A stretch of 64,000 nucleotides of DNA from assembly GCA_041874725.1 (NCBI GenBank), contig CP097466.1, positions 434,001 through 498,000 of the forward strand, given 5' to 3'. Under the pieces are notes generated by a model. That model ran no database searches. It was not told the origin of the DNA and saw only the letters and a program-made list of their open reading frames with translations. Of this stretch, positions 1 to 64,000 are shown piece after piece; position 1 is the stretch's first letter; each line of letters opens with the position of its first letter. Source of the stretch: Duganella sp. BuS-21. Lineage in GTDB: Bacteria; Pseudomonadota; Gammaproteobacteria; Burkholderiales; Burkholderiaceae_D. The translations under genes and the position numbers were made by a program.

Positions 1-641
1 TCGGCATCCTCATCGAGAGGACCATGCTGCGCCACCTGTACAAGCTGGACCATCTATACGGCCTGCTGCTGACCTTCGGCATCACCTTGCTGGTGGAGGG
101 CGTGTTCCGCTCCTTCTACGGCGTCTCCGGCCAGCCGTTCCAGGTGCCCGAAGCGCTGGCCGGCGCGACCGACCTCGGCTTCATGGTGATGCCGAACTAC
201 CGCGGCTGGGTGGTGCTGGCCTCGCTGGTGGTGTGCCTGTCGACCTGGTACGTGATCGAGAAGACCAAACTCGGGGCCTATTTGCGCGCCGGCACCGAGA
301 ATCCCAAGCTGGTGGAAGCCTTCGGCATCAACGTGCCGCTGATGGTGACGCTGACCTATGGCTTCGGCGTCGCTTTGGCGGGCTTTGCAGGGGTGCTGGC
401 GGCCCCGATCATCCAGGTGCAGCCCCTCATGGGCCAGAACCTGATTATCGTCGTGTTCGCCGTTGTAGTGATCGGTGGCATGGGGTCGATCATGGGGTCG
501 ATCCTCACCGGCCTGGGGCTGGGCGTGATCGAAGGCCTGACCAAGGTGTTCTACCCGGAATTTTCGTCCACCGTGGTGTTCCTGGTGATGGTGGTGGTCT
601 TGCTGCTGCGCCCGGCCGGCCTGTTTGGTAAGGAAAAATAA
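1..641 (+). CDS. livH: LivH-type branched-chain amino acid ABC transporter permease, 5' end outside window
   Basis: The reading frame is open from base 3, so the N-terminus lies upstream. The visible 213 residues are mostly hydrophobic helices with the LivH-type stretch around LLLTFGITLLVEG, and the glycine-rich VVVIGGMGSIMGS segment near the C-terminus typical of HAAT-family inner-membrane permeases. It would form the membrane channel with LivM, which starts on the last base of its stop codon (TAATG). The matching ATPases and binding protein are not next to it downstream and are presumably upstream. The substrate cannot be told from a permease alone; branched-chain amino acids, amides or urea are all possible. 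Confidence 0.85.
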   Translation, partial: GILIERTMLRHLYKLDHLYGLLLTFGITLLVEGVFRSFYGVSGQPFQVPEALAGATDLGFMVMPNYRGWVVLASLVVCLSTWYVIEKTKLGAYLRAGTENPKLVEAFGINVPLMVTLTYGFGVALAGFAGVLAAPIIQVQPLMGQNLIIVVFAVVVIGGMGSIMGSILTGLGLGVIEGLTKVFYPEFSSTVVFLVMVVVLLLRPAGLFGKEK

Positions 642-1621
642 TGAACAAGAATATCGGCTACCTCATCGCCCTCGCCATCGCGCTGGCCGCGCCCTTCGTC
701 GGCTATCCGGTGTTCCTGTCCAAGCTGCTGTGCTTCGCGCTGTTCGCCTGCGCCTTCAATTTGCTGATCGGCTTTACCGGTTTGCTGTCGTTCGGCCACG
801 CGGCGTTCTTCGGCATGTCCGGCTACGTGGCCGGCAACGCGCTGAAACACTGGGGCTGGCCGACCGAGTTGGGCCTGCTGGCCGGGGTCGCGGCCGGCGC
901 CGTGATCGGGCTGGTGATGGGCGCGCTGGCGATCCGCCGCCAGGGCATCTACTTCTCCATGATTACGCTGGCGCTGGCGCAGATGGTGTACTTCGGCGCG
1001 CTGCGGGCAGGGGACTTTACCGGCGGCGAGGATGGCTTGCAGGGTGTTCCACGTGGGAAGTTTCTGGGCCTGATCGATCTGGCCAACGACACCACCTTGT
1101 ACTTCGTGCTGCTGGGTATCTGTGTGCTGGCCTTCGCGCTGATCGTGCGCATCGTGCATTCGCCGTTCGGCCAGGTGCTGAAGGCGATCAAGGAAAACGA
1201 GCCGCGCGCCATCTCGCTCGGCTACGACGTCGACCGCTACAAGCTGCTGGCCTTTGTGCTGTCCGCTTCGCTGGCGGCGCTGGCCGGCGCCAGCAAGACG
1301 TTGGTGCTGGGTTTCGAAACCTTGACCGATGTCCATTGGACGATGTCCGGTTTGGTTATCCTGATGACGCTGGTCGGCGGCATGGGTACGCTGGCCGGTC
1401 CGATGCTCGGTGCGATCATTATTATCGCGCTGGAAAACAAACTCGGCGACTGGGGCACGCTGCTGGCCGAGGTCACCGGCATCGGCTGGTTTAACACCAT
1501 AGGCGAAGCGGTCAACATGGTTGTCGGCCTGATCTTCATTATTTGTGTGCTGTTGTTCCGGCGCGGGATCATCGGCGAGGCGATCGCCTGGTTCGGCCAC
1601 AACGGCAAGAAATCCGCGTGA
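641..1621 (+). CDS. livM: LivM-type branched-chain amino acid ABC transporter permease
   Basis: This 326-residue polytopic membrane protein carries the LivM hallmark LIGFTGLLSFGHAAFFGMSG near residues 45-65 and the late VILMTLVGGMGTLAGP segment. It is the second permease of a HAAT ABC importer. Its ATG overlaps the upstream livH stop by one base, so the two are translationally coupled. A secreted 3-hydroxybutyrate oligomer hydrolase follows 7 bp later, probably on the same transcript. A second, separate LivH/LivM pair occurs in this window at 46.3-48.3 kb. Confidence 0.9.
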   Translation: MNKNIGYLIALAIALAAPFVGYPVFLSKLLCFALFACAFNLLIGFTGLLSFGHAAFFGMSGYVAGNALKHWGWPTELGLLAGVAAGAVIGLVMGALAIRRQGIYFSMITLALAQMVYFGALRAGDFTGGEDGLQGVPRGKFLGLIDLANDTTLYFVLLGICVLAFALIVRIVHSPFGQVLKAIKENEPRAISLGYDVDRYKLLAFVLSASLAALAGASKTLVLGFETLTDVHWTMSGLVILMTLVGGMGTLAGPMLGAIIIIALENKLGDWGTLLAEVTGIGWFNTIGEAVNMVVGLIFIICVLLFRRGIIGEAIAWFGHNGKKSA

Positions 1622-1628
1622 GGACACT

Positions 1629-3686
1629 ATGCAAATCAAAACTTTGGTGCTGGCTTTGGCCAGCCTCTCAGCCACCGCCTGCGGCTCGAACGAACATGAG
1701 GAGCCGGAAGACCTGAACCTCAAGCCGGGCTATCTCGGCGACATCAGCAGCAAAACCTACGACGGCGTCAGCGACGACCTGCTGACCGCCGGCCTGGGCA
1801 AGACCGGACTGGCGGCCGCTGCTCCGGCCTATGCCGACCCGGCCAATCCCACCGCCGCCGAACTGCGGCGCAACGCCCTCCACGGCAACTACCGCGCAGT
1901 GCTCGACATCGCCGCCAACAGCGGCTACGGCACGCTGTACGGGCCCAACGTCGACGCCCGGGGCGTGGCAGGGGCGGGCGAGGGCAAGATCGCCGGCACC
2001 GAATACGTGGCCTACGCCGACGACGGCAGCGGCAACCAGAACGTGACCCTGCTGGTGCAAGTGCCTGCCGGATTCGATCCCAAGTATCCCTGCATCGTTA
2101 CCGGCACCTCCAGCGGTTCGCGCGGCATTTACGGCGCCATCGGCAGCGCCGGCGAGTGGGGTTTGAAAAACAACTGCGCCGTCGCGTACAGCGACAAGGG
2201 TAGCGGCACCGGGCTCTACACATTTGACGACGATAGCGTGAACCTGCAGAACGGCGTGCGCGCCACGCGCACAGCGGCGGGCAAGAACAGCATCTTCACG
2301 CCGGTTCTGAGCGACGCCGAGCGTGCGGCCTTTGCCGCCGCATATCCTGGCCGCATCGCATTCAAGCACGCGCATTCGCAGCAGAACCCGGAAAAGGATT
2401 GGGGCAAGACCACCTTGCAGGCGGTGGAGTTCGCGTTCTACGTGCTGAACGAAAAGTATGGCGTGCTGGCCAGGGATAACAAAAACCACGTGGTGGCGCT
2501 GACGCCGAAAAATACGGTCACCATCGCCTCCAGCATCTCCAACGGTGCCGGTTCAGCCTTGCTGGCGGCGGAGCAGGACACCAAGGGCCTGATCTCCGGC
2601 GTGGCCGCCACCGAACCGCAAATCCAGCCCAAGAGCGGCGGCTACACGGTGCGGCAGGGCTTGGCGGCGGTGAGCGGGCAGGGCAAGTCGCTGTTCGACT
2701 ACTCGACCTATGCTGCGCTGTACCAGCCATGCATTGCCGCGACGGCAGGTGCGCCTGGCCGCTGCACGGCGCTGGTCGCCAAGGGCCTGCTATCCGGCGG
2801 CGACCTGACGGCGCAACAGAACGACGCCAAGGCCCGGCTCAGGGCTTACGGCTGGCTGGCGGACTCGGACGTTCTGCAAGCCGCGCACGCGGGCACCAAT
2901 GTGCTGGTGGCCGCGACCTACGCCTACGCCTATGGCAAGTTCGCCGTGACGGACAAGGTCTGCGGCCTGAGTTTCGCACCGACCGACGCGACCGCCGCAC
3001 CGGTGCCGTTCACGGCCGCGCAAAAGGCCAGCAGCTTCGCAACGCAAAACGGAATTCTCGGCAGCGTGGTCTACGAGGATTCGGTGGGAGGCGCCAAGGC
3101 GTACGTCGCCGGCGTATCGCCCAGCTCGCAGCTAGCGGACCAATCGCTGGACGCCTTCCTGTGCCTGCGTTCGCTGGCGACGGGTGTGGATGCGGTGAGT
3201 GGCGCGGCGCTGACGGGGGCGCTGGCAGCACAAAGCGCGCGGGTCAAAGCGGGCGTCGCGGAGGTGGCGGCGACAGGCAATCTGCGCGGCAAACCGGCCA
3301 TCATCGTGCACGGCCGCAGCGATACTTTAATCCCGGTGAATTTCGCCTCGCGCGCATATGTGGGGTTGAATGCGACAGTGGAGGGCGGCGCAAGCAAGCT
3401 GCGCTATATCGAAGTGACCAACGCCAATCACTTCGACTCGTTCAGCAACGCCTTGCCGGCCAACATCGTGCCCTTGCATGTGTACCTGTTCCGCGCCTTG
3501 GATGTGATGCTGGCCAATCTGCGCAGCACCGCCACACCGCTACCGCCGTCGCAAGTGGTGCGAACCATCACGCGCGCCGACAACACCAGCCCTATCACCA
3601 TCGCCAACGTTCCGACCTTTGTGAGCAACCCCACGTCCCCCAACACCATTGCTGTGAGCGGGACAACGATAACAGTGCCTGATTGA
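1629..3686 (+). CDS. D-(-)-3-hydroxybutyrate oligomer hydrolase, predicted lipoprotein
   Basis: The product is predicted to hydrolyse soluble 3-hydroxybutyrate oligomers released during PHB breakdown. The ATG at 1629 follows GAGGA and gives 685 residues, the usual length for this family. The frame is open further upstream, but that extension lies inside livM. The N-terminus is a short hydrophobic signal ending LSATAC, a plausible lipobox with Cys18. A serine-hydrolase motif SISNGAG lies near residues 302-308. An aspartate-containing HGRSDTLIP segment and a late NANHFDSF histidine complete a likely triad. It follows livM by 7 bp, which may tie hydrolysis outside the cytoplasm to uptake, although that link is only inferred from position. 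Confidence 0.85.
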   Translation: MQIKTLVLALASLSATACGSNEHEEPEDLNLKPGYLGDISSKTYDGVSDDLLTAGLGKTGLAAAAPAYADPANPTAAELRRNALHGNYRAVLDIAANSGYGTLYGPNVDARGVAGAGEGKIAGTEYVAYADDGSGNQNVTLLVQVPAGFDPKYPCIVTGTSSGSRGIYGAIGSAGEWGLKNNCAVAYSDKGSGTGLYTFDDDSVNLQNGVRATRTAAGKNSIFTPVLSDAERAAFAAAYPGRIAFKHAHSQQNPEKDWGKTTLQAVEFAFYVLNEKYGVLARDNKNHVVALTPKNTVTIASSISNGAGSALLAAEQDTKGLISGVAATEPQIQPKSGGYTVRQGLAAVSGQGKSLFDYSTYAALYQPCIAATAGAPGRCTALVAKGLLSGGDLTAQQNDAKARLRAYGWLADSDVLQAAHAGTNVLVAATYAYAYGKFAVTDKVCGLSFAPTDATAAPVPFTAAQKASSFATQNGILGSVVYEDSVGGAKAYVAGVSPSSQLADQSLDAFLCLRSLATGVDAVSGAALTGALAAQSARVKAGVAEVAATGNLRGKPAIIVHGRSDTLIPVNFASRAYVGLNATVEGGASKLRYIEVTNANHFDSFSNALPANIVPLHVYLFRALDVMLANLRSTATPLPPSQVVRTITRADNTSPITIANVPTFVSNPTSPNTIAVSGTTITVPD

Positions 3687-3699
3687 GCGGCGCAGCGGA

Positions 3700-3754
3700 A
3701 CCCGGCAAATCGGGGTCCCTTAGGGTCAGACCCCTGCTGAGCGCCGTGCCGGGT
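3700..3754. terminator. Hairpin between convergent genes, containing a GGGTCAGACCC core
   Basis: An 8-bp inverted repeat (ACCCGGCA at 3700-3707, TGCCGGGT at 3747-3754) encloses GGGGTCC and GGGTCAGACCCC. It sits between the 3' ends of the oligomer hydrolase and the minus-strand alcohol dehydrogenase, where a bidirectional terminator would be expected. There is no clear T-tract, so intrinsic termination is uncertain. The GGGTCAGACCC core recurs in three larger repeats elsewhere in the window. Confidence 0.4.
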
Positions 3755-3759
3755 AATAA

Positions 3760-4917
3760 TCAAAACGCGGCAGCGTAGATAGCGCGCGCATCCCCCCGGG
3801 TCACGAGGCGGGGGTTATTGCCGAGTAAGCGGGTCTGTCGCATGGCATCATCAGCCAAGCGATCCAGATCCGCCTCCGTGATCCCGACCTGCTGCAGCGT
3901 CCGCTCTATCCCTGTCAGCGTAGCAATTTGCTGCATCGCAACAGCCAACGCCTCCGCCCTCGCCTCGACGCTGCCGGTAGCCGCCGGCACCACGATTTCC
4001 GCCAACTCCGCATACATCGCCGCCGCCTCGGGTGCATTAAAACGCAGCACATGCGGCAACACCAGTGAGTTCGACAGCCCATGTGGCACGTGAAAAATCC
4101 CACCGATCGGATAAGCCAGCGCATGCACGGCCGCCACCGGCGCATTGGAAAAAGCCTGGCCAGCCAGCATCGCCCCCAACAGCATGGCCTGCCGCGCCGC
4201 CAGATTCCGTCCATTCTCGCAAGCCGCGATCAGGTTGCCCGACAGCAGACCAAGCGCCTTGCGCGCAAACATATCCGACAACGGGTTCTTCTTATGCTTG
4301 CTGGTATAGGCCTCGATCGCGTGCACCATCGCATCGATGCCGGTAGCGGCCGTCACTTGCGGCGGCAGTCCCAGGGTCAGTTCCGCGTCGAGCAATGCAA
4401 GATCGGCATAGAGTTGCGGCGCCACGACGCCCATCTTGCTGGTCTCGCCGGTGGTGACGATGGCGATATTGGTGACCTCCGAACCGGTGCCGGCGGTGGT
4501 CGGGATCTGCACCAAGGGCAGCCGAGTACCTCTCACATTGCCGATGCCATAGATGGTGCTGAGTGGCTGGTCGCTGGCGGCCAGCACCGCAATCAGCTTG
4601 GCGACATCCATGGAACTGCCGCCTCCCAGCCCGATGACGATGTCGGTGCCAAATGCCCGCGCAGCCTCGACAGCCTCCAGCACCACCACTTCAGGCGGAT
4701 CGGCCACCACGCGCGAATAGATCTCCACCGCCAGCCCGGCCGTGCGCAGACTGGCCGCCGGCGCATCCACCAGACCGGTCCGCAGGAAGCCGGGATCGGT
4801 GACCAGCAGGGCCCGTCTGGTATGGGGAAAACGCCGCGCGATGTGTGGTCCCAGCCGTGCAGCGGCCCCCAATTCGGAGACGATATGGGCCACGGTGCTG
4901 AAGTCAAAATCGGTCAT
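3760..4917 (-). CDS. Iron-containing alcohol dehydrogenase
   Basis: The 385-residue protein has the group III alcohol dehydrogenase layout. An N-terminal nucleotide-binding part contains GLGGGSSMDVAKL, followed by TTAGTGSEVTN, and a C-terminal helical part carries the metal ligands in the MVHAIEAY and HALAYPIGG-HVPHGLSN segments. Such enzymes reduce aldehydes or oxidise alcohols with NAD(P). Some relatives act on maleylacetate or 4-hydroxybutyrate, so the substrate is open. It stands alone, divergent from the TSUP permease with 123 bp between them. Confidence 0.88.
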   Translation of the reverse strand: MTDFDFSTVAHIVSELGAAARLGPHIARRFPHTRRALLVTDPGFLRTGLVDAPAASLRTAGLAVEIYSRVVADPPEVVVLEAVEAARAFGTDIVIGLGGGSSMDVAKLIAVLAASDQPLSTIYGIGNVRGTRLPLVQIPTTAGTGSEVTNIAIVTTGETSKMGVVAPQLYADLALLDAELTLGLPPQVTAATGIDAMVHAIEAYTSKHKKNPLSDMFARKALGLLSGNLIAACENGRNLAARQAMLLGAMLAGQAFSNAPVAAVHALAYPIGGIFHVPHGLSNSLVLPHVLRFNAPEAAAMYAELAEIVVPAATGSVEARAEALAVAMQQIATLTGIERTLQQVGITEADLDRLADDAMRQTRLLGNNPRLVTRGDARAIYAAAF

Positions 4918-5040
4918 GACGGCGTCCGTTCAATCGAGAATTGAAGCACCTAGCTTACCCCAAGCCATGCTGGATCGGCATCGGTCCGCACACATTTCTT
5001 CCGTACAATAGAGCCTTTGCAAGTTGAGGAAGAGGGCGTC

Positions 5041-5805
5041 ATGGTGGATTTCTGGATACTCGGTTTGGCGGCGTTCTCCGCAGGATTGATCGATGCGGTG
5101 GTGGGCGGAGGAGGGCTGATCCAACTGCCGACCATGTTCACGGTCTTCCCCAATATGGCGCCGGCCACACTGATCGGCACCAACAAGCTGGCCAGTATCT
5201 TCGGCACCAGTGTGGCGGCGGTGAGCTACGCCCGCCGCGTTGCCATCGCCTGGTCGGTGGCGACGCCCGCCGCGCTAGCGGCGCTGGTGTTCGCCTTCCT
5301 TGGCGCTTACACCGTGACCAAGGTATCGGCCGACTTCATGCGCCTGGCGCTGCCGGTAGTGTTGCTGGCGGTGGCCATCTACACCTTCGCCAAGAAGGAC
5401 TTCGGCAGCGTGCATGCGCCCATCCACACCGGCACCAAGGAACAGTCGCTGGCGCTGGTGGTCGGCGCCGCCATCGGTTTCTATGACGGCTTCTTCGGCC
5501 CTGGCACCGGCAGCTTCCTGGTGTTCCTGTTCGTGCGGGTGTTCGGCTTCGACTTCCTCGGTGCCTCGGCTGTGGCCAAGATCGTCAACGTGGCCTGCAA
5601 CTTCGCGGCGCTGGTCTGGTTCGGCTACAGCGGCCATTTGATCTGGCAGCTGGGCCTGATGATGGCGGTGTGCCAAATCGCCGGTTCCTTGATCGGCTCG
5701 CGCCTGGCGATGAAGCACGGTAGCGGTTTCGTGCGCATCCTGTTCCTGTTCGTGGTGTCTGTGTTGATCGTCAAGACTGGCTACGATGCATGGTTGCGTT
5801 GGTGA
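5041..5805 (+). CDS. TSUP family (TauE/SafE) membrane permease
   Basis: This 254-residue protein has about eight hydrophobic segments and the family's N-terminal glycine-rich motif FSAGLIDAVVGGGGLIQLP, plus the repeat-half motif GFYDGFFGPGTGSF near residue 150. TSUP proteins export or import sulfite, sulfonates or other organic anions, and the substrate here is unknown. I chose the ATG at 5041 because GAGGAAGAGG lies just upstream. A TTG eight codons earlier has no good ribosome site. A terminator hairpin follows the gene. Confidence 0.85.
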   Translation: MVDFWILGLAAFSAGLIDAVVGGGGLIQLPTMFTVFPNMAPATLIGTNKLASIFGTSVAAVSYARRVAIAWSVATPAALAALVFAFLGAYTVTKVSADFMRLALPVVLLAVAIYTFAKKDFGSVHAPIHTGTKEQSLALVVGAAIGFYDGFFGPGTGSFLVFLFVRVFGFDFLGASAVAKIVNVACNFAALVWFGYSGHLIWQLGLMMAVCQIAGSLIGSRLAMKHGSGFVRILFLFVVSVLIVKTGYDAWLRW

Positions 5806-5808
5806 TAT

Positions 5809-5824
5809 TGTTTCACGTGGAACA
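5809..5824. promoter_or_regulatory. parS-like site 1
   Basis: TGTTTCACGTGGAACA is a near-palindrome around CACGTG and matches the widely conserved chromosomal parS consensus (TGTTTCACGTGAAACA) at all but one base. It lies four bases after the TSUP stop codon, about 3.6 kb from parB, which fits the usual placement of parS close to parAB and the origin. Confidence 0.85.
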
Positions 5825-5829
5825 TTCAG

Positions 5830-5855
5830 AAAGGGGCACTTCGGTGTCCCTTTTT
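5830..5855 (+). terminator. Intrinsic terminator after the TSUP gene
   Basis: The stem AAAGGGGCAC pairs with GTGTCCCTTT around a stable TTCG tetraloop, with one G-T wobble, and runs into a T-tract. It is placed exactly between the two parS-like sites and ends TSUP transcription ahead of mnmG. Confidence 0.85.
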
Positions 5856-5858
5856 CAT

Positions 5859-5874
5859 TGTTTCACGTGGAACA
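5859..5874. promoter_or_regulatory. parS-like site 2
   Basis: This is an exact second copy of TGTTTCACGTGGAACA, 50 bp downstream of the first and on the far side of the terminator hairpin. It lies about 90 bp upstream of the mnmG start, so ParB loading could affect the mnmG promoter. Confidence 0.85.
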
Positions 5875-5922
5875 TCCCTAACTATATTTTTGCCTAAAAA
5901 AGTCGCAGCATCAAAAAGACTC

Positions 5923-5928
5923 TATAAT
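5923..5928 (+). promoter_or_regulatory. Probable -10 element of the mnmG promoter
   Basis: A perfect TATAAT hexamer sits 35 bp before the mnmG ATG. No good -35 hexamer is found at 16-18 bp upstream, so only the -10 is called. The parS-like site 2 ends 48 bp upstream of it. Confidence 0.5.
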
Positions 5929-5963
5929 TTGACCTTGATCCCTTCGCTTTAAAGCATTCCACC

Positions 5964-7889
5964 ATGTTATTTCCTACTAAATTCGACGTCATCGTTGTCG
6001 GCGGTGGTCACGCCGGTACCGAGGCCGCCCTGGCTTCCGCCCGCATGGGCCAGAAGACGCTGCTGCTCACCCACAACATTGAGACGCTGGGCCAGATGTC
6101 GTGCAATCCCTCCATCGGCGGTATCGGCAAAGGCCATCTGGTCAAGGAAGTCGATGCGCTGGGCGGCGCCATGGCCATCGCCACCGATGAGTCGGGCATC
6201 CAGTTCCGCATCCTGAATTCCTCCAAGGGCCCTGCCGTGCGCGCGACCCGCGCCCAAGCCGACCGCATCCTGTACAAGGCGGCGATCCGTTCGCGCCTGG
6301 AAAACCAAGCCAATCTATGGCTATTCCAGCAGGCCGTCGACGATCTGATGGTGGAGGGCGAGCGCGTAGTTGGTGCCGTCACCCAGATCGGCCTGAAGTT
6401 CCTGGCGCCAGCCGTGGTGCTGACCGCCGGTACCTTCCTCGATGGGAAGATCCACGTCGGCCTGAACAACTACTCGGGCGGCCGCGCAGGCGATCCGCCA
6501 GCGCTGTCGCTGTCCGCGCGCCTGAAGGAACTGAAGCTGCCGCAAGGCCGCCTGAAGACCGGCACGCCGCCGCGCATCGACGGCCGCAGCATCGACTTCT
6601 CGCTGATGACCGAGCAGCCGGGCGACCTGGATCCGGTGCCGGTGTTTTCGGTGATGGGCAACGCCTCCATGCATCCGGCCCAGATGCCATGCTGGGTGAC
6701 CCATACCAATCAGAAAACCCATGACATCATTCGTGGCGGTCTGGACCGCAGCCCGATGTACACCGGCGTGATCGAAGGTGTCGGCCCGCGTTACTGCCCG
6801 TCGATTGAAGACAAGATTCACCGCTTCTCGTCCAAGGAATCGCACCAGATTTTCCTGGAGCCGGAAGGCTTGACCACGCACGAATTCTATCCAAACGGTA
6901 TCTCGACCAGCTTGCCGTTCGACGTGCAAATTGAACTGGTACGCTCGATGAAGGGCATGGAAAACGCCCACATCCTGCGTCCCGGCTACGCCATCGAATA
7001 CGATTATTTCGACCCGCGCGGCCTGAAAGCCTCGCTGGAAACCAAGGCCATCGGCGGCTTGTTCTTCGCCGGCCAGATCAACGGCACCACGGGTTACGAA
7101 GAGGCGGCGGCACAGGGCCTGCTGGCCGGCGTCAACGCCGCGCTGCAAACCCAGGGCCACGAAGCCTGGACACCTGCGCGTTCGGAAGCCTACCTGGGCG
7201 TGATGGTGGATGACCTCGTCACGCAAGGCGTGATGGAGCCGTACCGCATGTTCACCAGCCGCGCCGAGTATCGCCTGAGTCTGCGTGAAGACAACGCCGA
7301 CATGCGCCTGACCGAAGCCGGCCGCAAGCTGGGTGTGGTTGGCGACGTGCAGTGGGAAGCCTTCGAGCGCAAGCGCGAAGCCGTTGCGCGCGAGCTGGAG
7401 CGTCTGCGTTCCACGTGGGTGAATCCACGCATTCTGGAAGCGGCTGAATCGGAGCGCGTGATTGGCCAGGCCATCGAGCGCGAGTATTCGCTGGCCGATC
7501 TGCTGCGCCGTCCCGGCGTGGCGTACGACAAGTTGATGACGCTGAAAGGGATCGACGGCCGCGAGCTGGCCGGTCCCGGCGAGAGCGATGCGGCGGTGAA
7601 AGAACAGCTGGAAATCCAGCTCAAATACTCCGGCTATATCGACCGCCAGACCAAGGAAGTCGAGCGCCATGAACACTACGAAAACCTGAAATTGCCGGAA
7701 GGTTTCGGCTACCTGGACATCACCGCCTTGTCGGTGGAAGTGCGCCAGAAACTGCACGCGCAGCGTCCGGAAACGCTGGGCCAGGCATCGCGCATTTCGG
7801 GCGTGACGCCGGCGGCGATTTCGCTGCTGCTGGTGCATTTGAAGAAGGCAGGATTCGGTGGATTCGTTCAGAAAGATGAGGCAGCATGA
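5964..7889 (+). CDS. mnmG: tRNA U34 carboxymethylaminomethyl modification enzyme MnmG (GidA)
   Basis: MnmG is an FAD protein that, with MnmE, installs the (carboxymethyl)aminomethyl group on wobble uridine of certain tRNAs. The 641-residue product has the dinucleotide-binding motif [10 protein letters not shown] at residues 13-22 and the family signature [16 protein letters not shown] around residue 48. The second signature [12 protein letters not shown] lies near residue 275, and a C-terminal helical GidA-associated domain follows. It overlaps rsmG by 4 bp (ATGA). The mnmG-rsmG-parAB order is the classic near-origin arrangement. Confidence 0.97.
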
Positions 7890-8548
7890 AAGTGTATGAC
7901 CGTGCTGCAGTAGCGGACGTTTTAAGCAAAGGCATCAAACAGCTGCAATTGGCGCTGAGCGAGACACAGGTGGAACAGCTGCTGGACTACCTGGCTATGC
8001 TCAACAAATGGAATTCGGTGTACAACCTGACCTCGGTGCGCGACCCCATGGAAATGGTGAAGCTGCACCTGCTCGACTCACTGACTGCCGTGGCCGCCTT
8101 CAAGGACGCGGCCAATGTGCTGGATGTGGGAGCAGGGGGCGGATTGCCGGGCATGGTGCTGGCCATCAGCCGCCCGGACATGAAAGTGTCGATGATCGAC
8201 ACGGTGCACAAGAAGACCGCCTTCCTCAACCAGGTGAAGGCGGAACTGGGCCTGGCTAATGTGACGGTGTACACCAAGAAGGTGCAGGAGCTGGAAGTGA
8301 AGACCAAGTTCGACGTCATCACCTCCCGGGCATTCGCGGATCTGTCGGACTTCGTCAACTGGTCCGGGCATCTGCTGCAAGAGGGCGGTCAATTCATCGC
8401 CTTGAAAGGCACGGCGCCGGCAGAAGAGCGAGAGCGACTGCCAGCACCATGGAAAGTGCAGGAATTGCAGCCTTTGGCGGTGCCCGGGCTGGATGCGGAA
8501 CGCCATCTGGTTTTCATCAAAGCTGAAGCTAACGCCGAAACAGAGTAA
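7886..8548 (+). CDS. rsmG: 16S rRNA (guanine527-N7)-methyltransferase RsmG (GidB)
   Basis: RsmG methylates G527 of 16S rRNA using AdoMet. The 220-residue protein has the Rossmann-fold glycine motif [17 protein letters not shown] at residues 78-94 and the [12 protein letters not shown] segment that contains the family's conserved arginine. The ATG lies within the mnmG stop (ATGA), so the two are translationally coupled. An AT-rich array of 9-bp units separates it from parA. Confidence 0.95.
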
Positions 8549-8551
8549 ACA

Positions 8552-8623
8552 GTTTATACGGTATAAATGGTTTATATCATATAAATAGTATAAATCGTTT
8601 ATATCGTTTATACCGTATAAATC
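8552..8623. repeat. Eight-unit tandem array of 9-bp AT-rich repeats upstream of parA
   Basis: Eight consecutive 9-mers fill exactly 72 bp: GTTTATACG, GTATAAATG, GTTTATATC, ATATAAATA, GTATAAATC, GTTTATATC, GTTTATACC and GTATAAATC. Units are of two related types, GTTTATA-NN and GTATAAA-NN, which are near reverse complements. The block therefore also forms overlapping palindromes such as TTTATACGGTATAAA (8553-8567) and its reverse complement at 8608-8622. It occupies almost the whole rsmG-parA gap in an otherwise GC-rich region. The periodic spacing suggests a multi-site operator or partition-related site, but no binding protein can be named from sequence. Confidence 0.9.
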
Positions 8624-8650
8624 AAAAGCAACAATACACATAAGAAATAC

Positions 8651-9421
8651 ATGGCGAAAATTTTTTGCGTAGCAAATCAAAAAGGCGGCGTAGGCAAGAC
8701 CACCACGACGGTCAACCTCGCAGCCGGTTTGGCGAAACTGGACCAGCGCGTATTGCTGGTCGACCTGGACCCGCAGGGCAACGCCACGATGGGCGCGGGC
8801 ATCAACAAGGCAGGTCTGCCTGCATCGACCTATGAAGTGCTGCTCGGCAGTTCCGACGTGGCCACCGCGCGCCAGCGCTCCGAGCCGGGCCACTTCGACG
8901 TGCTGCCATCGAACCGCGAGCTGGCCGGCGCCGAAGTCGAGATGGTGGAGCTGGACAACCGCGAGCGCCGCCTGAAGGATGCGTTGGCGGCTGTGGATAA
9001 AGACTACGATTTCATTCTGATCGACTGCCCACCGGCGCTGTCGATGCTGACGCTGAACGGCCTGTGCGCCGCGCATGGCGTGATCATCCCGATGCAGTGC
9101 GAGTACTACGCGCTGGAAGGGCTGTCCGACCTGGTCAACACCATCAAGAAGGTGCACGCCAACCTGAACCCGGACCTGAAGATCATCGGCTTGCTGCGCG
9201 TGATGTTCGATCCGCGCATGACCTTGTCGCAACAGGTGTCGGCACAGCTGGAACAGCACTTCGGCGACAAAGTCTTCAAGACCATCATCCCGCGCAATGT
9301 GCGTCTGGCCGAAGCGCCGTCGTATGGCGTGCCGGGCGTGACCTTCGATCCGACCTCCAAGGGAGCCCAGGCGTACATCGCCTTCGGCGCCGAGATGGTC
9401 AAGCGCATCAAGAAAATGTAA
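8651..9421 (+). CDS. parA: Chromosome partitioning ATPase ParA (Soj)
   Basis: This 256-residue MinD/ParA-type ATPase has the deviant Walker A motif KGGVGKTTT at residues 11-19, with the signature first lysine. It also has VDLDPQGN near residue 37 and the Walker B-like FILIDCPPALS near residue 118. It lacks the N-terminal DNA-binding domain of plasmid type Ia ParAs, so it is chromosomal in form. It acts with ParB and parS to move replicated origins. It lies 9 bp before parB. The AT-rich 9-bp array fills its upstream region, with only a weak ribosome site before the ATG. Confidence 0.96.
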   Translation: MAKIFCVANQKGGVGKTTTTVNLAAGLAKLDQRVLLVDLDPQGNATMGAGINKAGLPASTYEVLLGSSDVATARQRSEPGHFDVLPSNRELAGAEVEMVELDNRERRLKDALAAVDKDYDFILIDCPPALSMLTLNGLCAAHGVIIPMQCEYYALEGLSDLVNTIKKVHANLNPDLKIIGLLRVMFDPRMTLSQQVSAQLEQHFGDKVFKTIIPRNVRLAEAPSYGVPGVTFDPTSKGAQAYIAFGAEMVKRIKKM

Positions 9422-9430
9422 GGCAATCAC

Positions 9431-10300
9431 ATGGCAACCAAAAAACTCAAAGGCCTGGGTCGCGGCCTGGAAGCGCTGCTCGGCGGCGACGGCGACATCA
9501 CCACCCCGGACGCCAACACGCCGTCCGAACTGAACGTCACCCAAATGCAGGCCGGTAAATACCAGCCGCGTACCCGCATGGACGAGGGCGGTCTGCAGGA
9601 GCTGGCTGCATCGATCAAGAGCCAGGGCATCATGCAACCGATCCTGGTGCGCCCGGTCGGCAAGGACAAATACGAGATCATCGCCGGCGAGCGCCGTTTC
9701 CGCGCCGCGCAACTGGCCGGGCTGGAAGTGCTCCCGGTTTTGGTGCGCGATGTAGACGACCAGGCTGCCGCCGCGATGGCGCTGATCGAAAACATGCAGC
9801 GCGAGGATCTCAATCCGCTGGAAGAGGCACAGGGCATCCACCGCCTGATCACCGACTTCAGCTTCACGCATGAACAGGCGGCCACGGCCGTTGGCCGTTC
9901 GCGCAGCGCCGTCTCCAACCTGCTGCGCCTGATGAATCTGGCCAGCCCGGTGCAAACCATGCTGATGGCCGGCGATATCGACATGGGCCACGCCCGCGCG
10001 CTGTTGGCGGTCGACGCCGCCACCCAGATCAACCTCGCCAATATGGTGGTTGCCAAAAGGTTATCGGTACGTGAAACCGAGAAGCTGGTCAGCAAAACCG
10101 TGGAGGAACTGAAGTCGGCGCCGAAGGAAGCGCGGGCCAAGGAAAAGTCCGGCGACATCACGCGCCTGGAAGAAGAGCTGTCCGACAAACTGGCCACGCC
10201 GGTGGTGTTCAAGATGGGCACCAAAGGACGCGGTCAAATGATCATCGACTTCGCCGACCTCGACATCCTCGACGGCGTCCTGGCCCGCCTGCGCGCCTGA
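9431..10300 (+). CDS. parB: Chromosome partitioning protein ParB (Spo0J)
   Basis: ParB binds parS and spreads as a CTP-dependent clamp. The 289-residue protein starts with the family's GLGRGLEALLGG segment. It has the N-terminal CTPase/spreading domain containing the GERRFRAAQLAG motif, with its arginine-rich box, near residues 90-101. The central helix-turn-helix region is around HEQAATAVGRSRSAVSNLLRL, and a C-terminal dimerisation end follows. Two parS-like targets lie 3.6 kb upstream. Confidence 0.96.
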   Translation: MATKKLKGLGRGLEALLGGDGDITTPDANTPSELNVTQMQAGKYQPRTRMDEGGLQELAASIKSQGIMQPILVRPVGKDKYEIIAGERRFRAAQLAGLEVLPVLVRDVDDQAAAAMALIENMQREDLNPLEEAQGIHRLITDFSFTHEQAATAVGRSRSAVSNLLRLMNLASPVQTMLMAGDIDMGHARALLAVDAATQINLANMVVAKRLSVRETEKLVSKTVEELKSAPKEARAKEKSGDITRLEEELSDKLATPVVFKMGTKGRGQMIIDFADLDILDGVLARLRA

Positions 10301-10312
10301 ATTTCCACCAAA

Positions 10313-10404
10313 ATTCGGGGTCAGCTCTGACATTCGGACACGAGCCCAGCCGTAGTGCTCATTACGGCTGGGCTCGTGTCCGAATGTCAGAGCTGACCCC
10401 GAAT
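10313..10404. repeat. Perfect 42-bp inverted repeat with 8-nt loop
   Basis: The left arm (10313-10354, beginning ATTCGGGGTCAGCTCTGACA) is matched without a mismatch by the right arm (10363-10404, ending GAGCTGACCCCGAAT), around the loop GTGCTCAT. The structure starts 13 bp after the parB stop and lies about 100 bp before the atp promoter. There is no T-tract directly after it, so it is not a standard intrinsic terminator, although such a stem could still end or stabilise the parAB transcript. Confidence 0.95.
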
Positions 10405-10506
10405 CGGGAAAACGTCTAACTGATTCCAACTTGGTGCAACGACAGCGGAAATGTTTCTAAAAGCGTCTCATTCGTGCACCAAATGCTCTGCTGCGGTGCA
10501 GCATGT

Positions 10507-10536
10507 TTGACGTGATACATGAAAGACACATATAAT
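10507..10536 (+). promoter_or_regulatory. Sigma-70 promoter of the ATP synthase operon
   Basis: TTGACG (-35, 10507-10512) and a perfect TATAAT (-10, 10531-10536) are separated by 18 bp. The start of transcription would fall near 10543, about 36 bp before the atpI start codon. Confidence 0.75.
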
Positions 10537-10578
10537 CACGCGTCTTTTGGTTTTAATCGGTTTTTAAGGAGCTCGGCA

Positions 10579-10944
10579 ATGACTAGTTCGACGAGCATTT
10601 CGAAGCCGGTGTTTCGTGTCGTCGCCCTCCAGTTCGCCATTGCGACTGGGTTCGCCTTGCTCGCCTGGAACCTCGGCGGAGTAAACAAAGCTTGGTCGGC
10701 CGCCTATGGCGGAGCAATCGCAGTCATCGGGAGCCTGATGTACGCGATGATTGTTGCGGGCGGAACAAATGACGCCAAACAAGCGTTTCGCGCCCATGTG
10801 CGCGCCGAAGTGACAAAAATATTTATCACGGTAGTGCTGTTTGTCGTGGCACTAGCGTTGTTTCAGTCGGCCTCATGGTTATGGCTGATCTTGGGTTTCG
10901 CGGTGGCAACCTTGGCGTACTGGTTTTCACTGCTCGCAATTTAA
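10579..10944 (+). CDS. atpI: ATP synthase accessory protein AtpI
   Basis: This 121-residue protein has four hydrophobic segments and is the first gene of the atp operon, the usual position of AtpI, which helps assemble the c-ring. The ATG at 10579 is preceded at 7 bp by AAGGAG. An ATG 20 codons earlier lacks a ribosome site and lies at the predicted promoter. Sequence conservation in AtpI is low, so the call leans on length, topology and position. Confidence 0.85.
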   Translation: MTSSTSISKPVFRVVALQFAIATGFALLAWNLGGVNKAWSAAYGGAIAVIGSLMYAMIVAGGTNDAKQAFRAHVRAEVTKIFITVVLFVVALALFQSASWLWLILGFAVATLAYWFSLLAI

Positions 10945-11760
<816 letters not shown>

Positions 11761-11803
11761 GCAACTTTCGTTTTAACTTTTTAGTATCTGTAGTCTTTTT
11801 TAA

Positions 11804-12100
<297 letters not shown>

Positions 12101-12142
12101 TCTGCTCCACCCTAGGAGAAACTTTTAGTTAGGAGCAAAGGT

Positions 12143-12613
12143 ATGGACATCAATATGTCTCTCATCGGTCAGATGATCACCTTCGCGGTGTTGGTCTGGG
12201 TCTCGATGAAGTTCGTATTTCCATCGCTGAATGCAGCGTTGGATGAGCGTGCCAAGCGTATCGCTGACGGTCTGGCTGCGGCCGACCAGGGCCAGCAAGC
12301 CATGGTCGTCGCTGAAAAGCGCGCCACGGAAGCACTGGCCGGTGCACGCGAAGAAGCTTCGCAACGTGTTGCCGACGCTGAAAAGCGCGCGCAGCTGGTC
12401 GCGGAAGAAATCAAAGCGAATGCACAAGCTGAAGCGGACCGCATCATTGCGCAAGCCAAGGCCGAAGCCGAGCAGCAACTGGCCAAGGCGCGCGAAGCGC
12501 TGCGCGCTCAGGTGGCTGACCTCGCTGTGAAGGGCGCCGAGCAAATCCTCAAGCGCGAAGTCAACGCCTCGGCCCACGCCGAACTGTTGTCGCGCCTGGC
12601 TGTCGAGCTGTAA
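12143..12613 (+). CDS. atpF: F1Fo ATP synthase subunit b
   Basis: The 156-residue protein has one N-terminal membrane helix (about residues 5-25) followed by a long alanine- and charge-rich helix that forms the dimeric peripheral stalk. The length and lack of a second b-type gene indicate a homodimer. It precedes atpH by 2 bp. Confidence 0.96.
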
Positions 12614-12615
12614 TC

Positions 12616-13161
12616 ATGGCAGAAAACGCAACCGTCGCCCGTCCCTACGCGGAAGCTTTGTTCCGCGTAGCCCAAGCAGGTAAGGAATCGTTCAACCTCG
12701 CGGCGTGGTCCGAACTGGTGGCCGAACTGGCCCAGATCGGTGCCCACCCCGAGGTGCAAGCATTTGCCCGCAACCCGAAAGCGTCGGACAGCGATATCGT
12801 CTCCGCCTTCAAGGCGCTGGTGAAATCCCCGGTCAACCAGGAAGTGGAAAACTTCCTGGCGATGCTGGTGGAAAACGGCCGTATCAGTCTGCTGCCGGAA
12901 ATCGGCGCGCAATTCCTGGCGTTGAAAAACGCTGCGGAAGGCGCCGCAGACGCGGTCATCACCAGCGCATTCGACCTGGACGCTGCGCAAGTGAGCACCC
13001 TGATCGCCACGCTGGAAAAGAAATTCAGCCGCAAGCTGAACCCGGTAGTGACCGTGGACCCAGCCCTGATCGGTGGCGTGCGCGTAGTGGTCGGCGACGA
13101 AGTGCTGGACACTTCGGTGCGCGCCAAGCTGCAGCAAATGCGTGTTGCACTGGTCGCCTGA
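12616..13161 (+). CDS. atpH: F1Fo ATP synthase subunit delta
   Basis: Subunit delta (181 residues) joins the peripheral stalk to the top of F1. It has an N-terminal helical bundle beginning [16 protein letters not shown] and the C-terminal [20 protein letters not shown] strand region characteristic of the family. It sits in the normal operon position between atpF and atpA. Confidence 0.96.
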
Positions 13162-13236
13162 GTTCAAGCTCGGCGACCGGCTTAGAACAGATTCTTCATC
13201 TCGCGCAAGCTGAGAGAAACACTTTTAGGAGTTAGT

Positions 13237-14778
13237 ATGCAACTCAACCCATCTGAAATCAGCGAGCTGATCAAGAGCCGTATCGAAGGCCTTGATGGTG
13301 GCGCTGAAGTACGTAACCAAGGCACGGTTATTTCCGTCGCCGACGGTATCGTCCGTATCCACGGCCTGTCGGACGTGATGCAGGGCGAGATGCTGGAATT
13401 CCCAGGCAACACCTTCGGCCTGGCGATGAATCTGGAGCGCGACTCGGTCGGCGCCGTGATTCTGGGTGCTTACGAGCACATCTCCGAAGGCGACACGGTC
13501 AAAACCACCGGTCGCATTCTGGAAGTTCCAGTCGGTCCTGAACTGAAAGGCCGCGTGGTCAATGCGCTGGGCCAGCCGATCGACGGCAAAGGCGCAGTCG
13601 ATGCCAAGCTGACCTCGCCTATCGAAAAGATCGCTCCAGGCGTTATCGCCCGTGAGTCCGTCTCGCAGCCGATGCAGACCGGTCTGAAATCGATCGACGC
13701 GATGGTACCGATCGGCCGTGGCCAGCGCGAGCTGATCATTGGCGACCGTCAAACCGGTAAATCGGCTGTTGCGGTTGATGCGATCATCAACCAAAAAGGC
13801 CAGGGCATGACTTGCATCTACGTTGCAATCGGCCAAAAAGCTTCGACCATCAAGAACATCGTGCGCTCGCTGGAAGAGCACGGCGCGCTCGAGTACACCA
13901 TCGTGGTTGCCGCGTCGGCGTCGGAATCGGCTGCCATGCAGTACATTTCGGCCTACTCCGGTTGCACCATGGGCGAATACTTCCGCGATCGCGGCGAAGA
14001 CGCCCTGATCGTGTACGATGACTTGTCGAAGCAAGCCGTTGCCTACCGTCAGATTTCTCTGCTGCTGCGCCGCCCACCAGGCCGCGAAGCCTACCCAGGC
14101 GACGTGTTCTACCTGCACAGCCGTCTGCTGGAACGTGCAGCCCGCGTGAACGCCGACTACGTGTCCGCCTTCACCAACGGCGCCGTTACCGGCAAGACCG
14201 GTTCGCTGACCGCACTGCCGATCATCGAAACCCAGGCTGGCGACGTTTCCGCGTTCGTGCCAACCAACGTGATTTCGATCACCGACGGTCAGATCTTCCT
14301 GGAAACCTCGCTGTTCAACTCGGGCATCCGTCCTGCGATCAACGCCGGTATCTCGGTGTCGCGCGTCGGTGGTGCTGCGCAGACCAAGGTCATCAAAAAC
14401 CTGTCCGGCGGTATCCGAACCGACTTGGCCCAGTACCGTGAACTGGCTGCGTTCGCGCAGTTCGCTTCGGACCTGGACGAATCGACCCGCAAGCAGCTGG
14501 ACCGTGGTGCCCGCGTGACCGAACTGCTGAAACAGAAACAGTATTCGCCACTGTCGATCTCCCTGATGGCCGCCTCGCTGTTCGCAGTGAACAAGGGCTT
14601 CCTGGATGATGTCGAAGTCAAGAAAGTGCTGTCGTTCGAAGCCGGCCTGCATGCGTACCTGAAGACCAAACAAGCTGACCTGCTGTCGAAGATTGAATCG
14701 TCGAAGCAACTGGACAAGGATGGCGAAGCTGCGCTGTCCGCCGCCGTTGCCGACTTCAAGAAATCCGGCGCATTTTAA
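13237..14778 (+). CDS. atpA: F1Fo ATP synthase subunit alpha
   Basis: The 513-residue alpha subunit has the beta-barrel N-terminal domain, the Walker A motif GDRQTGKS at residues 169-176 and the ATP synthase alpha/beta signature [11 protein letters not shown] near residue 367. It binds non-catalytic nucleotide and forms the alpha3beta3 hexamer with AtpD. A TTTTAGGAG ribosome site precedes the ATG. Confidence 0.98.
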
Positions 14779-14830
14779 GTGTAGGGGCGATCTTCCGGGA
14801 TCGCCTTCAGCGCAGAAGGAGTAAGGACTC

Positions 14831-15706
14831 ATGGCAGTAGGCAAAGAGATACGTGGCAAGATCAAAAGCGTAGAAAATACGAAGAAGATCACCAAGGCGA
14901 TGGAAATGGTCGCCGCATCGAAAATGCGCAAAGCGCAGGATCGCATGCGCGCCGCCCGTCCCTACAGTGAAAAGATTCGTAACATCGCTGCTAATCTGGC
15001 GAACGCAAATCCAGAGTATACGCACCCGTTCCTGGCCGATGAAGCCAAGGACGAGGCGAAAGCCGTAGGTTTCATCGTTGTCACGACCGACAAGGGTCTG
15101 TGCGGCGGTATGAACACCAACGTGCTGCGTCTGGTGACGAACAAAACGCGTGAGCTGGACGCCGCTGGCAACAAGATTGCTGCAGTGGCGATTGGTAATA
15201 AAGGTTTGGGTTTCCTGAATCGCGTCGGCGTGCCGGTGGTTGCGCAAGTAACCCAGATCGGCGACACCCCGCACCTGGAAAAACTGATCGGCCCCGTCAA
15301 AGTGATGCTGGAAAAGTTCCAGAATGGCGAAGTCGATGCGGTTTACCTGTGCTACACCAAGTTCATCAACACGATGAAACAGGAACCGGTAGTGGAGCAA
15401 TTGCTGCCGCTGCCGGCTGCGAAGAAACAGGCTGATGCAGGTAATCACAACTGGGATTACATCTACGAGCCAGACGCGGCAACTGTCATCGATGAACTGC
15501 TGGAGCGCTATGTAGAAGCGCTGGTGTACCAGTCGGTGGCGGAAAACCTGGCGTCCGAGCAATCGGCGCGGATGGTGGCGATGAAGGCGGCAAGCGACAA
15601 CGCAGGTAGTGTGATCGGCGAACTGAAGCTGATCTACAACAAGACCCGCCAAGCCGCGATTACCAAAGAACTCTCCGAAATCGTCGCCGGTGCGGCAGCG
15701 GTTTAA
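14831..15706 (+). CDS. atpG: F1Fo ATP synthase subunit gamma
   Basis: Gamma is the central rotor shaft. The 291-residue protein begins with the conserved [20 protein letters not shown] helix and ends with the C-terminal signature [20 protein letters not shown], the two coiled-coil ends that sit inside the hexamer. An AGAAGGAG ribosome site lies upstream. Confidence 0.97.
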
Positions 15707-17137
<1,431 letters not shown>

Positions 17138-17195
17138 TTGTTTGAGTTGTTCGGCCCTGCTGTAAGGCGGGGCCGTTCTACCCGATAGGACACAC

Positions 17196-17618
17196 ATGGC
17201 AAACACTATTCACGTTGACGTGGTCTCGGCAGAGGAGTTGATCTACTCTGGCGAAGCCGAATTCGTCGCGTTGCCGGGTGAGCAGGGCGAGCTGGGTATC
17301 TACCCGAAGCACACGCCTTTGATCACCCGCATCCGTCCGGGCGCGGTGCGCATCAAGGTTCCAGGCCAGGCTGAAGAAGAATTCGTCTTCGTCGCCGGCG
17401 GCCTGCTGGAAGTGCAGCCTGGCGCGGTGACGGTGCTGGCAGATACCGCGATTCGCGGTGCGGATCTGGACGAGGCCAAAGCGGCCGCTGCCAAGAAACG
17501 TGCCGAAGAAGCGCTGGCCAACAACACCGCCGGCATCGACTACGCGAAAGCACAAGCGGAACTGGCAGCGGCCATCGGTCAGCTGGCAGCCATCGCCAAA
17601 CTGCGCGCGAAGCACTAA
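17196..17618 (+). CDS. atpC: F1Fo ATP synthase subunit epsilon
   Basis: Epsilon (140 residues) has an N-terminal beta-sandwich including the [20 protein letters not shown] turn and a C-terminal helical hairpin that can inhibit ATP hydrolysis. It closes the operon and is followed by a strong terminator. Confidence 0.96.
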
Positions 17619-17640
17619 GCAACGCAACAGCAGCACCCGC

Positions 17641-17669
17641 AAAAAAGGCAGCCTCGGCTGCCTTTTTTT
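17641..17669 (+). terminator. Intrinsic terminator of the atp operon
   Basis: GGCAGCC (17647-17653) and GGCTGCC (17656-17662) form a 7-bp GC stem with a two-base loop, extended by an A-tract on the left and seven Ts on the right. It starts 22 bp after atpC and could also work in reverse. Confidence 0.95.
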
Positions 17670-17672
17670 ATG

Positions 17673-17818
17673 GTTCATCGCGCTTAGCGGGGGAAGACGG
17701 GCTTGACGTTGCTTGTCGCATTAAAAGCACGCGGCACCAGTCAAACCCGCACACCGCTGCGGCCAGGGTCAGACCCTGCGGGTCTTACCCTTTCGTTCGG
17801 GGTGCTATTAAGGACGAC
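17673..17818 (+). repeat. Interspersed repeat family A, copy 1
   Basis: The block shares long runs with 51694-51811 (same strand) and 61211-61315 (opposite strand). Shared parts include TGACGTTGCTTGTCG, then AAAAGC, then AACCCGCACACCGCTGCGGC, followed by CAGGGTCAGACCC. Its right part (CCCTTTCGTTNGGGGTGCT) is shared only with the third copy. It lies directly after the atp terminator. No conserved protein is evident in any copy, so it appears to be a non-coding dispersed element. Confidence 0.8.
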
Positions 17819-17875
17819 TGTCGAGTCGCCAACGAGTACTCATCGTAAGCACCCAGGGAAGTACAACTGCATTGC

Positions 17876-18160
17876 TCACAGGCCCGTCGTGAAACGTGGC
17901 CGCTCGCCGGAGCTTTGACAGCCCATGGCTTCCGGACGACGTTCGCTGGCCTTTTGTTTCGAGCGGGCGGTGGCCGCGCGTTGCATCACTTTCCACTTCG
18001 CCACTTGTTGGCCGTCATGGACGGTCAGCCATTCGCGCTGGATTTCAGTGATGGGTACCAGGCGCGCTTCAGGCGGTGCGTCGTGCAGAAGGTGTAACTG
18101 GCTGGTGATGGTGTTGGTTAAGCCGATAAGGCGTAGCGATTCAACATCGATGTCGATCAT
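17876..18160 (-). CDS. Small hypothetical protein downstream of a decayed antitoxin
   Basis: This 94-residue frame starts at the ATG at 18160, 10 bp after an AGGA that overlaps the stop of the truncated antitoxin. The ATG three codons earlier is too close to that site. The protein is hydrophilic with a basic second half (KWKVMQRAATARSKQKASER) and no membrane segment. I do not recognise a family. It could be a real small gene co-transcribed with the decayed toxin-antitoxin pair, or a chance frame. The 3' part runs to within about 60 bp of a dispersed repeat. Confidence 0.4.
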   Translation of the reverse strand: MIDIDVESLRLIGLTNTITSQLHLLHDAPPEARLVPITEIQREWLTVHDGQQVAKWKVMQRAATARSKQKASERRPEAMGCQSSGERPRFTTGL

Positions 18161-18172
18161 GGTGTGCATATC

Positions 18173-18301
18173 CTAAACTACGTGGCCCAGCCCGGCGTGA
18201 AGATATTTTGCTGCCTGTTTTAGTTCTGCAAAAAGATCGCGTTTCGCCTCGAACGCTTCCAATTCCTCATCGCTTAAAGGTAAAGATTTTTTCGTAGTCA
18301 C
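18173..18301 (-). pseudogene. Truncated antitoxin remnant
   Basis: A GTG-started frame of 42 residues overlaps the 3' end of the RelE-like frame by 35 bp, the usual toxin-first order. Its sequence LSDEELEAFEAKRDLFAELKQA resembles the N-terminal part of helix-turn-helix antitoxins that partner RelE/HigB toxins. It stops at a TAG just where the DNA-binding domain would begin, so roughly 60 residues appear to be missing. The family assignment is from memory of the motif and needs a search. Confidence 0.5.
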
Positions 18302-18701
18302 GACGAAGCTCCTTCAATTGAGCAGCGTGCTGGTTGCCTGTGACTGCCCTGGCATAAATCGCCAGAAGATCAATTTCTTGTTCCGCGTTGCGTGTGAAAT
18401 AGATTACCCTGACGCCGCTCGATTTGTCGATACCTGGCCGAACCCAGCTAATTTTGCGTATCCCGCCGGATTGCGGGACGATGTCCCCAGCTCGTGGATT
18501 GTTTCCCATACATTCGAGAAAAGCATCGTGCATCACGTGCACCACGCCTTCCGGTAGCGACCACGCCACCAGCCAGAAGTGCTCGATGAACGGCGCGAGG
18601 TCGGCGTCGGGCCGGTAGCGCTCCAGGCGGAATTTCTTTTCGCCGGCCACCGGATTGACCACACCACGGGTAGGACGAGGTACACTTTGCAGCGTTGTCA
18701 T
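18267..18701 (-). pseudogene. Chimera: AraC-type N-terminal fragment fused to a RelE/HigB-like toxin fragment
   Basis: The 144-residue frame joins two unrelated pieces. Residues 1-52 (SVPRPTRGVVNP, then RYRPDADLAPFIEHFWLV) match the N-terminal sensor region seen in one group of AraC-type regulators. From about residue 53 the sequence becomes RelE/HigB-like (NNPRAGDIVPQSGGIRKISW, then VRVIYFTRNAEQEIDLLAIYA). The toxin lacks its first 25-30 residues and the regulator lacks everything after its first domain. A deletion fusing two neighbouring minus-strand genes explains this best. Retained toxin activity looks unlikely but cannot be excluded. It is divergent from the glutathione transferase gene. 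Confidence 0.7.
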
Positions 18702-18779
18702 GATGTATACGCGTTTTTACAAGACCGCCATCTTAGCAAGAGTTATCGTGAGTTTTTCATCCCCCGACAGGAGAAACGC

Positions 18780-19409
18780 ATGAACCAGCAACTGACCTTG
18801 TACTACTGCCCCCACTCGCGCGCGACCGGCGTGCTGACGCTGCTCGAAGAACTGCACGCGCCCTACGAGCTGCACGTGCTGAACATGAAAAAAGGCGAGA
18901 CCCGCGCATCCGAATATCTGGCGATCAACCCGATGGGCAAGGTGCCCGCCATCCGTCATGGCGACGCCGTGGTGACCGAGCAAGTGGCCATCTACCTGTA
19001 CCTGGCCGACCTGTTCCCGGAAGCCAAGCTGGCCCCCGCGCTGGGCGACCCGCTGCGCGGCCCTTACCTGCGCTGGATGGCCTTCTACGGCAGCTGCTTC
19101 GAACCGGCCATCGTCGACCAGTGGATGAAGAACAAGCCGGCCGACAAAACCGCCTGCCACTACGGCGACTTCGACACCATGTTCAGCACGCTGGTGGAAC
19201 AGTTGTCCAAAGGCCCCTACCTGCTGGGCGAACAATTCAGCGCGCTGGATGTGCTGTGGGGAACGGCCTTCGGCTGGATGCTGATGTTCGGCATCATCCC
19301 CAAGCTGCCCATCATCGAACAGTATGTGGAGCGCTTCAACAGCCGTCCGGCCACCGTTGCCGCGCACGAAAAAGAAAACGCGCTGGCAGCGGAACAAGCC
19401 GCCGCGTGA
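18780..19409 (+). CDS. Glutathione S-transferase family protein
   Basis: The 209-residue protein has a thioredoxin-like N-terminal domain beginning LTLYYCPHSRATGVLTLLEE, with NPMGKVPAI containing the cis-proline and TEQVAIYLYLAD containing the glutathione gamma-glutamyl site. An all-helical C-terminal domain follows. The ATG follows GACAGGAGAAACGC. Such enzymes conjugate or reduce substrates with glutathione in the cytoplasm, and the substrate is unknown. It is divergent from the AraC/RelE chimera and convergent with the VOC gene. Confidence 0.88.
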   Translation: MNQQLTLYYCPHSRATGVLTLLEELHAPYELHVLNMKKGETRASEYLAINPMGKVPAIRHGDAVVTEQVAIYLYLADLFPEAKLAPALGDPLRGPYLRWMAFYGSCFEPAIVDQWMKNKPADKTACHYGDFDTMFSTLVEQLSKGPYLLGEQFSALDVLWGTAFGWMLMFGIIPKLPIIEQYVERFNSRPATVAAHEKENALAAEQAAA

Positions 19410-19413
19410 TGGA

Positions 19414-19779
19414 TCAGCGTTTTTCTTCCATCACCGCCAGCAGATGACTGTCCGGGTCGCGGAAGAAGCCCATCCATAGTTCGTGGTCGGGCATCTTGGC
19501 GACCAGGTGCGGTTCGCGTTCAAACTTGACGCCCTTGGCTTGCAGGTCGGCGGCCACGGCCTCAATCTGTTCGACCTTGAAGTAGTGGCAGACGCCGGTG
19601 CCGGCGTCGATCTTGTCTTTGCCGCCTTCCAGCATCAGCCGCACGCCGCCGCAGTCGAAAAACACCAGGTCGCCGAAGCGGAACAGCTTGGGCAAGCCTA
19701 GTGCTTCGCCGTAAAACTGTTCCGCGCGGTCTGCGCTGGTGACGGGAAGTGCGATCTGCCCCACGGTGGACAATCCCAT
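19414..19779 (-). CDS. VOC (glyoxalase/bleomycin-resistance) family protein
   Basis: This 121-residue single-domain protein has the paired beta-alpha-beta-beta-beta folds of the vicinal-oxygen-chelate family, including ITSADRAEQFYGEALGLP near the start and the C-terminal FFRDPDSHLLAVMEEK with the metal-binding glutamate. The function within VOC (lyase, dioxygenase, binding protein) cannot be chosen. It is 9 bp downstream of speD and on the same strand, so it may be the last gene of the polyamine-island operon. Confidence 0.8.
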   Translation of the reverse strand: MGLSTVGQIALPVTSADRAEQFYGEALGLPKLFRFGDLVFFDCGGVRLMLEGGKDKIDAGTGVCHYFKVEQIEAVAADLQAKGVKFEREPHLVAKMPDHELWMGFFRDPDSHLLAVMEEKR

Positions 19780-19788
19780 GATGGCTCC

Positions 19789-20184
19789 TTATGGCGGCCC
19801 GCGCCGCGCGGTGTGAATATGCGTTGTCTGAGGCTGTAAAGCGCTTTCGATGAGAGCGAGCGCTAACTCCGGTTGCGCTTTGCCGCACATAAAGATGTCG
19901 GCGGCGGCGAAGCCGCATTCCGGCCAGGTGTGGATGGTGATGTGGGATTCGGCCAGCAGCACTACGCCGGTCACGCCCTGGCCTTCGCCGAAGGCGTGGA
20001 AGTGGCTGAACAGGACGCGCGCCTCGGCCGCTTCGGCGGCGCTGCGCAATAGCGCTTCCAGCGCGCCGCAATCGCACAATTTTTCGGCGGCAATGCCGCT
20101 CAGGTCGGCCAGCACGTGAGTGCCGGAAGGCGCGTGCACCGCGACCGACGTCGCGCAAAGGACCGGAATGGCTTCGCGCTTCAT
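19789..20184 (-). CDS. speD: S-adenosylmethionine decarboxylase (SpeD/SpeH type)
   Basis: AdoMet decarboxylase makes decarboxylated AdoMet, the aminopropyl donor for spermidine-type polyamines. The 131-residue proenzyme carries the self-cleavage motif LLAESHITIHTWPE, with Ser80 as the future pyruvoyl group after cleavage behind Glu79. His85 and Cys100 (in DIFMCG) are the expected processing and catalytic residues. It is coupled by an ATGA overlap to the glycine-rich gene upstream. An aminopropyltransferase that would use its product lies 3 kb away on the other strand. Confidence 0.93.
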   Translation of the reverse strand: MKREAIPVLCATSVAVHAPSGTHVLADLSGIAAEKLCDCGALEALLRSAAEAAEARVLFSHFHAFGEGQGVTGVVLLAESHITIHTWPECGFAAADIFMCGKAQPELALALIESALQPQTTHIHTARRGPP

Positions 20185-20360
20185 TTGTGACCGCCGCCGC
20201 CGGAACCGCCGCCCCAGCTGCCACCGCCGCCGCCCGTGTGCGAACTCCAGGTGCTGCCGCGATAGCCGCTACCGCCGCCGCCGCCAGCACCCATGCGCAG
20301 CCAACTGCTGCCTGAGGTCAGCAGCGTGACGATGATCGCGTAGATGAAATATTTACTCAT
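20181..20360 (-). CDS. Glycine-rich single-helix mini-protein
   Basis: The 59-residue product has a short N-terminal hydrophobic helix (YFIYAIIVTLLT, residues 4-15) followed by a tail of glycine runs broken by Ser, Trp and His, ending GGGGHK. It is joined by 4-bp ATGA overlaps both to the DUF4178 gene upstream and to speD downstream, which strongly supports translation despite its size. The helix predicts insertion in or secretion across the inner membrane with an exposed flexible tail. I know no function for it. Confidence 0.75.
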   Translation of the reverse strand: MSKYFIYAIIVTLLTSGSSWLRMGAGGGGGSGYRGSTWSSHTGGGGGSWGGGSGGGGHK

Positions 20361-21826
20361 GCTTTGTCATTGTTATCGAGAAAGATGGCCGGCAGGTAGA
20401 TGGCCAGCGCGCCGACCGCGCTCAGGAACCAGGTCTCGGAAAAATTGGACAGCAAGGGAATCGCGTTCACCGCCAGCATGAACCAGATGATGTACTTGGC
20501 GGTGTTGCGGTAGCGGTTGTTGGCGAACGGCTTGGACTTCGACGGCGACTTCAGCCGGCCCTTGAAGGCCGCGCCAAACCACAGCGCCAGCTGGTCGGCC
20601 GACACCGGCGACGAGCGCGACCACGTCATTTCATGTTCGCTGGTCTCAGCCGCCAGCCGCAGCTGACCGGCCTGGAATTCCTCGACCTGGGTGCGGTCGC
20701 CGACGGCAACGCGCCAGTTGAAGGCGCCCACCGCGTAGGTGACCACCGAACCGTAATCGTACAGGCGGGAAAACTGGACTTTATCCACAAGCGCCGTCGG
20801 CGCGCCCGGTCGGTAGGTGAGCGGCCATTCGGCCAATACGTTGGCGCCGGACCAGCCTTCGTCGGTCTCCACCAGCCACGAGAAGCCCGAGCGCGGGCCG
20901 TACATCAGGTATTCGTTCCACTGCGTGCCTTCATCGTCGGCGCGGCGCATCATGCCGATGATGGTGAATTCCTGGTTGTTGATCCTGGCCGTGGCGCCCA
21001 GTTCCAGCGTCAGCGGCACGGCCGCCACGCGTTCGCCCGCCGCCACCACCTGCGCTTTCGGGCTGGCGGCGTCGATTTGCGTGGCGCACGCCGGGCACAC
21101 CAGGTTGGCCGTCACGCCCGGCAGGTATTTGATCGGGCTGCCGCACGCCGGACAATCAAGCGCATCGAGCTTGCCGCGATAACGGCCGGCGGCGCGCTGG
21201 ATGGTGTCGTCGTCGCGCAGCAGCTGGCATTGCAGGCTGTCCAGCGTCACCGCCAGGCCGGTGTAGATGACGGGGCGCGGCGAGTCCGAATAATCGAGCG
21301 TGATGAATTCCGCGCCGCGCCGGAAGTCGGCCACCCGCGCCTGATAGCCGTCGCCCACCTTGAACGGCAGCTCGCCCTGGCCGCCGACGCAATCGGCGAC
21401 GCGGATCTCGGCCGCCAGGTAGGGCGCACCGTTGATCGGGTAAGTCCGTCCCGGCGTCAGTTCTTCAAAGGAGGGCAGTTGCGCCTCGCCCTGGTATTCG
21501 GCGGTGATGGTGTACATGCCGGACGAATCGCCCAGCCACGAGGTTTTGCCGTCGTCGAAAAACAAAAACCACTCGTTCCACATGCCGGCCGAATAACGCA
21601 GCTGGATGCGGCCCACCACCGTGAACGGCCGTCCGCCCAGCACACCGGAGGTGCCGATCTGGATCGGCGAGTAGTCCTCCAGCACGGACGACATCTTGCC
21701 CAGGTCCTTGACCGCGTCCGCATCCTTGAGCACACGGGTGCTGCAATACTCGCAGACAGCCATGACCGAGGCGTGCGAGCGGAATTTGACCTCCGCGCCG
21801 CAGCTGGGACAGGAAACGATCTGCAC
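20357..21826 (-). CDS. DUF4178 protein with two zinc ribbons and C-terminal membrane helices
   Basis: This 489-residue protein is an internal duplication. Each half starts with a zinc ribbon (CPSC...CEYC at residues 6-28, CPAC...CPAC around 224-250) and continues with a DUF4178 beta-rich domain that repeats the WNE(W/Y)L pattern (MWNEWFLFF and QWNEYLMYG). Two hydrophobic segments near the end (IIWFMLAVNAIPLL and FLSAVGALAIYLPAIFL) anchor it. The function of DUF4178 is unknown to me. It is 4 bp from the SPFH gene and overlaps the glycine-rich gene by 4 bp, so the three belong to one operon. Confidence 0.88.
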   Translation of the reverse strand: MQIVSCPSCGAEVKFRSHASVMAVCEYCSTRVLKDADAVKDLGKMSSVLEDYSPIQIGTSGVLGGRPFTVVGRIQLRYSAGMWNEWFLFFDDGKTSWLGDSSGMYTITAEYQGEAQLPSFEELTPGRTYPINGAPYLAAEIRVADCVGGQGELPFKVGDGYQARVADFRRGAEFITLDYSDSPRPVIYTGLAVTLDSLQCQLLRDDDTIQRAAGRYRGKLDALDCPACGSPIKYLPGVTANLVCPACATQIDAASPKAQVVAAGERVAAVPLTLELGATARINNQEFTIIGMMRRADDEGTQWNEYLMYGPRSGFSWLVETDEGWSGANVLAEWPLTYRPGAPTALVDKVQFSRLYDYGSVVTYAVGAFNWRVAVGDRTQVEEFQAGQLRLAAETSEHEMTWSRSSPVSADQLALWFGAAFKGRLKSPSKSKPFANNRYRNTAKYIIWFMLAVNAIPLLSNFSETWFLSAVGALAIYLPAIFLDNNDKA

Positions 21827-21830
21827 GCGC

Positions 21831-22859
21831 TTAGCCGATCAGTTTTTTCAGGAGTTCGGCTTTGGCGCTGTCGTAGTCGGCGGCCGAGATCAGGCCCTTG
21901 TCGAGCAGGCCCTTGAGTTTTTCCAGGCGCGCTTCGATCGGCTCTTCAGCGGGTGCCGAAGCCGGAGCGGCGGCCTGCGGCGCCAGCGCCGCGCCCATGC
22001 TCTGGCCGATCACCTGGCCGACCGACAGGCCGGCGCCCAAACCCGCGCCGATGCCCGCCAGGCCGCCTTCATTGCCCGCCGCCAGCGGAATCGAACTGGC
22101 TACCTGGTATTTGGTGAAGCCGGCCATTTTGTCGGCGCTCAGGCCGCCCTTCATGCCGGCCGAGATGCGTTCGTCGAGCGCCGCCTGCAGTTCCTCCGGC
22201 AGGCTGACGCTGGCGACGTTGAATTCATCGAGCGCGATGCCGTAGCGGGCAAACGCGGTGGTCAGGTCGCCCTTGACCTGCTGCGCCATCAGGGCCTGGT
22301 TGGCCGCCATGTCGAGGAAGGGCACTTGCGAGGCGCCCAGCGAACTGGCCATGGTCGCCATCAGGATGCCGCGCAGCTGGTCTTCCACCTCGTCGCGGGT
22401 GTAGGTCTCGCGGGTGCCGCTGATCTCCGTGAAGAAGGCGCGCGCATTGGTTACGCGGTACGAGTACATGCCGAAGGCGCGCACGCGCACCATGTCGAAA
22501 TCCTTGTCGCGGATGGTGATCGGCTGCGGCGTGCCCCATTTGCGGCCGGTCTGGATACGGGTGCTGAAAAAGTACACGTCCGACTTGAACGGCGAATCAA
22601 ACAGCTTGTCCCAATTTTTCAGGTTGGTCAGTACCGGCAGGGTTTGCGTGGTCAGCGTGTGGGTGCCGGGGCCGAACACGTCGGCGATCTGGCCCTCGTT
22701 GACGAACAGCGCCACCTGCGATTCGCGCACCACCAGTTGACCGCCGTTCTGGATCTCCTGGTCGGCCATCGGATAGCGCCAGGCCAGCACGCCGTCCGTG
22801 TCCTCGTTCCATTGCAGTACGTCGATAAACTGCTTCTTGATAAAGCTGCCGATACCCAT
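21831..22859 (-). CDS. SPFH/band-7 domain protein with C-terminal SHOCT-like domain
   Basis: The 342-residue protein starts MGIGSFIKKQFIDVLQW. It contains a virion-core-like SPFH domain (roughly residues 30-250) with GPGTHTLTTQTLPVL, lacks a clear N-terminal membrane helix, and has a glycine/alanine-rich linker (IGAGLGAGLSVGQVIGQSMG). The C-terminal RLEKLKGLLDKGLISAADYD is a SHOCT-type short oligomerisation domain. Such proteins form membrane-associated rings or scaffolds. The start at 22859 is the first ATG matching the family N-terminus. The frame stays open further upstream through the DUF350 gene, but only out of phase with it. Confidence 0.88.
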   Translation of the reverse strand: MGIGSFIKKQFIDVLQWNEDTDGVLAWRYPMADQEIQNGGQLVVRESQVALFVNEGQIADVFGPGTHTLTTQTLPVLTNLKNWDKLFDSPFKSDVYFFSTRIQTGRKWGTPQPITIRDKDFDMVRVRAFGMYSYRVTNARAFFTEISGTRETYTRDEVEDQLRGILMATMASSLGASQVPFLDMAANQALMAQQVKGDLTTAFARYGIALDEFNVASVSLPEELQAALDERISAGMKGGLSADKMAGFTKYQVASSIPLAAGNEGGLAGIGAGLGAGLSVGQVIGQSMGAALAPQAAAPASAPAEEPIEARLEKLKGLLDKGLISAADYDSAKAELLKKLIG

Positions 22860-22876
22860 GATGGTCCTCGCTTGAA

Positions 22877-23263
22877 TTAGGAGATGCAGGCGCCGTTGAT
22901 CACGCCGATGGAAATGGCGATGGCGGAGAGCAGGCCGCCAAACGCAGTGTTGTTCGCTTCGATCTGGTCTTTCGCCATGTTCAACACACGGGTGGTGATG
23001 GCGTAGGCCAGCCCCTGTACCACCATGGCGCCGAAGGCCCAGGCGAAGAATTCGCGGTAATCGGCAGTATGCATCAGCGCCGAACCGATGGTGATGGAAA
23101 AACCTATCAGCGCCCCGCCCAGCGATAGCGCCGCCGCCTGATTGCCCTCGCGGATCAGCCTGACCTCGTCGTATGGTGTCATCCAGCTGTAGGCTTTGAA
23201 GAACACCGCCAGCAGCACGGCGGCCAATAGCAGGTGAATCAGATAGTTTAGGATGGCGGGCAC
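22877..23263 (-). CDS. DUF350 small membrane protein
   Basis: The 128-residue protein has four predicted membrane helices and the DUF350 pattern GNQAAALSLGGALIGFSITI near residues 40-60, repeated in part by NTAFGGLLSAIAISIGVING at the end. It is the first gene of the minus-strand part of the polyamine island, 17 bp before the SPFH gene and 51 bp from the divergent aminopropyltransferase start. The shared short intergenic space suggests joint regulation. Its biochemical role is unknown. Confidence 0.88.
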   Translation of the reverse strand: MPAILNYLIHLLLAAVLLAVFFKAYSWMTPYDEVRLIREGNQAAALSLGGALIGFSITIGSALMHTADYREFFAWAFGAMVVQGLAYAITTRVLNMAKDQIEANNTAFGGLLSAIAISIGVINGACIS

Positions 23264-23314
23264 GGCGCACCTTCAGGTAAAGTGATTACTTGATAATAAT
23301 GCAAACGAACGTAA

Positions 23315-24826
23315 ATGACCAAAAAGATTCTGATCTTGTCCGTCTTCGTGGTGGCGTCCTGCGGGCTGGCGTATGAGCTGATTGCCGGCGCGCTGTCGAG
23401 CTATCTGCTGGGCGATTCGGTGCTGCAGTTCTCCACGATTATCGGATGCTACCTGTTTGCCATGGGCGTGGGCGCGCACTTCTCCAAGTATGTGCGCGAC
23501 GAGGACGTGCTGGCGCGCTTCGTCGACATCGAACTGGCGGTCGGCCTGGTCGGCGGCCTGTCGGCGGCGCTGCTGTTCCTGACGTTTTCCTGGATGCCGG
23601 CGCCGTTCCGCACGCTGTTGTACACCATGGTGTTCCTGATCGGCGCCTTCGTCGGCATGGAGGTGCCGCTGGTGATGCGCGCGCTGAACGAGCGCAAGAC
23701 GGAATTCAATGAGCTGGTCAGCAAGGTGCTGACCTTCGACTACTTGGGCGCGCTGGCGGTGTCGCTGCTGTTCCCGCTGGTGCTGGCGCCGTATCTGGGG
23801 CTGGTGCGCACCGGTTTTCTGTTCGGGATGCTGAATGTCGGCGTCGCCCTGTGGACAATCAAGGTCTTTTCCACAGAGCTGAAAAACGTCGCCGGCCGCA
23901 TGCTGCGCGCCTGCGCGGTGCTGTGCGTGCTGGTATTCGGCTTCGCCTTCGCCGACAAGCTCACTTACTGGGGCGAACACGGCCTGTTCGGCGATGAAAT
24001 CGTCTATGCCACCACCACGCCGTACCAGCGACTGGTCATCACGCGCTGGAAGGATGACACGCGCCTGTACATCAACGGCAACCTGCAATTCTCCTCGCGT
24101 GACGAATACCGTTATCACGAGGCGCTGGTGCATCCGGTGCTGCAGCCCATGCCGTGGGCGCGGCGCGTGCTGGTGCTGGGCGGCGGCGACGGTCTGGCGC
24201 TGCGCGAGATCCTGCGTTATCCGAACATCGAGCACGTCACGCTGGTGGACCTGGACCCGGCCATGACCGGCGCTTTCATGCAGCGCGAAGAACTGGTCAA
24301 GCTCAATCACGGCTCGCTCAAGGATAAGCGGGTGCGCGTGGTGAACGCCGACGCCGCCATCTGGCTGCAGCACAACGACGATATGTTCGATGCGGTGATC
24401 GTCGATTTCCCCGATCCCTCCAGCTTCGCGCTGGGCAAGCTGTACTCGGTGCCGTTCTACGGCATGGTGCGCAAGCACCTGGCGGCCAACGGCTTGATGG
24501 TGGTGCAATCGACGTCGCCGTTCTTCGCACCGCACGCCTACTGGACCATCGACGCCACCTTGCGCGAGGTGGGTTTGAAAACCTATCCGTTCCACGCCTA
24601 CGTACCGTCGTTCGGCGAGTGGGGCTTCATCCTGGCGACGCCGCAGGCCAACTACACGCCGCCCACCAGCTACCGCCTGCCGATGCGCTACCTGAACGCC
24701 GACACCACGCGCGAGATGTTCATTTTCCCGCCCGATATGAAGCCGCTGCCGATGGCGCCTAACCGTCTCAACACCCAGTCGCTCGTGCATGAATTCGAGC
24801 AGGACTGGCGCCGGGTGATCCGCTGA
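23315..24826 (+). CDS. Seven-TM membrane-anchored spermidine synthase-like aminopropyltransferase
   Basis: The 503-residue protein has an N-terminal half with about seven membrane helices (residues 5-220) and a C-terminal SpeE-type domain. The latter shows TTTPYQRLVI, YINGNLQFSSRDEYRYHEAL, the AdoMet-site motif LVLGGGDGLALRE (about 285-297), LVDLDPAM and the catalytic-region IVDFPDPSS (about 362-370). It would transfer an aminopropyl group from decarboxylated AdoMet, made by the nearby SpeD, to an amine acceptor at the membrane. The acceptor is unknown. It shares a stop/start (TGATG) with the following oxidoreductase. Confidence 0.88.
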   Translation: MTKKILILSVFVVASCGLAYELIAGALSSYLLGDSVLQFSTIIGCYLFAMGVGAHFSKYVRDEDVLARFVDIELAVGLVGGLSAALLFLTFSWMPAPFRTLLYTMVFLIGAFVGMEVPLVMRALNERKTEFNELVSKVLTFDYLGALAVSLLFPLVLAPYLGLVRTGFLFGMLNVGVALWTIKVFSTELKNVAGRMLRACAVLCVLVFGFAFADKLTYWGEHGLFGDEIVYATTTPYQRLVITRWKDDTRLYINGNLQFSSRDEYRYHEALVHPVLQPMPWARRVLVLGGGDGLALREILRYPNIEHVTLVDLDPAMTGAFMQREELVKLNHGSLKDKRVRVVNADAAIWLQHNDDMFDAVIVDFPDPSSFALGKLYSVPFYGMVRKHLAANGLMVVQSTSPFFAPHAYWTIDATLREVGLKTYPFHAYVPSFGEWGFILATPQANYTPPTSYRLPMRYLNADTTREMFIFPPDMKPLPMAPNRLNTQSLVHEFEQDWRRVIR

Positions 24827-26457
24827 TGCTGCGCCGCTCATTCCTGGTCTGGGCCGGCGCCTCGGGGCTGGCCGCCGCCGGCAGCGGGCTGGCGTTCCAG
24901 CGCTGGCAGGAGATCACACCGAATCTGCACTACGTCGGCCGCGACGAGGGCCACTTCCTGCGCGACCATGCGTCGCGCGGCGCCTTGCCGCCGCCGTCGC
25001 AGCTTATCCACACCGACATCGCCATTCTCGGCTCCGGCATCTCGGGACTGACGGCCGCGTGGAAGCTGAAAAAGCTGGGCAAGACCGACGTGCTGATGAT
25101 CGACGGCCCTCAGCCCTACGGGAATGCCGCCGGCGGCGCCTTCGACGAATACGCGTATCCGACCGGCGGTCACTATCTGCCGCTGCCGTCGCCGGAATCC
25201 ACGCACGTGCGCGAGATCCTGGCGGACCTCGGCATCATTCAAAAAGATGCGATGGCCGAGAAGCCGTACTACGACGAGCGCTTTATCCTGCACGCGCCGG
25301 AAGAGCGCCTGCTGTACAACGGCCATTGGCAGGAAGGCTTCATTCCCACCGAAGGCGTGCCGCAGTGGGAGCTCGATGAGCACAAGCGCTTTTTCGATGA
25401 GGTGCACCGGTTGCGCGACATGCATGGCGCGGACGGCCGGCGCGTGTTCGTGTTCCCGACCGTGATGTCGTCGGAAGATCCGCAGTGGCAGGCGCTGGAC
25501 CGCATCACCCTCAAGCAGTGGATGGACCAGCAAGGCTACAAGTCGCCGACCCTGCACTGGTATCTGAACTACTGCTGCCGCGACGACTACGGCACGCGCT
25601 ATGACAAGGTGTCGGCATGGGCCGGCCTGCACTACTACTGCAGCCGCTGGGGACAGGCAGCGAATGCCGGCGACGGCGCCTGGCTGACATGGCCGGGCGG
25701 CCTGCAGCCGCTGGCCTCCGGCATGGAGCGCGCGGCGGCGATCAAGCGCATGGCGGGAACGGCGCTGTCGCTGAAGAAAACGGCGGACGGCGTCGAGGCA
25801 CTGTGCTTCAAGCTGGAGAACGGCAAGCCGTCCACCTATCGGGTGCGCGCGCGCAAAGCCATCTGCGCCATGCCGACCTATGTGGCGGCACGGGTGGTGG
25901 AGAACATCGCCGCCTACGGTTTCGACCCCGCCAAACACGTGCCGGAATACGCGCCGTGGATGGTGGCGAACTTCCTGCTCAAGCGTTTCCCCGAGGAGCT
26001 GCAGGGCGGCGCCTATCCGCAACCGCTGTCCTGGGATAACGTGGTGTACGGCGAGCCGGGGCTGGGCTTCGTGGTCTCCACCCACCAGGATATCCGCGTG
26101 CGGCCGCCGGAAAAGACCGTGTTCAGCGCCTACGTGGCGCTGTCGGACCGCAAGGCCAGCAGCGCGCGCGGCTGGATGGCGTCGGCCAAGCCGGAGGAGC
26201 TGCTGGCGCTGGCCAGCGCCGACCTGAAGACGGCCTACGGCGCGCAGTTCGCGTCCTGCGTCGAACGGGTCGACATCACGCTGCGCGGCCATGCGATGGC
26301 GGTCCCGTGGCCTAACTTCCGCAGCAACGCCGGCATGAAGGCGCTGCGCGAGGTGGACGGTCCCATCCTGTTCGCCCACGCCGACCTGTCGGGCTTCTCG
26401 GTCTTCGAGGAGGCCGCGTGGTGGGGCTATCGCGCTGCACAGTTGGCCGCCAGGTGA
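24826..26457 (+). CDS. FAD-dependent amine-oxidase-like protein with Tat-type signal
   Basis: The 543-residue protein begins MLRRSFLVWAGASGLAAAG, a twin-arginine signal with RRSFL, predicting export as a folded flavoprotein. An FAD-binding motif IAILGSGISGLTAAWKLKKLG follows at about residues 66-86, and the C-terminal half contains FAHADLSGFSVFEEAAWWGY, as in flavin amine oxidases. Translation is coupled to the aminopropyltransferase by a one-base overlap, suggesting that the oxidase acts on that enzyme's product or a related polyamine. A role as a phytoene-desaturase-like enzyme cannot be excluded from motifs alone. Confidence 0.82.
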   Translation: MLRRSFLVWAGASGLAAAGSGLAFQRWQEITPNLHYVGRDEGHFLRDHASRGALPPPSQLIHTDIAILGSGISGLTAAWKLKKLGKTDVLMIDGPQPYGNAAGGAFDEYAYPTGGHYLPLPSPESTHVREILADLGIIQKDAMAEKPYYDERFILHAPEERLLYNGHWQEGFIPTEGVPQWELDEHKRFFDEVHRLRDMHGADGRRVFVFPTVMSSEDPQWQALDRITLKQWMDQQGYKSPTLHWYLNYCCRDDYGTRYDKVSAWAGLHYYCSRWGQAANAGDGAWLTWPGGLQPLASGMERAAAIKRMAGTALSLKKTADGVEALCFKLENGKPSTYRVRARKAICAMPTYVAARVVENIAAYGFDPAKHVPEYAPWMVANFLLKRFPEELQGGAYPQPLSWDNVVYGEPGLGFVVSTHQDIRVRPPEKTVFSAYVALSDRKASSARGWMASAKPEELLALASADLKTAYGAQFASCVERVDITLRGHAMAVPWPNFRSNAGMKALREVDGPILFAHADLSGFSVFEEAAWWGYRAAQLAAR

Positions 26458-26469
26458 TATCCTGAAGCG

Positions 26470-27312
26470 ATGACACATGACGCCCGCCAGCGCTTCCGCG
26501 CCTCCGCTAAACTCAAACTGCGCGAGGAGGAGGCGGACGACGCCACGTTCTCCAGCCGCGCCGCTAATCCCAAGCTCGGTAAGTCGCGCGGTAAAGCGCT
26601 TGATCTTGAGCGCACTGCCGCGCTGATCGACCGCATCGCCGCGCTGCAGGACAAGCTGTATGCGCAGCACCAGAAAAAGGTGCTGCTGGTTTTGCAGGGT
26701 ATGGACACTTCGGGCAAGGACGGCACGGTGCGCGCGCTGTTCAGTCGCATCAGCCCCATGGGCCTGCGCGCGGTGGCCTTCAAGGGCCCGACCGACAACG
26801 AACTGGCGCACGACTACCTGTGGCGCGTGCACCAGCATGTGCCGGTGAAGGGCGAGATCGCCATCTTCAACCGCAGTCATTACGAGGATGTGCTGATCAC
26901 CCGGGTGCAGGGCTGGATCGACGACGACGAGTGCAGGCGCCGCTACTCGCAGATTCGCGATTTCGAGCGCATGCTGGCGGAAACCGGCACGGTGATCGTC
27001 AAGGTGTTCCTGCACATCTCCAAGGAGGAGCAGCGCGAGCGCTTGCAGGAGCGGCTGGACGATCCGGACAAGCAGTGGAAGTTCAACCCGGAAGACGTCA
27101 AACAGCGCGGGAAATGGGACGACTACCTGCGCGCCTACGAAAAGGCGATCCGCGAGACCAATGTGCCGCACGCGCCGTGGTACGTGGTGCCGGCCAATTC
27201 GAAAACCCATCGCAATCTGGTGATCGCCAGCCTGCTGCTGGAAACGCTGGAGGGCATGGAGCTCAACTACCCGCCGCCGCATCCCGACCTGTCCTCCTTC
27301 ACGGTGGCGTAG
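26470..27312 (+). CDS. ppk2: Polyphosphate kinase 2 family protein
   Basis: This 280-residue single-domain PPK2 has the Walker A-like LQGMDTSGKDGT near residues 78-89 and the lid/Walker B region FNRSHYEDVLI near 136. The EDVKQRGKWDDYLRAYEKAI and APWYVVPANSKTHRN segments are typical of polyphosphate:nucleotide phosphotransferases. It moves phosphate between polyphosphate and AMP or ADP in the cytoplasm. It starts 12 bp after the oxidoreductase, so it is probably in the same transcript, and its 3' end overlaps the convergent esterase fragment by 14 bp. Confidence 0.92.
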   Translation: MTHDARQRFRASAKLKLREEEADDATFSSRAANPKLGKSRGKALDLERTAALIDRIAALQDKLYAQHQKKVLLVLQGMDTSGKDGTVRALFSRISPMGLRAVAFKGPTDNELAHDYLWRVHQHVPVKGEIAIFNRSHYEDVLITRVQGWIDDDECRRRYSQIRDFERMLAETGTVIVKVFLHISKEEQRERLQERLDDPDKQWKFNPEDVKQRGKWDDYLRAYEKAIRETNVPHAPWYVVPANSKTHRNLVIASLLLETLEGMELNYPPPHPDLSSFTVA

Positions 27313-27997
27313 CGCCGGTCAGCCGGTCCACCATGCGCTTGACGGCCGCCATCTGGCGGCCTGTTTTTTGGGCGTAGCGCGTATCGTCGTGGGCGAACCA
27401 GTCCCAGCACGCATTCGGATTGGTGAAGGTGGCGGCGGTCTGTGGATACAGCAGCAGCAAACGGTTGTTGTCGGCCCAGGCGTTGTAGCCGGCGTGGCGC
27501 ACGAAGTCGGCGCCGATGCTGTCGGGATTTTGCTGGCAGCCGTGGAATACCACATGCAGCCTGCAGCCCGCTCCCGCATTGACGCCGCAGGCCTGCGGGA
27601 TGTAGAGGTAGCCGAAATCCGCCAGGCCGTGCCAGCCGGGCAGGGAGATGAATTCCGACTGGTCGAAAGCGATGAAGCGACCGCGCAGCGCGCCGGTGTT
27701 GCGCGCGTCCAGGGGGCCGTAGATCCAGCTCAGCAATTCGCCGGCGGCGCCGTAGTTGCAGTAGTTGATGTAGGGCGAGCGCAGCGACTGGCAACTGTTG
27801 CCGTAACTGTCGGTGGGCATGGCGTGTTCGGCATTGAGGTTGCGCCGGTAGACGAACGCCACCTCGAACTGCACCGCCATGTAGGCGCCGGAGGACAGGC
27901 CGGAGACGCTGACCTGGCCCGCGCGCATCGCCGGCAACGACGCCACCTGCGCCTGGACCGCGCCGGCCAGCAACATTAACAGCCAGAAAATACGCAT
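27299..27997 (-). pseudogene. PHB depolymerase-like esterase with large internal deletion
   Basis: The 232-residue frame starts with a signal peptide (MRIFWLLMLLAGAVQAQ), then VSGLSSGAYMAVQF carrying the nucleophile Ser36, as in the family of extracellular PHB depolymerases of about 330-350 residues. It then jumps from residue 47 straight to NAEHAMPTDSYGNSC, which includes the catalytic histidine (His58) and normally lies about 100 residues later. The intervening part, including the glycine-rich pocket and the catalytic aspartate segment, is absent. The rest (YGPLDARNTGA, FDQSEFI, LHVVFHGCQQN) is intact. An in-frame deletion is the simplest reading, and activity is doubtful. Confidence 0.7.
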
Positions 27998-28127
27998 AGC
28001 ACCTCCTGCGTCCCACTGGTATGACGATAGGACGCTTTTGTGATCTGTGCTTAATCTGGGTCAATCGTGCGAGGGGCACTAAATTGGACTAGAATGAATT
28101 TAATTTCATCATTTCCGGCCGACCACT

Positions 28128-28733
28128 ATGTCCAAATCCTTCGCCCAGCTGTGCCTTGTTTCTTCGCTGACCATGCTGGCCAGCGCTTCCGCGTTGGCGC
28201 AAGCGCCGGCCGTTACGGCAGCCGCGCCGGCGGCTGCCGCTGCGCCGGCCAGCTGCCCGGCCATCCTCAAGCAAACCTTCAAGCGCCTGCAGGACGAAGC
28301 GCCGCAGGACTTGTGCCAGTACGCCGGCAAGGTGATCCTGGTGGTGAACACCGCCAGCTACTGCGGCTTCACCAACCAGTACGAAGGACTGGAAGGCCTG
28401 TACGCCAAATACGGCAGCAAGGGTTTTGTGGTGCTGGGCTTCCCCTCCAACGACTTCGGCCAGCAGGAGCCGGGCTCCAGCAAGGAAATCGCCGATTTCT
28501 GCTTCAACACCTATGGCGTGAAGTTCCCGATGTTCGCCAAGTCGGTGGTGTCGGGCAAGGAACCTAATCCGCTGTTCGCCACCCTGATCAAGGCCACCGG
28601 CAAGGCGCCGGCGTGGAACTTCCACAAATACCTGATCGACCGCCAGGGCAATGTGGTGACCAACTTCGGCAGCAAGACCACGCCGAACGATAAGCAGCTG
28701 GTCAGCGCCGTCGAAAAGGCGCTGGGTTCCTAA
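28128..28733 (+). CDS. Secreted glutathione peroxidase family protein
   Basis: The 201-residue protein has an N-terminal signal peptide and an alanine-rich linker (to about residue 40). The glutathione peroxidase fold then shows the peroxidatic cysteine in VVNTASYCGFTNQYEGLE, the second motif GFPSNDFGQQEPG and the late WNFHKYLID tryptophan motif. It reduces peroxides, in bacteria commonly with thioredoxin-like donors rather than glutathione. The signal places it in the periplasm. It converges with the rhodanese gene, overlapping it by 4 bp. Confidence 0.9.
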   Translation: MSKSFAQLCLVSSLTMLASASALAQAPAVTAAAPAAAAAPASCPAILKQTFKRLQDEAPQDLCQYAGKVILVVNTASYCGFTNQYEGLEGLYAKYGSKGFVVLGFPSNDFGQQEPGSSKEIADFCFNTYGVKFPMFAKSVVSGKEPNPLFATLIKATGKAPAWNFHKYLIDRQGNVVTNFGSKTTPNDKQLVSAVEKALGS

Positions 28734-29122
28734 GCCCGCGCCAAGTCGAATCCTTCATCGATCCAGCCGGTAATACCGCCCGGCATCACCTTGACCGGGC
28801 GGCCCAGCTGCGCCAGCCGCACGGCGGCGCGGGCCGCGCCGTTGCAGTGCGGCCCGGCGCAATACACCACGAATAGCGTCTCGGCCGCGAACTCGGCGAT
28901 CTTCGAGCCGATGATCTTGCGGTGCGCCAGGTCCAGCGCGCCCGGCACGTGGCCGGCCGCGTATTTCTCCGTGCCGCGTACATCCAGCAACACGAAATCC
29001 TGCTTGCCGCCGGCGAGGGCATCGTGCACGTCCCAGCAATCGGTTTCGTAGCGGAAGCTGGCTTCAAAGTGGGCCAGGGCGTCGGCGCTGGCGGCGGCGG
29101 GGATGGCGGTAACGTGGGACAT
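28730..29122 (-). CDS. Single-domain rhodanese-like sulfurtransferase
   Basis: The 130-residue protein has one rhodanese domain: FVLLDVRGTEKYAAGHVPGA in the middle and the active-site loop VVYCAGPHCNGAAR, whose first cysteine is the persulfide carrier. It probably moves sulfane sulfur in the cytoplasm. It is divergent, with 96 bp between, from an AraC/GlxA-type regulator, which probably controls it. Confidence 0.85.
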   Translation of the reverse strand: MSHVTAIPAAASADALAHFEASFRYETDCWDVHDALAGGKQDFVLLDVRGTEKYAAGHVPGALDLAHRKIIGSKIAEFAAETLFVVYCAGPHCNGAARAAVRLAQLGRPVKVMPGGITGWIDEGFDLARA

Positions 29123-29218
29123 GCTGAGCTCCTTGGGTGGTGGGCAATGACGTCATTGTGCGCCGCCGCCGCCACAGCCAGAAGTGGCGCACAAGCCAGA
29201 ATGCGGTAAGATTGCGCC

Positions 29219-30172
29219 ATGAAACAACATCTGGTGGTGGCGCTGGCTTACGATCGCCTGTGCACATTCGAGTTCGGCTGCACGGTCGAACTGTTCGCCC
29301 TGGAACGTCCTGAGCTGGGCGTGGACTGGTACGACTTTGCCGTTTGTGCAGTGGAAGAGGGGCCGATCCGCGCCGCCGGCGGCATCATCGTGCAGGCGCC
29401 TTACGCGCCGGAGCTGCTGGCGCTGGCCGACACCATCATCATCCCCGGCTGGCGCGATGCCGACGAACTGCCGCCGCCCCAATTGCTGGACTGGATACGC
29501 GCCGCCCACGCGCGCGGCGCGCGCCTGTGCTCAATCTGCTCGGGTGTGTTCGTGCTGGCAGCCGCCGGCGTGCTGGACGGCCAGCGCGCCACCACGCACT
29601 GGCGTTACGCCGAACGGTTGGCACAGCGTTATCCACAGATCGCCGTGCAGCCCGATGATCTGTATGTGGATAACGGACAAGTGATCACCGCCGCCGGTTC
29701 GGCCGCCGGGCTGGACATGCTGCTGCACCTGGTGCGGCGCGACCACGGCGCCAAGGTCGGCAACCTGGTGGCGCAGCGGCTGGTGGTGGCGCCGCACCGC
29801 GAGGGCGGGCAGGCGCAGTTTGTGCCGCGCCCCATGGCGCAGGGCGAGCAGGGCCGGCTGTCGAAACTGATGGACTGGCTGCGCAGCCATCCCGCGCTCC
29901 CACACACCGTGGCCAGCATGGCCGAACGCGCCGCCATGAGCCCGCGCACCCTGCAGCGCCAGTTTCAGCAGGCTACCGGCTACGGCCCGGTGGAGTGGCT
30001 GATCCGCGAACGGGTGGCCATCGTCAAGGACATGCTGGAGCAGCCGGATGTGCCGCTGACCCAGATCGCCGAGCGCGCCGGCTTCGGTTCCGAAGAGTCG
30101 CTGCGCCATCATTTCCGCCGGCTGACCGCCACCACACCGGGCGCCTACCGCAAGCGCTTCGTGCTCACCTGA
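29219..30172 (+). CDS. ftrA: GlxA/FtrA-type AraC family transcriptional regulator
   Basis: The 317-residue protein joins an N-terminal DJ-1/PfpI-like domain (about residues 5-170, with SICSGVFVLAAAGVLDG) to a C-terminal AraC double helix-turn-helix (about 215-315: MAERAAMSPRTLQRQFQQAT and LTQIAERAGFGSEESLRHHF). The PfpI-like part has a cysteine at the expected nucleophile position, although in these regulators it usually acts as a sensor. The divergent rhodanese gene is the likely target. The symbol ftrA is a best match and not certain. Confidence 0.82.
   Translation: MKQHLVVALAYDRLCTFEFGCTVELFALERPELGVDWYDFAVCAVEEGPIRAAGGIIVQAPYAPELLALADTIIIPGWRDADELPPPQLLDWIRAAHARGARLCSICSGVFVLAAAGVLDGQRATTHWRYAERLAQRYPQIAVQPDDLYVDNGQVITAAGSAAGLDMLLHLVRRDHGAKVGNLVAQRLVVAPHREGGQAQFVPRPMAQGEQGRLSKLMDWLRSHPALPHTVASMAERAAMSPRTLQRQFQQATGYGPVEWLIRERVAIVKDMLEQPDVPLTQIAERAGFGSEESLRHHFRRLTATTPGAYRKRFVLT
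29629..29673. promoter_or_regulatory. Inverted pair of perfect DnaA boxes inside the GlxA-type gene
   Basis: TTATCCACA at 29629-29637 and its reverse complement TGTGGATAA at 29665-29673 are separated by 27 bp. Single perfect boxes also occur at 8992-9000, 20781-20789 and 25004-25012. All are inside coding sequence, so chance or titration sites are as likely as origin function. Confidence 0.4.
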
Positions 30173-30193
30173 TTCGTCAACGGCCCTGAATAG

Positions 30194-32044
30194 TCATCGA
30201 CCTGTCAACGTGGCGCGCACGGCGCCGCGCAGTGCGTTGCAGATGACCAGGTCTTCTGCCGCCTCCAGCATGGCGCGCGTGATGACGGCGACGCTGGCGT
30301 TCCAGTCCGGATCCTCCAGCAGCACGCCGCGCATCACGCCAGGCAGCACGCCGCTGTCCAGCGGCGGCGTGAGCCAACGGCCGTCCACTTGCACGAACAC
30401 GCTGCTGCGTCCACCTTCCGTCAATTCCCCGCGCTGGTTGAAGAACAGGGTGTCGAACGCGCCTTGCGCTTCGGCGTCGCGCCAGGCGGCGTCGTAGCGC
30501 GCGCGGATGCTGGTTTTGTGGCGCAGGAACAGGTCGTCGCTGCTGGTGGCGTCGTCGGCCAGCAGCACGCGTACCGGTTCGACCAGCGGCGATAGCGGCG
30601 CGTGCTGCACCGAGAACGCGCCGGCTGGATTGAGCGCCAGCCGCACCCGGTAGGCCGTGTGTTCCGGCTCCAGCATGGCGCTGGCGGCGTCCATATAGGC
30701 CTTGGCCGCCTGCTCGTCCCACGGGAAGCCGAAGTAGACGGCCGATGCCGCCAGGCGTTTCAGATGCCGCTCGCGGTGGCGTATGCCGCCGCCCGGCGTG
30801 CCGTACATGGTCTCGAAAATATCGAAGTCGTTTTGCAGGCCGGTGAGGAAGCGCGCCTTGAGCTTGCACTCGGCGTATTCGTCGAGCGCGTCGCTGTCGA
30901 AGACGATGCCGGCGCCCACACCCATTTCGCCGGCGCGCACGCCGTCCGCGCCTTGCGGTTGCAAGGTCAGCGTGCGGATCGGCACCGACATGCAGAAGTC
31001 GCCCACCCGGCCATCCTGGCGCGGATCGAACCAGCCGATGGCGCCGGTGTAGATGCCGCGCGCATCCGGCTCGAGCTCGCGGATGATTTCCATGGTGCGG
31101 CGTTTCGGCGCGCCGGTGATGGAGCCGCAGGGGTAGAGCGCGTCGAAGATGGCGGCCAGCGTGGCGTCTGCGCGCAGTTGCGCGGTGATGGTCGAGGTCA
31201 TCTGCAGCACGCTGGCGTAGCGGTGCACCTCGAACAGCGCCGGCACCTCCACACTGCCGGTGACGGCCACGCGCGCGATGTCGTTGCGCAGCAGGTCGAC
31301 GATCATTAAATTTTCGGCGCGGTTTTTCGGATCGGCCGCCAGGTTGGTGGCGCGCAGGATGTTTTCGGCCTGCTGTGTGGACGGCGCGGCGGGCGCCGTG
31401 CCTTTCATCGGCCGCGCGGTCAGCACGCCGCCGGCGTGGCGCACGAACAGCTCGGGCGACAGCGATAGCACGGCGCCGCCGTCTTCCAGGCCGATCAGGG
31501 CGCCGTAAGGCACCGGTTGGCGGCCGCGCAGGCGCGCGTACAAGGCGTGTATACCGCCGAAGGCGTCGAAGCGCAGCCGGTAGGTGTAGTTGACCTGGTA
31601 GGTGTCGCCGGCCGCGATGTAGTCGTGGATGCGCGCCAGCGCCGCGCTGAACGCATCCTGGTCGATATTGGCGCGGATGTTGGCGATGCCGGCCGGGCGC
31701 TCGATCGGGAACGAGCGCGCCGCCAGCCAGTCGGCCACTTCGGCGGCCGTCAGCAGCGTGCAGCAGTTGAACAGCAGGATCTGCGCCAGCGGCACGCTGC
31801 GCGCCGTGGGAACCTGGGCAGGGGCCAGCGCCAGCAGCTGCTCGCCCAATTCATAGCTGCACACGCTGACCGCGTATTCGCCGCGCGCCAGCGCCGCCTG
31901 CATCTGTTCCAGCACCTGCGGCCACGCGGCGATATCCTCGCAGCGCAGCGTGGCGGTGTGGCCGGTGTAGAGGCGGGAACGGCTGCCTGCCTGCGTGGCT
32001 TCCGGGCTGGCGTCGTCCAGCAGGGCGAATACTTCGGTGGTCAT
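30194..32044 (-). CDS. pabBC: Bifunctional aminodeoxychorismate synthase component I / 4-amino-4-deoxychorismate lyase
   Basis: The 616-residue fusion makes p-aminobenzoate for folate. Residues 1 to about 380 form the chorismate-binding PabB part (GDTYQVNYTYRLRF, MKGTAPA, RAENLMIVDLLRNDIARV, YPCGSITGAPKRRTMEII). From about residue 400 a class IV aminotransferase-fold PabC part follows (FDIFETMYGTPGGGIRHRE, the likely PLP lysine in LRHKTSIRARYD, GELTEGGRSSVFVQ). Such PabB-PabC fusions are common in Burkholderiales. The separate PabA glutaminase is not here. It lies 2 bp downstream of slmA. Confidence 0.93.
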   Translation of the reverse strand: MTTEVFALLDDASPEATQAGSRSRLYTGHTATLRCEDIAAWPQVLEQMQAALARGEYAVSVCSYELGEQLLALAPAQVPTARSVPLAQILLFNCCTLLTAAEVADWLAARSFPIERPAGIANIRANIDQDAFSAALARIHDYIAAGDTYQVNYTYRLRFDAFGGIHALYARLRGRQPVPYGALIGLEDGGAVLSLSPELFVRHAGGVLTARPMKGTAPAAPSTQQAENILRATNLAADPKNRAENLMIVDLLRNDIARVAVTGSVEVPALFEVHRYASVLQMTSTITAQLRADATLAAIFDALYPCGSITGAPKRRTMEIIRELEPDARGIYTGAIGWFDPRQDGRVGDFCMSVPIRTLTLQPQGADGVRAGEMGVGAGIVFDSDALDEYAECKLKARFLTGLQNDFDIFETMYGTPGGGIRHRERHLKRLAASAVYFGFPWDEQAAKAYMDAASAMLEPEHTAYRVRLALNPAGAFSVQHAPLSPLVEPVRVLLADDATSSDDLFLRHKTSIRARYDAAWRDAEAQGAFDTLFFNQRGELTEGGRSSVFVQVDGRWLTPPLDSGVLPGVMRGVLLEDPDWNASVAVITRAMLEAAEDLVICNALRGAVRATLTGR

Positions 32045-32046
32045 TT

Positions 32047-32622
32047 TTACGATAACAGCAGGGTGATTTGCACCGCCGCGTCCTGCGCCGGATTGTTTTT
32101 GAAGCCGCTTTTGGCGTAACGATGCCAGCGGCCGATGACGAAGCTGGCCAGCATGCCGGCGCGCGCCGCCACGTCGGCTTCGTGCGCGCGGCCTTCGCCG
32201 ACCGCCACGCGCAAAGCCTGTTTCAGCGCCAGCTCCACGCGGTCGTAGAACTGGTTCATGCGCAGTTGCAGGCGTTCGTCTTCATTCACCAGCGCATCGC
32301 CGATCAGCACCCGCGTCATGCCGGGATTCTGGCTGGCGAAGTTCAGCAGCATGGCGACGATGGCGCGCGCCTGCGCCAAACCATCATCCTGGCGTTCGGC
32401 GATCTGGTTGATCAGGCCGAAGACGGTGGTCTCGATGAATTCGATCAGACCCTCGAACATCTGCGCCTTGCTGGCGAAATGCCGGTACAGCGCGGCCTCG
32501 GAAAACTCCAGCTTGCGCGCCAGGGCGGCGGTGGTGATCTTGTCGCCCTTGGGCTGTTCCAGCATCTCCGCCAGCGCCTGCAGGATGTGCAAACGGCGCT
32601 GGCCCGGCGGTGTGCTTGCCAT
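32047..32622 (-). CDS. slmA: Nucleoid occlusion factor SlmA (TetR family)
   Basis: SlmA binds specific chromosomal sites and blocks FtsZ assembly over the nucleoid. The 191-residue protein starts at 32622 (MASTPPGQRRLHILQALAEM) and has the TetR helix-turn-helix ITTAALARKLEFSEAALYRHF at about residues 28-48. The all-helical C-terminal domain ends in FVIGRWHRYAKSGFKNNP. The frame is open further upstream but that part lacks similarity. It sits in an argB-HAD-slmA neighbourhood typical of the order. An SlmA-site-like sequence occurs at 39181. Confidence 0.9.
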   Translation of the reverse strand: MASTPPGQRRLHILQALAEMLEQPKGDKITTAALARKLEFSEAALYRHFASKAQMFEGLIEFIETTVFGLINQIAERQDDGLAQARAIVAMLLNFASQNPGMTRVLIGDALVNEDERLQLRMNQFYDRVELALKQALRVAVGEGRAHEADVAARAGMLASFVIGRWHRYAKSGFKNNPAQDAAVQITLLLS

Positions 32623-32654
32623 ATGGTCTCGCAGGTTAAATGAATAGGTTCTCG

Positions 32655-33380
32655 TCAACGCAGGTGGTGCACACGCGCCGCCAGGTTCCTGACAGATTTT
32701 ACTTTGACATCGACGTAAGCGGGGCGAATTAAGCGCTTTTGCGGATGGGCCAGGCCGGCCGTGTCGCCGACCGTCAGGTATTGCGTGACCCACGCCGTGC
32801 GCATGCCGATTTCACGCGCGCTGCGCAGGTTGGCCAGCGTGTCTTCGACCAGGATGCAGCGGCCGGCCGTGAGCTGGTGGCGGCGCAGCAGCTTGTGCAG
32901 CATCAGCTTGGACGGCTTGGGCCGCATGTGGCGGTGTACGGTCATCGCTTCAACCGAGACGTGGTGCTGGAACTGGCGCTGCAGCCCGAGATGGCGCAAC
33001 ACCTGCGTCGAATAGCGGTGTGGCGCGTTGGTCAGCAGGATCTTGCGGCCGGGCAGGCGGCGCAGCAGCTGGCGCAGTCCGCGCTCGGCGCGGATCATGG
33101 ACGGCAGGTCGTCGAAGCGGTGGGTCTCTTCGAGGAAGTGCGCGGCCGTCACGCCGTGATGCTTGACCACGCCCAGCGTGGTGGCGCCATAGCGTTGCCA
33201 GTACATGGTGCGCGTGGCGTTGACCAGGTCTTCGCCGGCGGGCGTGAGGCCGTCTCCCAGCAGGCGTGCCAGGTAGCTGTTCATGCCGGCCATGATCGCG
33301 GGGAAGATGGCGTGCGAGGCGTTGTGCAGCGTGTTATCGAGATCAAACAGCCACACGGGCGAGGAGCGAGTAATATTCAC
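32655..33380 (-). CDS. HAD family pyrimidine 5'-nucleotidase
   Basis: The 241-residue protein has HAD motif I WLFDLDNTLHNA near the start, motif II ILLTNAP near residue 125 and a late LVEDTLANL acidic motif. Relatives dephosphorylate pyrimidine nucleotides or act as phosphoglycolate-type phosphatases. I chose the GTG at 33380 (VNITRSSPVWLF). A longer frame reaches an ATG at 33458, but its extra residues are encoded by the adjacent miniature transposable element and are an artefact. Confidence 0.85.
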   Translation of the reverse strand: MNITRSSPVWLFDLDNTLHNASHAIFPAIMAGMNSYLARLLGDGLTPAGEDLVNATRTMYWQRYGATTLGVVKHHGVTAAHFLEETHRFDDLPSMIRAERGLRQLLRRLPGRKILLTNAPHRYSTQVLRHLGLQRQFQHHVSVEAMTVHRHMRPKPSKLMLHKLLRRHQLTAGRCILVEDTLANLRSAREIGMRTAWVTQYLTVGDTAGLAHPQKRLIRPAYVDVKVKSVRNLAARVHHLR

Positions 33381-33389
33381 GTCATACCT

Positions 33390-33523
33390 TAATGCCGTTA
33401 AGTTAAGCTGAAAATAGGCTTCGTCATTCCCGCGCATGCGGGAATCCATGAGGCGCATGCCCGGCTAACTCAGCATGGATCCCGGCTTTCGCCGGGACGA
33501 CATCGCTTAACTTAACGGCATTA
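33390..33523. mobile_element. Miniature inverted-repeat element, copy 1, with 11-bp target duplication
   Basis: The 134-bp element has perfect 19-bp terminal inverted repeats (TAATGCCGTTAAGTTAAGC). It is flanked by the direct repeat ACGTCATACCT (33379-33389 and 33524-33534). Inside are two small palindromes, ATTCCC-N8-GGGAAT and CCCGGCTTTCGCCGGG. There is no coding capacity for a transposase. It is inserted between the divergent HAD and TraB/GumN genes, whose starts it separates. A second copy is at 61354. Confidence 0.93.
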
Positions 33524-33550
33524 ACGTCATACCTACCAATAAAGGAAATC

Positions 33551-34453
33551 ATGCAGCGCCAGATTATATTGATGTTCTTTAGTTTGTTCTTTTTTGTGGT
33601 GGGAAGCCCTGGCGCCGCCGAACAGGCGCCGGCGCAAAATCGCGGCGCCTTGTTCAAGGTGCAGCAGCAGGGTGGGCAGACCATTTATCTGTTCGGCACC
33701 ATTCACGTGGGCGCCAGGGATTTCTATCCGCTGGAGCCGCGCCTGGCCGGCTTGCTGAAACAGGCGCCGGTGCTGGCGCTGGAGATCGATCCGCTGGGCG
33801 ATCCGCAAAAGCTGGCGCGCGCGGTGCAGCGCCACGGTTTGAGCAACAAGGCTGCGGCGGCCATGCCGCCGGCCCTGCGCCAGCGCCTTGATCGTTTGCT
33901 CCGGCAGTACAACATCGACGCGGACGCGGTGGCGAGCATGAAGCCCTGGCTGCTGGCCAGCCTGCTGACCGTGAGCGAATTCGCCACGCAGGGCTATGAA
34001 GCGTCGCTGGCGGTGGATGCGCACTTGTCGAAACAGGCGCACGCCGCCGGCCAGAAAATCGTCGAGCTGGAATCGGCCGACAGCCAGATGGCGCTGTTCG
34101 ACAGGATGACGCCGGCCGAACAGCTGCAGTTCCTGCAGGAGGCCATCGCCGGCATCGAGGACAAGGAGCAGGCCGGCCAGGCGCGCGAGATCGCCGACGC
34201 CTGGCGCAAAGCCGACGTGCAGGCGCTGGACGCGCTGGCGCGCAAGGCGGAGCAGGACGATACGTTTTCAGGCCGCTTCGTGCAGCAGGTGCTGCTGGAA
34301 GGACGCAATCCGACGCTGGCCGACAGTGTGGTCAACTTGATGGCGCGTGAAAACAACAGTGTGGCGGCGATCGGCGTGCTGCATCTGGTCGGAAAAACCA
34401 GCGTGCCGGAACTGCTGCGCAAACGCGGGCTGAGCGTGGAGCGGATATACTAG
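33551..34453 (+). CDS. TraB/GumN family protein, exported
   Basis: The 300-residue protein has an N-terminal hydrophobic signal (residues 5-22). The family's paired motifs are LFGTIHVGARDFYPLE near residue 47 and the late AAIGVLHLVGKTSVPELL, which form the two halves of the active-site fold related to Tiki-like metal-dependent peptidases. It probably acts in the periplasm, but no substrate is known. The MITE lies directly upstream. Its transcript would run antisense over tRNA-Thr before reaching a terminator at 34570. Confidence 0.82.
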   Translation: MQRQIILMFFSLFFFVVGSPGAAEQAPAQNRGALFKVQQQGGQTIYLFGTIHVGARDFYPLEPRLAGLLKQAPVLALEIDPLGDPQKLARAVQRHGLSNKAAAAMPPALRQRLDRLLRQYNIDADAVASMKPWLLASLLTVSEFATQGYEASLAVDAHLSKQAHAAGQKIVELESADSQMALFDRMTPAEQLQFLQEAIAGIEDKEQAGQAREIADAWRKADVQALDALARKAEQDDTFSGRFVQQVLLEGRNPTLADSVVNLMARENNSVAAIGVLHLVGKTSVPELLRKRGLSVERIY

Positions 34454-34484
34454 ATTTTTTGGGGGGAGGGCACAACAGAAGAGA

Positions 34485-34559
<75 letters not shown>

Positions 34560-34569
34560 ATACAAATGT

Positions 34570-34606
34570 GGCGGTTCACCGAAGTCCGGCGAGACCGCCT
34601 TTTTTT
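34570..34606 (+). terminator. Probable terminator for plus-strand transcription behind tRNA-Thr
   Basis: GGCGGT (34570-34575) and ACCGCC (34594-34599) form a 6-bp stem followed by seven Ts. The T-tract orientation fits transcripts from the TraB/GumN gene that have crossed the tRNA antisense, and it ends right at the argB stop. Confidence 0.55.
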
Positions 34607-35529
34607 CAGTGAGACCGGATCATAGTGCCAAATGCCTGTTCGGTCAAGACTTCCAGCAACAAAGAGTGCTCGATGCGACCATCGATGATGTGCACCGTGT
34701 TCACGCCGGACTTGGCGGCGTCCAGGGCTGATGAAATTTTAGGCAGCATGCCGCCCGAGATGGTGCCATCGGCGAACATTTCGTCGATTTCACGGGCTGA
34801 CAGGTCGGTCACCAGATTGCCCTGCTTGTCCTGCACGCCGGCGATGTTGGTCATCATGATCAACTTTTCGGCTTTCAGGATTTCCGCGATCTTGCCGGCG
34901 ACGACGTCGGCGTTGATGTTGTAGGCCTGGCCGTCCTGGCCGAAGCCGATCGGCGAGATGATCGGAATGAAGGCGTCGTCCTGCAGCGCCTTGACCACGG
35001 CCGGGTTGATCGCTTCGATTTCGCCGACGAAGCCGATGTCGAGCGTCTGGCCCGGATTTTCCTTGTCCGGCATGGCCATCTTGCGGGCGCGGATCAGGCC
35101 GCCATCCTTGCCGGTCAGGCCGACCGCCTGGCCGCCGTAGTGGTTGATCAGCATCACGATGTCCTGCTGGACTTCGCCGCCCAGCACCCACTCCACCACT
35201 TCCATGGTTTCTTCGTCGGTAATGCGCATGCCTTGCACAAAGGTGCCTTGCTTGCCGATTTTCTTCAGCGCGTTGTCGATCTGCGGACCGCCGCCGTGTA
35301 CGACCACCGGATTCATGCCGACCAGCTTGAGCAAAATGACATCGCGCGCGAAGCCGTGTTTCAGGCGTTCGTCGGTCATGGCGTTGCCGCCGTATTTGAT
35401 GACGATGGTTTTGCCGTGGTAATTACGGATGTAAGGAAGAGCCTCAGCCAAAATCTGCGCCTTGATCTGCGGAGAGACCGCGGTCAAATCGTCATTCATG
35501 CCTAAGTTCAAGTTGGTCAGTTGGGTCAT
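34606..35529 (-). CDS. argB: Acetylglutamate kinase
   Basis: ArgB phosphorylates N-acetylglutamate in arginine synthesis. The 307-residue protein has the amino-acid-kinase motifs [10 protein letters not shown] near residue 43, [11 protein letters not shown] near 75 and [14 protein letters not shown], plus the C-terminal [17 protein letters not shown] glycine/lysine region. The first Met gives a slightly long N-terminus. An internal Met at residue 11 (MNDDL) is possible. Confidence 0.95.
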
Positions 35530-35675
35530 GGCGAGTCCGGTAGAAAGATTTTGGGCGCAATTTTACAGCCTGCGAGCGCATCAAGTACGCATTATAGGGC
35601 CTTCCGGTTGTATTTTCCCGGAAGCTCAGTTAGGCTCGTCGGTCATGATTGCCATCGACATAACGGGATGAAGCC

Positions 35676-35894
35676 ATGAGTACCTGTTCCCGCTGCGGCG
35701 CGGCGTTCTCGTGCGGCATGACGGACGCCGATTCGTCGGCCCCCGCGCAGCCCTGCTGGTGCACTTACCTGCCGCCCGCCGTGGCCGTCCCCGCCGCCGC
35801 CGGCGCCAGTTGCTGGTGCCCCGACTGCCTGAGGCAGCACATCATTGATCATCCTCAAACGTTGCCTTCCTCCGCGCCTGACAATAGCGAATAA
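35676..35894 (+). CDS. Cysteine-rich CWC family protein
   Basis: This 72-residue protein has paired cysteines (CSRCGAAFSC near the start, PCWC and CWCPDC later), matching the small cysteine-rich CWC family and implying a bound metal, probably zinc. The function of the family is unknown to me. It is divergent from argB and 22 bp before the coiled-coil protein gene. Confidence 0.75.
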   Translation: MSTCSRCGAAFSCGMTDADSSAPAQPCWCTYLPPAVAVPAAAGASCWCPDCLRQHIIDHPQTLPSSAPDNSE

Positions 35895-35916
35895 AACCTT
35901 CGCAAGGAGCGCGCTA

Positions 35917-36381
35917 GTGAACCCGACCTCGCTTGACAAACAAAGTGGCGCGGCAGACGATGAACCTATCGTCCGCATCGTGCGGCTGGAGACGCAGATG
36001 GATAACGTCACTGAAGCCATCCTTTCCCTGCAGCGTACGCAGGCCGCTCAGCATCAGGCCATGATGCAGGAGTTTGCCGCGCTGCGCGAAAGGATCGACA
36101 CCATCCAGCGTGAAGAAAGAGAAGCGCGAGAACGTTTTGAGCAGCGCATGGCGGAGCGACAGGAGCGTTTCGAGCAGCACATCATCGACCGGCTGGAGCG
36201 TTCAGATCATCACGTCACCGACCGGCTGGAGCGTTCAGATCATCACGTCACCGACCGGCTGGATCGTTTCGGGCAGCACATTTCCACCCGCCTGGACCGG
36301 CTGACCTTGTGGGTGGCCGGACTCGTGATGGCCAATGTGCTCGCCGTAGCCAGCCTGTTCGCACGCATTGCGGTGACCTGA
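35917..36381 (+). CDS. Coiled-coil protein with C-terminal membrane helix and internal tandem repeat
   Basis: The GTG start at 35917 follows AAGGAG by 7 bp and gives 154 residues. A charged central coiled coil contains repeats built on RLERSDHHVTD and shorter REERFEQ-like variants, and the protein ends in a hydrophobic helix (LWVAGLVMANVLAVASLFA). An exact 33-bp unit occurs twice in tandem at about 36189-36254. The form suggests an inner-membrane-anchored rod. No function is recognised. Confidence 0.65.
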   Translation: MNPTSLDKQSGAADDEPIVRIVRLETQMDNVTEAILSLQRTQAAQHQAMMQEFAALRERIDTIQREEREARERFEQRMAERQERFEQHIIDRLERSDHHVTDRLERSDHHVTDRLDRFGQHISTRLDRLTLWVAGLVMANVLAVASLFARIAVT

Positions 36382-37566
36382 TCAGCTCACCGTGCGGAAA
36401 AAGCGCAGCATTTCGCGGCTGGCGTCCGGTCCCTTGGCATCGGTATAGCTGCCGGAGGCGCTGCCGCCCGACCAGGCGTGGCCGGCGCCATGTACCACCC
36501 AGTGTTCGCCCAGCGGCGTGCCATCCTGCCGGGTGTGGGTGGTCTGCGTGTAACGGTAGCCGTTCGGCACCGCCCCCGACTGCACCGATGGCCGCGCGCC
36601 GCGATGGTTGTGCAGCCGCTGCGCCATCACCTGCTCGCCATTCACCGGATTCACCGTGGTGTCGCTGTCGCCATGGAACACGATGATCGGTTGCGAGCCG
36701 TTGCCGGCCTTGGCCGCACCCTGCATGCCGCGCTTCATGGCCGACAGCGCCGACGGCAGATCCTGCGCCGAGGCGAACGGCAGGCCCGAATGCACGCCCA
36801 CCGCCGCAAACAGCTCGGGATACAGCGTGCCGACGATCACCGCCATCGCCCCGCCCGCCGACAGCCCCGCTATGTACACCTGGCGTTCGTTGACCGGATA
36901 CTCGTCGATGATCTGCTGCGCGATGCCGGCAATGATGGATGGCTCGCCCTGTCCGCGCTGCTGGTCGATGGCGTTGAACCAGTTCCAGCATTTGGAGTGG
37001 TTGGCGTTGGCGGTCTGCTCCGGGTAGACCACGAAGCAGCCCATCTCCTCGGCCACCTGGTTCATCTGCGTGCCGGCCGCGAAATCGTCTGGATTCTGGG
37101 TGCAGCCGTGCAGCATCACCAGCAGCGGCATGGCCTGGCCGTGGTAGCTGGCCGGGATGTACAGCTTGTAGTTGCGGCTGCCCGCATGGTTGACGTAGCT
37201 GCCGCTGACGAACTGCGCGCCCTCGGGCAGCGGCTGCGCCGGCGACGGGTTCAGCAGCGTGCCGAAATCGATGGCGCGGTCCAGATTGGCCTGCAAATCG
37301 ACGCTGATGCCCATGCGGTTGAGAATATCCTGCGCGTACTCGGCCGGATGGGTCGCGGGATTCGGCGTGGCCGCGGGCGGTGCTGCTTGCGGTCGCGCTG
37401 GCTCCGGCGCCGGCTTCGGCTCAGGCGTGGATGGCGCCGCGCTTGGCGGCGGTGGATTAATATCCCTCATGGCCGGGGCCTTGGGTGCACCGCGTTGCAG
37501 TGGGATGCCTTTGCTGATGATTTGCTGGGCAGCTTCGCGCATTTGCGTTAAAAAATTGAGCTTCAT
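36382..37566 (-). CDS. PHB depolymerase family esterase
   Basis: The 394-residue protein has a proline/alanine-rich stretch at residues 35-75 and then an alpha/beta-hydrolase domain: oxyanion-region HGCTQN (153-158), nucleophile motif GLSAGGAMA with Ser236, acidic FHGDSDTTV with Asp300 or Asp302, and GAGHAWSGG with His363. No classic signal peptide is visible. Relatives are annotated as LpqC-type esterases or PHB depolymerases and may act on PHB, feruloyl or other esters. It shares an operon with an upstream ribbon-helix-helix gene 8 bp away. Confidence 0.85.
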   Translation of the reverse strand: MKLNFLTQMREAAQQIISKGIPLQRGAPKAPAMRDINPPPPSAAPSTPEPKPAPEPARPQAAPPAATPNPATHPAEYAQDILNRMGISVDLQANLDRAIDFGTLLNPSPAQPLPEGAQFVSGSYVNHAGSRNYKLYIPASYHGQAMPLLVMLHGCTQNPDDFAAGTQMNQVAEEMGCFVVYPEQTANANHSKCWNWFNAIDQQRGQGEPSIIAGIAQQIIDEYPVNERQVYIAGLSAGGAMAVIVGTLYPELFAAVGVHSGLPFASAQDLPSALSAMKRGMQGAAKAGNGSQPIIVFHGDSDTTVNPVNGEQVMAQRLHNHRGARPSVQSGAVPNGYRYTQTTHTRQDGTPLGEHWVVHGAGHAWSGGSASGSYTDAKGPDASREMLRFFRTVS

Positions 37567-37574
37567 GGCACTCC

Positions 37575-37988
37575 TTAGTGGATGCGTGTTGCCAAGGCAG
37601 TCTTGAGGACAGCGCTGGCATGCAGCGAGCCGAGGACAAAAATGGATTCAATGGTCGCCAGCGCCAGTTCGACGGAGACGTCGCTGGCAATGCTGGCCAA
37701 CCCCAGTACCTGTATCTGCAAGCGCTGGCCCGCCGCCTGGATGGCTTCCAGGTCGGCGCGCGAGTAGTGCTGCATGCCCAGGACCAGGCTTTTGCGCGCC
37801 ACGGTCTGCTTGACCACCTCGGCGTGCTGGTTCAGCTGGTTGCGGATCGCGGTGCGTATCAGATCGGTGCGGTTCGAGTAAAACCCTTCCTGCACCAGCA
37901 GGTCGATCTGCCCCAAGTCGATCGGGCCCAGATTGATGGTGATTTTTTCTGATTCAGCGATCTTCAGCTTTATTTCTTGCTTGGCCAT
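37575..37988 (-). CDS. Ribbon-helix-helix (CopG-like) transcriptional regulator
   Basis: The 137-residue protein starts MAKQEIKLKI at 37988 and has a ribbon-helix-helix DNA-binding segment, ITINLGPIDLGQIDLLVQEG followed by FYSNRTDLIRTAIRNQL (about residues 17-52). A C-terminal part of unknown role follows. It lies 8 bp upstream of the PHB depolymerase-like gene on the same strand, so it probably regulates that pair and its own promoter. Confidence 0.78.
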   Translation of the reverse strand: MAKQEIKLKIAESEKITINLGPIDLGQIDLLVQEGFYSNRTDLIRTAIRNQLNQHAEVVKQTVARKSLVLGMQHYSRADLEAIQAAGQRLQIQVLGLASIASDVSVELALATIESIFVLGSLHASAVLKTALATRIH

Positions 37989-38085
37989 ATGTCTCCATCC
38001 GATTGGCATCTATTAGCCATCTATATGGATGGTAGTCTACGCAATCCCGAACCCAAGTCAAGCGCGTTCGCGGCATAATGTCGTC

Positions 38086-38298
38086 ATGAGTGAAGCAACC
38101 AACATAATTCCATCCCCGGTGCCCTCGCCCTGCGTCAGTCTGTGCAAAATGGATACAGAACGCCGCTATTGCATGGGTTGCCTGCGTACCATTCCGGAAA
38201 TCATTGCCTGGAGCAAGGCCGATGACGACTTCAAGCGCGGCGTCTGGGCCGAATTGCCCCAGCGCCGCCTGACGGTGCACTTTGACGAGGAAGAATGA
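38086..38298 (+). CDS. DUF1289 small cysteine-rich protein
   Basis: The 70-residue protein shows the DUF1289 pattern: SPCVSLCKMD, then RYCMGCLRTIPEIIAW, with four cysteines that probably bind zinc or an iron-sulfur cluster. The ATG at 38086 agrees with the family start. It overlaps the metallo-hydrolase gene by 4 bp (ATGA), so they are translated together. Confidence 0.85.
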   Translation: MSEATNIIPSPVPSPCVSLCKMDTERRYCMGCLRTIPEIIAWSKADDDFKRGVWAELPQRRLTVHFDEEE

Positions 38299-39203
38299 AC
38301 GCGCTGCCCGAATCGATCCAGGTGTTTGAACGCGGTTGGCTGTCGTCCAACAACGTCATGCTGCTGGGCCGGCACGATACGGCCGTCATCGATACCGGCT
38401 ACGTCAGCCACGCGCAGCATACGCTGGAGCTGGTGCGCCACGCGCTGCGCGGCCGCCACCTCGACCAGATCATCAATACCCACCTGCATTCCGACCACTG
38501 CGGCGGCAACGCCATCCTGCAGGCGCATTACGGCGGCCAGACCTCGATACCCGTGGCGGAAGCGGAAAAAGTGCGGCATTGGGATGTGGAGGCACTGAGT
38601 TTCAAGGCCACCGGCCAGCGCTGCGACCGCTTTACCTTCGACGCCACCATCGCCCCCGGCGATGTGTTGCAGTTGGCCGACATGGAATGGCAGGCGCTGG
38701 CCGCGCCCGGTCACGATCCACATGCGCTGATCTTTTACTGTCCGCAAGAAAAAGTGTTGGTGTCCGCCGACGCCCTGTGGGAAAACGGCTTCGGCGTCAT
38801 CTTCCCCGAGCTCGACGGTAAATCCGGCTTCGCCGAGGAGCGCGCCACGCTGGACCTGATCGCCGGGCTGGACGTGAACGTGGTCATCCCCGGCCACGGC
38901 GCACCGTTTACCGATGTCGCCGGTGCGCTGGCACGTGCCCGTTCGCGGCTCGAATACCTGTCCGCCGACCCGGTGCGCAATGCGCAAAACGCCCTGAAAG
39001 TGTTGCTCAAGTTCCTGTTGTTGGAGCGCCAGCGGATCGCGCTGGCCGATGTGCCGGTGCTGCTGACTTCGATGCCGGTATTCGCGGCGGCAAACAGCAA
39101 CTATCTGAAGCAATCGCCGGAAGAGCTGGGCCGTTGGGCCGTTGCCCAGCTGGTACGCAGTTCGGCCGCCCGCGTCGAAGGTGAGTACTTACTCAACGAG
39201 TAA
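38295..39203 (+). CDS. MBL-fold metallo-hydrolase
   Basis: The 302-residue protein has the metallo-beta-lactamase motifs: THLHSDHCGGN near residue 58, the metal-site AAPGHDPHALIFYC near 138, the ADALWEN aspartate region and VIPGHGAPF near 200. It probably binds two metals and hydrolyses a thioester, phosphoester or lactone. The substrate is unknown. Its last codons contain an SlmA-site-like 12-mer. Confidence 0.85.
   Translation: MNALPESIQVFERGWLSSNNVMLLGRHDTAVIDTGYVSHAQHTLELVRHALRGRHLDQIINTHLHSDHCGGNAILQAHYGGQTSIPVAEAEKVRHWDVEALSFKATGQRCDRFTFDATIAPGDVLQLADMEWQALAAPGHDPHALIFYCPQEKVLVSADALWENGFGVIFPELDGKSGFAEERATLDLIAGLDVNVVIPGHGAPFTDVAGALARARSRLEYLSADPVRNAQNALKVLLKFLLLERQRIALADVPVLLTSMPVFAAANSNYLKQSPEELGRWAVAQLVRSSAARVEGEYLLNE
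39181..39192. promoter_or_regulatory. SlmA-binding-site-like sequence
   Basis: GTGAGTACTTAC differs at one base from GTGAGTACTCAC, the SlmA site described for E. coli. It lies within the last codons of the metallo-hydrolase gene, 6.5 kb from slmA. A weaker relative (ACGAGTACTCAT) is at 17832. Confidence 0.35.
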
Positions 39204-39293
39204 ATATAGAGGAAGCGCCCTAGTTTAGGCACGATCGTACTATTTTCGTTCTATAATCGTTTGCATCGATCAACTCACGTCCGCGAGCCCGCC

Positions 39294-40247
39294 ATGACCC
39301 TGCCTGCAGTGTTGCAAAACCTCTCCCTTCCAGTCATCGCTTCGCCGATGTTCATTGCCAGCGGCCCTGCGCTGGTGGCGGCGCAGTGCAAGGCCGGCAT
39401 CGTCGGCTCCTTCCCGGCGCTGAACGCGCGTCCGGCCGAGCTGCTGGATGTATGGCTGACCGACCTGCAAAAGGAACTGGCCGAATTCCAGGCCGCCAAC
39501 CCGGACAAGAAGGTCGGTCCGATCGCGGTCAACCAGATCGTGCACCAGTCGAACGACCGCCTGGCGCACGACGTGGAAGTGTGCGTGAAACACCAGATCC
39601 CGATCATCATTTCCTCGCTGCGCGCGCCGCCGAAAGAAATGCTGGACGCGATCCACAGCTACGGCGGCATCGTGCTGCACGACGTGGTGTCGATCCGTCA
39701 CGCTGAAAAAGCGCTGGAAGCCGGCGTCGACGGCCTGATCCTGGTGGCCAGCGGCGCCGGCGGCCATGCCGGCACGCTGTCGCCATTCGCGCTGGTGGGC
39801 GAGGTGCGCAAGTTCTTCAAAGGCCCGATTGCGCTGTCCGGCTCCATCGCCACCGGCGACGCCATCCTGGCGGCGCAGGCCATGGGCGCGGACTTCGCGT
39901 ACATCGGCTCGCGCTGGCTGGCGACCAAGGAATCGAACGTCAGCGACGGTTACCGCGAAGCCATCGTCGAATCGACGGCCGCCGATATCATCTACTCCAA
40001 TCTGTTCACCGGCGTGCACGGCAACTACCTGAAAAAATCCATCGTCGCCGCCGGCCTGGATCCGGACGCGCTGCCAACTGCGGACAAAACCGCGATGAAC
40101 TTCGGTTCCGCCAGCGCCAAGGCCTGGCGCGACATCTGGGGCGCCGGCCAGGGCGTGGGTCTGATGGATGACATTCCATCGGCCGGCGAGATGGTCGAAC
40201 GTCTCAAGCGCGAATACGACGCCGCCCGCGCCCGCCTGGCGCTGTAA
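39294..40247 (+). CDS. Nitronate monooxygenase (2-nitropropane dioxygenase family)
   Basis: The 317-residue flavin protein has the NMO/TIM-barrel motifs: PVIASPMFIASGPALVAAQC near the start, LVASGAGGHAGTLSPFALV around residue 155, GSIATGDAILAAQAMGADFA and YIGSRWLATKES. It probably oxidises alkyl nitronates to carbonyl compounds and nitrite with FMN. It lies beside but convergent with the LysR gene (3 bp apart). Confidence 0.88.
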   Translation: MTLPAVLQNLSLPVIASPMFIASGPALVAAQCKAGIVGSFPALNARPAELLDVWLTDLQKELAEFQAANPDKKVGPIAVNQIVHQSNDRLAHDVEVCVKHQIPIIISSLRAPPKEMLDAIHSYGGIVLHDVVSIRHAEKALEAGVDGLILVASGAGGHAGTLSPFALVGEVRKFFKGPIALSGSIATGDAILAAQAMGADFAYIGSRWLATKESNVSDGYREAIVESTAADIIYSNLFTGVHGNYLKKSIVAAGLDPDALPTADKTAMNFGSASAKAWRDIWGAGQGVGLMDDIPSAGEMVERLKREYDAARARLAL

Positions 40248-40250
40248 GCC

Positions 40251-41138
40251 TCACGCTGCCTGCACCAGGTAGTCGATCAGCGCGCGCACCTTGAGCGCGA
40301 GGTGGCGGCCCGGCGTGTAGACCGCGTGGATGCTGCCGGTGTAGGGCTCGCCGAACTCCCAGTCGGCCAGCACCGGCTGCAGACGGCCGGCCGCGAGTGC
40401 TGCCGCAGCCGCAAAATCGGGCACCAGGCCGATGGCGCCGCCGGTTTCGGCCAGCGCCACGATCGCCGCGCTGTTGTTGATGGTCAGGCGCGAGGCGATG
40501 CTGACGCTGACCTGCTCATCGCCGCGCCGCAAACTCCAGTCAGGGCCGAAGCGGCCATAGCCCAGATAGCAGCAATGGTGCGCCGCCAGTTCAGCAGGCG
40601 TGGCGGGTGCGCCGTGCTGCGCCAGATAGGCAGGTGCGGCCACCAGAACATAGCGCATGGCGCACAAGGGCCGCGCCGCCAGTCCCGGCGACAGCTCGCG
40701 GGCGATGCGGATGGCGAGGTCGATGCCATCCTCGGCCAGGTCGATCGTGCGGTCGTTCAGCGTCAGCCGCACATCCACTTCCGGGTACGTACCGAGAAAA
40801 CCCGGCAGGCGCGGCGCCAGCCAGGTCTGGCCGAACACCACCGGCGCGCTGACGCGGATCACGCCGTTGGGACGCGCGCTATAGCTGCCGGCCATGGCGT
40901 GCACTTCGCGCGCGGTGCTCAGCATGCGTGCGCAAGCGGCGTGGACCTGCTCGCCCAGCTCCGTCAGCGACAGGGAACGCGTGGTGCGCAATAGCAGCCG
41001 CCCGCCGAGATGCGTCTCCAGCCGTCCCACATGGCGGCTGACCGCCGACGTGGTCACGCCCAGATGCCGCGCCGCCGCCGAAAAGCCGCCACTATCCACC
41101 ACCTGGGCGAAGATCGCCATCTCCTTCAGCATGTCCAT
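40251..41138 (-). CDS. LysR family transcriptional regulator
   Basis: The 295-residue protein has an N-terminal winged helix-turn-helix (VVDSGGFSAAARHLGVTTSAVSRHVGRLE) and a C-terminal periplasmic-binding-like effector domain beginning about residue 90. It is divergent from a zinc-type dehydrogenase/quinone reductase gene, with 100 bp between the starts, the usual arrangement for a LysR regulator and its target. Confidence 0.9.
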   Translation of the reverse strand: MDMLKEMAIFAQVVDSGGFSAAARHLGVTTSAVSRHVGRLETHLGGRLLLRTTRSLSLTELGEQVHAACARMLSTAREVHAMAGSYSARPNGVIRVSAPVVFGQTWLAPRLPGFLGTYPEVDVRLTLNDRTIDLAEDGIDLAIRIARELSPGLAARPLCAMRYVLVAAPAYLAQHGAPATPAELAAHHCCYLGYGRFGPDWSLRRGDEQVSVSIASRLTINNSAAIVALAETGGAIGLVPDFAAAAALAAGRLQPVLADWEFGEPYTGSIHAVYTPGRHLALKVRALIDYLVQAA

Positions 41139-41238
41139 GCCATCCCTTCCGTTGCGTTCAGATCAACAAGCCTTTGCATTTTAAGCGGATTGTGGAATTT
41201 TTAGCGTAGATCGATACTGGGCTTTTCAGGAGGAAGCC

Positions 41239-42228
41239 ATGAACTACATCGAATATCGTACCGACGGCCAGGGGGGCTTGCGGCGGGCGTTGACCAGTGC
41301 CACGCCGCTGCCGGCCCATGGTGTACGGGTTGCCGTGTGCGCCATCGGACTAAATTTCCGCGATGTGTATGTCATCCGTGGCAATCGCTATCGCGCTGCG
41401 GCGGTCGACCGCGTGCCGATGACCGACGCCGCCGGCGTGGTTGAGGCCATTGGCGATGCCGTCACGCGCTTCAAGGTGGGTGACCGCGTCTGCTCGACGG
41501 TTTTACCGGATTGGATCGACGGGCCGCTGACCGCGCACGACATGGCGCGCTCGCCTGCGGTGTTGACGGAGTATTTCGATGCGCACGAAAACGACCTGGT
41601 GGCCGCGCCGCCGCATTTGAGCGTCATCGAAGCCGCCACACTGCCGGTGGCCGCACTGACCGCGTGGCACGCGGTGGCAGAGCTGGGCGTGGTGCGGGAA
41701 GGCGATACGGTGGTGGTGCAAACCACCGGCGGCGTGGCGGTGTTTGCGATGCAGTTCGCGCAGGCGCTGGGCGCGCGCGTGATCGTGGTTTCACGCTCGG
41801 AGGACAAGCTGCTGCGCAGCGGCGCCTGGGCCACCATCAACACGGCGGCCACGCCGGAATGGGATCAGCAGGTGCTGGCGCTGACCGGCGGCGCAGGCGC
41901 GCGGCTGGTGCTGGATATGGGGTTGAGCGATTCGCTGCGCCGTTCGGCGCGCGCGGCGGCCTATGAAGGCACGGTCGCCATCATCGGCGTGGTACAGGAG
42001 CAGACCAATCCGCTCGATATCTACACGGTGATGAACAAGAACCTCAACGTGCGCGGCGTGGAAACCGGCTCACGCGCCATGTTCGAGCGCATGAACCGCT
42101 TCATGCTGGAGCACGATATCCATCCCATCGTCGATGCGGTGTACCGGTTCGACCAGGTGGATGCGGCGCTGGACCACCTCGGGTCCAGCCCTTACGGCAA
42201 GGTGGTGCTCAGCTCTCGGTGCGAATAG
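41239..42228 (+). CDS. NAD(P)-dependent MDR-superfamily alcohol dehydrogenase/quinone reductase
   Basis: The 329-residue protein has the medium-chain dehydrogenase layout: an N-terminal GroES-like domain with GLNFRDVYVIRG, and a Rossmann domain with VVVQTTGGVAVFAMQFAQAL near residue 155. The catalytic-zinc cysteine/histidine set is not evident, which favours a quinone-reductase-like, zinc-free enzyme. It is likely controlled by the divergent LysR regulator. Its last 20 bp overlap the convergent HPRT gene. Confidence 0.82.
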   Translation: MNYIEYRTDGQGGLRRALTSATPLPAHGVRVAVCAIGLNFRDVYVIRGNRYRAAAVDRVPMTDAAGVVEAIGDAVTRFKVGDRVCSTVLPDWIDGPLTAHDMARSPAVLTEYFDAHENDLVAAPPHLSVIEAATLPVAALTAWHAVAELGVVREGDTVVVQTTGGVAVFAMQFAQALGARVIVVSRSEDKLLRSGAWATINTAATPEWDQQVLALTGGAGARLVLDMGLSDSLRRSARAAAYEGTVAIIGVVQEQTNPLDIYTVMNKNLNVRGVETGSRAMFERMNRFMLEHDIHPIVDAVYRFDQVDAALDHLGSSPYGKVVLSSRCE

Positions 42229-42778
42229 CCCACAGGCCGGGCAGGTTGCGCCAGTAGCCGTAGGCGTCCATGCCGAATCCGACCACGAAGCGGTTGGGGA
42301 TGGTGATGCCGACGATGTCGGCCTGCACCGGCTTGACCTTGCCGATCGCCTTGTCCGCGAACACGGCCAGGATCACTTCCTTGGCGCCCATGTCCAGCAG
42401 GCGTTGCTTGACGTGGGCCAGCGTTTCGCCTTCGTCGAGGATGTCGTCCAATACGATGACCGTGCGGCCGCTGACGTTCGAGCGCGGTACCACTTTCCAC
42501 ACTATTTCGCCGCCCTTGTCCTCGTCGCCGTAGCGGCTGACGTGAATGTAGTCGAATTCGAGCGGGAAGCTCAGTTGCGGTAGCAGGTTGCCGGTGAAGA
42601 CCACGGCGCCGCCCATCACGCCCAGCACCAGCGGGAATTCCTCGCTGTCCGGTTGATCGTAGCGGGCGTTGAGCGTATCGGCCATGGCGGTGACGGCGCG
42701 GTCGACGTCCTGCTTGGTGTACAGTTCTTCGGCGTTTTCCAGCAGCGCACGGGCGCGGTTGTGGTGGAAGTCTTGCAT
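42209..42778 (-). CDS. hpt: Hypoxanthine-guanine phosphoribosyltransferase
   Basis: The 189-residue enzyme salvages purine bases with PRPP. It has the type I PRTase acidic motif TVIVLDDILDEGETLAHV near residue 105, the base-binding IPNRFVVGFGMDAYGYWRN segment near the end and a flexible-loop region around FDYIHVSRYGD. The last codons overlap a convergent dehydrogenase gene by 20 bp. Confidence 0.93.
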   Translation of the reverse strand: MQDFHHNRARALLENAEELYTKQDVDRAVTAMADTLNARYDQPDSEEFPLVLGVMGGAVVFTGNLLPQLSFPLEFDYIHVSRYGDEDKGGEIVWKVVPRSNVSGRTVIVLDDILDEGETLAHVKQRLLDMGAKEVILAVFADKAIGKVKPVQADIVGITIPNRFVVGFGMDAYGYWRNLPGLWAIRTES

Positions 42779-42823
42779 GATCTTCTTATCTAAAAAAAGT
42801 GAAGGACGACATTATCCCTCAAT

Positions 42824-44077
42824 TTATTGGTAGTCGCGCACATCGTCGATGACTTTGCCGTCGTTGGGCAGGCTGCCTACCGGGACAAACAGCACCTCGG
42901 CGCGTAGCTTGGTGAGTTTGCGGATCGAGTCGACAATGGCAGCGCCGTCCACATTGTCCGCATCGGCAACCTCGCAATGCAGGGTCATCGTCTCCTGCGC
43001 GATCTGGCCTGATACGATCAGACGTGCCTTCACGATCTGTGGATGACGCCCGGTGATCTCGTGCACCTGCGATGGATGGACGAACATGCCGCGTATCTTG
43101 GTGGTCTGGTCGGCGCGTCCCAGCCAGCCCTTGATGCGGATGTTGGTGCGGCCGCAGGGCGAAGGTGGGGTATCGGTGAGTATCGCCGACAGGTCGCCGG
43201 TGGCGAAGCGTATCAGCGGATAGTCGGGATTGAAGACGGTGAGCACCACTTCGCCCACTTCGCCCGCAGGTACAGGCTCGCCGCTGCCGGGACGGACGAT
43301 TTCCAGTATCACTTCCTCGTCCACCAGCATGCCGGGATCGCGCACCTCGCCGCTGCGCGTTTCGTAGGCGATGCTGCCGATGTCGGCGGAGGCGTACACC
43401 TGCAGCACATTCGGCACGCCATGTTCGGCCAGCCAGGTGCGCAGCGACTCGGGCAGCGCTTCGGCGCTCACCAGCGCGCGCTTGATGCTGCCGATGTCGG
43501 CGCCCATCTCCTGCGCCTTCTCGATGATGATCTTCAGGAACGATGGCGTGCCGACGTAGGTGTCGGGCCGCAGCGCGTGGATGGCCTGCACCTGCATCTC
43601 GGTCTGGCCGCTGCCGGCCGGGATCACCGCGCAGCCGATGCGCGCGGCGCCGCCTTCGACCATGAAGGCCGCCGGCGTGAAGTGATACGAGAAGCAGTTC
43701 TGCATCAAGCCGCCGGCGCGCACGCCCGCCGCATGCATGGGACGCGCGAAGCGCCACCAATCGGCGCCGCGTCCTTCGGGATCGAAGATGGGGCCGGGCG
43801 ACATGAATACGCGCGACAGTTGGCCCAGCGGCGTGGTATTCAGGCCGCCGAACGGTGTTTGCTGCTGCTGAAGCGCGTGCAGGTCCGATTTGCGCGTGAC
43901 CGGCAGCGTGGCCAGCGCGGCGCGGCTGTTGATGTCGGCGGCGTTGATATCCTTGAGGATGCGCGACCATCCGGCCGCCGCCTTGGCGCGCGATACCAGC
44001 TGCGGCAGGCGTGCCATCAGTTCGCGTTCGCGCTGTTCCGGCGGGCGCGTTTCCAGATTGTCGAAAGTATCGGCCAT
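42824..44077 (-). CDS. Phenylacetate-CoA ligase-like (PaaK family) adenylate-forming enzyme
   Basis: The 417-residue protein starts at 44077 (MADTFDNLETRPPEQREREL). PaaK-type features include LPVTRKSDLHALQQQQTPFG near residue 65, VYASADIGSIAYETRSGE near 235 and LIRFATGDLSAIL near 315. The C-terminal MFVHPSQVHEITGRHPQIV leads into the lid domain. It would activate an aromatic or other carboxylate to its CoA thioester. It is the last gene of the minus-strand HAAT transporter operon, behind a YjbR stub. Confidence 0.85.
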   Translation of the reverse strand: MADTFDNLETRPPEQRERELMARLPQLVSRAKAAAGWSRILKDINAADINSRAALATLPVTRKSDLHALQQQQTPFGGLNTTPLGQLSRVFMSPGPIFDPEGRGADWWRFARPMHAAGVRAGGLMQNCFSYHFTPAAFMVEGGAARIGCAVIPAGSGQTEMQVQAIHALRPDTYVGTPSFLKIIIEKAQEMGADIGSIKRALVSAEALPESLRTWLAEHGVPNVLQVYASADIGSIAYETRSGEVRDPGMLVDEEVILEIVRPGSGEPVPAGEVGEVVLTVFNPDYPLIRFATGDLSAILTDTPPSPCGRTNIRIKGWLGRADQTTKIRGMFVHPSQVHEITGRHPQIVKARLIVSGQIAQETMTLHCEVADADNVDGAAIVDSIRKLTKLRAEVLFVPVGSLPNDGKVIDDVRDYQ

Positions 44078-44079
44078 GT

Positions 44080-44190
44080 TCAAAGTCCTTGTATTTCGAG
44101 GATCGAGAACACCAGGTTTGATTCCCATTGGATGTCTTCGGTGGCGCCGGGCCGTTTGCGGCAAAAGGTCTTGGCCTTGGTGAGATTCAT
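44080..44190 (-). pseudogene. N-terminal stub of a MmcQ/YjbR family gene
   Basis: The 36-codon frame MNLTKAKTFCRKRPGATEDI-(16 more residues) matches the start of YjbR/MmcQ proteins of about 115 residues, up to the LVFSI strand, and then runs into unrelated codons and a stop 2 bp before the PaaK-like start. The remaining two thirds of the gene are absent. The piece is preserved exactly in the gap between livF and the ligase, as a deletion scar would be. Confidence 0.6.
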
Positions 44191-44198
44191 TGAAGTCC

Positions 44199-45011
44199 TT
44201 ATGCAAGCCAGCGCTTGCGGCGCCGGTAGAATTTCATGTCGCGGAAGCTCTTGCGCCCCACGCCGGAGACGCCGAGGTAGAACTCCTTGACATCTTCGTT
44301 GCACGACAGCTCGGCCGCCGCGCCTTCCATCACCACGCGGCCGTTTTCGAGGATGTAGCCGAAGTCCGCGTAGCGCAGGGCGATGCTGGTGTTTTGTTCG
44401 GCCAGCAGGAAGGAGACGTTCTCCTTGCTGTTCAAGTCCTTGACGATGCCGAAGATCTCATCGACGATTTGCGGCGCGATGCCCATCGATGGCTCGTCCA
44501 GCAAGATCATGGACGGCTTGGCCATCAGTGCCCGGCCGATGGCGCACATTTGCTGCTCGCCGCCGGAGGTGTAGCCGGCCTGGCTGCCGCGCCGCTCCTT
44601 CAGGCGCGGGAAGTAGTGGTAGACCTGTTCCAGCGACTCTTTCAGCTCCACGCGCGAGGCGCTGCGCGTGTAGGCGCCGGTCAGCAGGTTTTCCTCGATG
44701 GTGAGGTGGGCGAAGCAGTGACGGCCTTCCATCACCTGCGACAGGCCGCGCTTCACCAATTCATTGGGCGTCAGCTGGTCGATGCGTTCGCCCTTGAACT
44801 GGACCTCGCCCTTGGTGACGTCGCCGCGTTCGCCGCGCAGCAGGGTGGAGATGGTCTTCAGCGTGGTCGACTTGCCGGCGCCGTTGGCGCCCAGCAGGGC
44901 GACGATCTTCCCCTGCGGGACTTGCAGCGATACGCCTTTCAGCACCAGGATGACGTGGTCGTAGATGACCTCGACATTGTTGACCGAAAGGTAGGGCGCG
45001 GCCGTCGTCAT
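44199..45011 (-). CDS. livF: LivF-type HAAT ABC transporter ATP-binding protein
   Basis: The 270-residue ATPase has Walker A LLGANGAGKSTTLK at about residues 38-51, a signature region degenerate as YTSGGEQQMCAIGRAL, Walker B SMILLDEPSMGIAP and the switch histidine region replaced by LAEQNTSIALRYADFGYIL, all typical of LivF. The start at 45011 overlaps the upstream binding-protein stop by 4 bp (ATGA). The C-terminal tail is long and basic (KFYRRRKRW). Confidence 0.9.
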   Translation of the reverse strand: MTTAAPYLSVNNVEVIYDHVILVLKGVSLQVPQGKIVALLGANGAGKSTTLKTISTLLRGERGDVTKGEVQFKGERIDQLTPNELVKRGLSQVMEGRHCFAHLTIEENLLTGAYTRSASRVELKESLEQVYHYFPRLKERRGSQAGYTSGGEQQMCAIGRALMAKPSMILLDEPSMGIAPQIVDEIFGIVKDLNSKENVSFLLAEQNTSIALRYADFGYILENGRVVMEGAAAELSCNEDVKEFYLGVSGVGRKSFRDMKFYRRRKRWLA

Positions 45012-46312
45012 TTCGCGCAGGCCGGCGTGATTTTCTTCTCGGCCGCATACGCTGCGGAGCTTTCCTCCAGCAGCTTGCGGGTCAGCGCCTTGTCGCCGAC
45101 GATCCAGTTCGGCGTGACGGCGTTCCACTTCTTGCCATCCCACTGCTGCACTTTCACCGCGCCCGAGCCTTCATGGTCGTCGCAGCTGGTCTTCACCACC
45201 GGCAGCATGCCGAAGGCGCCGATGGCTTTCTGGCGCGCCTCGTCCACGTTCAGGTTCTCCAGGCCCCAGCGCATCTGTTCCCCGCTCACGCGCTTGCCCT
45301 TGCCAAACTTGTCCTGGGCGGTACGCATGGCTTCAACCCACAGGATGGCCGCGCTCACGCCGCGCATGTGATACACGCTGCCGACGCGGTTGGCGTCGGC
45401 CAGGTTGCCCTTGCCGGCATCGTAGAGTTTCTTGCGGATCTCATCGAGCACCGGATAATTGCCCGGCGTGTTGAAGGTCATCGCGCTATAGCCCTTGGCC
45501 GCATCGCCCGTAGGTACGGTATCTTCTTCCGATCCGGCCCACCACACGCCGAGGATTTTCTCGCGCGGGAAACCGTTGCGTTGCGCGGTCTTGATGGCGA
45601 CCGCATTCATCGAGCCCCAGCCCCACAGGATCACATGGTCGGGCCGCGCCTGACGGATTTGCAGCCATTGCGATTGCTGCTCGCTGCCCGGCGGCGTGAC
45701 CGGGATCTTGATCAGCTCAAAGCCATGCTGCTTCGCGAGCGCCTCCAGCACCGGCAAGGGTTCCTTGCCGAACGCCGAGTCGTGGTACAGGTGGACGATC
45801 TTCTTGCCTTTCAGTTTTTCGATGCCGCCTTCCTTGTCGCCGAGGTACTTGATCATGGCGGCGGCCTGGTTCCAGTAGCTGGTAATCAGCGGGAAGACGT
45901 AGGGAAAGACCTTGCCGTTGGCCGCATCGGAGCGGCCGTAGCCGATCATCGTCATCGGGATCTTGTCGACCGCCAGGCGATCCAGGATGCCGTAAGCCAC
46001 GCCGGTCGACAGCGGCTCGACCAGGGTGGCGCCGCCGTTGCGGGTTTTCAGGCGCTCGTAGCATTCGACGCCGCGCGACGGGTTGTATTCGGTCTCGCAC
46101 TCTTCCCACGCGATTTTCACGCCGTTCACACCGCCGGCCAGGTTGACCAGGTTGAAGTAGTCGATGATGCCGCCGTAGAAGCCGGAACCGCCCGCCGCGT
46201 AAGGGCCGACGCGGTAAGAGGGCAGGGCGATGTACTGCTCCGCAGGCTGGGCGATGGCGGCGCCGCTGGCCGCGAGTGTGATGGCGACGACGACGGATGC
46301 AAAGTGGTTCAT
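45008..46312 (-). CDS. HAAT ABC transporter substrate-binding protein
   Basis: The 434-residue periplasmic protein has a signal peptide (cleaved near ASGAAIAQ) and a type I binding-protein fold with LPSYRVGPYAAGGSGFYGGI, NLAGGVNGVKIAWEECETEY and a central VHLYHDSAFGKEPLPVLEAL. It differs clearly from LivJ/LivK of E. coli. In many aromatic-acid loci similar proteins bind hydrophobic carboxylates, which fits the two CoA ligases in this operon, but the ligand is only inferred. Confidence 0.85.
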   Translation of the reverse strand: MNHFASVVVAITLAASGAAIAQPAEQYIALPSYRVGPYAAGGSGFYGGIIDYFNLVNLAGGVNGVKIAWEECETEYNPSRGVECYERLKTRNGGATLVEPLSTGVAYGILDRLAVDKIPMTMIGYGRSDAANGKVFPYVFPLITSYWNQAAAMIKYLGDKEGGIEKLKGKKIVHLYHDSAFGKEPLPVLEALAKQHGFELIKIPVTPPGSEQQSQWLQIRQARPDHVILWGWGSMNAVAIKTAQRNGFPREKILGVWWAGSEEDTVPTGDAAKGYSAMTFNTPGNYPVLDEIRKKLYDAGKGNLADANRVGSVYHMRGVSAAILWVEAMRTAQDKFGKGKRVSGEQMRWGLENLNVDEARQKAIGAFGMLPVVKTSCDDHEGSGAVKVQQWDGKKWNAVTPNWIVGDKALTRKLLEESSAAYAAEKKITPACAK

Positions 46313-46331
46313 ATGTGTCTCCTCTGATTTT

Positions 46332-47390
46332 TTAATGGGGGAACGGCCACAGACGCAACTTCTCTTTACCTATTTGCCACAAGCGCGCCAGGCCGTGAGG
46401 CTCAACGATCAGGAAAAATATAATCAGTGCGCCGAACACCATCAGCTCCAGGTTGGAGGCGACGCTGGTCGGCAGTGCGAGGCTGTGCGCGATCACGTTC
46501 AGCAGCACCGGCAGCAACACAATGAAGGCGGCGCCGAGGAAGGAACCGAGGATGGAACCGACGCCGCCGATGATAATCATGAACAGGATGCGGAACGACA
46601 GATCGAGGTTGTATGCTTCCGGCTCCACCGTGCCGAGGTAGGCATATGCGTACAGCGCGCCGGCCACGCCGCAGTAGAACGAGCTGACCGCGAACGCCAG
46701 CAGCTTGGTGCGCATCAGGCGGAAGCCGATTACTTCGGCCGCCACGTCCATGTCGCGCACTGCCATCCAGGAGCGGCCGACGTTGGAGCGCACCATGTTC
46801 TTGGCCAGCAGCGCCATCACCGCCACCACGGCCAGCACCAGCAGGTATTTGCGGTCAGGCGTGTCGAAGGCGTAGCCGAGGATGACGATGGGCTGCGCCG
46901 TGATGACGCCGGAGCTGCTGTAGTTGGTCAGGTAGGGAATCTTGGTCAGGCACCAGACCACGAAGAACTGCGTGGCCAGCGTGGCGGCGGCCAGGTAAAA
47001 GCCGCGGATGCGCAGCGACGGCAGGCCGAAGGCGATGCCCACCAGCGCCGCGCTCAAGCCGCCCAGCACAAAGGCCAGCAGTACCGGCAGGCCGGGGATG
47101 CGCAGGATGAAGTTGTACGAGGCGAACGCGCCCACCGCCATGAAGGCGGCGGTGCCGAGCGAGAGCTGGCCGGCGTAGCCGGTGAGGATGTTGAGGCCGA
47201 GCGCCGCCAGCGAAAAAATCAGGAAGGGAATCAGGATCGCCGACAGCGCGTACGGCGATGCGGCCAGCGGCACGATCACCGCCGCAATCACCAGCAATGC
47301 CAGCAGCGCCAGGCGGTCTTGCAGGATGGGGAAGATCTGGCCGTCGGCCTGATAGCTGGTTTTGAATTGTCCGGCTTCGCGATATAGCAT
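46332..47390 (-). CDS. livM: LivM-type HAAT ABC transporter permease
   Basis: The 352-residue polytopic protein has the LivM motif LTGYAGQLSLGTAAFMAVGA near residue 72 and the late FMIIIGGVGSILGSFLGAAF. It begins with a soluble N-terminus of about 30 residues before the first helix. It starts 3 bp downstream of the LivH-type gene and is the partner permease of this second HAAT system. Confidence 0.9.
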   Translation of the reverse strand: MLYREAGQFKTSYQADGQIFPILQDRLALLALLVIAAVIVPLAASPYALSAILIPFLIFSLAALGLNILTGYAGQLSLGTAAFMAVGAFASYNFILRIPGLPVLLAFVLGGLSAALVGIAFGLPSLRIRGFYLAAATLATQFFVVWCLTKIPYLTNYSSSGVITAQPIVILGYAFDTPDRKYLLVLAVVAVMALLAKNMVRSNVGRSWMAVRDMDVAAEVIGFRLMRTKLLAFAVSSFYCGVAGALYAYAYLGTVEPEAYNLDLSFRILFMIIIGGVGSILGSFLGAAFIVLLPVLLNVIAHSLALPTSVASNLELMVFGALIIFFLIVEPHGLARLWQIGKEKLRLWPFPH

Positions 47391-47393
47391 GGC

Positions 47394-48290
47394 TCAAATT
47401 CTCCGGATGATTTTTTCGCCGAACAGTCCTTCGGGCCGCACCAGCAGGAACAACAGCGCCAGCACATAAGGGAACCAGCCCTCGATGCCGCCGCCGACGA
47501 TGGGACCGATGTAGACCTCCGCCAGTTTTTCCGAGGCGCCGATAATCAGCCCGCCGACGATGGCGCCCGGCATGGAGGTGAAGCCGCCCAGGATCAGCAC
47601 CGGCAGCGCCTTCAGCGCGACGAAAGTCAGGGCGAACTGCACGCCATTGCGCGCGCCCCACAGCAGGCCCGCCACCAGCGCCACCAGCCCGGCCACCGCC
47701 CACAGCACGGCCCAGATGCGCTGCAGCGGAATGCCGACCGCCAGCGCCGCCTGATGGTCGTCCGCCACGGCGCGCAGGGCGCGGCCCACTTTGGTTTTCG
47801 AGAACAGCAGGGCCAGCGTGGTAACCAGCAGGCCGCACACCAGTGCCGCCATGATGTCGAACTGCGACACCAGGATGTTGTAGTGGTCCATCAGGTACTG
47901 CGATGGCACGTCCTCGATCGGCAGCTCCAGTCTGCGCACCTGCGCGCCGAACATCAGTTGCGCCAGGCCCTCGATAAAGAAGGCCAGCCCGATGGTGGCC
48001 ATGAACAGCGTGATCTCCGGCTGATTGACCAGGGGCCGCAGCACCACGCGCTCGATCGCCAGGCCTAGCACGATCATCACCGCCACCGTGATCGGCAGCG
48101 CGATCCACAGCGATACGCCCAGCTTGTCCATCACGCCCACGCAGGTGAGCGCGGCGAAGTACACCATCGCGCCCTGGGCAAAATTGAAGACGCCGGAGGC
48201 TTTGTAAATCAGCACGAAGCCGATCGCCACCAGCGCATACATCACGCCGGACAGCAGGCCACCGATCAACACCTCGAAAAAAAAGTTCAT
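47394..48290 (-). CDS. livH: LivH-type HAAT ABC transporter permease
   Basis: The 298-residue protein has about eight helices with the LivH start FEVLIGGLLSGVMYALVAIGFVLIYK-like segment (split here by length), a GLAFFIEGLAQLMFG middle and the LPVLILGGFTSMPGAIVGGL cytoplasmic loop that meets the ATPases. It lies between livG and livM with gaps of 2-3 bp. Confidence 0.9.
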   Translation of the reverse strand: MNFFFEVLIGGLLSGVMYALVAIGFVLIYKASGVFNFAQGAMVYFAALTCVGVMDKLGVSLWIALPITVAVMIVLGLAIERVVLRPLVNQPEITLFMATIGLAFFIEGLAQLMFGAQVRRLELPIEDVPSQYLMDHYNILVSQFDIMAALVCGLLVTTLALLFSKTKVGRALRAVADDHQAALAVGIPLQRIWAVLWAVAGLVALVAGLLWGARNGVQFALTFVALKALPVLILGGFTSMPGAIVGGLIIGASEKLAEVYIGPIVGGGIEGWFPYVLALLFLLVRPEGLFGEKIIRRI

Positions 48291-48292
48291 TC

Positions 48293-49138
48293 TCAGCTCA
48301 CTCCCAGGTAAGCATTGATCACATCCTTGTTGTTGCGTACTTGGTCGGGCGTGCCGTCGCCGATTTTCCGGCCGTAGTCCAGCACCACCACGCGGTCGGA
48401 GATATCCATCACCACGCCCATGTCATGCTCGATCAGCACGATGGTGGTACCGAATTGGTCGTTGACGTCGAGGATGAAGCGGCACATGTCCTGTTTTTCC
48501 TCGACGTTCATGCCTGCCATCGGCTCGTCGAGCAGCAGGATTTCCGGCTCGGCGGCCAGCGCCCGGCCCAGTTCCACGCGCTTTTGCAGGCCGTAGGGCA
48601 GGCGGCCCACCGGCGTTTTACGGATGGCCTGGATTTCCAGGAAGTCGATGATTTCCTCGGCCTTGATGCGATGGGCGATTTCCTCGCGTCGCGCCGGTCC
48701 CCAGTACAGGGCCTGCATCAGGAAGTTCGATGTCATCTTCAGGTTACGCCCGGTCATGATGTTGTCGAGCACCGTCATGCCCTTGAACAGCGCGATGTTC
48801 TGGAAGGTGCGTGCGATGCCGGATTTGGCGGCGGCGTGGCAGTCCATGTTTTTGCGCACGTCGCCGCGATAGATGATCTGCCCCTGCTGCGGGCGATACA
48901 CGCCGTTGATCACGTTGAGCATGGAGCTCTTGCCGGCGCCGTTGGGTCCGATGATGGCGCGGATTTCGTGCTGGCGTACGTCGAACGAGATATCGGTCAG
49001 CGCCTTCACGCCGCCGAACGACAGCGAGATGTTCTTCAGGTCGAGGATCACCGGACCGGCGGCGCGGCGGGCCGGCTCCTGGTTTCTGCTGAAGTGCGTC
49101 TCTGGCTCGTTCATTTGCATGGTGGTCCGCTCCGTCAT
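48293..49138 (-). CDS. livG: LivG-type HAAT ABC transporter ATP-binding protein
   Basis: The 281-residue ATPase has Walker A IIGPNGAGKSSMLNVI at about residues 59-74, the LivG-type signature LPYGLQKRVELGRALAAEP, Walker B EILLLDEPMAGMNVEEKQ and the switch region VLIEHDMGVVMDISDRV. The start at 49138 forms an ATGA overlap with the upstream ligase. The N-terminal 25 residues before the ABC domain are longer than in E. coli LivG. Confidence 0.9.
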   Translation of the reverse strand: MTERTTMQMNEPETHFSRNQEPARRAAGPVILDLKNISLSFGGVKALTDISFDVRQHEIRAIIGPNGAGKSSMLNVINGVYRPQQGQIIYRGDVRKNMDCHAAAKSGIARTFQNIALFKGMTVLDNIMTGRNLKMTSNFLMQALYWGPARREEIAHRIKAEEIIDFLEIQAIRKTPVGRLPYGLQKRVELGRALAAEPEILLLDEPMAGMNVEEKQDMCRFILDVNDQFGTTIVLIEHDMGVVMDISDRVVVLDYGRKIGDGTPDQVRNNKDVINAYLGVS

Positions 49139-51078
49139 GCCGCTGCCTGCACGGCAGGGTAGGTCTTGCACGACTCGATCTTCAAGTCCGCCGCGACCAC
49201 GCCGCTGCGGCCATCCTCGAACTTGACCTGCGTTTCGATGTATTGAGAACTCTTGCCGCCGTACAGCGCGTCGATCAGCACCGCGTACTTTTCGCCGATG
49301 AACTTGCGGCGCACTTTGCGGGTGCGCGTCAGTTCGTCGTCGTCGGGATCGAGCTCCTTGTGCAGCACCAGGTAGCGGTGGATCTGCGTGTCGCTCATCG
49401 CCGGTTCGGCCGCCAGGTCGGCGTTGACCTGTTCGATGCAGTCGCGCACCAGTCCATACACGACCGGATGCGCGGCCAGGTCAGTGTAGCCCGAATAGGC
49501 GATGCTGCGGCGCTCGGCCCAGTTGCCGACCGCCTCCAGGTCAATATTGATGAAAGCGCACACCTGGTCGCGCTCATGACCGAACACCACTGCCTCCTTG
49601 ATGAAGGGGAAGAACTTGAGCTTGTTCTCCACATAGTTGGGCGCGAAGATGGCGCCGCTGTTCATGCGGCCGACGTCGGCCGCGCGGTCGATGATCTTCA
49701 GGTGGCCTTCGTGGTCGAACAGGCCGGCGTCGCCGGTGTGGAAGTAGCCTTGCGCGTCGATCGCCTCGGCGGTGGCGTCGGGGCGCTTGTAATAGCAGTC
49801 CATCAAGGTTGGCGATTTCACCAGCACCTCGCCATTGGGGGCCAGCTTGACCTCGACGCCGGGCGCCGGCAGGCCGACGCTGTCGAACTTGATCTGGCCG
49901 TCCGGCTGCAGACAGATGTAGGCGCAGGTTTCGGTCGATCCGTAAAATTGCTTCAAGTTGACGCCAATTGAGCGGTAGAAGCGGAACAGATCCGGGCCGA
50001 TGGCGGCGCCGGCCGTGTAGGCGACACGGATGCGCGACATGCCCAGCACGTTCTTCAGCGGGCCGTAGACCAGCATCTTGCCGACGGCATATGCCAGCCG
50101 GTCGGTCGCCGGCACCGGCTTGTTGTCTAATATTTGAGCACCGCAACGGCGCGCCACGCCCATGAAGTAGTGGAACATGCGGCGTTTGATGGCACCGGCG
50201 TCCTCCATCCGGATCATTACTGTGGTCAGCATGTTCTCGAACACGCGCGGCGGGGCGAAATAATAGGTGGGACCGATTTCGCGCATGTCGGTCATCACGG
50301 TTTCGCCGGATTCCGGGCAGTTGACGGTGAAACCGGCGCTCATGGCCTGGGCAAAAGAAAACAGGCAGTCGCCGACCCAGGCCATGGGCAGGTAGGACAG
50401 GATGTCTTCGGCGTCGGTCAACCGTTCAAAGCCGACACCGCCGTCGCCGGCCGCCAGCAATGCGGTGTGGGTCTGGCACACGCCCTTGGGCTTGCCGGTG
50501 GTGCCGGAGGTGTACAGGATGATGGCGTTGTCGCTGCCTTGGCCGGCGGCGATGGCGGCGTCGAAGAAGCCCGGATGTGCCAGATCCCAGGCGCGTCCCA
50601 TTTCCTGCAGTTGTGCGAACGACAGCAAGCCTTGCTGGCGATAGTGGCGCATGCCGCGTTCGTCATCGTAGGCGATGTGGCGCACGTGGGGATAGAGCGA
50701 TTGCAATTCGAGCAACTTGTCGACCTGTTCCTGGTCTTCGACGATGGCGTAGTGGATTTCGGCGTTTTCCAGCACGTAGGCCATGTCGGCGGCGGGGGCG
50801 TCCTGGTACAGCGGAACCGGCACGCCGCCCAGGCATTGGGCGGCCAGCATCGACCAGTACAGACGCGGCCGGTTATCGCCGATGATGGCGAGATGCATGC
50901 CGCGTTCGAAGCCGAGCGCCGCCAGGCCGCAGGCCAGCGCGCGCACTTCCTCGTTGACCTGGGACCAGCTCCAGCTTTGCCAGATGCCCAGATACTTTTC
51001 GCGGAACGCAGGTTTTCCCGGCCTGACTTGGCCATGAGCAAGTAAGCGGCGAGGAAAAGTATCGAATTCTGATTGCAC
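49135..51078 (-). CDS. AMP-dependent long-chain acyl-CoA synthetase-like ligase, first gene of the HAAT operon
   Basis: The 647-residue adenylate-forming enzyme has the AMP-binding P-loop NAIILYTSGTTGKPKGVC, the FYGSTETCAYI A5 motif, YFHTGDAGLFDHEGHLKIID and a C-terminal KVRRKFIGEKYAVLIDAL. It resembles FadD15-type synthetases. I chose a GTG at 51078, 5 bp after AGGAGA. The frame is open further upstream without similarity. It overlaps livG by 4 bp, so ligase and transporter are co-translated, implying that the imported substrate is activated to a CoA ester on entry. Confidence 0.85.
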   Translation of the reverse strand: MQSEFDTFPRRLLAHGQVRPGKPAFREKYLGIWQSWSWSQVNEEVRALACGLAALGFERGMHLAIIGDNRPRLYWSMLAAQCLGGVPVPLYQDAPAADMAYVLENAEIHYAIVEDQEQVDKLLELQSLYPHVRHIAYDDERGMRHYRQQGLLSFAQLQEMGRAWDLAHPGFFDAAIAAGQGSDNAIILYTSGTTGKPKGVCQTHTALLAAGDGGVGFERLTDAEDILSYLPMAWVGDCLFSFAQAMSAGFTVNCPESGETVMTDMREIGPTYYFAPPRVFENMLTTVMIRMEDAGAIKRRMFHYFMGVARRCGAQILDNKPVPATDRLAYAVGKMLVYGPLKNVLGMSRIRVAYTAGAAIGPDLFRFYRSIGVNLKQFYGSTETCAYICLQPDGQIKFDSVGLPAPGVEVKLAPNGEVLVKSPTLMDCYYKRPDATAEAIDAQGYFHTGDAGLFDHEGHLKIIDRAADVGRMNSGAIFAPNYVENKLKFFPFIKEAVVFGHERDQVCAFINIDLEAVGNWAERRSIAYSGYTDLAAHPVVYGLVRDCIEQVNADLAAEPAMSDTQIHRYLVLHKELDPDDDELTRTRKVRRKFIGEKYAVLIDALYGGKSSQYIETQVKFEDGRSGVVAADLKIESCKTYPAVQAAA

Positions 51079-51854
51079 CAGTGTCTCCTGTTGCTGATTC
51101 TTTTTGTTTAATGATATTAGCTTGCCGCGCGAGGGAAGGTTGTCTTTTCGACGACAATTGAGCGACTTTTCTATGGTGCGTTGCAAAATATGTCGGATTG
51201 AAACCAAGTCAGTTTGACGCAGGCCTTGCACACTGCGATCTGGGCCAAGGATCTGACACCCAATCAAATGACGCGCTTGGAGGCCCAAAGGTGGTTTATT
51301 TGCCCCAAGGGCTACATGCTCGAGAATTGACTGGGATTATCGACGGCATGGTGAAAATGAATAATTTCCGTCGCTGGTAAAGCGTGGCGTTTATTGGTGT
51401 ACCGAGTGGCAGCTGGTTCGGCGAGGCAGTCGGATCGCGCGCATGCTGCGGCGACTTTTATGCGCTTGCTCGATAATCGCGTTGCTTCTTGCTGATGTAA
51501 TTAAGCGAATGGCTTGGACAGTTTATCGGCATGGTGGAAACGACCGCTTATTAAATCCAGATACGTGCGTGGCGGGTTGTGTGGCGTCCTTGATTCCTAT
51601 GCTTTTATATCCCGGGCTGGAGCGTATTATGCATCCGCATACTCTACTTGGACCTCATTACGGCATTATCAGGCTTAGCGCCAATTTTTTGGTTGATCGC
51701 GGTTAGCGGGGTAAGGTGGGAATGACGTTGCTTGTCGCTTTAAAAGCGCGCTGCACCAACCCAACCCGCACACCGCTGCGGCCAGGGTCAGACCCCTGCG
51801 GGGTCTTACCTAGCTATGCCAATTATTGGCGCGAACTCACCAAAAAACAGCGCG
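51079..51854. other. Gene-poor region between the HAAT operon and the higBA remnant
   Basis: I see no convincing gene in these 776 bp. Two short plus-strand frames, at 51198-51380 and 51443-51706, have no recognisable similarity and no clear ribosome site. The base composition is more AT-rich than the neighbouring genes in the middle part. The last 120 bp hold copy 2 of dispersed repeat family A. The operon promoter for the ligase should lie near 51090-51200. The region looks like a decayed insertion hot spot. Confidence 0.6.
51694..51811 (+). repeat. Interspersed repeat family A, copy 2
   Basis: The block matches copy 1 (17673-17818) from GGTTNATCGCG through TTAGCGGGG, ATGACGTTGCTTGTCG, TTTAAAAGC and AACCCGCACACCGCTGCGGC to CAGGGTCAGACCC, then diverges. 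It lies just downstream of the decayed higBA pair. Confidence 0.8.
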
Positions 51855-52091
51855 CTACGCGGCATTGCGCAGCCTCTCCTGCCAGCGGTCCTGGATTTCC
51901 TGCAATAGGATCCACGAGCCCACCGACCTGCCCACGACTTTTGAGAGCCGCTCCGCCATTTCAGGAGTTATTCTCGTTTGGTCGTTTAACACACCCAATT
52001 GTGCGGCAAATTGTCGAGCGTTAAGGCTATTCGCTTGCAAGTACATTTCCGCAATAAACTCACCCGGCGTTGGCTGATTGAACATTTTCAT
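51855..52091 (-). pseudogene. higA: HigA-type antitoxin lacking its recognition helix
   Basis: The 78-residue frame has the HigA layout: MKMFNQPTPGEFIAEMYLQ at the start, ARQFAAQLGV, then RITPEMAERLSKVVGRSVGS and WILLQEIQDRWQERL. Between LGV and LNDQ about eight residues that normally form the DNA-recognition helix (pattern SxSTLxRL) are missing, with the frame kept. It should fold poorly as a repressor. Its ATG overlaps the stop of the higB remnant (ATGA), the normal higBA order. Confidence 0.7.
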
Positions 52092-52345
52092 TCGTGATAA
52101 TTCTCGTGGTCAATAACGTGCGCATTTCCTTGTTTAAATACGAATGTCAACCGCCAGTTTCAGTTGCTATGACGGACCAGCATGGTTCTTTGCTGGCTCT
52201 GAGTAAATGAAGATAATAACCGGGCTGATCAATATCCTTCGATCGCTTTGCCTGTATATAATGCTGCAAGTAAATTTTATCCTGATTGCAGGATGGGGCT
52301 GAATCCCCGCCAGACTTCGAGATTCGAAAAACTTGCATAATATAG
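52088..52345 (-). pseudogene. higB: Frameshifted HigB-type toxin remnant
   Basis: Three pieces in three successive reading frames together match a HigB/RelE toxin: CKFFESRSLAGIQPHPA (about 52337-52287), LQHYIQAKRSKDIDQPGYYL followed by HLLRASKEPCWSV (about 52270-52165), and NWRLTFVFKQGNAHVIDHEN followed by YHE and the stop (52159-52088). Two frameshifts, near 52280 and near 52162, break the gene. The N-terminus is also unclear. The final frame overlaps higA by 4 bp, as in intact pairs. Confidence 0.75.
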
Positions 52346-52457
52346 TCCCGCTTGATTGCACAACAAGCTGGGCCATTTATGATTGCGATTCCACATGTGT
52401 TTAGCGGTAGGTCCGCTAATCGGGGTATCATGGCAACAAGCTATTTTGAACTTTTCC

Positions 52458-54272
52458 ATGAATACTCCAGACTCTTCCCAAGGCGCCGAACGCATCGATT
52501 TGTTGCGGGCGGCAATGCGACAGCAACAGATCGATGCGCTGATGATTCCGTCGGCCGATCCGCATCTGTCCGAATATTTGCCCGAACGCTGGCAGGGCCG
52601 CGAATGGGCTTCGGGTTTCACCGGCTCGGTCGGCACCCTGATCGTCACGCCGGAATGCGCCGGCGTCTGGACCGACGCCCGCTATTGGACCCAGGCCGAA
52701 CAGCAGCTGGCCGGCACCGGCATCCAGTTGATGAAGCTGAGCTCCGGCGCCAGCGTGCAATATGTTGACTGGCTGGCAAGTCATCTAAGAGCAGGCCAGG
52801 CGCTGGCGGTGGACGGCGCCGTGCTCGGCCTGGCCATCGCCCGTCTGCTGCAAACCGCGCTGGACGCCAAAAACGTCAGGCTGCGCACTGATCTCGACCT
52901 GCTGGAGCACGTCTGGCAAGACCGCCCCTTGCTGCCGGCTGCGCCGGTGTACGAACATCTGCCGCCTTACGCCTCGAAAAGCCGCAGCGGCAAGCTGGCT
53001 GATTTGCGCAGCGCCATGCAGCAGGCCGGCGCCAACCGCCACCTGATTTCCACGCTGGACGACATCGCCTACCTGTTCAACCTGCGCGGCGCCGACGTCA
53101 ATTTCAACCCGGTTTTCCTGGCCCATGCCCTGGTCACCCCAACCCGCGCCACTTTATATGTGGCCGACGGCAAGATCGCCCCGGAACTGCGCGCCGCCCT
53201 GGCCGAGGAAGGCATCGACGTCGCCCCCTACGCCTCGGCCGCCGCCGCCCTGGGCGCCTTGCCGGCCGACGCTACGGTGCTGCTCGACCCGCGCCGCGTC
53301 ACCTACGGTACCCGCCAGTGGCTGCCGGCCAAGCTCAAGGTGGTTGAAGCGATCAATCCGACCACCCTGGCCAAGTCGCGCAAGAGCGAACCGGACGCGA
53401 TCCACGTACGCGCCGCCATGGAACAGGACGGCGCCGCCCTGTGCGAATTCTTCGCCTGGCTGGAACAGACCCTGGCCAATCCGGCACGCGCAGCGCTGAC
53501 CGAAGTCGAGATCGACCGCCAGATCACCGCCGCCCGCGCCCGCCGGCCCGGCTTCGTCAGCCCGAGTTTTGCCACCATCGCCGGTTTCGGCGCCAACGGC
53601 GCGATCATGCATTACCGCGCCACCGAGGCGCGCCACGCCGTCATCGAGGGCGACGGCCTGCTGCTGATCGATTCCGGCGGCCAATACCTGGGCGGCACCA
53701 CCGACATCACGCGCGTGGTGGCGGTCGGCAGCATCAACGACGAACAGCGCCGCGACTTCACCCTGGTGCTCAAGGGCATGATCGCCTTGTCGGCGGCTCG
53801 TTTCCCGCGTGGCACCAGGTCGCCGATGCTGGACGCCATCGCCCGCGCGCCGCTGTGGGCCGAGGGGCTGGACTTCGGCCACGGCACCGGCCATGGCGTC
53901 GGCTATTTCCTGAATGTGCACGAAGGCCCGCAATCGATCTCGCCGTCCAGCATGCCGGAGCCGCACACGGCCATGGAGCCGGGCATGATCACCTCGATCG
54001 AGCCGGGCCTGTACCGGCCCGGCCGCTGGGGCATCCGCATCGAAAACCTGGTGCTGAACCGCGCCGCCGGCCAGACCGAATTCGGCGAATTCCTGAGCTT
54101 CGAAACGCTGACGCTGTGCCCGATCGACACGCGCTGCATAGCCCCCTTGCTGTTGCGCGACGACGAGAAGCGCTGGCTCAATGATTACCACGCGACGGTG
54201 CGCAAGCGCCTGTCGCCGCTGCTGTCCGGCGCCGCGCTGGATTGGCTGACAACCCGGACGGAGAACCTATGA
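52458..54272 (+). CDS. pepP: Xaa-Pro aminopeptidase (M24B family)
   Basis: The 604-residue enzyme removes N-terminal residues that precede proline. It has two creatinase-like N-terminal domains and a C-terminal pita-bread domain with the metal ligands in LLIDSGGQYLGGTTDITR, FGHGTGHGVGYFLNVHEG, MITSIEPGLYRPG and GIRIENLVL. The length matches eukaryote-like APP1 enzymes rather than the shorter E. coli PepP. The start at 52458 follows the weak site AACTTTTCC. The frame is open another 25 codons upstream through the higB remnant. Confidence 0.92.
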   Translation: MNTPDSSQGAERIDLLRAAMRQQQIDALMIPSADPHLSEYLPERWQGREWASGFTGSVGTLIVTPECAGVWTDARYWTQAEQQLAGTGIQLMKLSSGASVQYVDWLASHLRAGQALAVDGAVLGLAIARLLQTALDAKNVRLRTDLDLLEHVWQDRPLLPAAPVYEHLPPYASKSRSGKLADLRSAMQQAGANRHLISTLDDIAYLFNLRGADVNFNPVFLAHALVTPTRATLYVADGKIAPELRAALAEEGIDVAPYASAAAALGALPADATVLLDPRRVTYGTRQWLPAKLKVVEAINPTTLAKSRKSEPDAIHVRAAMEQDGAALCEFFAWLEQTLANPARAALTEVEIDRQITAARARRPGFVSPSFATIAGFGANGAIMHYRATEARHAVIEGDGLLLIDSGGQYLGGTTDITRVVAVGSINDEQRRDFTLVLKGMIALSAARFPRGTRSPMLDAIARAPLWAEGLDFGHGTGHGVGYFLNVHEGPQSISPSSMPEPHTAMEPGMITSIEPGLYRPGRWGIRIENLVLNRAAGQTEFGEFLSFETLTLCPIDTRCIAPLLLRDDEKRWLNDYHATVRKRLSPLLSGAALDWLTTRTENL

Positions 54273-54520
54273 GCGGACGTGCAACCCGAGCCACCACGGC
54301 GGTAGATCGCCTGAAGCGCCGCACCGGCAACGAGAAATATTCGATGTCGGTCACCGGCAGCGGCCACTTTTTCCTGTCCGAAGGCGCCGGCAATCCGCCG
54401 CTGTGCCCACCGATGGAACTCGACGATTTCGTCGCCTTCGTCAAAACCATCGCGCCGGAGGCACCGAAACGCATGAGCAAACTCGATATCGCCTTCGAAA
54501 AGCAACTCGTCAAAAAATAA
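54269..54520 (+). CDS. Small hypothetical protein coupled to aminopeptidase P
   Basis: The 83-residue protein starts in the pepP stop codon (ATGA) and is followed 13 bp later by the MgtC-like gene, so it is very probably translated. It contains RRTGNEKYSMSVTGSGHFFL and a C-terminal DDFVAFVKTIAPE helix with no membrane segment or cysteine cluster. I do not recognise the family. Confidence 0.7.
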   Translation: MSGRATRATTAVDRLKRRTGNEKYSMSVTGSGHFFLSEGAGNPPLCPPMELDDFVAFVKTIAPEAPKRMSKLDIAFEKQLVKK

Positions 54521-54533
54521 GAAAGAGCTCACC

Positions 54534-55280
54534 ATGCCTGCCATTGAATTCCTGCAAGCGTATTGGTCCCATGACGAAATCGCCACCAATGCGGTGATTT
54601 TGTTGAACTTGCTGGGCGCGCTGGGGCTGGGGCTGCTGGTGGGCTACGAGCGCTCCTACCACGGCCGCGCCGCCGGCATGCGCACCTACGGCCTGGTGTG
54701 CATGGCCTCGGCCGCGCTGACCGTGATCGGCGGCTACCCGGCGCACTGGTTTGGCGGCCACGTGTCGCAATACCTGGTGAATTCGGATCCCACCCGCATC
54801 GTTCAGGGCATCGTCACGGGCATCGGCTTCCTGGGCGCCGGCGTCATCATGCGCGAGGGCTTCAATATCAGCGGCCTGACCACGGCGGCCTCGATCTGGG
54901 CCTCGTCGGTGATCGGCGTGATGGTCGGCGTCGGCTTTTACCTGGGCGCGATCGGGCTGGCCATGCTGTGCGCCGGCTCGATGATCTTCCTGACCCGGGT
55001 GGAAGCCTGGCTGCCGTCGCGGCACGCCATCGCCATTACCATGCGCTTCAAGGCCGGCTACAAGCCGCAGGAGCCCGCGCTCAGGGCCATGGCGCTGCAG
55101 CGCGGCTATGAAATCGCCGGCGGCTCGCTGATGATAGGCAGCGACGGCGGCATGCAGGAATGGCGCTTCGTCGCCATTGCCCTGAGCAAGCGCAGTGGGG
55201 CACCGATGGCGGTGTTATCGGCGGAGTTAGCCGAATTTGACGGCATCCACAGTTTCCAACTTACCCATGCGCGCAATTGA
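54534..55280 (+). CDS. MgtC/SapB family membrane protein
   Basis: The 248-residue protein has four to five N-terminal helices with the family motifs GLGLGLLVGYERSYHGRAAG near residue 26, GIVTGIGFLGAGVIMREG near 95 and GLTTAASIWASSVIGVMVG. A cytoplasmic ACT-like C-terminal domain follows. MgtC proteins are linked to magnesium limitation and intracellular survival in pathogens, and the role in environmental bacteria is less clear. It follows the small hypothetical gene and precedes the DUF924 gene by 1 bp. Confidence 0.9.
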   Translation: MPAIEFLQAYWSHDEIATNAVILLNLLGALGLGLLVGYERSYHGRAAGMRTYGLVCMASAALTVIGGYPAHWFGGHVSQYLVNSDPTRIVQGIVTGIGFLGAGVIMREGFNISGLTTAASIWASSVIGVMVGVGFYLGAIGLAMLCAGSMIFLTRVEAWLPSRHAIAITMRFKAGYKPQEPALRAMALQRGYEIAGGSLMIGSDGGMQEWRFVAIALSKRSGAPMAVLSAELAEFDGIHSFQLTHARN

Positions 55281-55281
55281 T

Positions 55282-55896
55282 ATGAACCCACAAGCCCAGG
55301 CCGTATTCGATTTCTGGTTCCAGCCGTCCGCAGGCCAGGCGGCCGATGCGCCGCGCCGCAGTTGGTTTCAAAAGGACGCGGCCTTCGACCGCGAGATCGA
55401 GCAGCGCTTCGGCGAGGAGATCGCGCAGGCACTGGAAGGCGGCCTGCAGCGCTGGGCGGCGGAAGGGCCGGCGGCGGCGCTGGCGCGCATCCTGCTGCTC
55501 GACCAGTTCTGCCGCAATGTGTATCGCGGCACGCCGCTGTCGTTTGCCGGCGACCATCTCGCCTTGCAGGCCGCGCTGGACATGATCGAGGCCGGCGAAG
55601 ACCAGCAACTGCCGCCATTGCAGCGCGCTTTCGTCTACCTGCCGCTGGAACACGCGGAAGACATGGCGATGCAGGAGCAATCCGTGGCGCTGTTCAGCCG
55701 CATGGCCGATGCCGCGCGCGCCAGCGCAGCCGCTCCGGCCACCATCGAAGGTCTGGACGGCATGTTCGACTACGCCAAGCGGCATCGCGAGGTGATCCGC
55801 CGCTTCGGCCGCTTCCCACATCGCAACGCCATTCTGGAGCGGGCGTCGACCCCGGCCGAGGTGGAGTTCCTCAAGCAACCTGGATCAGGTTTTTGA
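55282..55896 (+). CDS. DUF924 family protein
   Basis: The 204-residue helical protein shows the DUF924 hallmarks VFDFWFQPS near the start, ILLLDQFCRNVYRGTPLSFA in the middle and RAFVYLPLEHAEDMAMQEQS later. It has a tetratricopeptide-like helical fold. I chose the ATG at 55282, directly after the mgtC-like stop. A Met five codons earlier would overlap mgtC. The next gene starts within its stop codon (TGATG). No biochemical role is known to me. Confidence 0.85.
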   Translation: MNPQAQAVFDFWFQPSAGQAADAPRRSWFQKDAAFDREIEQRFGEEIAQALEGGLQRWAAEGPAAALARILLLDQFCRNVYRGTPLSFAGDHLALQAALDMIEAGEDQQLPPLQRAFVYLPLEHAEDMAMQEQSVALFSRMADAARASAAAPATIEGLDGMFDYAKRHREVIRRFGRFPHRNAILERASTPAEVEFLKQPGSGF

Positions 55897-56723
55897 TGCC
55901 GGCGACCTTGAACCTGATCGGCGCCGGCCATGTCGGCCGCGTGCTCGGACGTTTGCTGGCCGGCCAGGGCGGGTTTGAGCTACGCCAGGTATTGACGCGT
56001 TCGGCCGCTTCGGCGCAACAGGCCGTCGACTTCATCGGTGCCGGCAGCGTGGCGTCGGCCTGCGAGCAACTTCAGCCGGCCGCCGTGCATCTGCTGGCGG
56101 TGGGCGACGACCAGATTGTGCCCGCCTGCGAGGCGCTGGCCCGCACCGTGCAGCTGCAGGGCAGCATCGTGTTCCATTGCAGCGGCGCACTGGCGTCGGA
56201 CCGCCTGCAGGCGGCGCGTGACGCCGGGGCGCTGGTGGCCAGCGTGCATCCGATCCGCAGCTTTGCCGATCCGGCCGCCGTGGCTGCACATTTTTCAGGC
56301 ACCTTCTGCGGCATCGAGGGCGATGAAGCGGCGCTGGCCGTGCTCACGCCGGCGCTGGAAGCCATCGGCGCGCGGCCGGTGCGGATCGAGGCCGCCGCCA
56401 AAACCGTGTACCACTCGGCCGCGGTGTTTGCCAGTAATTATCTGGTGACGGTGCTGGACGCCGCCTTGCGCGCTTATCAGGCCGCCGGCATTCCCGAGGC
56501 GGTGGCGCGCGAACTGGCCCAGCCGTTGGCCAGCGAGTCGATGGCCAATGTATTCCGCCTCGGCGCCGCCGCCGCGCTGAGCGGCCCGATCGCGCGCGGC
56601 GACCTGGCGACCGTGGCGCGCCAGCAGCAGGCGGTCGACGCATGGGATGAGGAGACCGGAGCGTTGTATCGGGCGCTCGTCGCGCCGACCATGGACCTGG
56701 CGCGCAGAAAGCATCAGAAGTAG
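55896..56723 (+). CDS. Rossmann-like and DUF2520 domain oxidoreductase
   Basis: The 275-residue protein begins with a nucleotide-binding LNLIGAGHVGRVLGRLLAG and has HPIRSFADPAAVAAHFSGTF near residue 110, followed by a helical C-terminal DUF2520 domain (TVYHSAAVFASNYLVTVLDA). This is the layout of a family related to F420-dependent NADP oxidoreductase and 6-phosphogluconate-dehydrogenase-like enzymes. The frame is open far upstream in the DUF924 gene, but the glycine-rich start fixes the ATG at 55896. The substrate is unknown. Confidence 0.85.
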   Translation: MPATLNLIGAGHVGRVLGRLLAGQGGFELRQVLTRSAASAQQAVDFIGAGSVASACEQLQPAAVHLLAVGDDQIVPACEALARTVQLQGSIVFHCSGALASDRLQAARDAGALVASVHPIRSFADPAAVAAHFSGTFCGIEGDEAALAVLTPALEAIGARPVRIEAAAKTVYHSAAVFASNYLVTVLDAALRAYQAAGIPEAVARELAQPLASESMANVFRLGAAAALSGPIARGDLATVARQQQAVDAWDEETGALYRALVAPTMDLARRKHQK

Positions 56724-56954
56724 CGCTTCGGTGCGTAACTCCTTGCAAATTACTACTTAACAACTATATTTTAAGATGACGCTGGCTTTGTCCCGGACAT
56801 TGCTTTGCAGTTGTAATGGTACGAATTCACAAAATAAGTACGGGATCAGTCGACAAACCTCTGAATTAGCAATAAGCTTGATTCTTAGAATGTTTTCTAT
56901 AAGAACTTAAGCGGCAAGCTAAACCGGCGCCAAATTGATAGTAGGGGTAAGAAC
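56724..56954. other. AT-rich promoter region of the following gene
   Basis: These 231 bp are clearly AT-richer than the flanking genes. They contain TTCTTA and TAAGAA half-sites near 56883-56904 around TTTTCTATAAG, and a good AGGGG ribosome site 7 bp before the next ATG. No small gene or RNA is recognised. Confidence 0.45.
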
Positions 56955-57317
56955 ATGTTATTTCTGAAAAGTACGACCGTCACGAAAGCGCCTGGCATTT
57001 ACGACGTCGATATCGCCGCCAAACCACCGGGCAAGACCTTCGGTGTCTTCATCGCCACCGATCCGGATCATCCGCCGAGCGAAGTGCTGGCGCAACTGGC
57101 CGCACTGGGCTTCAAGCAAACCTACAGCGGCGGCTACACCCACAAGGATCGCGGCAAGGTGCTCGATCTGCACTTCCAGAAAGACGGCACCGACTTGTTC
57201 CAGGGCTGGAAAGCGGAAGAGCTGGAAGCCAATATGGCCGCCATCAACGCGCTCTTCAACGGCATCGGCATCACCGTCGCACCGCGCGTGATGAGCCTGG
57301 CGGAAGCTTACGCTTAA
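56955..57317 (+). CDS. Hypothetical protein, about 120 residues
   Basis: The product has an alternating beta/alpha look (GKTFGVFIATDPDHPPSEVL, LDLHFQKDGTDLFQGW) and no signal or membrane segment. It has its own upstream control region and ribosome site and stands alone, convergent with the molybdopterin-type gene. Length, codon use and ribosome site support a real gene. I do not recognise a family or function. Confidence 0.7.
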   Translation: MLFLKSTTVTKAPGIYDVDIAAKPPGKTFGVFIATDPDHPPSEVLAQLAALGFKQTYSGGYTHKDRGKVLDLHFQKDGTDLFQGWKAEELEANMAAINALFNGIGITVAPRVMSLAEAYA

Positions 57318-57333
57318 GTCTTCAGCCTAAACT

Positions 57334-57918
57334 TTACGCCTGCACTTCGATGTGATACAGGCCCCAGGGGCACTGGCCAAACCGGTCCGCGACCGGTTTG
57401 CTTGCCATCTCCGGGATCTGGTCCGCGTCGTACACGGCCCACAGCGGCCCCAGGCCGCCCAGCGCCATCGGCGCGCCATCCAGGTGGGTCGCCACGATAA
57501 ACCGGTGCGCCTTCGCCTGCGCCACTGTCACGGTGGCGGCAAAGCCGTCGAGCGCGCGCAGCACCAGCTTGGCATTGGCGCCCGGTTTGGCGCCGGCCGC
57601 CTTCACCACATCCAGCAACAAGGGACCGCGCAGCGTGTGCTGCTTGCCGTCGTACTCCAGGGTCGGCTTGATGGTGAGCGCCGGCAGGGCCGACAGCGCG
57701 GCGTAATCGAAGGCGTGCGCCTTGTCGAAACTCAGCTTTTGCTTGAACATCAACTGATCGCGCACCGGATCGAGCTTGCCGCGATTGCCGGTGCCGATGG
57801 CACCGGTGACGGTCAGCAAAGTCGGGCCGGCGGCACCAGCGGCAGCGCGTGCCGGCAGGCTGATGGCGGCGGAAAAACCGGCCAGCGCGGCCGTGCCCAG
57901 GAACTGGCGTTTTTTCAT
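57334..57918 (-). CDS. Exported molybdopterin-oxidoreductase-fold protein
   Basis: The 194-residue protein has a Tat-like signal (MKKRQFLGTAALAGFSAAIS, ending ARAAAG) and a sulfite-oxidase-type molybdopterin-binding fold. Matching segments are LTVTGAIGTGNRG, AHRFIVATHLDGAPMALGGL, GPLWAVYDADQIPEM and WGLYHIEVQA. The cysteine that ligates molybdenum in true sulfite oxidases is not present at the expected place (the only nearby cysteine is in RFGQCPWG), so cofactor binding may be lost. It is transcribed away from the AlkB-like gene. Confidence 0.72.
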   Translation of the reverse strand: MKKRQFLGTAALAGFSAAISLPARAAAGAAGPTLLTVTGAIGTGNRGKLDPVRDQLMFKQKLSFDKAHAFDYAALSALPALTIKPTLEYDGKQHTLRGPLLLDVVKAAGAKPGANAKLVLRALDGFAATVTVAQAKAHRFIVATHLDGAPMALGGLGPLWAVYDADQIPEMASKPVADRFGQCPWGLYHIEVQA

Positions 57919-57960
57919 GCGGTGACTCCTCGTTTGCGTGTTGCCGGTATCATACCGCGC

Positions 57961-58557
57961 ATGGACTTATTTGCCGACGATACCGACCTCACGCCCATCC
58001 CCATCGAGGACGGCGAGCTGTGGTTCCAGCAGCGGTTGGCGCTCGATCTGGCGCCGGACGTCGTCATGCAGCGCCTGCTGTCGGAGACCGACTGGCGCGC
58101 GGAGCAGATCCAGGTGTGGGGAAAATTGCACATGCAACCGCGCCTGTCGGCATGGCATGGCGAAGCCAGCTATCGATACTCGGGCAAGACCTTCCACCCG
58201 CAGCCGTTCACGGCGCTGCAGCTGCACATCAAGCAGGCCGTCGAGACGGCCACCGGACGGCGCTTCAACAGCGTGCTGCTCAACTACTACCGCGACGAGC
58301 GCGACAGCATGGGCTTCCATGCCGACGACGAGCGCGAGCTGGGGCCGGAACCGGCGGTCGCCTCGGTCAGCTTCGGCGCGCCGCGCACCTTCATCCTCAA
58401 GCACCGACGGCTGCCGAAGACCGTCAAGCTGGCGCTGGGCGACGGCTGCCTGCTGTTGATGGCGGGCGCGTTCCAGCAGCATTGGCTGCACGGCATCAAC
58501 AAGGAGCGCACGCCGCGCGGGCCGCGCATCAATCTCACTTTCCGACAGATTTTGTAG
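57961..58557 (+). CDS. AlkB-like Fe(II)/2-oxoglutarate dioxygenase
   Basis: The 198-residue protein matches ABH2/ABH3-like AlkB enzymes that repair alkylated bases. Features are [20 protein letters not shown] with the HxD iron ligands, [17 protein letters not shown], the second histidine in [11 protein letters not shown], and the final [13 protein letters not shown] with the two arginines that bind 2-oxoglutarate. The start at 57961 gives the normal length. The frame is open long before that, antisense to the preceding gene. Confidence 0.9.
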
Positions 58558-58636
58558 GCCGGGCCGCGCACGGTTGATAAAGCAACAGTCAAGCGCGCGT
58601 GTGCTGCTATGGTATTTCCTCACCACGGGAGGACCT

Positions 58637-60334
58637 ATGTTTAGCAAGATGAAAGTCGGTACCAAACTCTTACTCGGATTCAGCAGCATTTCGGTGATGG
58701 GCGTGATCGTCGCCTGCATCGGCATCGTCAGCATGAACCAGCTCAACAGCGCAGCGGATGCGATGCACCGCGAAGACCTGGTCGGACTCTCCCACATCAA
58801 GGACGCCAATATCAACCTGATCTACGCGGGCCGGTCGCGCACCACCTTCCTGGCGGCGCAGACGGCGGAAGAGCGCAGCAAGATCCGTGGCGACGTGCAA
58901 GGCTATCTGGTCGCCATGAACGATTACCTGGCCAAGGCGCGGCCGCTGTTCGTTTCGGCGGAGGGCCAGAAACTGCTCGATGAATATGTCCAGCCGGCCA
59001 AGGATTATGAACGCCTGATCACGGCCGCGCTCGATAGCGCGCAGGGCGAACCGCTGGCGCAGCGCAGCGACGAGGCCAACCGCGCGCAACTGGCAGCGCG
59101 CGCCCAGGCCGACCGTCTCGACAAACTGCTGGACGTGATGACCGATCTGAAGGAATCGCGCGCCGCCGAAAAGGCCAGGTCTACCGGCGAGCTCTATCGC
59201 TTCAGCTTCATGCTGATGGTCGGCCTGGTGTTGGCCACCCTGGCCGCCGGACTGGCGCTCGGTGCGCTGATCACCCGCGCGCTGATGCGCCAGCTCGGCG
59301 GTGAGCCGGGCGAGGTCGCCAGGCTGGCCGGCAAGATCGCCGATGGCGACCTGACCGTGAGTGTCGACCTGCGGCGCAACGACGACCGCAGTGTGCTGTT
59401 CGCCATGAAACACATGCGTGACAGCCTGGGCGGCATCGTCGGCCAGGTGCGCAGCGGCACCGATACGATCGCCACCGCATCGGCACAGATTGCCGCCGGC
59501 ACGCAGGACTTGTCGGCACGTACCGAGGAGCAGGCCGGCGCGCTGGAGGAAACCGCCTCTTCCATGGAAGAGCTGACGTCCACCGTCAAGGCCAATGCCG
59601 ACAACGCGCGCCAGGCCAATGCATTGGCGCGCTCGGCGTCCAGCGTGGCGCAGAAGGGCGGTGCGGTGGTGGACGAGGTGATCGGCACCATGAGCGCGAT
59701 CAACGCGTCGTCCGGCAAGATCTCCGACATTATCGGCGTGATCGACGGCATCGCCTTCCAGACCAACATCCTGGCGCTGAACGCTGCGGTGGAGGCGGCG
59801 CGCGCCGGCGAGCAGGGACGCGGCTTTGCGGTGGTGGCGTCGGAAGTACGCACGCTGGCGCAGCGCTCGGCAACGGCGGCCAAGGAAATCAAGCAGCTGA
59901 TCGACGAGTCGGTCAGCAAGGTCGGCGCCGGTGCGCGTCAGGTGGACGAGGCCGGCGTGACCATGCGCGAGATCGTCTCCAGCATCCAGCGCGTGACCGA
60001 CATCATGGCCGACATCCAGGCCGCCAGCAGCGAACAGACCACCGGCATCGAGCAGATCAATCAGGCCATCGTGCAGATGGACCAGGTGACCCAGCAGAAT
60101 GCGGCGTTGGTGGAGGAATCGGCGGCGGCGTCGGAAGCGATGCAGGACCAGGCGCGCAAGCTGGCCGAACTGGTCAGCGTGTTCCGTGTGGAGCAGGCGC
60201 CCGCCGCGCTGGCCTCGCCGCCCAAGCCGCGTCCGGCGTCACGGGTGGCGCCCAAACCGATGGTGAAATTGCCCCGCGCGGCCGCGCCCAAGGCTGCTGT
60301 TAAAGAATCGGTAACGGATTGGGAGGCATTTTAA
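58637..60334 (+). CDS. Methyl-accepting chemotaxis protein
   Basis: The 565-residue receptor has a first membrane helix (residues 8-33), a four-helix-bundle periplasmic domain to about residue 190, a second helix (190-215) and a HAMP segment. The conserved signalling tip is [20 protein letters not shown], followed by [20 protein letters not shown]. It ends with DWEAF, a tethering pentapeptide-like tail for CheR/CheB, which suggests a Tsr-like full-length receptor. A strong GGGAGGA ribosome site precedes 58637. Confidence 0.93.
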
Positions 60335-60390
60335 GCTTACTTTAAGTTTGGCATATCTTGAAATTTACCAATGATCGTTTGGCTTACATC

Positions 60391-60423
60391 TCGTCACACT
60401 TCTTACTAATTCGGAAGTGACGA
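60391..60423. repeat. Imperfect inverted repeat upstream of the outer-membrane protein gene
   Basis: TCGTCACACTTC pairs with GAAGTGACGA, with a two-base bulge, around an 11-base loop. No T-tract follows, so it is more likely an operator or a weak terminator of the chemoreceptor gene than a strong terminator. Confidence 0.45.
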
Positions 60424-60520
60424 GGGTTGTTCGGAGTGCTATCTTGGATCCATCGCAATTCACTAGTAACTGCGATCCCAAGCAAGTCTCGTATCAACCT
60501 TTTGCTGAAAGATCAAAATC

Positions 60521-61123
60521 ATGAAGAAAATTCTGTTCGCTTTAGTCGCTTCCGCAGCCGCCCTGGGCGGTACTTCCGCTTATGCTCAAAACACGCAAGA
60601 CGCCGCCGGCACCGCCTACATCGGTGCCGGTGTGGTCGGCAGCCGTTATGATTTCGACAGCGTTGGCGCCGGCGCCGTCAGTGGCGACAAGCAGAGCGGC
60701 ACCAAAGCTGCCGGCAAGGTCTATGGTGGTTACAACATCGACAGCACCTGGGCGGTAGAAGCTGGTTATACCGACTTCGGCAAGCGTAGCTACAACTACA
60801 CTCGCGGCGCCGCAGCCGGCGGCATCAACACCGACGCCCACTCCTACTACGTGGCCGGCAAAGGCACCTGGCCGGTAGCGCAGGACTTCGCCGTGTTCGG
60901 CAAGCTGGGCGTGGCGCGCAACCACAACGAAGTGAGCACCTCGGGCATCGCCTCTGCCAGCGGCGAGGAGAACAAGACGGCGTTGTACGCCTCGGTGGGC
61001 GGCGAGTACGCCATCAACAAAAACGTCAAGGTCTCGCTGGAGTATGAAAACTACGGCAAGAACGACATCGACACCGGCCGCAAAGCCGGCGCCATCACCG
61101 CCGGCCTGCGCTATAACTTCTAA
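60521..61123 (+). CDS. Small outer-membrane beta-barrel protein (OmpA/OmpX-like)
   Basis: The 200-residue protein has a clear signal peptide (cleaved after TSAYA, near residue 22) and a barrel of alternating strands: TAYIGAGVVGSRYDF, KVYGGYNIDSTWAVEAGYTD, TALYASVGGEYAINKNVKVS. It ends ITAGLRYNF with the terminal phenylalanine used for outer-membrane assembly. About eight strands fit the length. Its role could be structural or adhesive. An inverted repeat lies 100 bp upstream. Confidence 0.88.
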   Translation: MKKILFALVASAAALGGTSAYAQNTQDAAGTAYIGAGVVGSRYDFDSVGAGAVSGDKQSGTKAAGKVYGGYNIDSTWAVEAGYTDFGKRSYNYTRGAAAGGINTDAHSYYVAGKGTWPVAQDFAVFGKLGVARNHNEVSTSGIASASGEENKTALYASVGGEYAINKNVKVSLEYENYGKNDIDTGRKAGAITAGLRYNF

Positions 61124-61210
61124 GCGCGCGGCATAGTTCTTCATGGGTTACCGGGAAAGGCAGCCAGTGGACGATGCCGTTGTAGCTCCGGGTCGATCGC
61201 GGTTCAACGG

Positions 61211-61315
61211 GGTCGTCCATAACAGCACCCCTAACGAAAGGGTCAGACCCCTCGGGGTCTGACCCTGGCCGCAGCGGTGTGCGGGTTGGGGCGGTGCCGC
61301 GTGCCCATTATGCCA
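61211..61315 (-). repeat. Interspersed repeat family A, copy 3
   Basis: On the minus strand the block reads GCACGCGGCACCG, then CCAACCCGCACACCGCTGCG, then GCCAGGGTCAGACCCC. A second GGGTCTGACCC and CCTTTCGTTAGGGGTGCTGT follow. It matches copy 1 over its whole length but in the opposite orientation. The doubled GGGTCAGACCCC makes an extra hairpin in this copy. Confidence 0.8.
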
Positions 61316-61330
61316 AAACCTTTCCCCGTG

Positions 61331-61505
61331 AAAAAAAGGGCCTGCTTAAGCAGTAATACCGTTAAGTTAAGCTAAAAATAGGCTTCGTCATTCCCGCGAA
61401 TGCGGGAATCCATGAGGCGCATGCCCGGCTAACTCAGCATGGATCCCGGCTTTCGCCGGGACGACATCGCTTAACTTAACGGCATTGCTGCTCATGCAGG
61501 CCCTT
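61331..61505 (-). terminator. ettA intrinsic terminator interrupted by an element
   Basis: Read on the minus strand, GGGCCTGC... and ...GCAGGCCC followed by seven Ts form the two arms of a rho-independent terminator behind ettA. The arms are now separated by the 134-bp MITE copy. Removing the element and one copy of the 12-bp flanking duplication restores the perfect palindrome GGGCCTGCTTAAGCAGGCCC. Confidence 0.75.
61354..61487. mobile_element. Miniature inverted-repeat element, copy 2
   Basis: This 134-bp copy has ends TAATACCGTTAAGTTAAGC and GCTTAACTTAACGGCATTG, so each terminal repeat carries one change from copy 1, and its interior is nearly identical to 33390-33523. The flanks CTGCTTAAGCAG (61342-61353) and CTGCTCATGCAG (61488-61499) are a decayed 12-bp target duplication. 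Confidence 0.92.
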
Positions 61506-61521
61506 CTCATTGGTGACGTGA

Positions 61522-63189
61522 TTAGTTCGTCAGCGGCTTGTAGCGAATACGCTTAGGCTTGGCGCCTTCTTCACCCAGGCGTTTCTTCTTGTCGGCTTCG
61601 TACTCTTGGTAGTTGCCGTCGAAGAAGGTGACTTGCGAATTGCCTTCGAACGCCAGGATGTGGGTGGCGATGCGGTCCAGGAACCAGCGATCGTGCGAGA
61701 TCACCATCACGGAACCGGCGAACTCCAGCAGCGCATCTTCCAGCGCGCGCAAGGTTTCGATGTCCAGATCGTTCGACGGTTCATCGAGCAGCAGCACGTT
61801 GCCGCCCTTGAGCAGCGTCTTCGCCAGATGCAGGCGACCGCGTTCACCACCGGACAGGTTGCCGACGATCTTCTGCTGATCGCCGCCCTTGAAGTTGAAA
61901 CGGCCCAGGTAGGCGCGCGATGGCATTTCGAAACGGCCCACGCTGAGGATGTCGGCGCCGCCTGAAACGTCTTCGAACACGGTCTTGGCATCCTGCAGCT
62001 TGTCGCGGTTCTGGTCGACCAGCGACACGCGAGCGGTCTGGCCGATCAGCACTTCGCCGCTGTCCGGCTGGTCGATGCCGGCGATCATTTTGAACAGCGT
62101 CGATTTACCGGCGCCGTTCGGGCCGATGATGCCGACGATGGCGCCCGGCGGAATCGTGAACGAGACGTTGTCGAGCAGCAGGCGATCGCCGAAGCCCTTG
62201 GACACGTTCTTGAATTCGATCACTTCGTTACCCAGACGCTCGGCCACAGGAATGAAGATCTCCTGGGTCTCGTTGCGCTTCTGGTATTCGTACTCGCTCA
62301 GCTCGTTGAAGCGGGCCAGGCGGGCTTTCGACTTGGCCTGGCGCGCCTTCGGATTCTGACGCGACCATTCCAGTTCTTTCTGCAGCGCGCGCTGGCGCGC
62401 CGATTCGGTGGCTTCTTCCTGCTTCAGGCGGTCCTGCTTCTGGTCCAGCCACGATGAGTAGTTGCCTTTCCATGGAATGCCATGGCCACGGTCCAGTTCC
62501 AGGATCCATTCGGCGGCGTTGTCGAGGAAGTAGCGATCGTGGGTGATGCCGACCACGGTGCCCGGGAAGCGCAGCAGGAACTGCTCCAGCCATTCGACCG
62601 ATTCCGCATCCAGGTGATTGGTCGGTTCGTCGAGCAGCAGCATGTCCGGCTTGGACAGCAGCAGCTTGCACAGCGCCACGCGGCGCTTTTCACCGCCGGA
62701 CAGGATGCCGACCTTGGCGTCCCATGGCGGCAGGCGCAGTGCGTCTGCGGCCATTTCCAGTTGCAGGTTCAGGTTGCCGCCGTCGGACGACGAAATAATC
62801 GCTTCCAGGCGCGCCTGTTCGGCGGCCAGGGCGTCGAAGTCGGCGTCTTCCTCGGCGTAGGCGGCGTACACGGCGTCCAGCTTGGCTTGCGCTTCAAACG
62901 CTTCGCCCAGGCCCGATTCGACTTCCTGGCGCACGGTTTTTTCCGGGTCCAGCTGCGGTTCCTGCGGCAGGTAGCCGATGTTCAGGCCCGGCATCGGACG
63001 GGCTTCGCCCTGGATATCGGTGTCGATGCCGGCCATAATTTTCAGCAAGGTCGACTTACCGGAGCCGTTCAGGCCCAGCACGCCGATCTTCGCGCCCGGG
63101 AAGAAGGACAGCGAAATATCTTTCAGAATCTGGCGCTTGGGCGGGACGATTTTGCCCACGCGGTTCATGGTATAGACGTAATTTGCCAT
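61522..63189 (-). CDS. ettA: Energy-dependent translational throttle protein EttA (ABC-F)
   Basis: The 555-residue ABC-F protein has two ATPase domains without membrane helices. Walker A motifs are GLNGSGKSTLL and GPNGAGKSTLF, signatures are LSGGEKRRVAL and LSGGERGRLHLAKTL, and Walker B motifs are LLLDEPTNHLDAESVEWLEQ and VLLLDEPSNDLDIETLRALE. The first domain carries the Arm insertion, and the linker contains KARLARFNELSEYEYQKRNE. EttA binds the ribosomal E site and senses the ATP/ADP ratio. Length and start (MANYVYTMNRVGKIVPPKRQ) are standard. Confidence 0.96.
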   Translation of the reverse strand: MANYVYTMNRVGKIVPPKRQILKDISLSFFPGAKIGVLGLNGSGKSTLLKIMAGIDTDIQGEARPMPGLNIGYLPQEPQLDPEKTVRQEVESGLGEAFEAQAKLDAVYAAYAEEDADFDALAAEQARLEAIISSSDGGNLNLQLEMAADALRLPPWDAKVGILSGGEKRRVALCKLLLSKPDMLLLDEPTNHLDAESVEWLEQFLLRFPGTVVGITHDRYFLDNAAEWILELDRGHGIPWKGNYSSWLDQKQDRLKQEEATESARQRALQKELEWSRQNPKARQAKSKARLARFNELSEYEYQKRNETQEIFIPVAERLGNEVIEFKNVSKGFGDRLLLDNVSFTIPPGAIVGIIGPNGAGKSTLFKMIAGIDQPDSGEVLIGQTARVSLVDQNRDKLQDAKTVFEDVSGGADILSVGRFEMPSRAYLGRFNFKGGDQQKIVGNLSGGERGRLHLAKTLLKGGNVLLLDEPSNDLDIETLRALEDALLEFAGSVMVISHDRWFLDRIATHILAFEGNSQVTFFDGNYQEYEADKKKRLGEEGAKPKRIRYKPLTN

Positions 63190-63257
63190 TGAGAATCTCA
63201 GTGAAGGTGAAATGCAGGGAAGGACGACAGGATACGATAAATCGCGTCATCTTCCCA

Positions 63258-64000
63258 CTATTTAGCGCGTTTGCTCGCCCACAGCCCCTCGGCCACGTAC
63301 AGCAGCAGCGCCGCCCAGATGATCAGGAAGCCGGTCAGGCGCTCGGCCGGGAAGGCTTCGTGGAACACCCACACCCCGAGCAGCGCCTGCATGGTGGGCG
63401 ACAGGTATTGCAGCAGACCCAGCACCGCCATCGGAATCTTGCGCGCGCCGGCCGCGAACATCAGCAGCGGAATCGCGGTGATCGGCCCGGCCGCCGCCAG
63501 CAGCCAGCGGGTGCTGTCGTGCGGCGTGTTGAGGAAGGTGTTCTGGCCGTGATAGCTCAGCCAGAACACATACGCGAGCGCCAGCGGGAACAGAATCATG
63601 GTTTCCAGCGACAAGCCTTCGAGCGCGGCCAGCGCCGCCGTCTTGCGCAGCAAGCCGTAGCCGCCGAAGGTGATGCCTAAAATTAAGGCAATCCATGGCA
63701 GTTGCCCGGCCTGCCACGTCAGCCAGGCCACGCCGCCGGCCGCCACCGCGATCGCCAGCCACTGGCCGCGCCGCAAATGTTCCTTCAGCACCAGCACGCC
63801 GAGCAGCACATTGACCAGCGGATTGATGAAGTAGCCGAGGCTGGCGTCGATCACGTGGCCGTTGTTCACCGACCAGATGTAGACGCCCCAGTTGGCCGTC
63901 AGCAGCAGGGCGCTGGCGACAAAGCTGGCCAGCACGCGCGGCTGCTGCAGCACCTTGGGCAGCCATTTCCACTGCTGGCGCACGCTCAGCACCAGCACCA
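63258..64000 (-). CDS. rarD: RarD-type EamA transporter, 5' end cut off by window
   Basis: The frame runs off the right edge of the window, so the N-terminus is missing. The visible 247 residues show eight or so helices with TANWGVYIWSVNNGHVIDAS, LGYFINPLVNVLLGVLVLKE and the second-half repeat GLLQYLSPTMQALLGVWVFH, typical of RarD proteins of about 300 residues in the drug/metabolite transporter superfamily. The substrate is unknown. It is 68 bp upstream of ettA on the same strand. Confidence 0.88.
   Translation of the reverse strand, partial: VLVLSVRQQWKWLPKVLQQPRVLASFVASALLLTANWGVYIWSVNNGHVIDASLGYFINPLVNVLLGVLVLKEHLRRGQWLAIAVAAGGVAWLTWQAGQLPWIALILGITFGGYGLLRKTAALAALEGLSLETMILFPLALAYVFWLSYHGQNTFLNTPHDSTRWLLAAAGPITAIPLLMFAAGARKIPMAVLGLLQYLSPTMQALLGVWVFHEAFPAERLTGFLIIWAALLLYVAEGLWASKRAK

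Follow-up and report, generated by a model that had tools for sequence, protein, structure and literature searches.

The locus and its conservation

The window is a 64,000-nucleotide stretch of the Duganella sp. BuS-21 genome, in which two divergent operons and their flanking genes carry the following features.

19414-19779, minus strand: VOC gene
19789-20184, minus strand: SpeD, class 1b S-adenosylmethionine decarboxylase (Pfam AdoMet_dc, 117.2 bits; TIGR03330, 123.1 bits against a cut-off of 75.65)
20181-20360, minus strand: 59-aa glycine-rich peptide with a hydrophobic N-terminal anchor and a Gly/Ser-rich tail ending GGHK
20357-21826, minus strand: DUF4178 protein with two DUF4178 stretches and a hydrophobic C-terminal part (PF13785, 72.8 bits)
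21831-22859, minus strand: SPFH/Band_7_1 protein with a C-terminal SHOCT (PF13421, 259 bits; SHOCT, 29 bits)
22877-23263, minus strand: DUF350 membrane protein, YjfL family (PF03994, 113 bits)
23264-23314: divergent intergenic gap of 51 bp between the minus- and plus-strand operons
23315-24826, plus strand: 7TM-SpeE, a seven-helix membrane domain with a spermidine-synthase-fold domain (NF002956, 681 bits against a cut-off of 472)
24826-26457, plus strand: twin-arginine flavin oxidoreductase with an amine-oxidase fold (N-terminus MLRRSFLVW)
26470-27312, plus strand: PPK2

The genes, coordinates, 51-bp gap and overlaps given in a preliminary description of this DNA were all correct on re-reading: ATGA overlaps join the DUF4178 gene to the peptide gene and the peptide gene to that of SpeD, and one TGATG overlap joins the 7TM-SpeE and oxidase genes. 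A domain search of the DUF4178 protein also returned zinc-ribbon-like matches below the cut-off. The neighbourhood recurs, a point that the same description had proposed checking. Six genes (SpeD, DUF4178, SPFH, DUF350, 7TM-SpeE and the twin-arginine flavin oxidase) are arranged in the same order and orientation in 77 of 80 Oxalobacteraceae relatives, the other three loci being cut at contig ends; therefore, the arrangement is not due to chance. PPK2, which had been counted as a member of the system, adjoins it in only 30/80 relatives and was removed from the conserved unit. The VOC gene (adjacent in 5/80) and the GST and PHB-depolymerase-like genes, present in part of the relatives only, were ruled out as members.

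Our wider census of 7TM-SpeE was a phylum draw of 44 further loci, with Actinobacteria outside it. DUF350 was found in 43 of 44 genomes with 7TM-SpeE and lay within 10 kb of it in 41 of 45 loci; the twin-arginine oxidase gene was seen in only 12 of the 44 loci. A YgiC-like ATP-grasp ligase reading frame was found in 0/80 Oxalobacteraceae loci, 0/44 further 7TM-SpeE loci and none of the window proteins scanned. Pfam likewise identified no PspA or CesT-like protein among ten proteins from 18777-27997, where an SPFH/Band-7 protein stands in that place.

Related operons have been published. The passages of Ravi et al. 2024 (PMC11237479) that treat them describe 7TM-spermidine-synthase/DUF350/DUF4178 operons with a CesT/Tir-PspA pair, as well as Band-7 variants. 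Their second group comprises 7TM-SpeE, DUF350, DUF4178 and a lipoprotein, and the paragraph on the third, ATP-grasp group includes a Band-7 plus SHOCT variant that also encodes AdoMet decarboxylase and a polyamine oxidase, in which 2TM lies between Band-7 and SHOCT. The window has 7TM-SpeE, DUF350 and DUF4178 in common with these operons; in contrast to the second group, it lacks the CesT/Tir-PspA pair and carries SPFH/Band-7 instead. It combines features of two of the groups, and these passages of PMC11237479 are silent on 7TM-SpeE in the Band-7 variant. They also propose “aminopropylation of other substrates”, and the core idea of related operons aminopropylating an unnamed substrate is accordingly not new.

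The membrane-fused SpeE, the AdoMet decarboxylases and the oxidase

The spermidine synthase fold is present in 7TM-SpeE, and residues D263, E264, Y267, H268, G289, G291, D292, D314, D346, D359, D364 and D367 are kept in 20/20 7TM-SpeE sequences. We take the GGGDG, DE..YH and D-x-x-D-P residues of the SpeE domain to be those of decarboxylated AdoMet (dcAdoMet) binding and catalysis. The acceptor side is altered: all 20 sequences carry P366, A405, F433 and W436, whereas 40 SpeE controls have T366 (39/40), Q405 (34/40), Y433 (40/40) and M436 (32/40). Judged by its residues, the assignment of 7TM-SpeE as an aminopropyltransferase stands; however, because the acceptor-side residues differ from those of the controls, we do not file it as a putrescine aminopropyltransferase.

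Seven helices are predicted in the membrane domain, and counts of Lys and Arg (6-12 versus 0-2, with loop limits set by hand from hydropathy) place the N-terminus inside in 20/20 sequences. An inside N-terminus followed by seven helices puts the SpeE domain outside, and it is thus predicted to lie on the periplasmic side. Matches to the SpdSyn domain crowd the lists of the fold searches, which therefore say little about the membrane part. The synthesis of dcAdoMet takes place in the cytoplasm, and a periplasmic active site as predicted would require dcAdoMet outside it.

SpeD contains the motif AESHITIHTWPE...MCG (AESH...MCG), presumably the self-cleavage motif of class 1b AdoMet decarboxylases. 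It is the only class 1 (PF02675) match in the genome, in which no class 2 AdoMet decarboxylase (PF01536) was matched. No ordinary spermidine synthase was found in this genome. The three other PF01564 matches reach 32-36 bits against 126, though above the Pfam cut-off, and were rejected as a second spermidine synthase; they are PRK04457-like (197-228 against a model cut-off of 304) and lack GGGDG and D-x-T-D-P. Across the phylum draw, a class 1 enzyme is encoded in 33 of 44 7TM-SpeE genomes but is a neighbour (within 10 kb) in no more than 18 of 45 loci, which rules out a universal SpeD linkage. A class 2 enzyme is present in 8 of the 11 genomes without class 1; it may serve spermidine synthesis in G320, G342 and G362, since an ordinary SpeE is encoded beside or near it there. 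Neither class was found in G037, G057 and the 71%-complete G169. The AdoMet decarboxylase linkage is weaker than it looks.

Li et al. 2019 (Biochem J 476:2579) reportedly described MFS-SpdSyn fusions with a DUF350 neighbour and genomic AdoMet decarboxylases, including class 2 enzymes. The fusion is said not to complement or replace speE and to act on another substrate, which is not known to have been named. The window protein shares with these fusions the joining of a membrane domain to SpdSyn; the present analysis adds a concrete candidate acceptor.

The oxidase is predicted to be a Tat-exported flavoprotein, with RR near the N-terminus in 93/93 homologues. Its best Foldseek matches were putrescine oxidase, protoporphyrinogen oxidase and monoamine oxidase (TMq approximately 0.6).

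Lysine-ending tails

The preliminary description had listed the glycine-rich peptide and given it no role. The peptide ends in His-Lys in all 77 Oxalobacteraceae relatives read (80 loci, the other three at contig ends), and the terminal lysine is the only one among the last 30 residues of 76 of the 77 peptides gathered from 84 loci. The codons for His and Lys and the stop codon vary synonymously, and AAG codons and TAA/TAG stops are also found, which rules out that the terminal lysine is forced by the ATGA overlap. This conservation and the His-Lys end are new here. The peptide is apparently exported and membrane-anchored, as predicted from its hydrophobic N-terminus. The pattern G-[GSR]-H-K-stop occurs at four places in this genome, against three for the reversed pattern, and of the four only that in the window falls in a glycine-rich reading frame.

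The tail is carried by proteins of several kinds. Elsewhere, the HK tail is fused to DUF4178, and 118 of 120 listed homologues end in HK, the other two being apparently truncated. PspA-type lipoproteins have a terminal lysine in 12/12 cases read, and other anchored proteins in other genomes bear the tail, again with a terminal lysine.

These endings were counted with a tail detector at fixed settings, designed after lysine tails had already been seen in the 44 phylum-draw loci; its out-of-sample sets were the soluble-SpeE controls and the plasmid, DUF1190 and four split loci. The strict detector found a lysine-ending tail in 33/44 7TM-SpeE loci versus 0/40 soluble-SpeE control loci, and the relaxed detector in 37/44 versus 1/40, a contrast whose P values are overstated because the loci are related by descent. 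Seven of the 11 loci missed by the strict detector show a lysine tail by reading. In the last 4 of the 44 genomes, DUF350 lies apart from 7TM-SpeE, and one lysine-tail carrier was found beside DUF350 in 4/4, as predicted. The named plasmid loci have a lysine tail in 7/7 (two by detector; five, missed by it, by reading). Among the Oxalobacteraceae loci, the strict hydrophobicity limit yielded lysine in only 39/81, and a lowered limit in 76/81. The relaxed setting also gives other endings (Ser 14, Arg 10 and Gly 9 of 44 loci). Ser-ending calls, made in 62/81 Oxalobacteraceae loci, were rejected as carriers and mostly traced to the C-terminus of DUF350 itself. With the same detector, DUF1190 loci, 23/28 of which have a YgiC-like ligase, gave Gly in 13/28 and Lys in 0/28; the DUF1190 proteins read end in GG (18/26), GS (4), SS (2) or other residues with low score (2), and in Lys in none.

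A candidate protein modification and its alternatives

The lysine end in every relative read suggests that the terminal lysine is the enzyme's target, and the 59-aa peptide is the likeliest substrate of 7TM-SpeE. We give even chances to a reaction in which 7TM-SpeE, fed with dcAdoMet by SpeD, aminopropylates the side-chain amine of the tail's C-terminal lysine on the periplasmic face. An exported protein anchored in the membrane would bear the Gly/Ser-rich tail (in the window, the peptide at 20181-20360), and the product would be N6-(3-aminopropyl)lysine. Since a lysine side chain ends in a primary amine on four carbons and so resembles half of putrescine, this product would be a protein-bound mimic of spermidine. 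Passage or presentation of dcAdoMet would fall to the 7TM domain, possibly aided by DUF350; SPFH and DUF4178 might form a scaffold, and the added amine may in turn be a substrate of the twin-arginine oxidase. Any role of the system in envelope stress would be equally conditional. The preliminary description had proposed a membrane aminopropylation machine and had made it depend on AdoMet-type binding residues in the SpeE domain, which all 20 aligned sequences possess. Its core, which includes a twin-arginine protein of amine-oxidase fold, is supported by the sole AdoMet decarboxylase found, SpeD, as a likely feed, and by the retained catalytic residues; its inclusion of PPK2 is not.

The aminopropyltransferase fold and catalytic residues would also suit an enzyme by which a small-molecule polyamine, not spermidine, is made, modified or exported, and the nearest folds of the oxidase, among them those of putrescine and monoamine oxidases, agree with this. 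The lysine-tailed protein would then only dock or sense the polyamine, and the invariant lysine could indeed serve docking, unmodified. We consider this unlikely, although with an appreciable chance, as it leaves unexplained why the very last residue is lysine in carriers of different kinds and why DUF1190 proteins beside peptide-spermidine ligases end otherwise.

The four split genomes, which place the carrier with DUF350 and not with SpeE, indicate that DUF350 may be a direct partner. They are consistent with a small probability that the lysine tail stays unmodified and acts as a signal for recognition or sorting, addressed to DUF350, to SPFH/PspA partners or to an envelope polymer, with no link to the chemistry of SpeE. 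However, in E. coli the DUF350 protein YjfL adjoins YjfM, a DUF1190 protein with a GG terminus, and the terminal residue thus appears to follow the modifying enzyme and not DUF350.

Transfer of the aminopropyl group to a membrane lipid, also allowed by the preliminary description, would fit a membrane-fused enzyme and SPFH and PspA partners, thought to act at membranes in the relevant passages of PMC11237479, but is very improbable, as the conserved unit is without a lipid-synthesis gene and the lysine tail would be left unexplained. The same protein target could be modified before export by a cytoplasmic SpeE domain, where dcAdoMet is made; the predicted helices and the charge counts, which put that domain outside in 20/20 sequences, make this hardly credible.

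Aminopropylation of the terminal lysine would have two partial parallels. In the hypusination of eIF5A, a polyamine-derived amine is built on a lysine side chain; that reaction differs in being cytosolic, with an unrelated enzyme, an internal and not a C-terminal lysine, and an aminobutyl group from spermidine. E. coli YgiC (YgiB-YgiC) and YjfC (YjfM-YjfC) are peptide-spermidine ligases by their RefSeq product names (on such ligases, see Pederick 2023, as cited in PMC12568646). As in the window, a Gly/Ser-rich (DUF1190) protein is encoded beside a polyamine-transferring enzyme, and the yjf operon has DUF350, together with a PspA-family gene. In contrast to the window, the enzyme is an ATP-grasp ligase and not an aminopropyltransferase, and the carriers YgiB and YjfM end in GG, whereas the window peptide ends in GGHK.

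The target of the membrane-fused SpeE was reportedly left open by Li et al. 2019. The passages of PMC11237479 speak only of “other substrates”, and the words “lysine” and “glycine-rich” occur zero times each in that paper; among open-access full texts, the lysine-tail idea was not found in print. The 59-aa peptide, whose tail has one lysine at its very end and no other, provides a concrete candidate acceptor. With a probability that we set slightly short of even, periplasmic aminopropylation of a C-terminal lysine is a protein modification new in kind, which would give secreted or anchored proteins a spermidine-like end and form a counterpart of YgiC/YjfC ligation. If true, it would add a protein modification and explain what SpeD is for in a genome in which the search revealed no ordinary spermidine synthase. 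The SpeE-type and YgiC-type systems would then be two unrelated chemistries that give glycine-rich envelope tails the same type of cationic cap.

Conservation of the cluster and its lysine-ending peptide

Re-reading of the sequence bore out the genes and coordinates of the preliminary description, as well as the 51-bp gap between the divergent operons and all three overlaps; the SPFH gene starts at 22859. The genome is a single contig of 6.49 Mb, and the named relatives closest to it in 7TM-SpeE belong to Duganella species (94–96% identity). A genome scan with 7TM-SpeE yielded 80 named loci (the best 80 of 341); almost all belong to genera that we place in the Oxalobacteraceae, and a few are MAGs of wider label. 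The neighbourhood recurs well beyond the strain: 77/80 relatives carried the six genes in the same order, the SpeD, DUF4178, SPFH, and DUF350 genes sharing a strand and those for 7TM-SpeE and the flavin oxidase lying on the opposite one. The three exceptions (L126, L136, and L141) are loci cut at contig ends. PPK2, previously counted as a member, adjoins the oxidase gene in only 30/80 relatives, and the VOC gene adjoins SpeD in 5/80; therefore, both are bystanders. The flank of the cluster contains the following genes:

18777–19406, plus strand, GST-like gene
19414–19779, minus strand, VOC/glyoxalase-like gene

The 3′ end of PPK2 is overlapped by a gene (27299–27997, minus strand) for a PHB-depolymerase-like protein of 232 aa, which scored 247.9 bits against NF050059, under the cut-off of 280.

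The 59-aa ORF, which lies between the DUF4178 and SpeD genes, encodes a hydrophobic N-terminal stretch and a Gly/Ser tail that terminates in GGHK. All 77 peptides read among the 80 relatives (69 by script and 8 from frame translations; the other three lie at contig ends) end in HK. The final codons vary (CAC or CAT for His, AAA or AAG for Lys, and all three stops); the codon tally gives 80/84 loci, three being cut and L124 lying outside the pattern though ending in HK. In 76/77 peptides, collected from the 84 loci, the final Lys is the only one within the last 30 residues, and a few of the 77 have Cys at a lipobox-like place. In six same-order loci and L063, there is no separate peptide, and the DUF4178 protein itself ends in a membrane segment and an HK tail. 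For one such protein, 118 of the 120 homologues listed (3166 found) end in HK, and the other two look truncated.

Lysine-ending carriers across the phylum

Of 398 genomes drawn evenly from the phylum, 44, that of the window among them, had a 7TM-SpeE match above the curated cut-off of its model; they contain 45 loci, of which 44 lie outside the window’s genome. PspA-type loci encode lipoproteins ending in RGK or GGK (12/12 in one cluster), and further loci encode single-pass proteins of 50–100 aa ending in GGK, GSGK, RIK, or RVK. We tallied every C-terminal residue with a detector for ORFs of at least 35 aa, at most 5.5 kb from SpeE, with a hydrophobic stretch and, in the last 20 residues, no acidic residue and at least seven Gly/Ser. 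At the strict setting, the 44 7TM-SpeE loci gave Lys 33, Ser 3, Ala 2, Arg 1, and Leu 1, versus Lys 0, Gly 1, Gln 1, Tyr 1, and Ser 1 in 40 control loci of soluble-type SpeE from the same list of matches (one, L201, with an 835-aa frame). The Fisher value for Lys tails in this comparison (3e-14) is descriptive only, because the tails of the 44 loci were already known when the detector was designed and then fixed, and descent shared among the loci limits it further. The relaxed setting found Lys in 37/44 loci versus 1/40 controls, with other endings also increased.

Reading revealed a Lys carrier in the strict misses L035, L037, L057, and L059, which the relaxed setting also catches, and in L047, L067, and L074. 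In L038, L041, L052, and L062, DUF350 lies on another contig or approximately 10 kb from 7TM-SpeE; the prediction that the carrier would accompany DUF350 yielded exactly one Lys-tail carrier beside it in each, found with the strict settings too. The detector, the reading, and the DUF350 stretches therefore place a carrier in each of the 44 genomes. The strict detector found Lys in only 39 of the 81 Oxalobacteraceae loci, counting that of the window, as their less hydrophobic anchor causes many to be missed, and in 76 once the hydrophobicity limit was lowered; Ser-ending calls there were mostly DUF350 itself. A Lys carrier is present in all seven named plasmid loci, which came from 13 records whose match was near-complete (L206 and L211 by detector; L207–L210 and L212 on reading only). 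L207 is from Gemmatimonadota, and its carrier had no Pfam match. The 7TM-SpeE operon of L211 (9539–12727), on a plasmid of Alteromonas mediterranea, also encodes a DUF4178 protein, a lipoprotein ending in Lys, and a member of the toxic-anion-resistance family.

In contrast, E. coli YgiB and YjfM end in GG and adjoin genes named peptide-spermidine ligases in RefSeq (see also Pederick 2023, listed among the references of PMC12568646). A draw of 249 genomes contained 28 DUF1190 places; the 26 read ended in GG (18), GS (4), SS (2), or otherwise with low score (2), and none in Lys. In the 28 loci, the strict detector returned 13 Gly, 2 Ser, 1 Val, and no Lys endings. A YgiC-like ORF was present in 23/28 DUF1190 loci and in 0/44 and 0/80 7TM-SpeE loci. 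Thus, the last residue tends to follow the enzyme type: an amide ligase tends to go with a small residue bearing a free carboxylate, and an aminopropyltransferase with the amine of Lys. Many DUF1190 carriers (L213–L238) share an RGGFG-like motif ahead of the small-residue C-terminus, which resembles the R-x-G-S upstream of Lys in many 7TM-SpeE carriers.

The 7TM-SpeE enzyme and its partners

Across 20 diverse 7TM-SpeE proteins, every residue presumed to bind dcAdoMet or to serve catalysis was invariant, while positions presumed to lie on the acceptor side differed from those of 40 SpeE controls (P for T366, A for Q405, F for Y433, and W for M436). E116, R122, D142, and N174 of the membrane domain were also invariant in the 20 sequences, which suggests that this domain is more than an anchor. 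AlphaFold2 predicted seven long helices ahead of the SpdSyn domain (pLDDT 87, pTM 0.72). With loop limits taken from hydropathy, all 20 sequences carried 6–12 Lys and Arg on loops of the N-terminal side and 0–2 on the other, so that the N-terminus is predicted to be inside and the SpeE domain outside.

The flavin protein carries RR close to the N-terminus in 93/93 homologues and has an amine-oxidase fold, with putrescine oxidase, protoporphyrinogen oxidase, and monoamine oxidase as best matches; it occurs in 80/80 Oxalobacteraceae loci, but in only 12 of 44 others. Several tail carriers have a lipobox, and the tail and the oxidase both point to the periplasm.

DUF350 was present in 43/44 7TM-SpeE genomes and lay within 10 kb of 7TM-SpeE in 41/45 loci. 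AdoMetDC was counted within the 7TM-SpeE genomes: class 1 occurred in 33/44, but within 10 kb in only 18/45 loci, and class 2 occurred in 8 of the 11 genomes without class 1. The search for both classes in the 44 genomes found neither in G037, G057, or the 71%-complete G169. In G320, G342, and G362, class 2 (eukaryote-type) AdoMetDC has an ordinary SpeE adjacent or nearby, with which the dcAdoMet pool may be shared. The window’s genome has one class 1 AdoMetDC, no class 2 AdoMetDC, and no other PF01564 match with aminopropyltransferase motifs. Three weak PF01564 matches there (L249, L250, and L251), SpeE-fold proteins that are PRK04457-like yet under that model’s cut-off, lack these motifs and were rejected as a second spermidine synthase.

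Proposed modification of the terminal lysine

The Lys side chain, an amine of four carbons, resembles the half of putrescine alkylated by spermidine synthase, and its aminopropylation would give the tail a spermidine-like end. A periplasmic reaction would need dcAdoMet on the periplasmic side. We consider the case evenly balanced that 7TM-SpeE aminopropylates the C-terminal Lys of the tail. This estimate, like that for a new modification given below, already includes a slight reduction, because in some genomes ordinary spermidine synthesis confounds the co-occurrence of AdoMetDC with 7TM-SpeE.

PMC11237479 describes a group of operons that combine 7TM-SpeE, DUF350, and DUF4178, suggests ‘aminopropylation of other substrates’, and mentions, in the paragraph on the ATP-grasp group, a Band-7 and SHOCT variant that also has AdoMet decarboxylase and polyamine oxidase; neither ‘lysine’ nor ‘glycine-rich’ occurs in it. 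No statement of the lysine-tail idea was found in the open-access literature, the kind searched. Periplasmic aminopropylation of a C-terminal Lys by a membrane relative of SpeE would be a new protein modification, a reading that we put forward tentatively, at slightly below an even chance.
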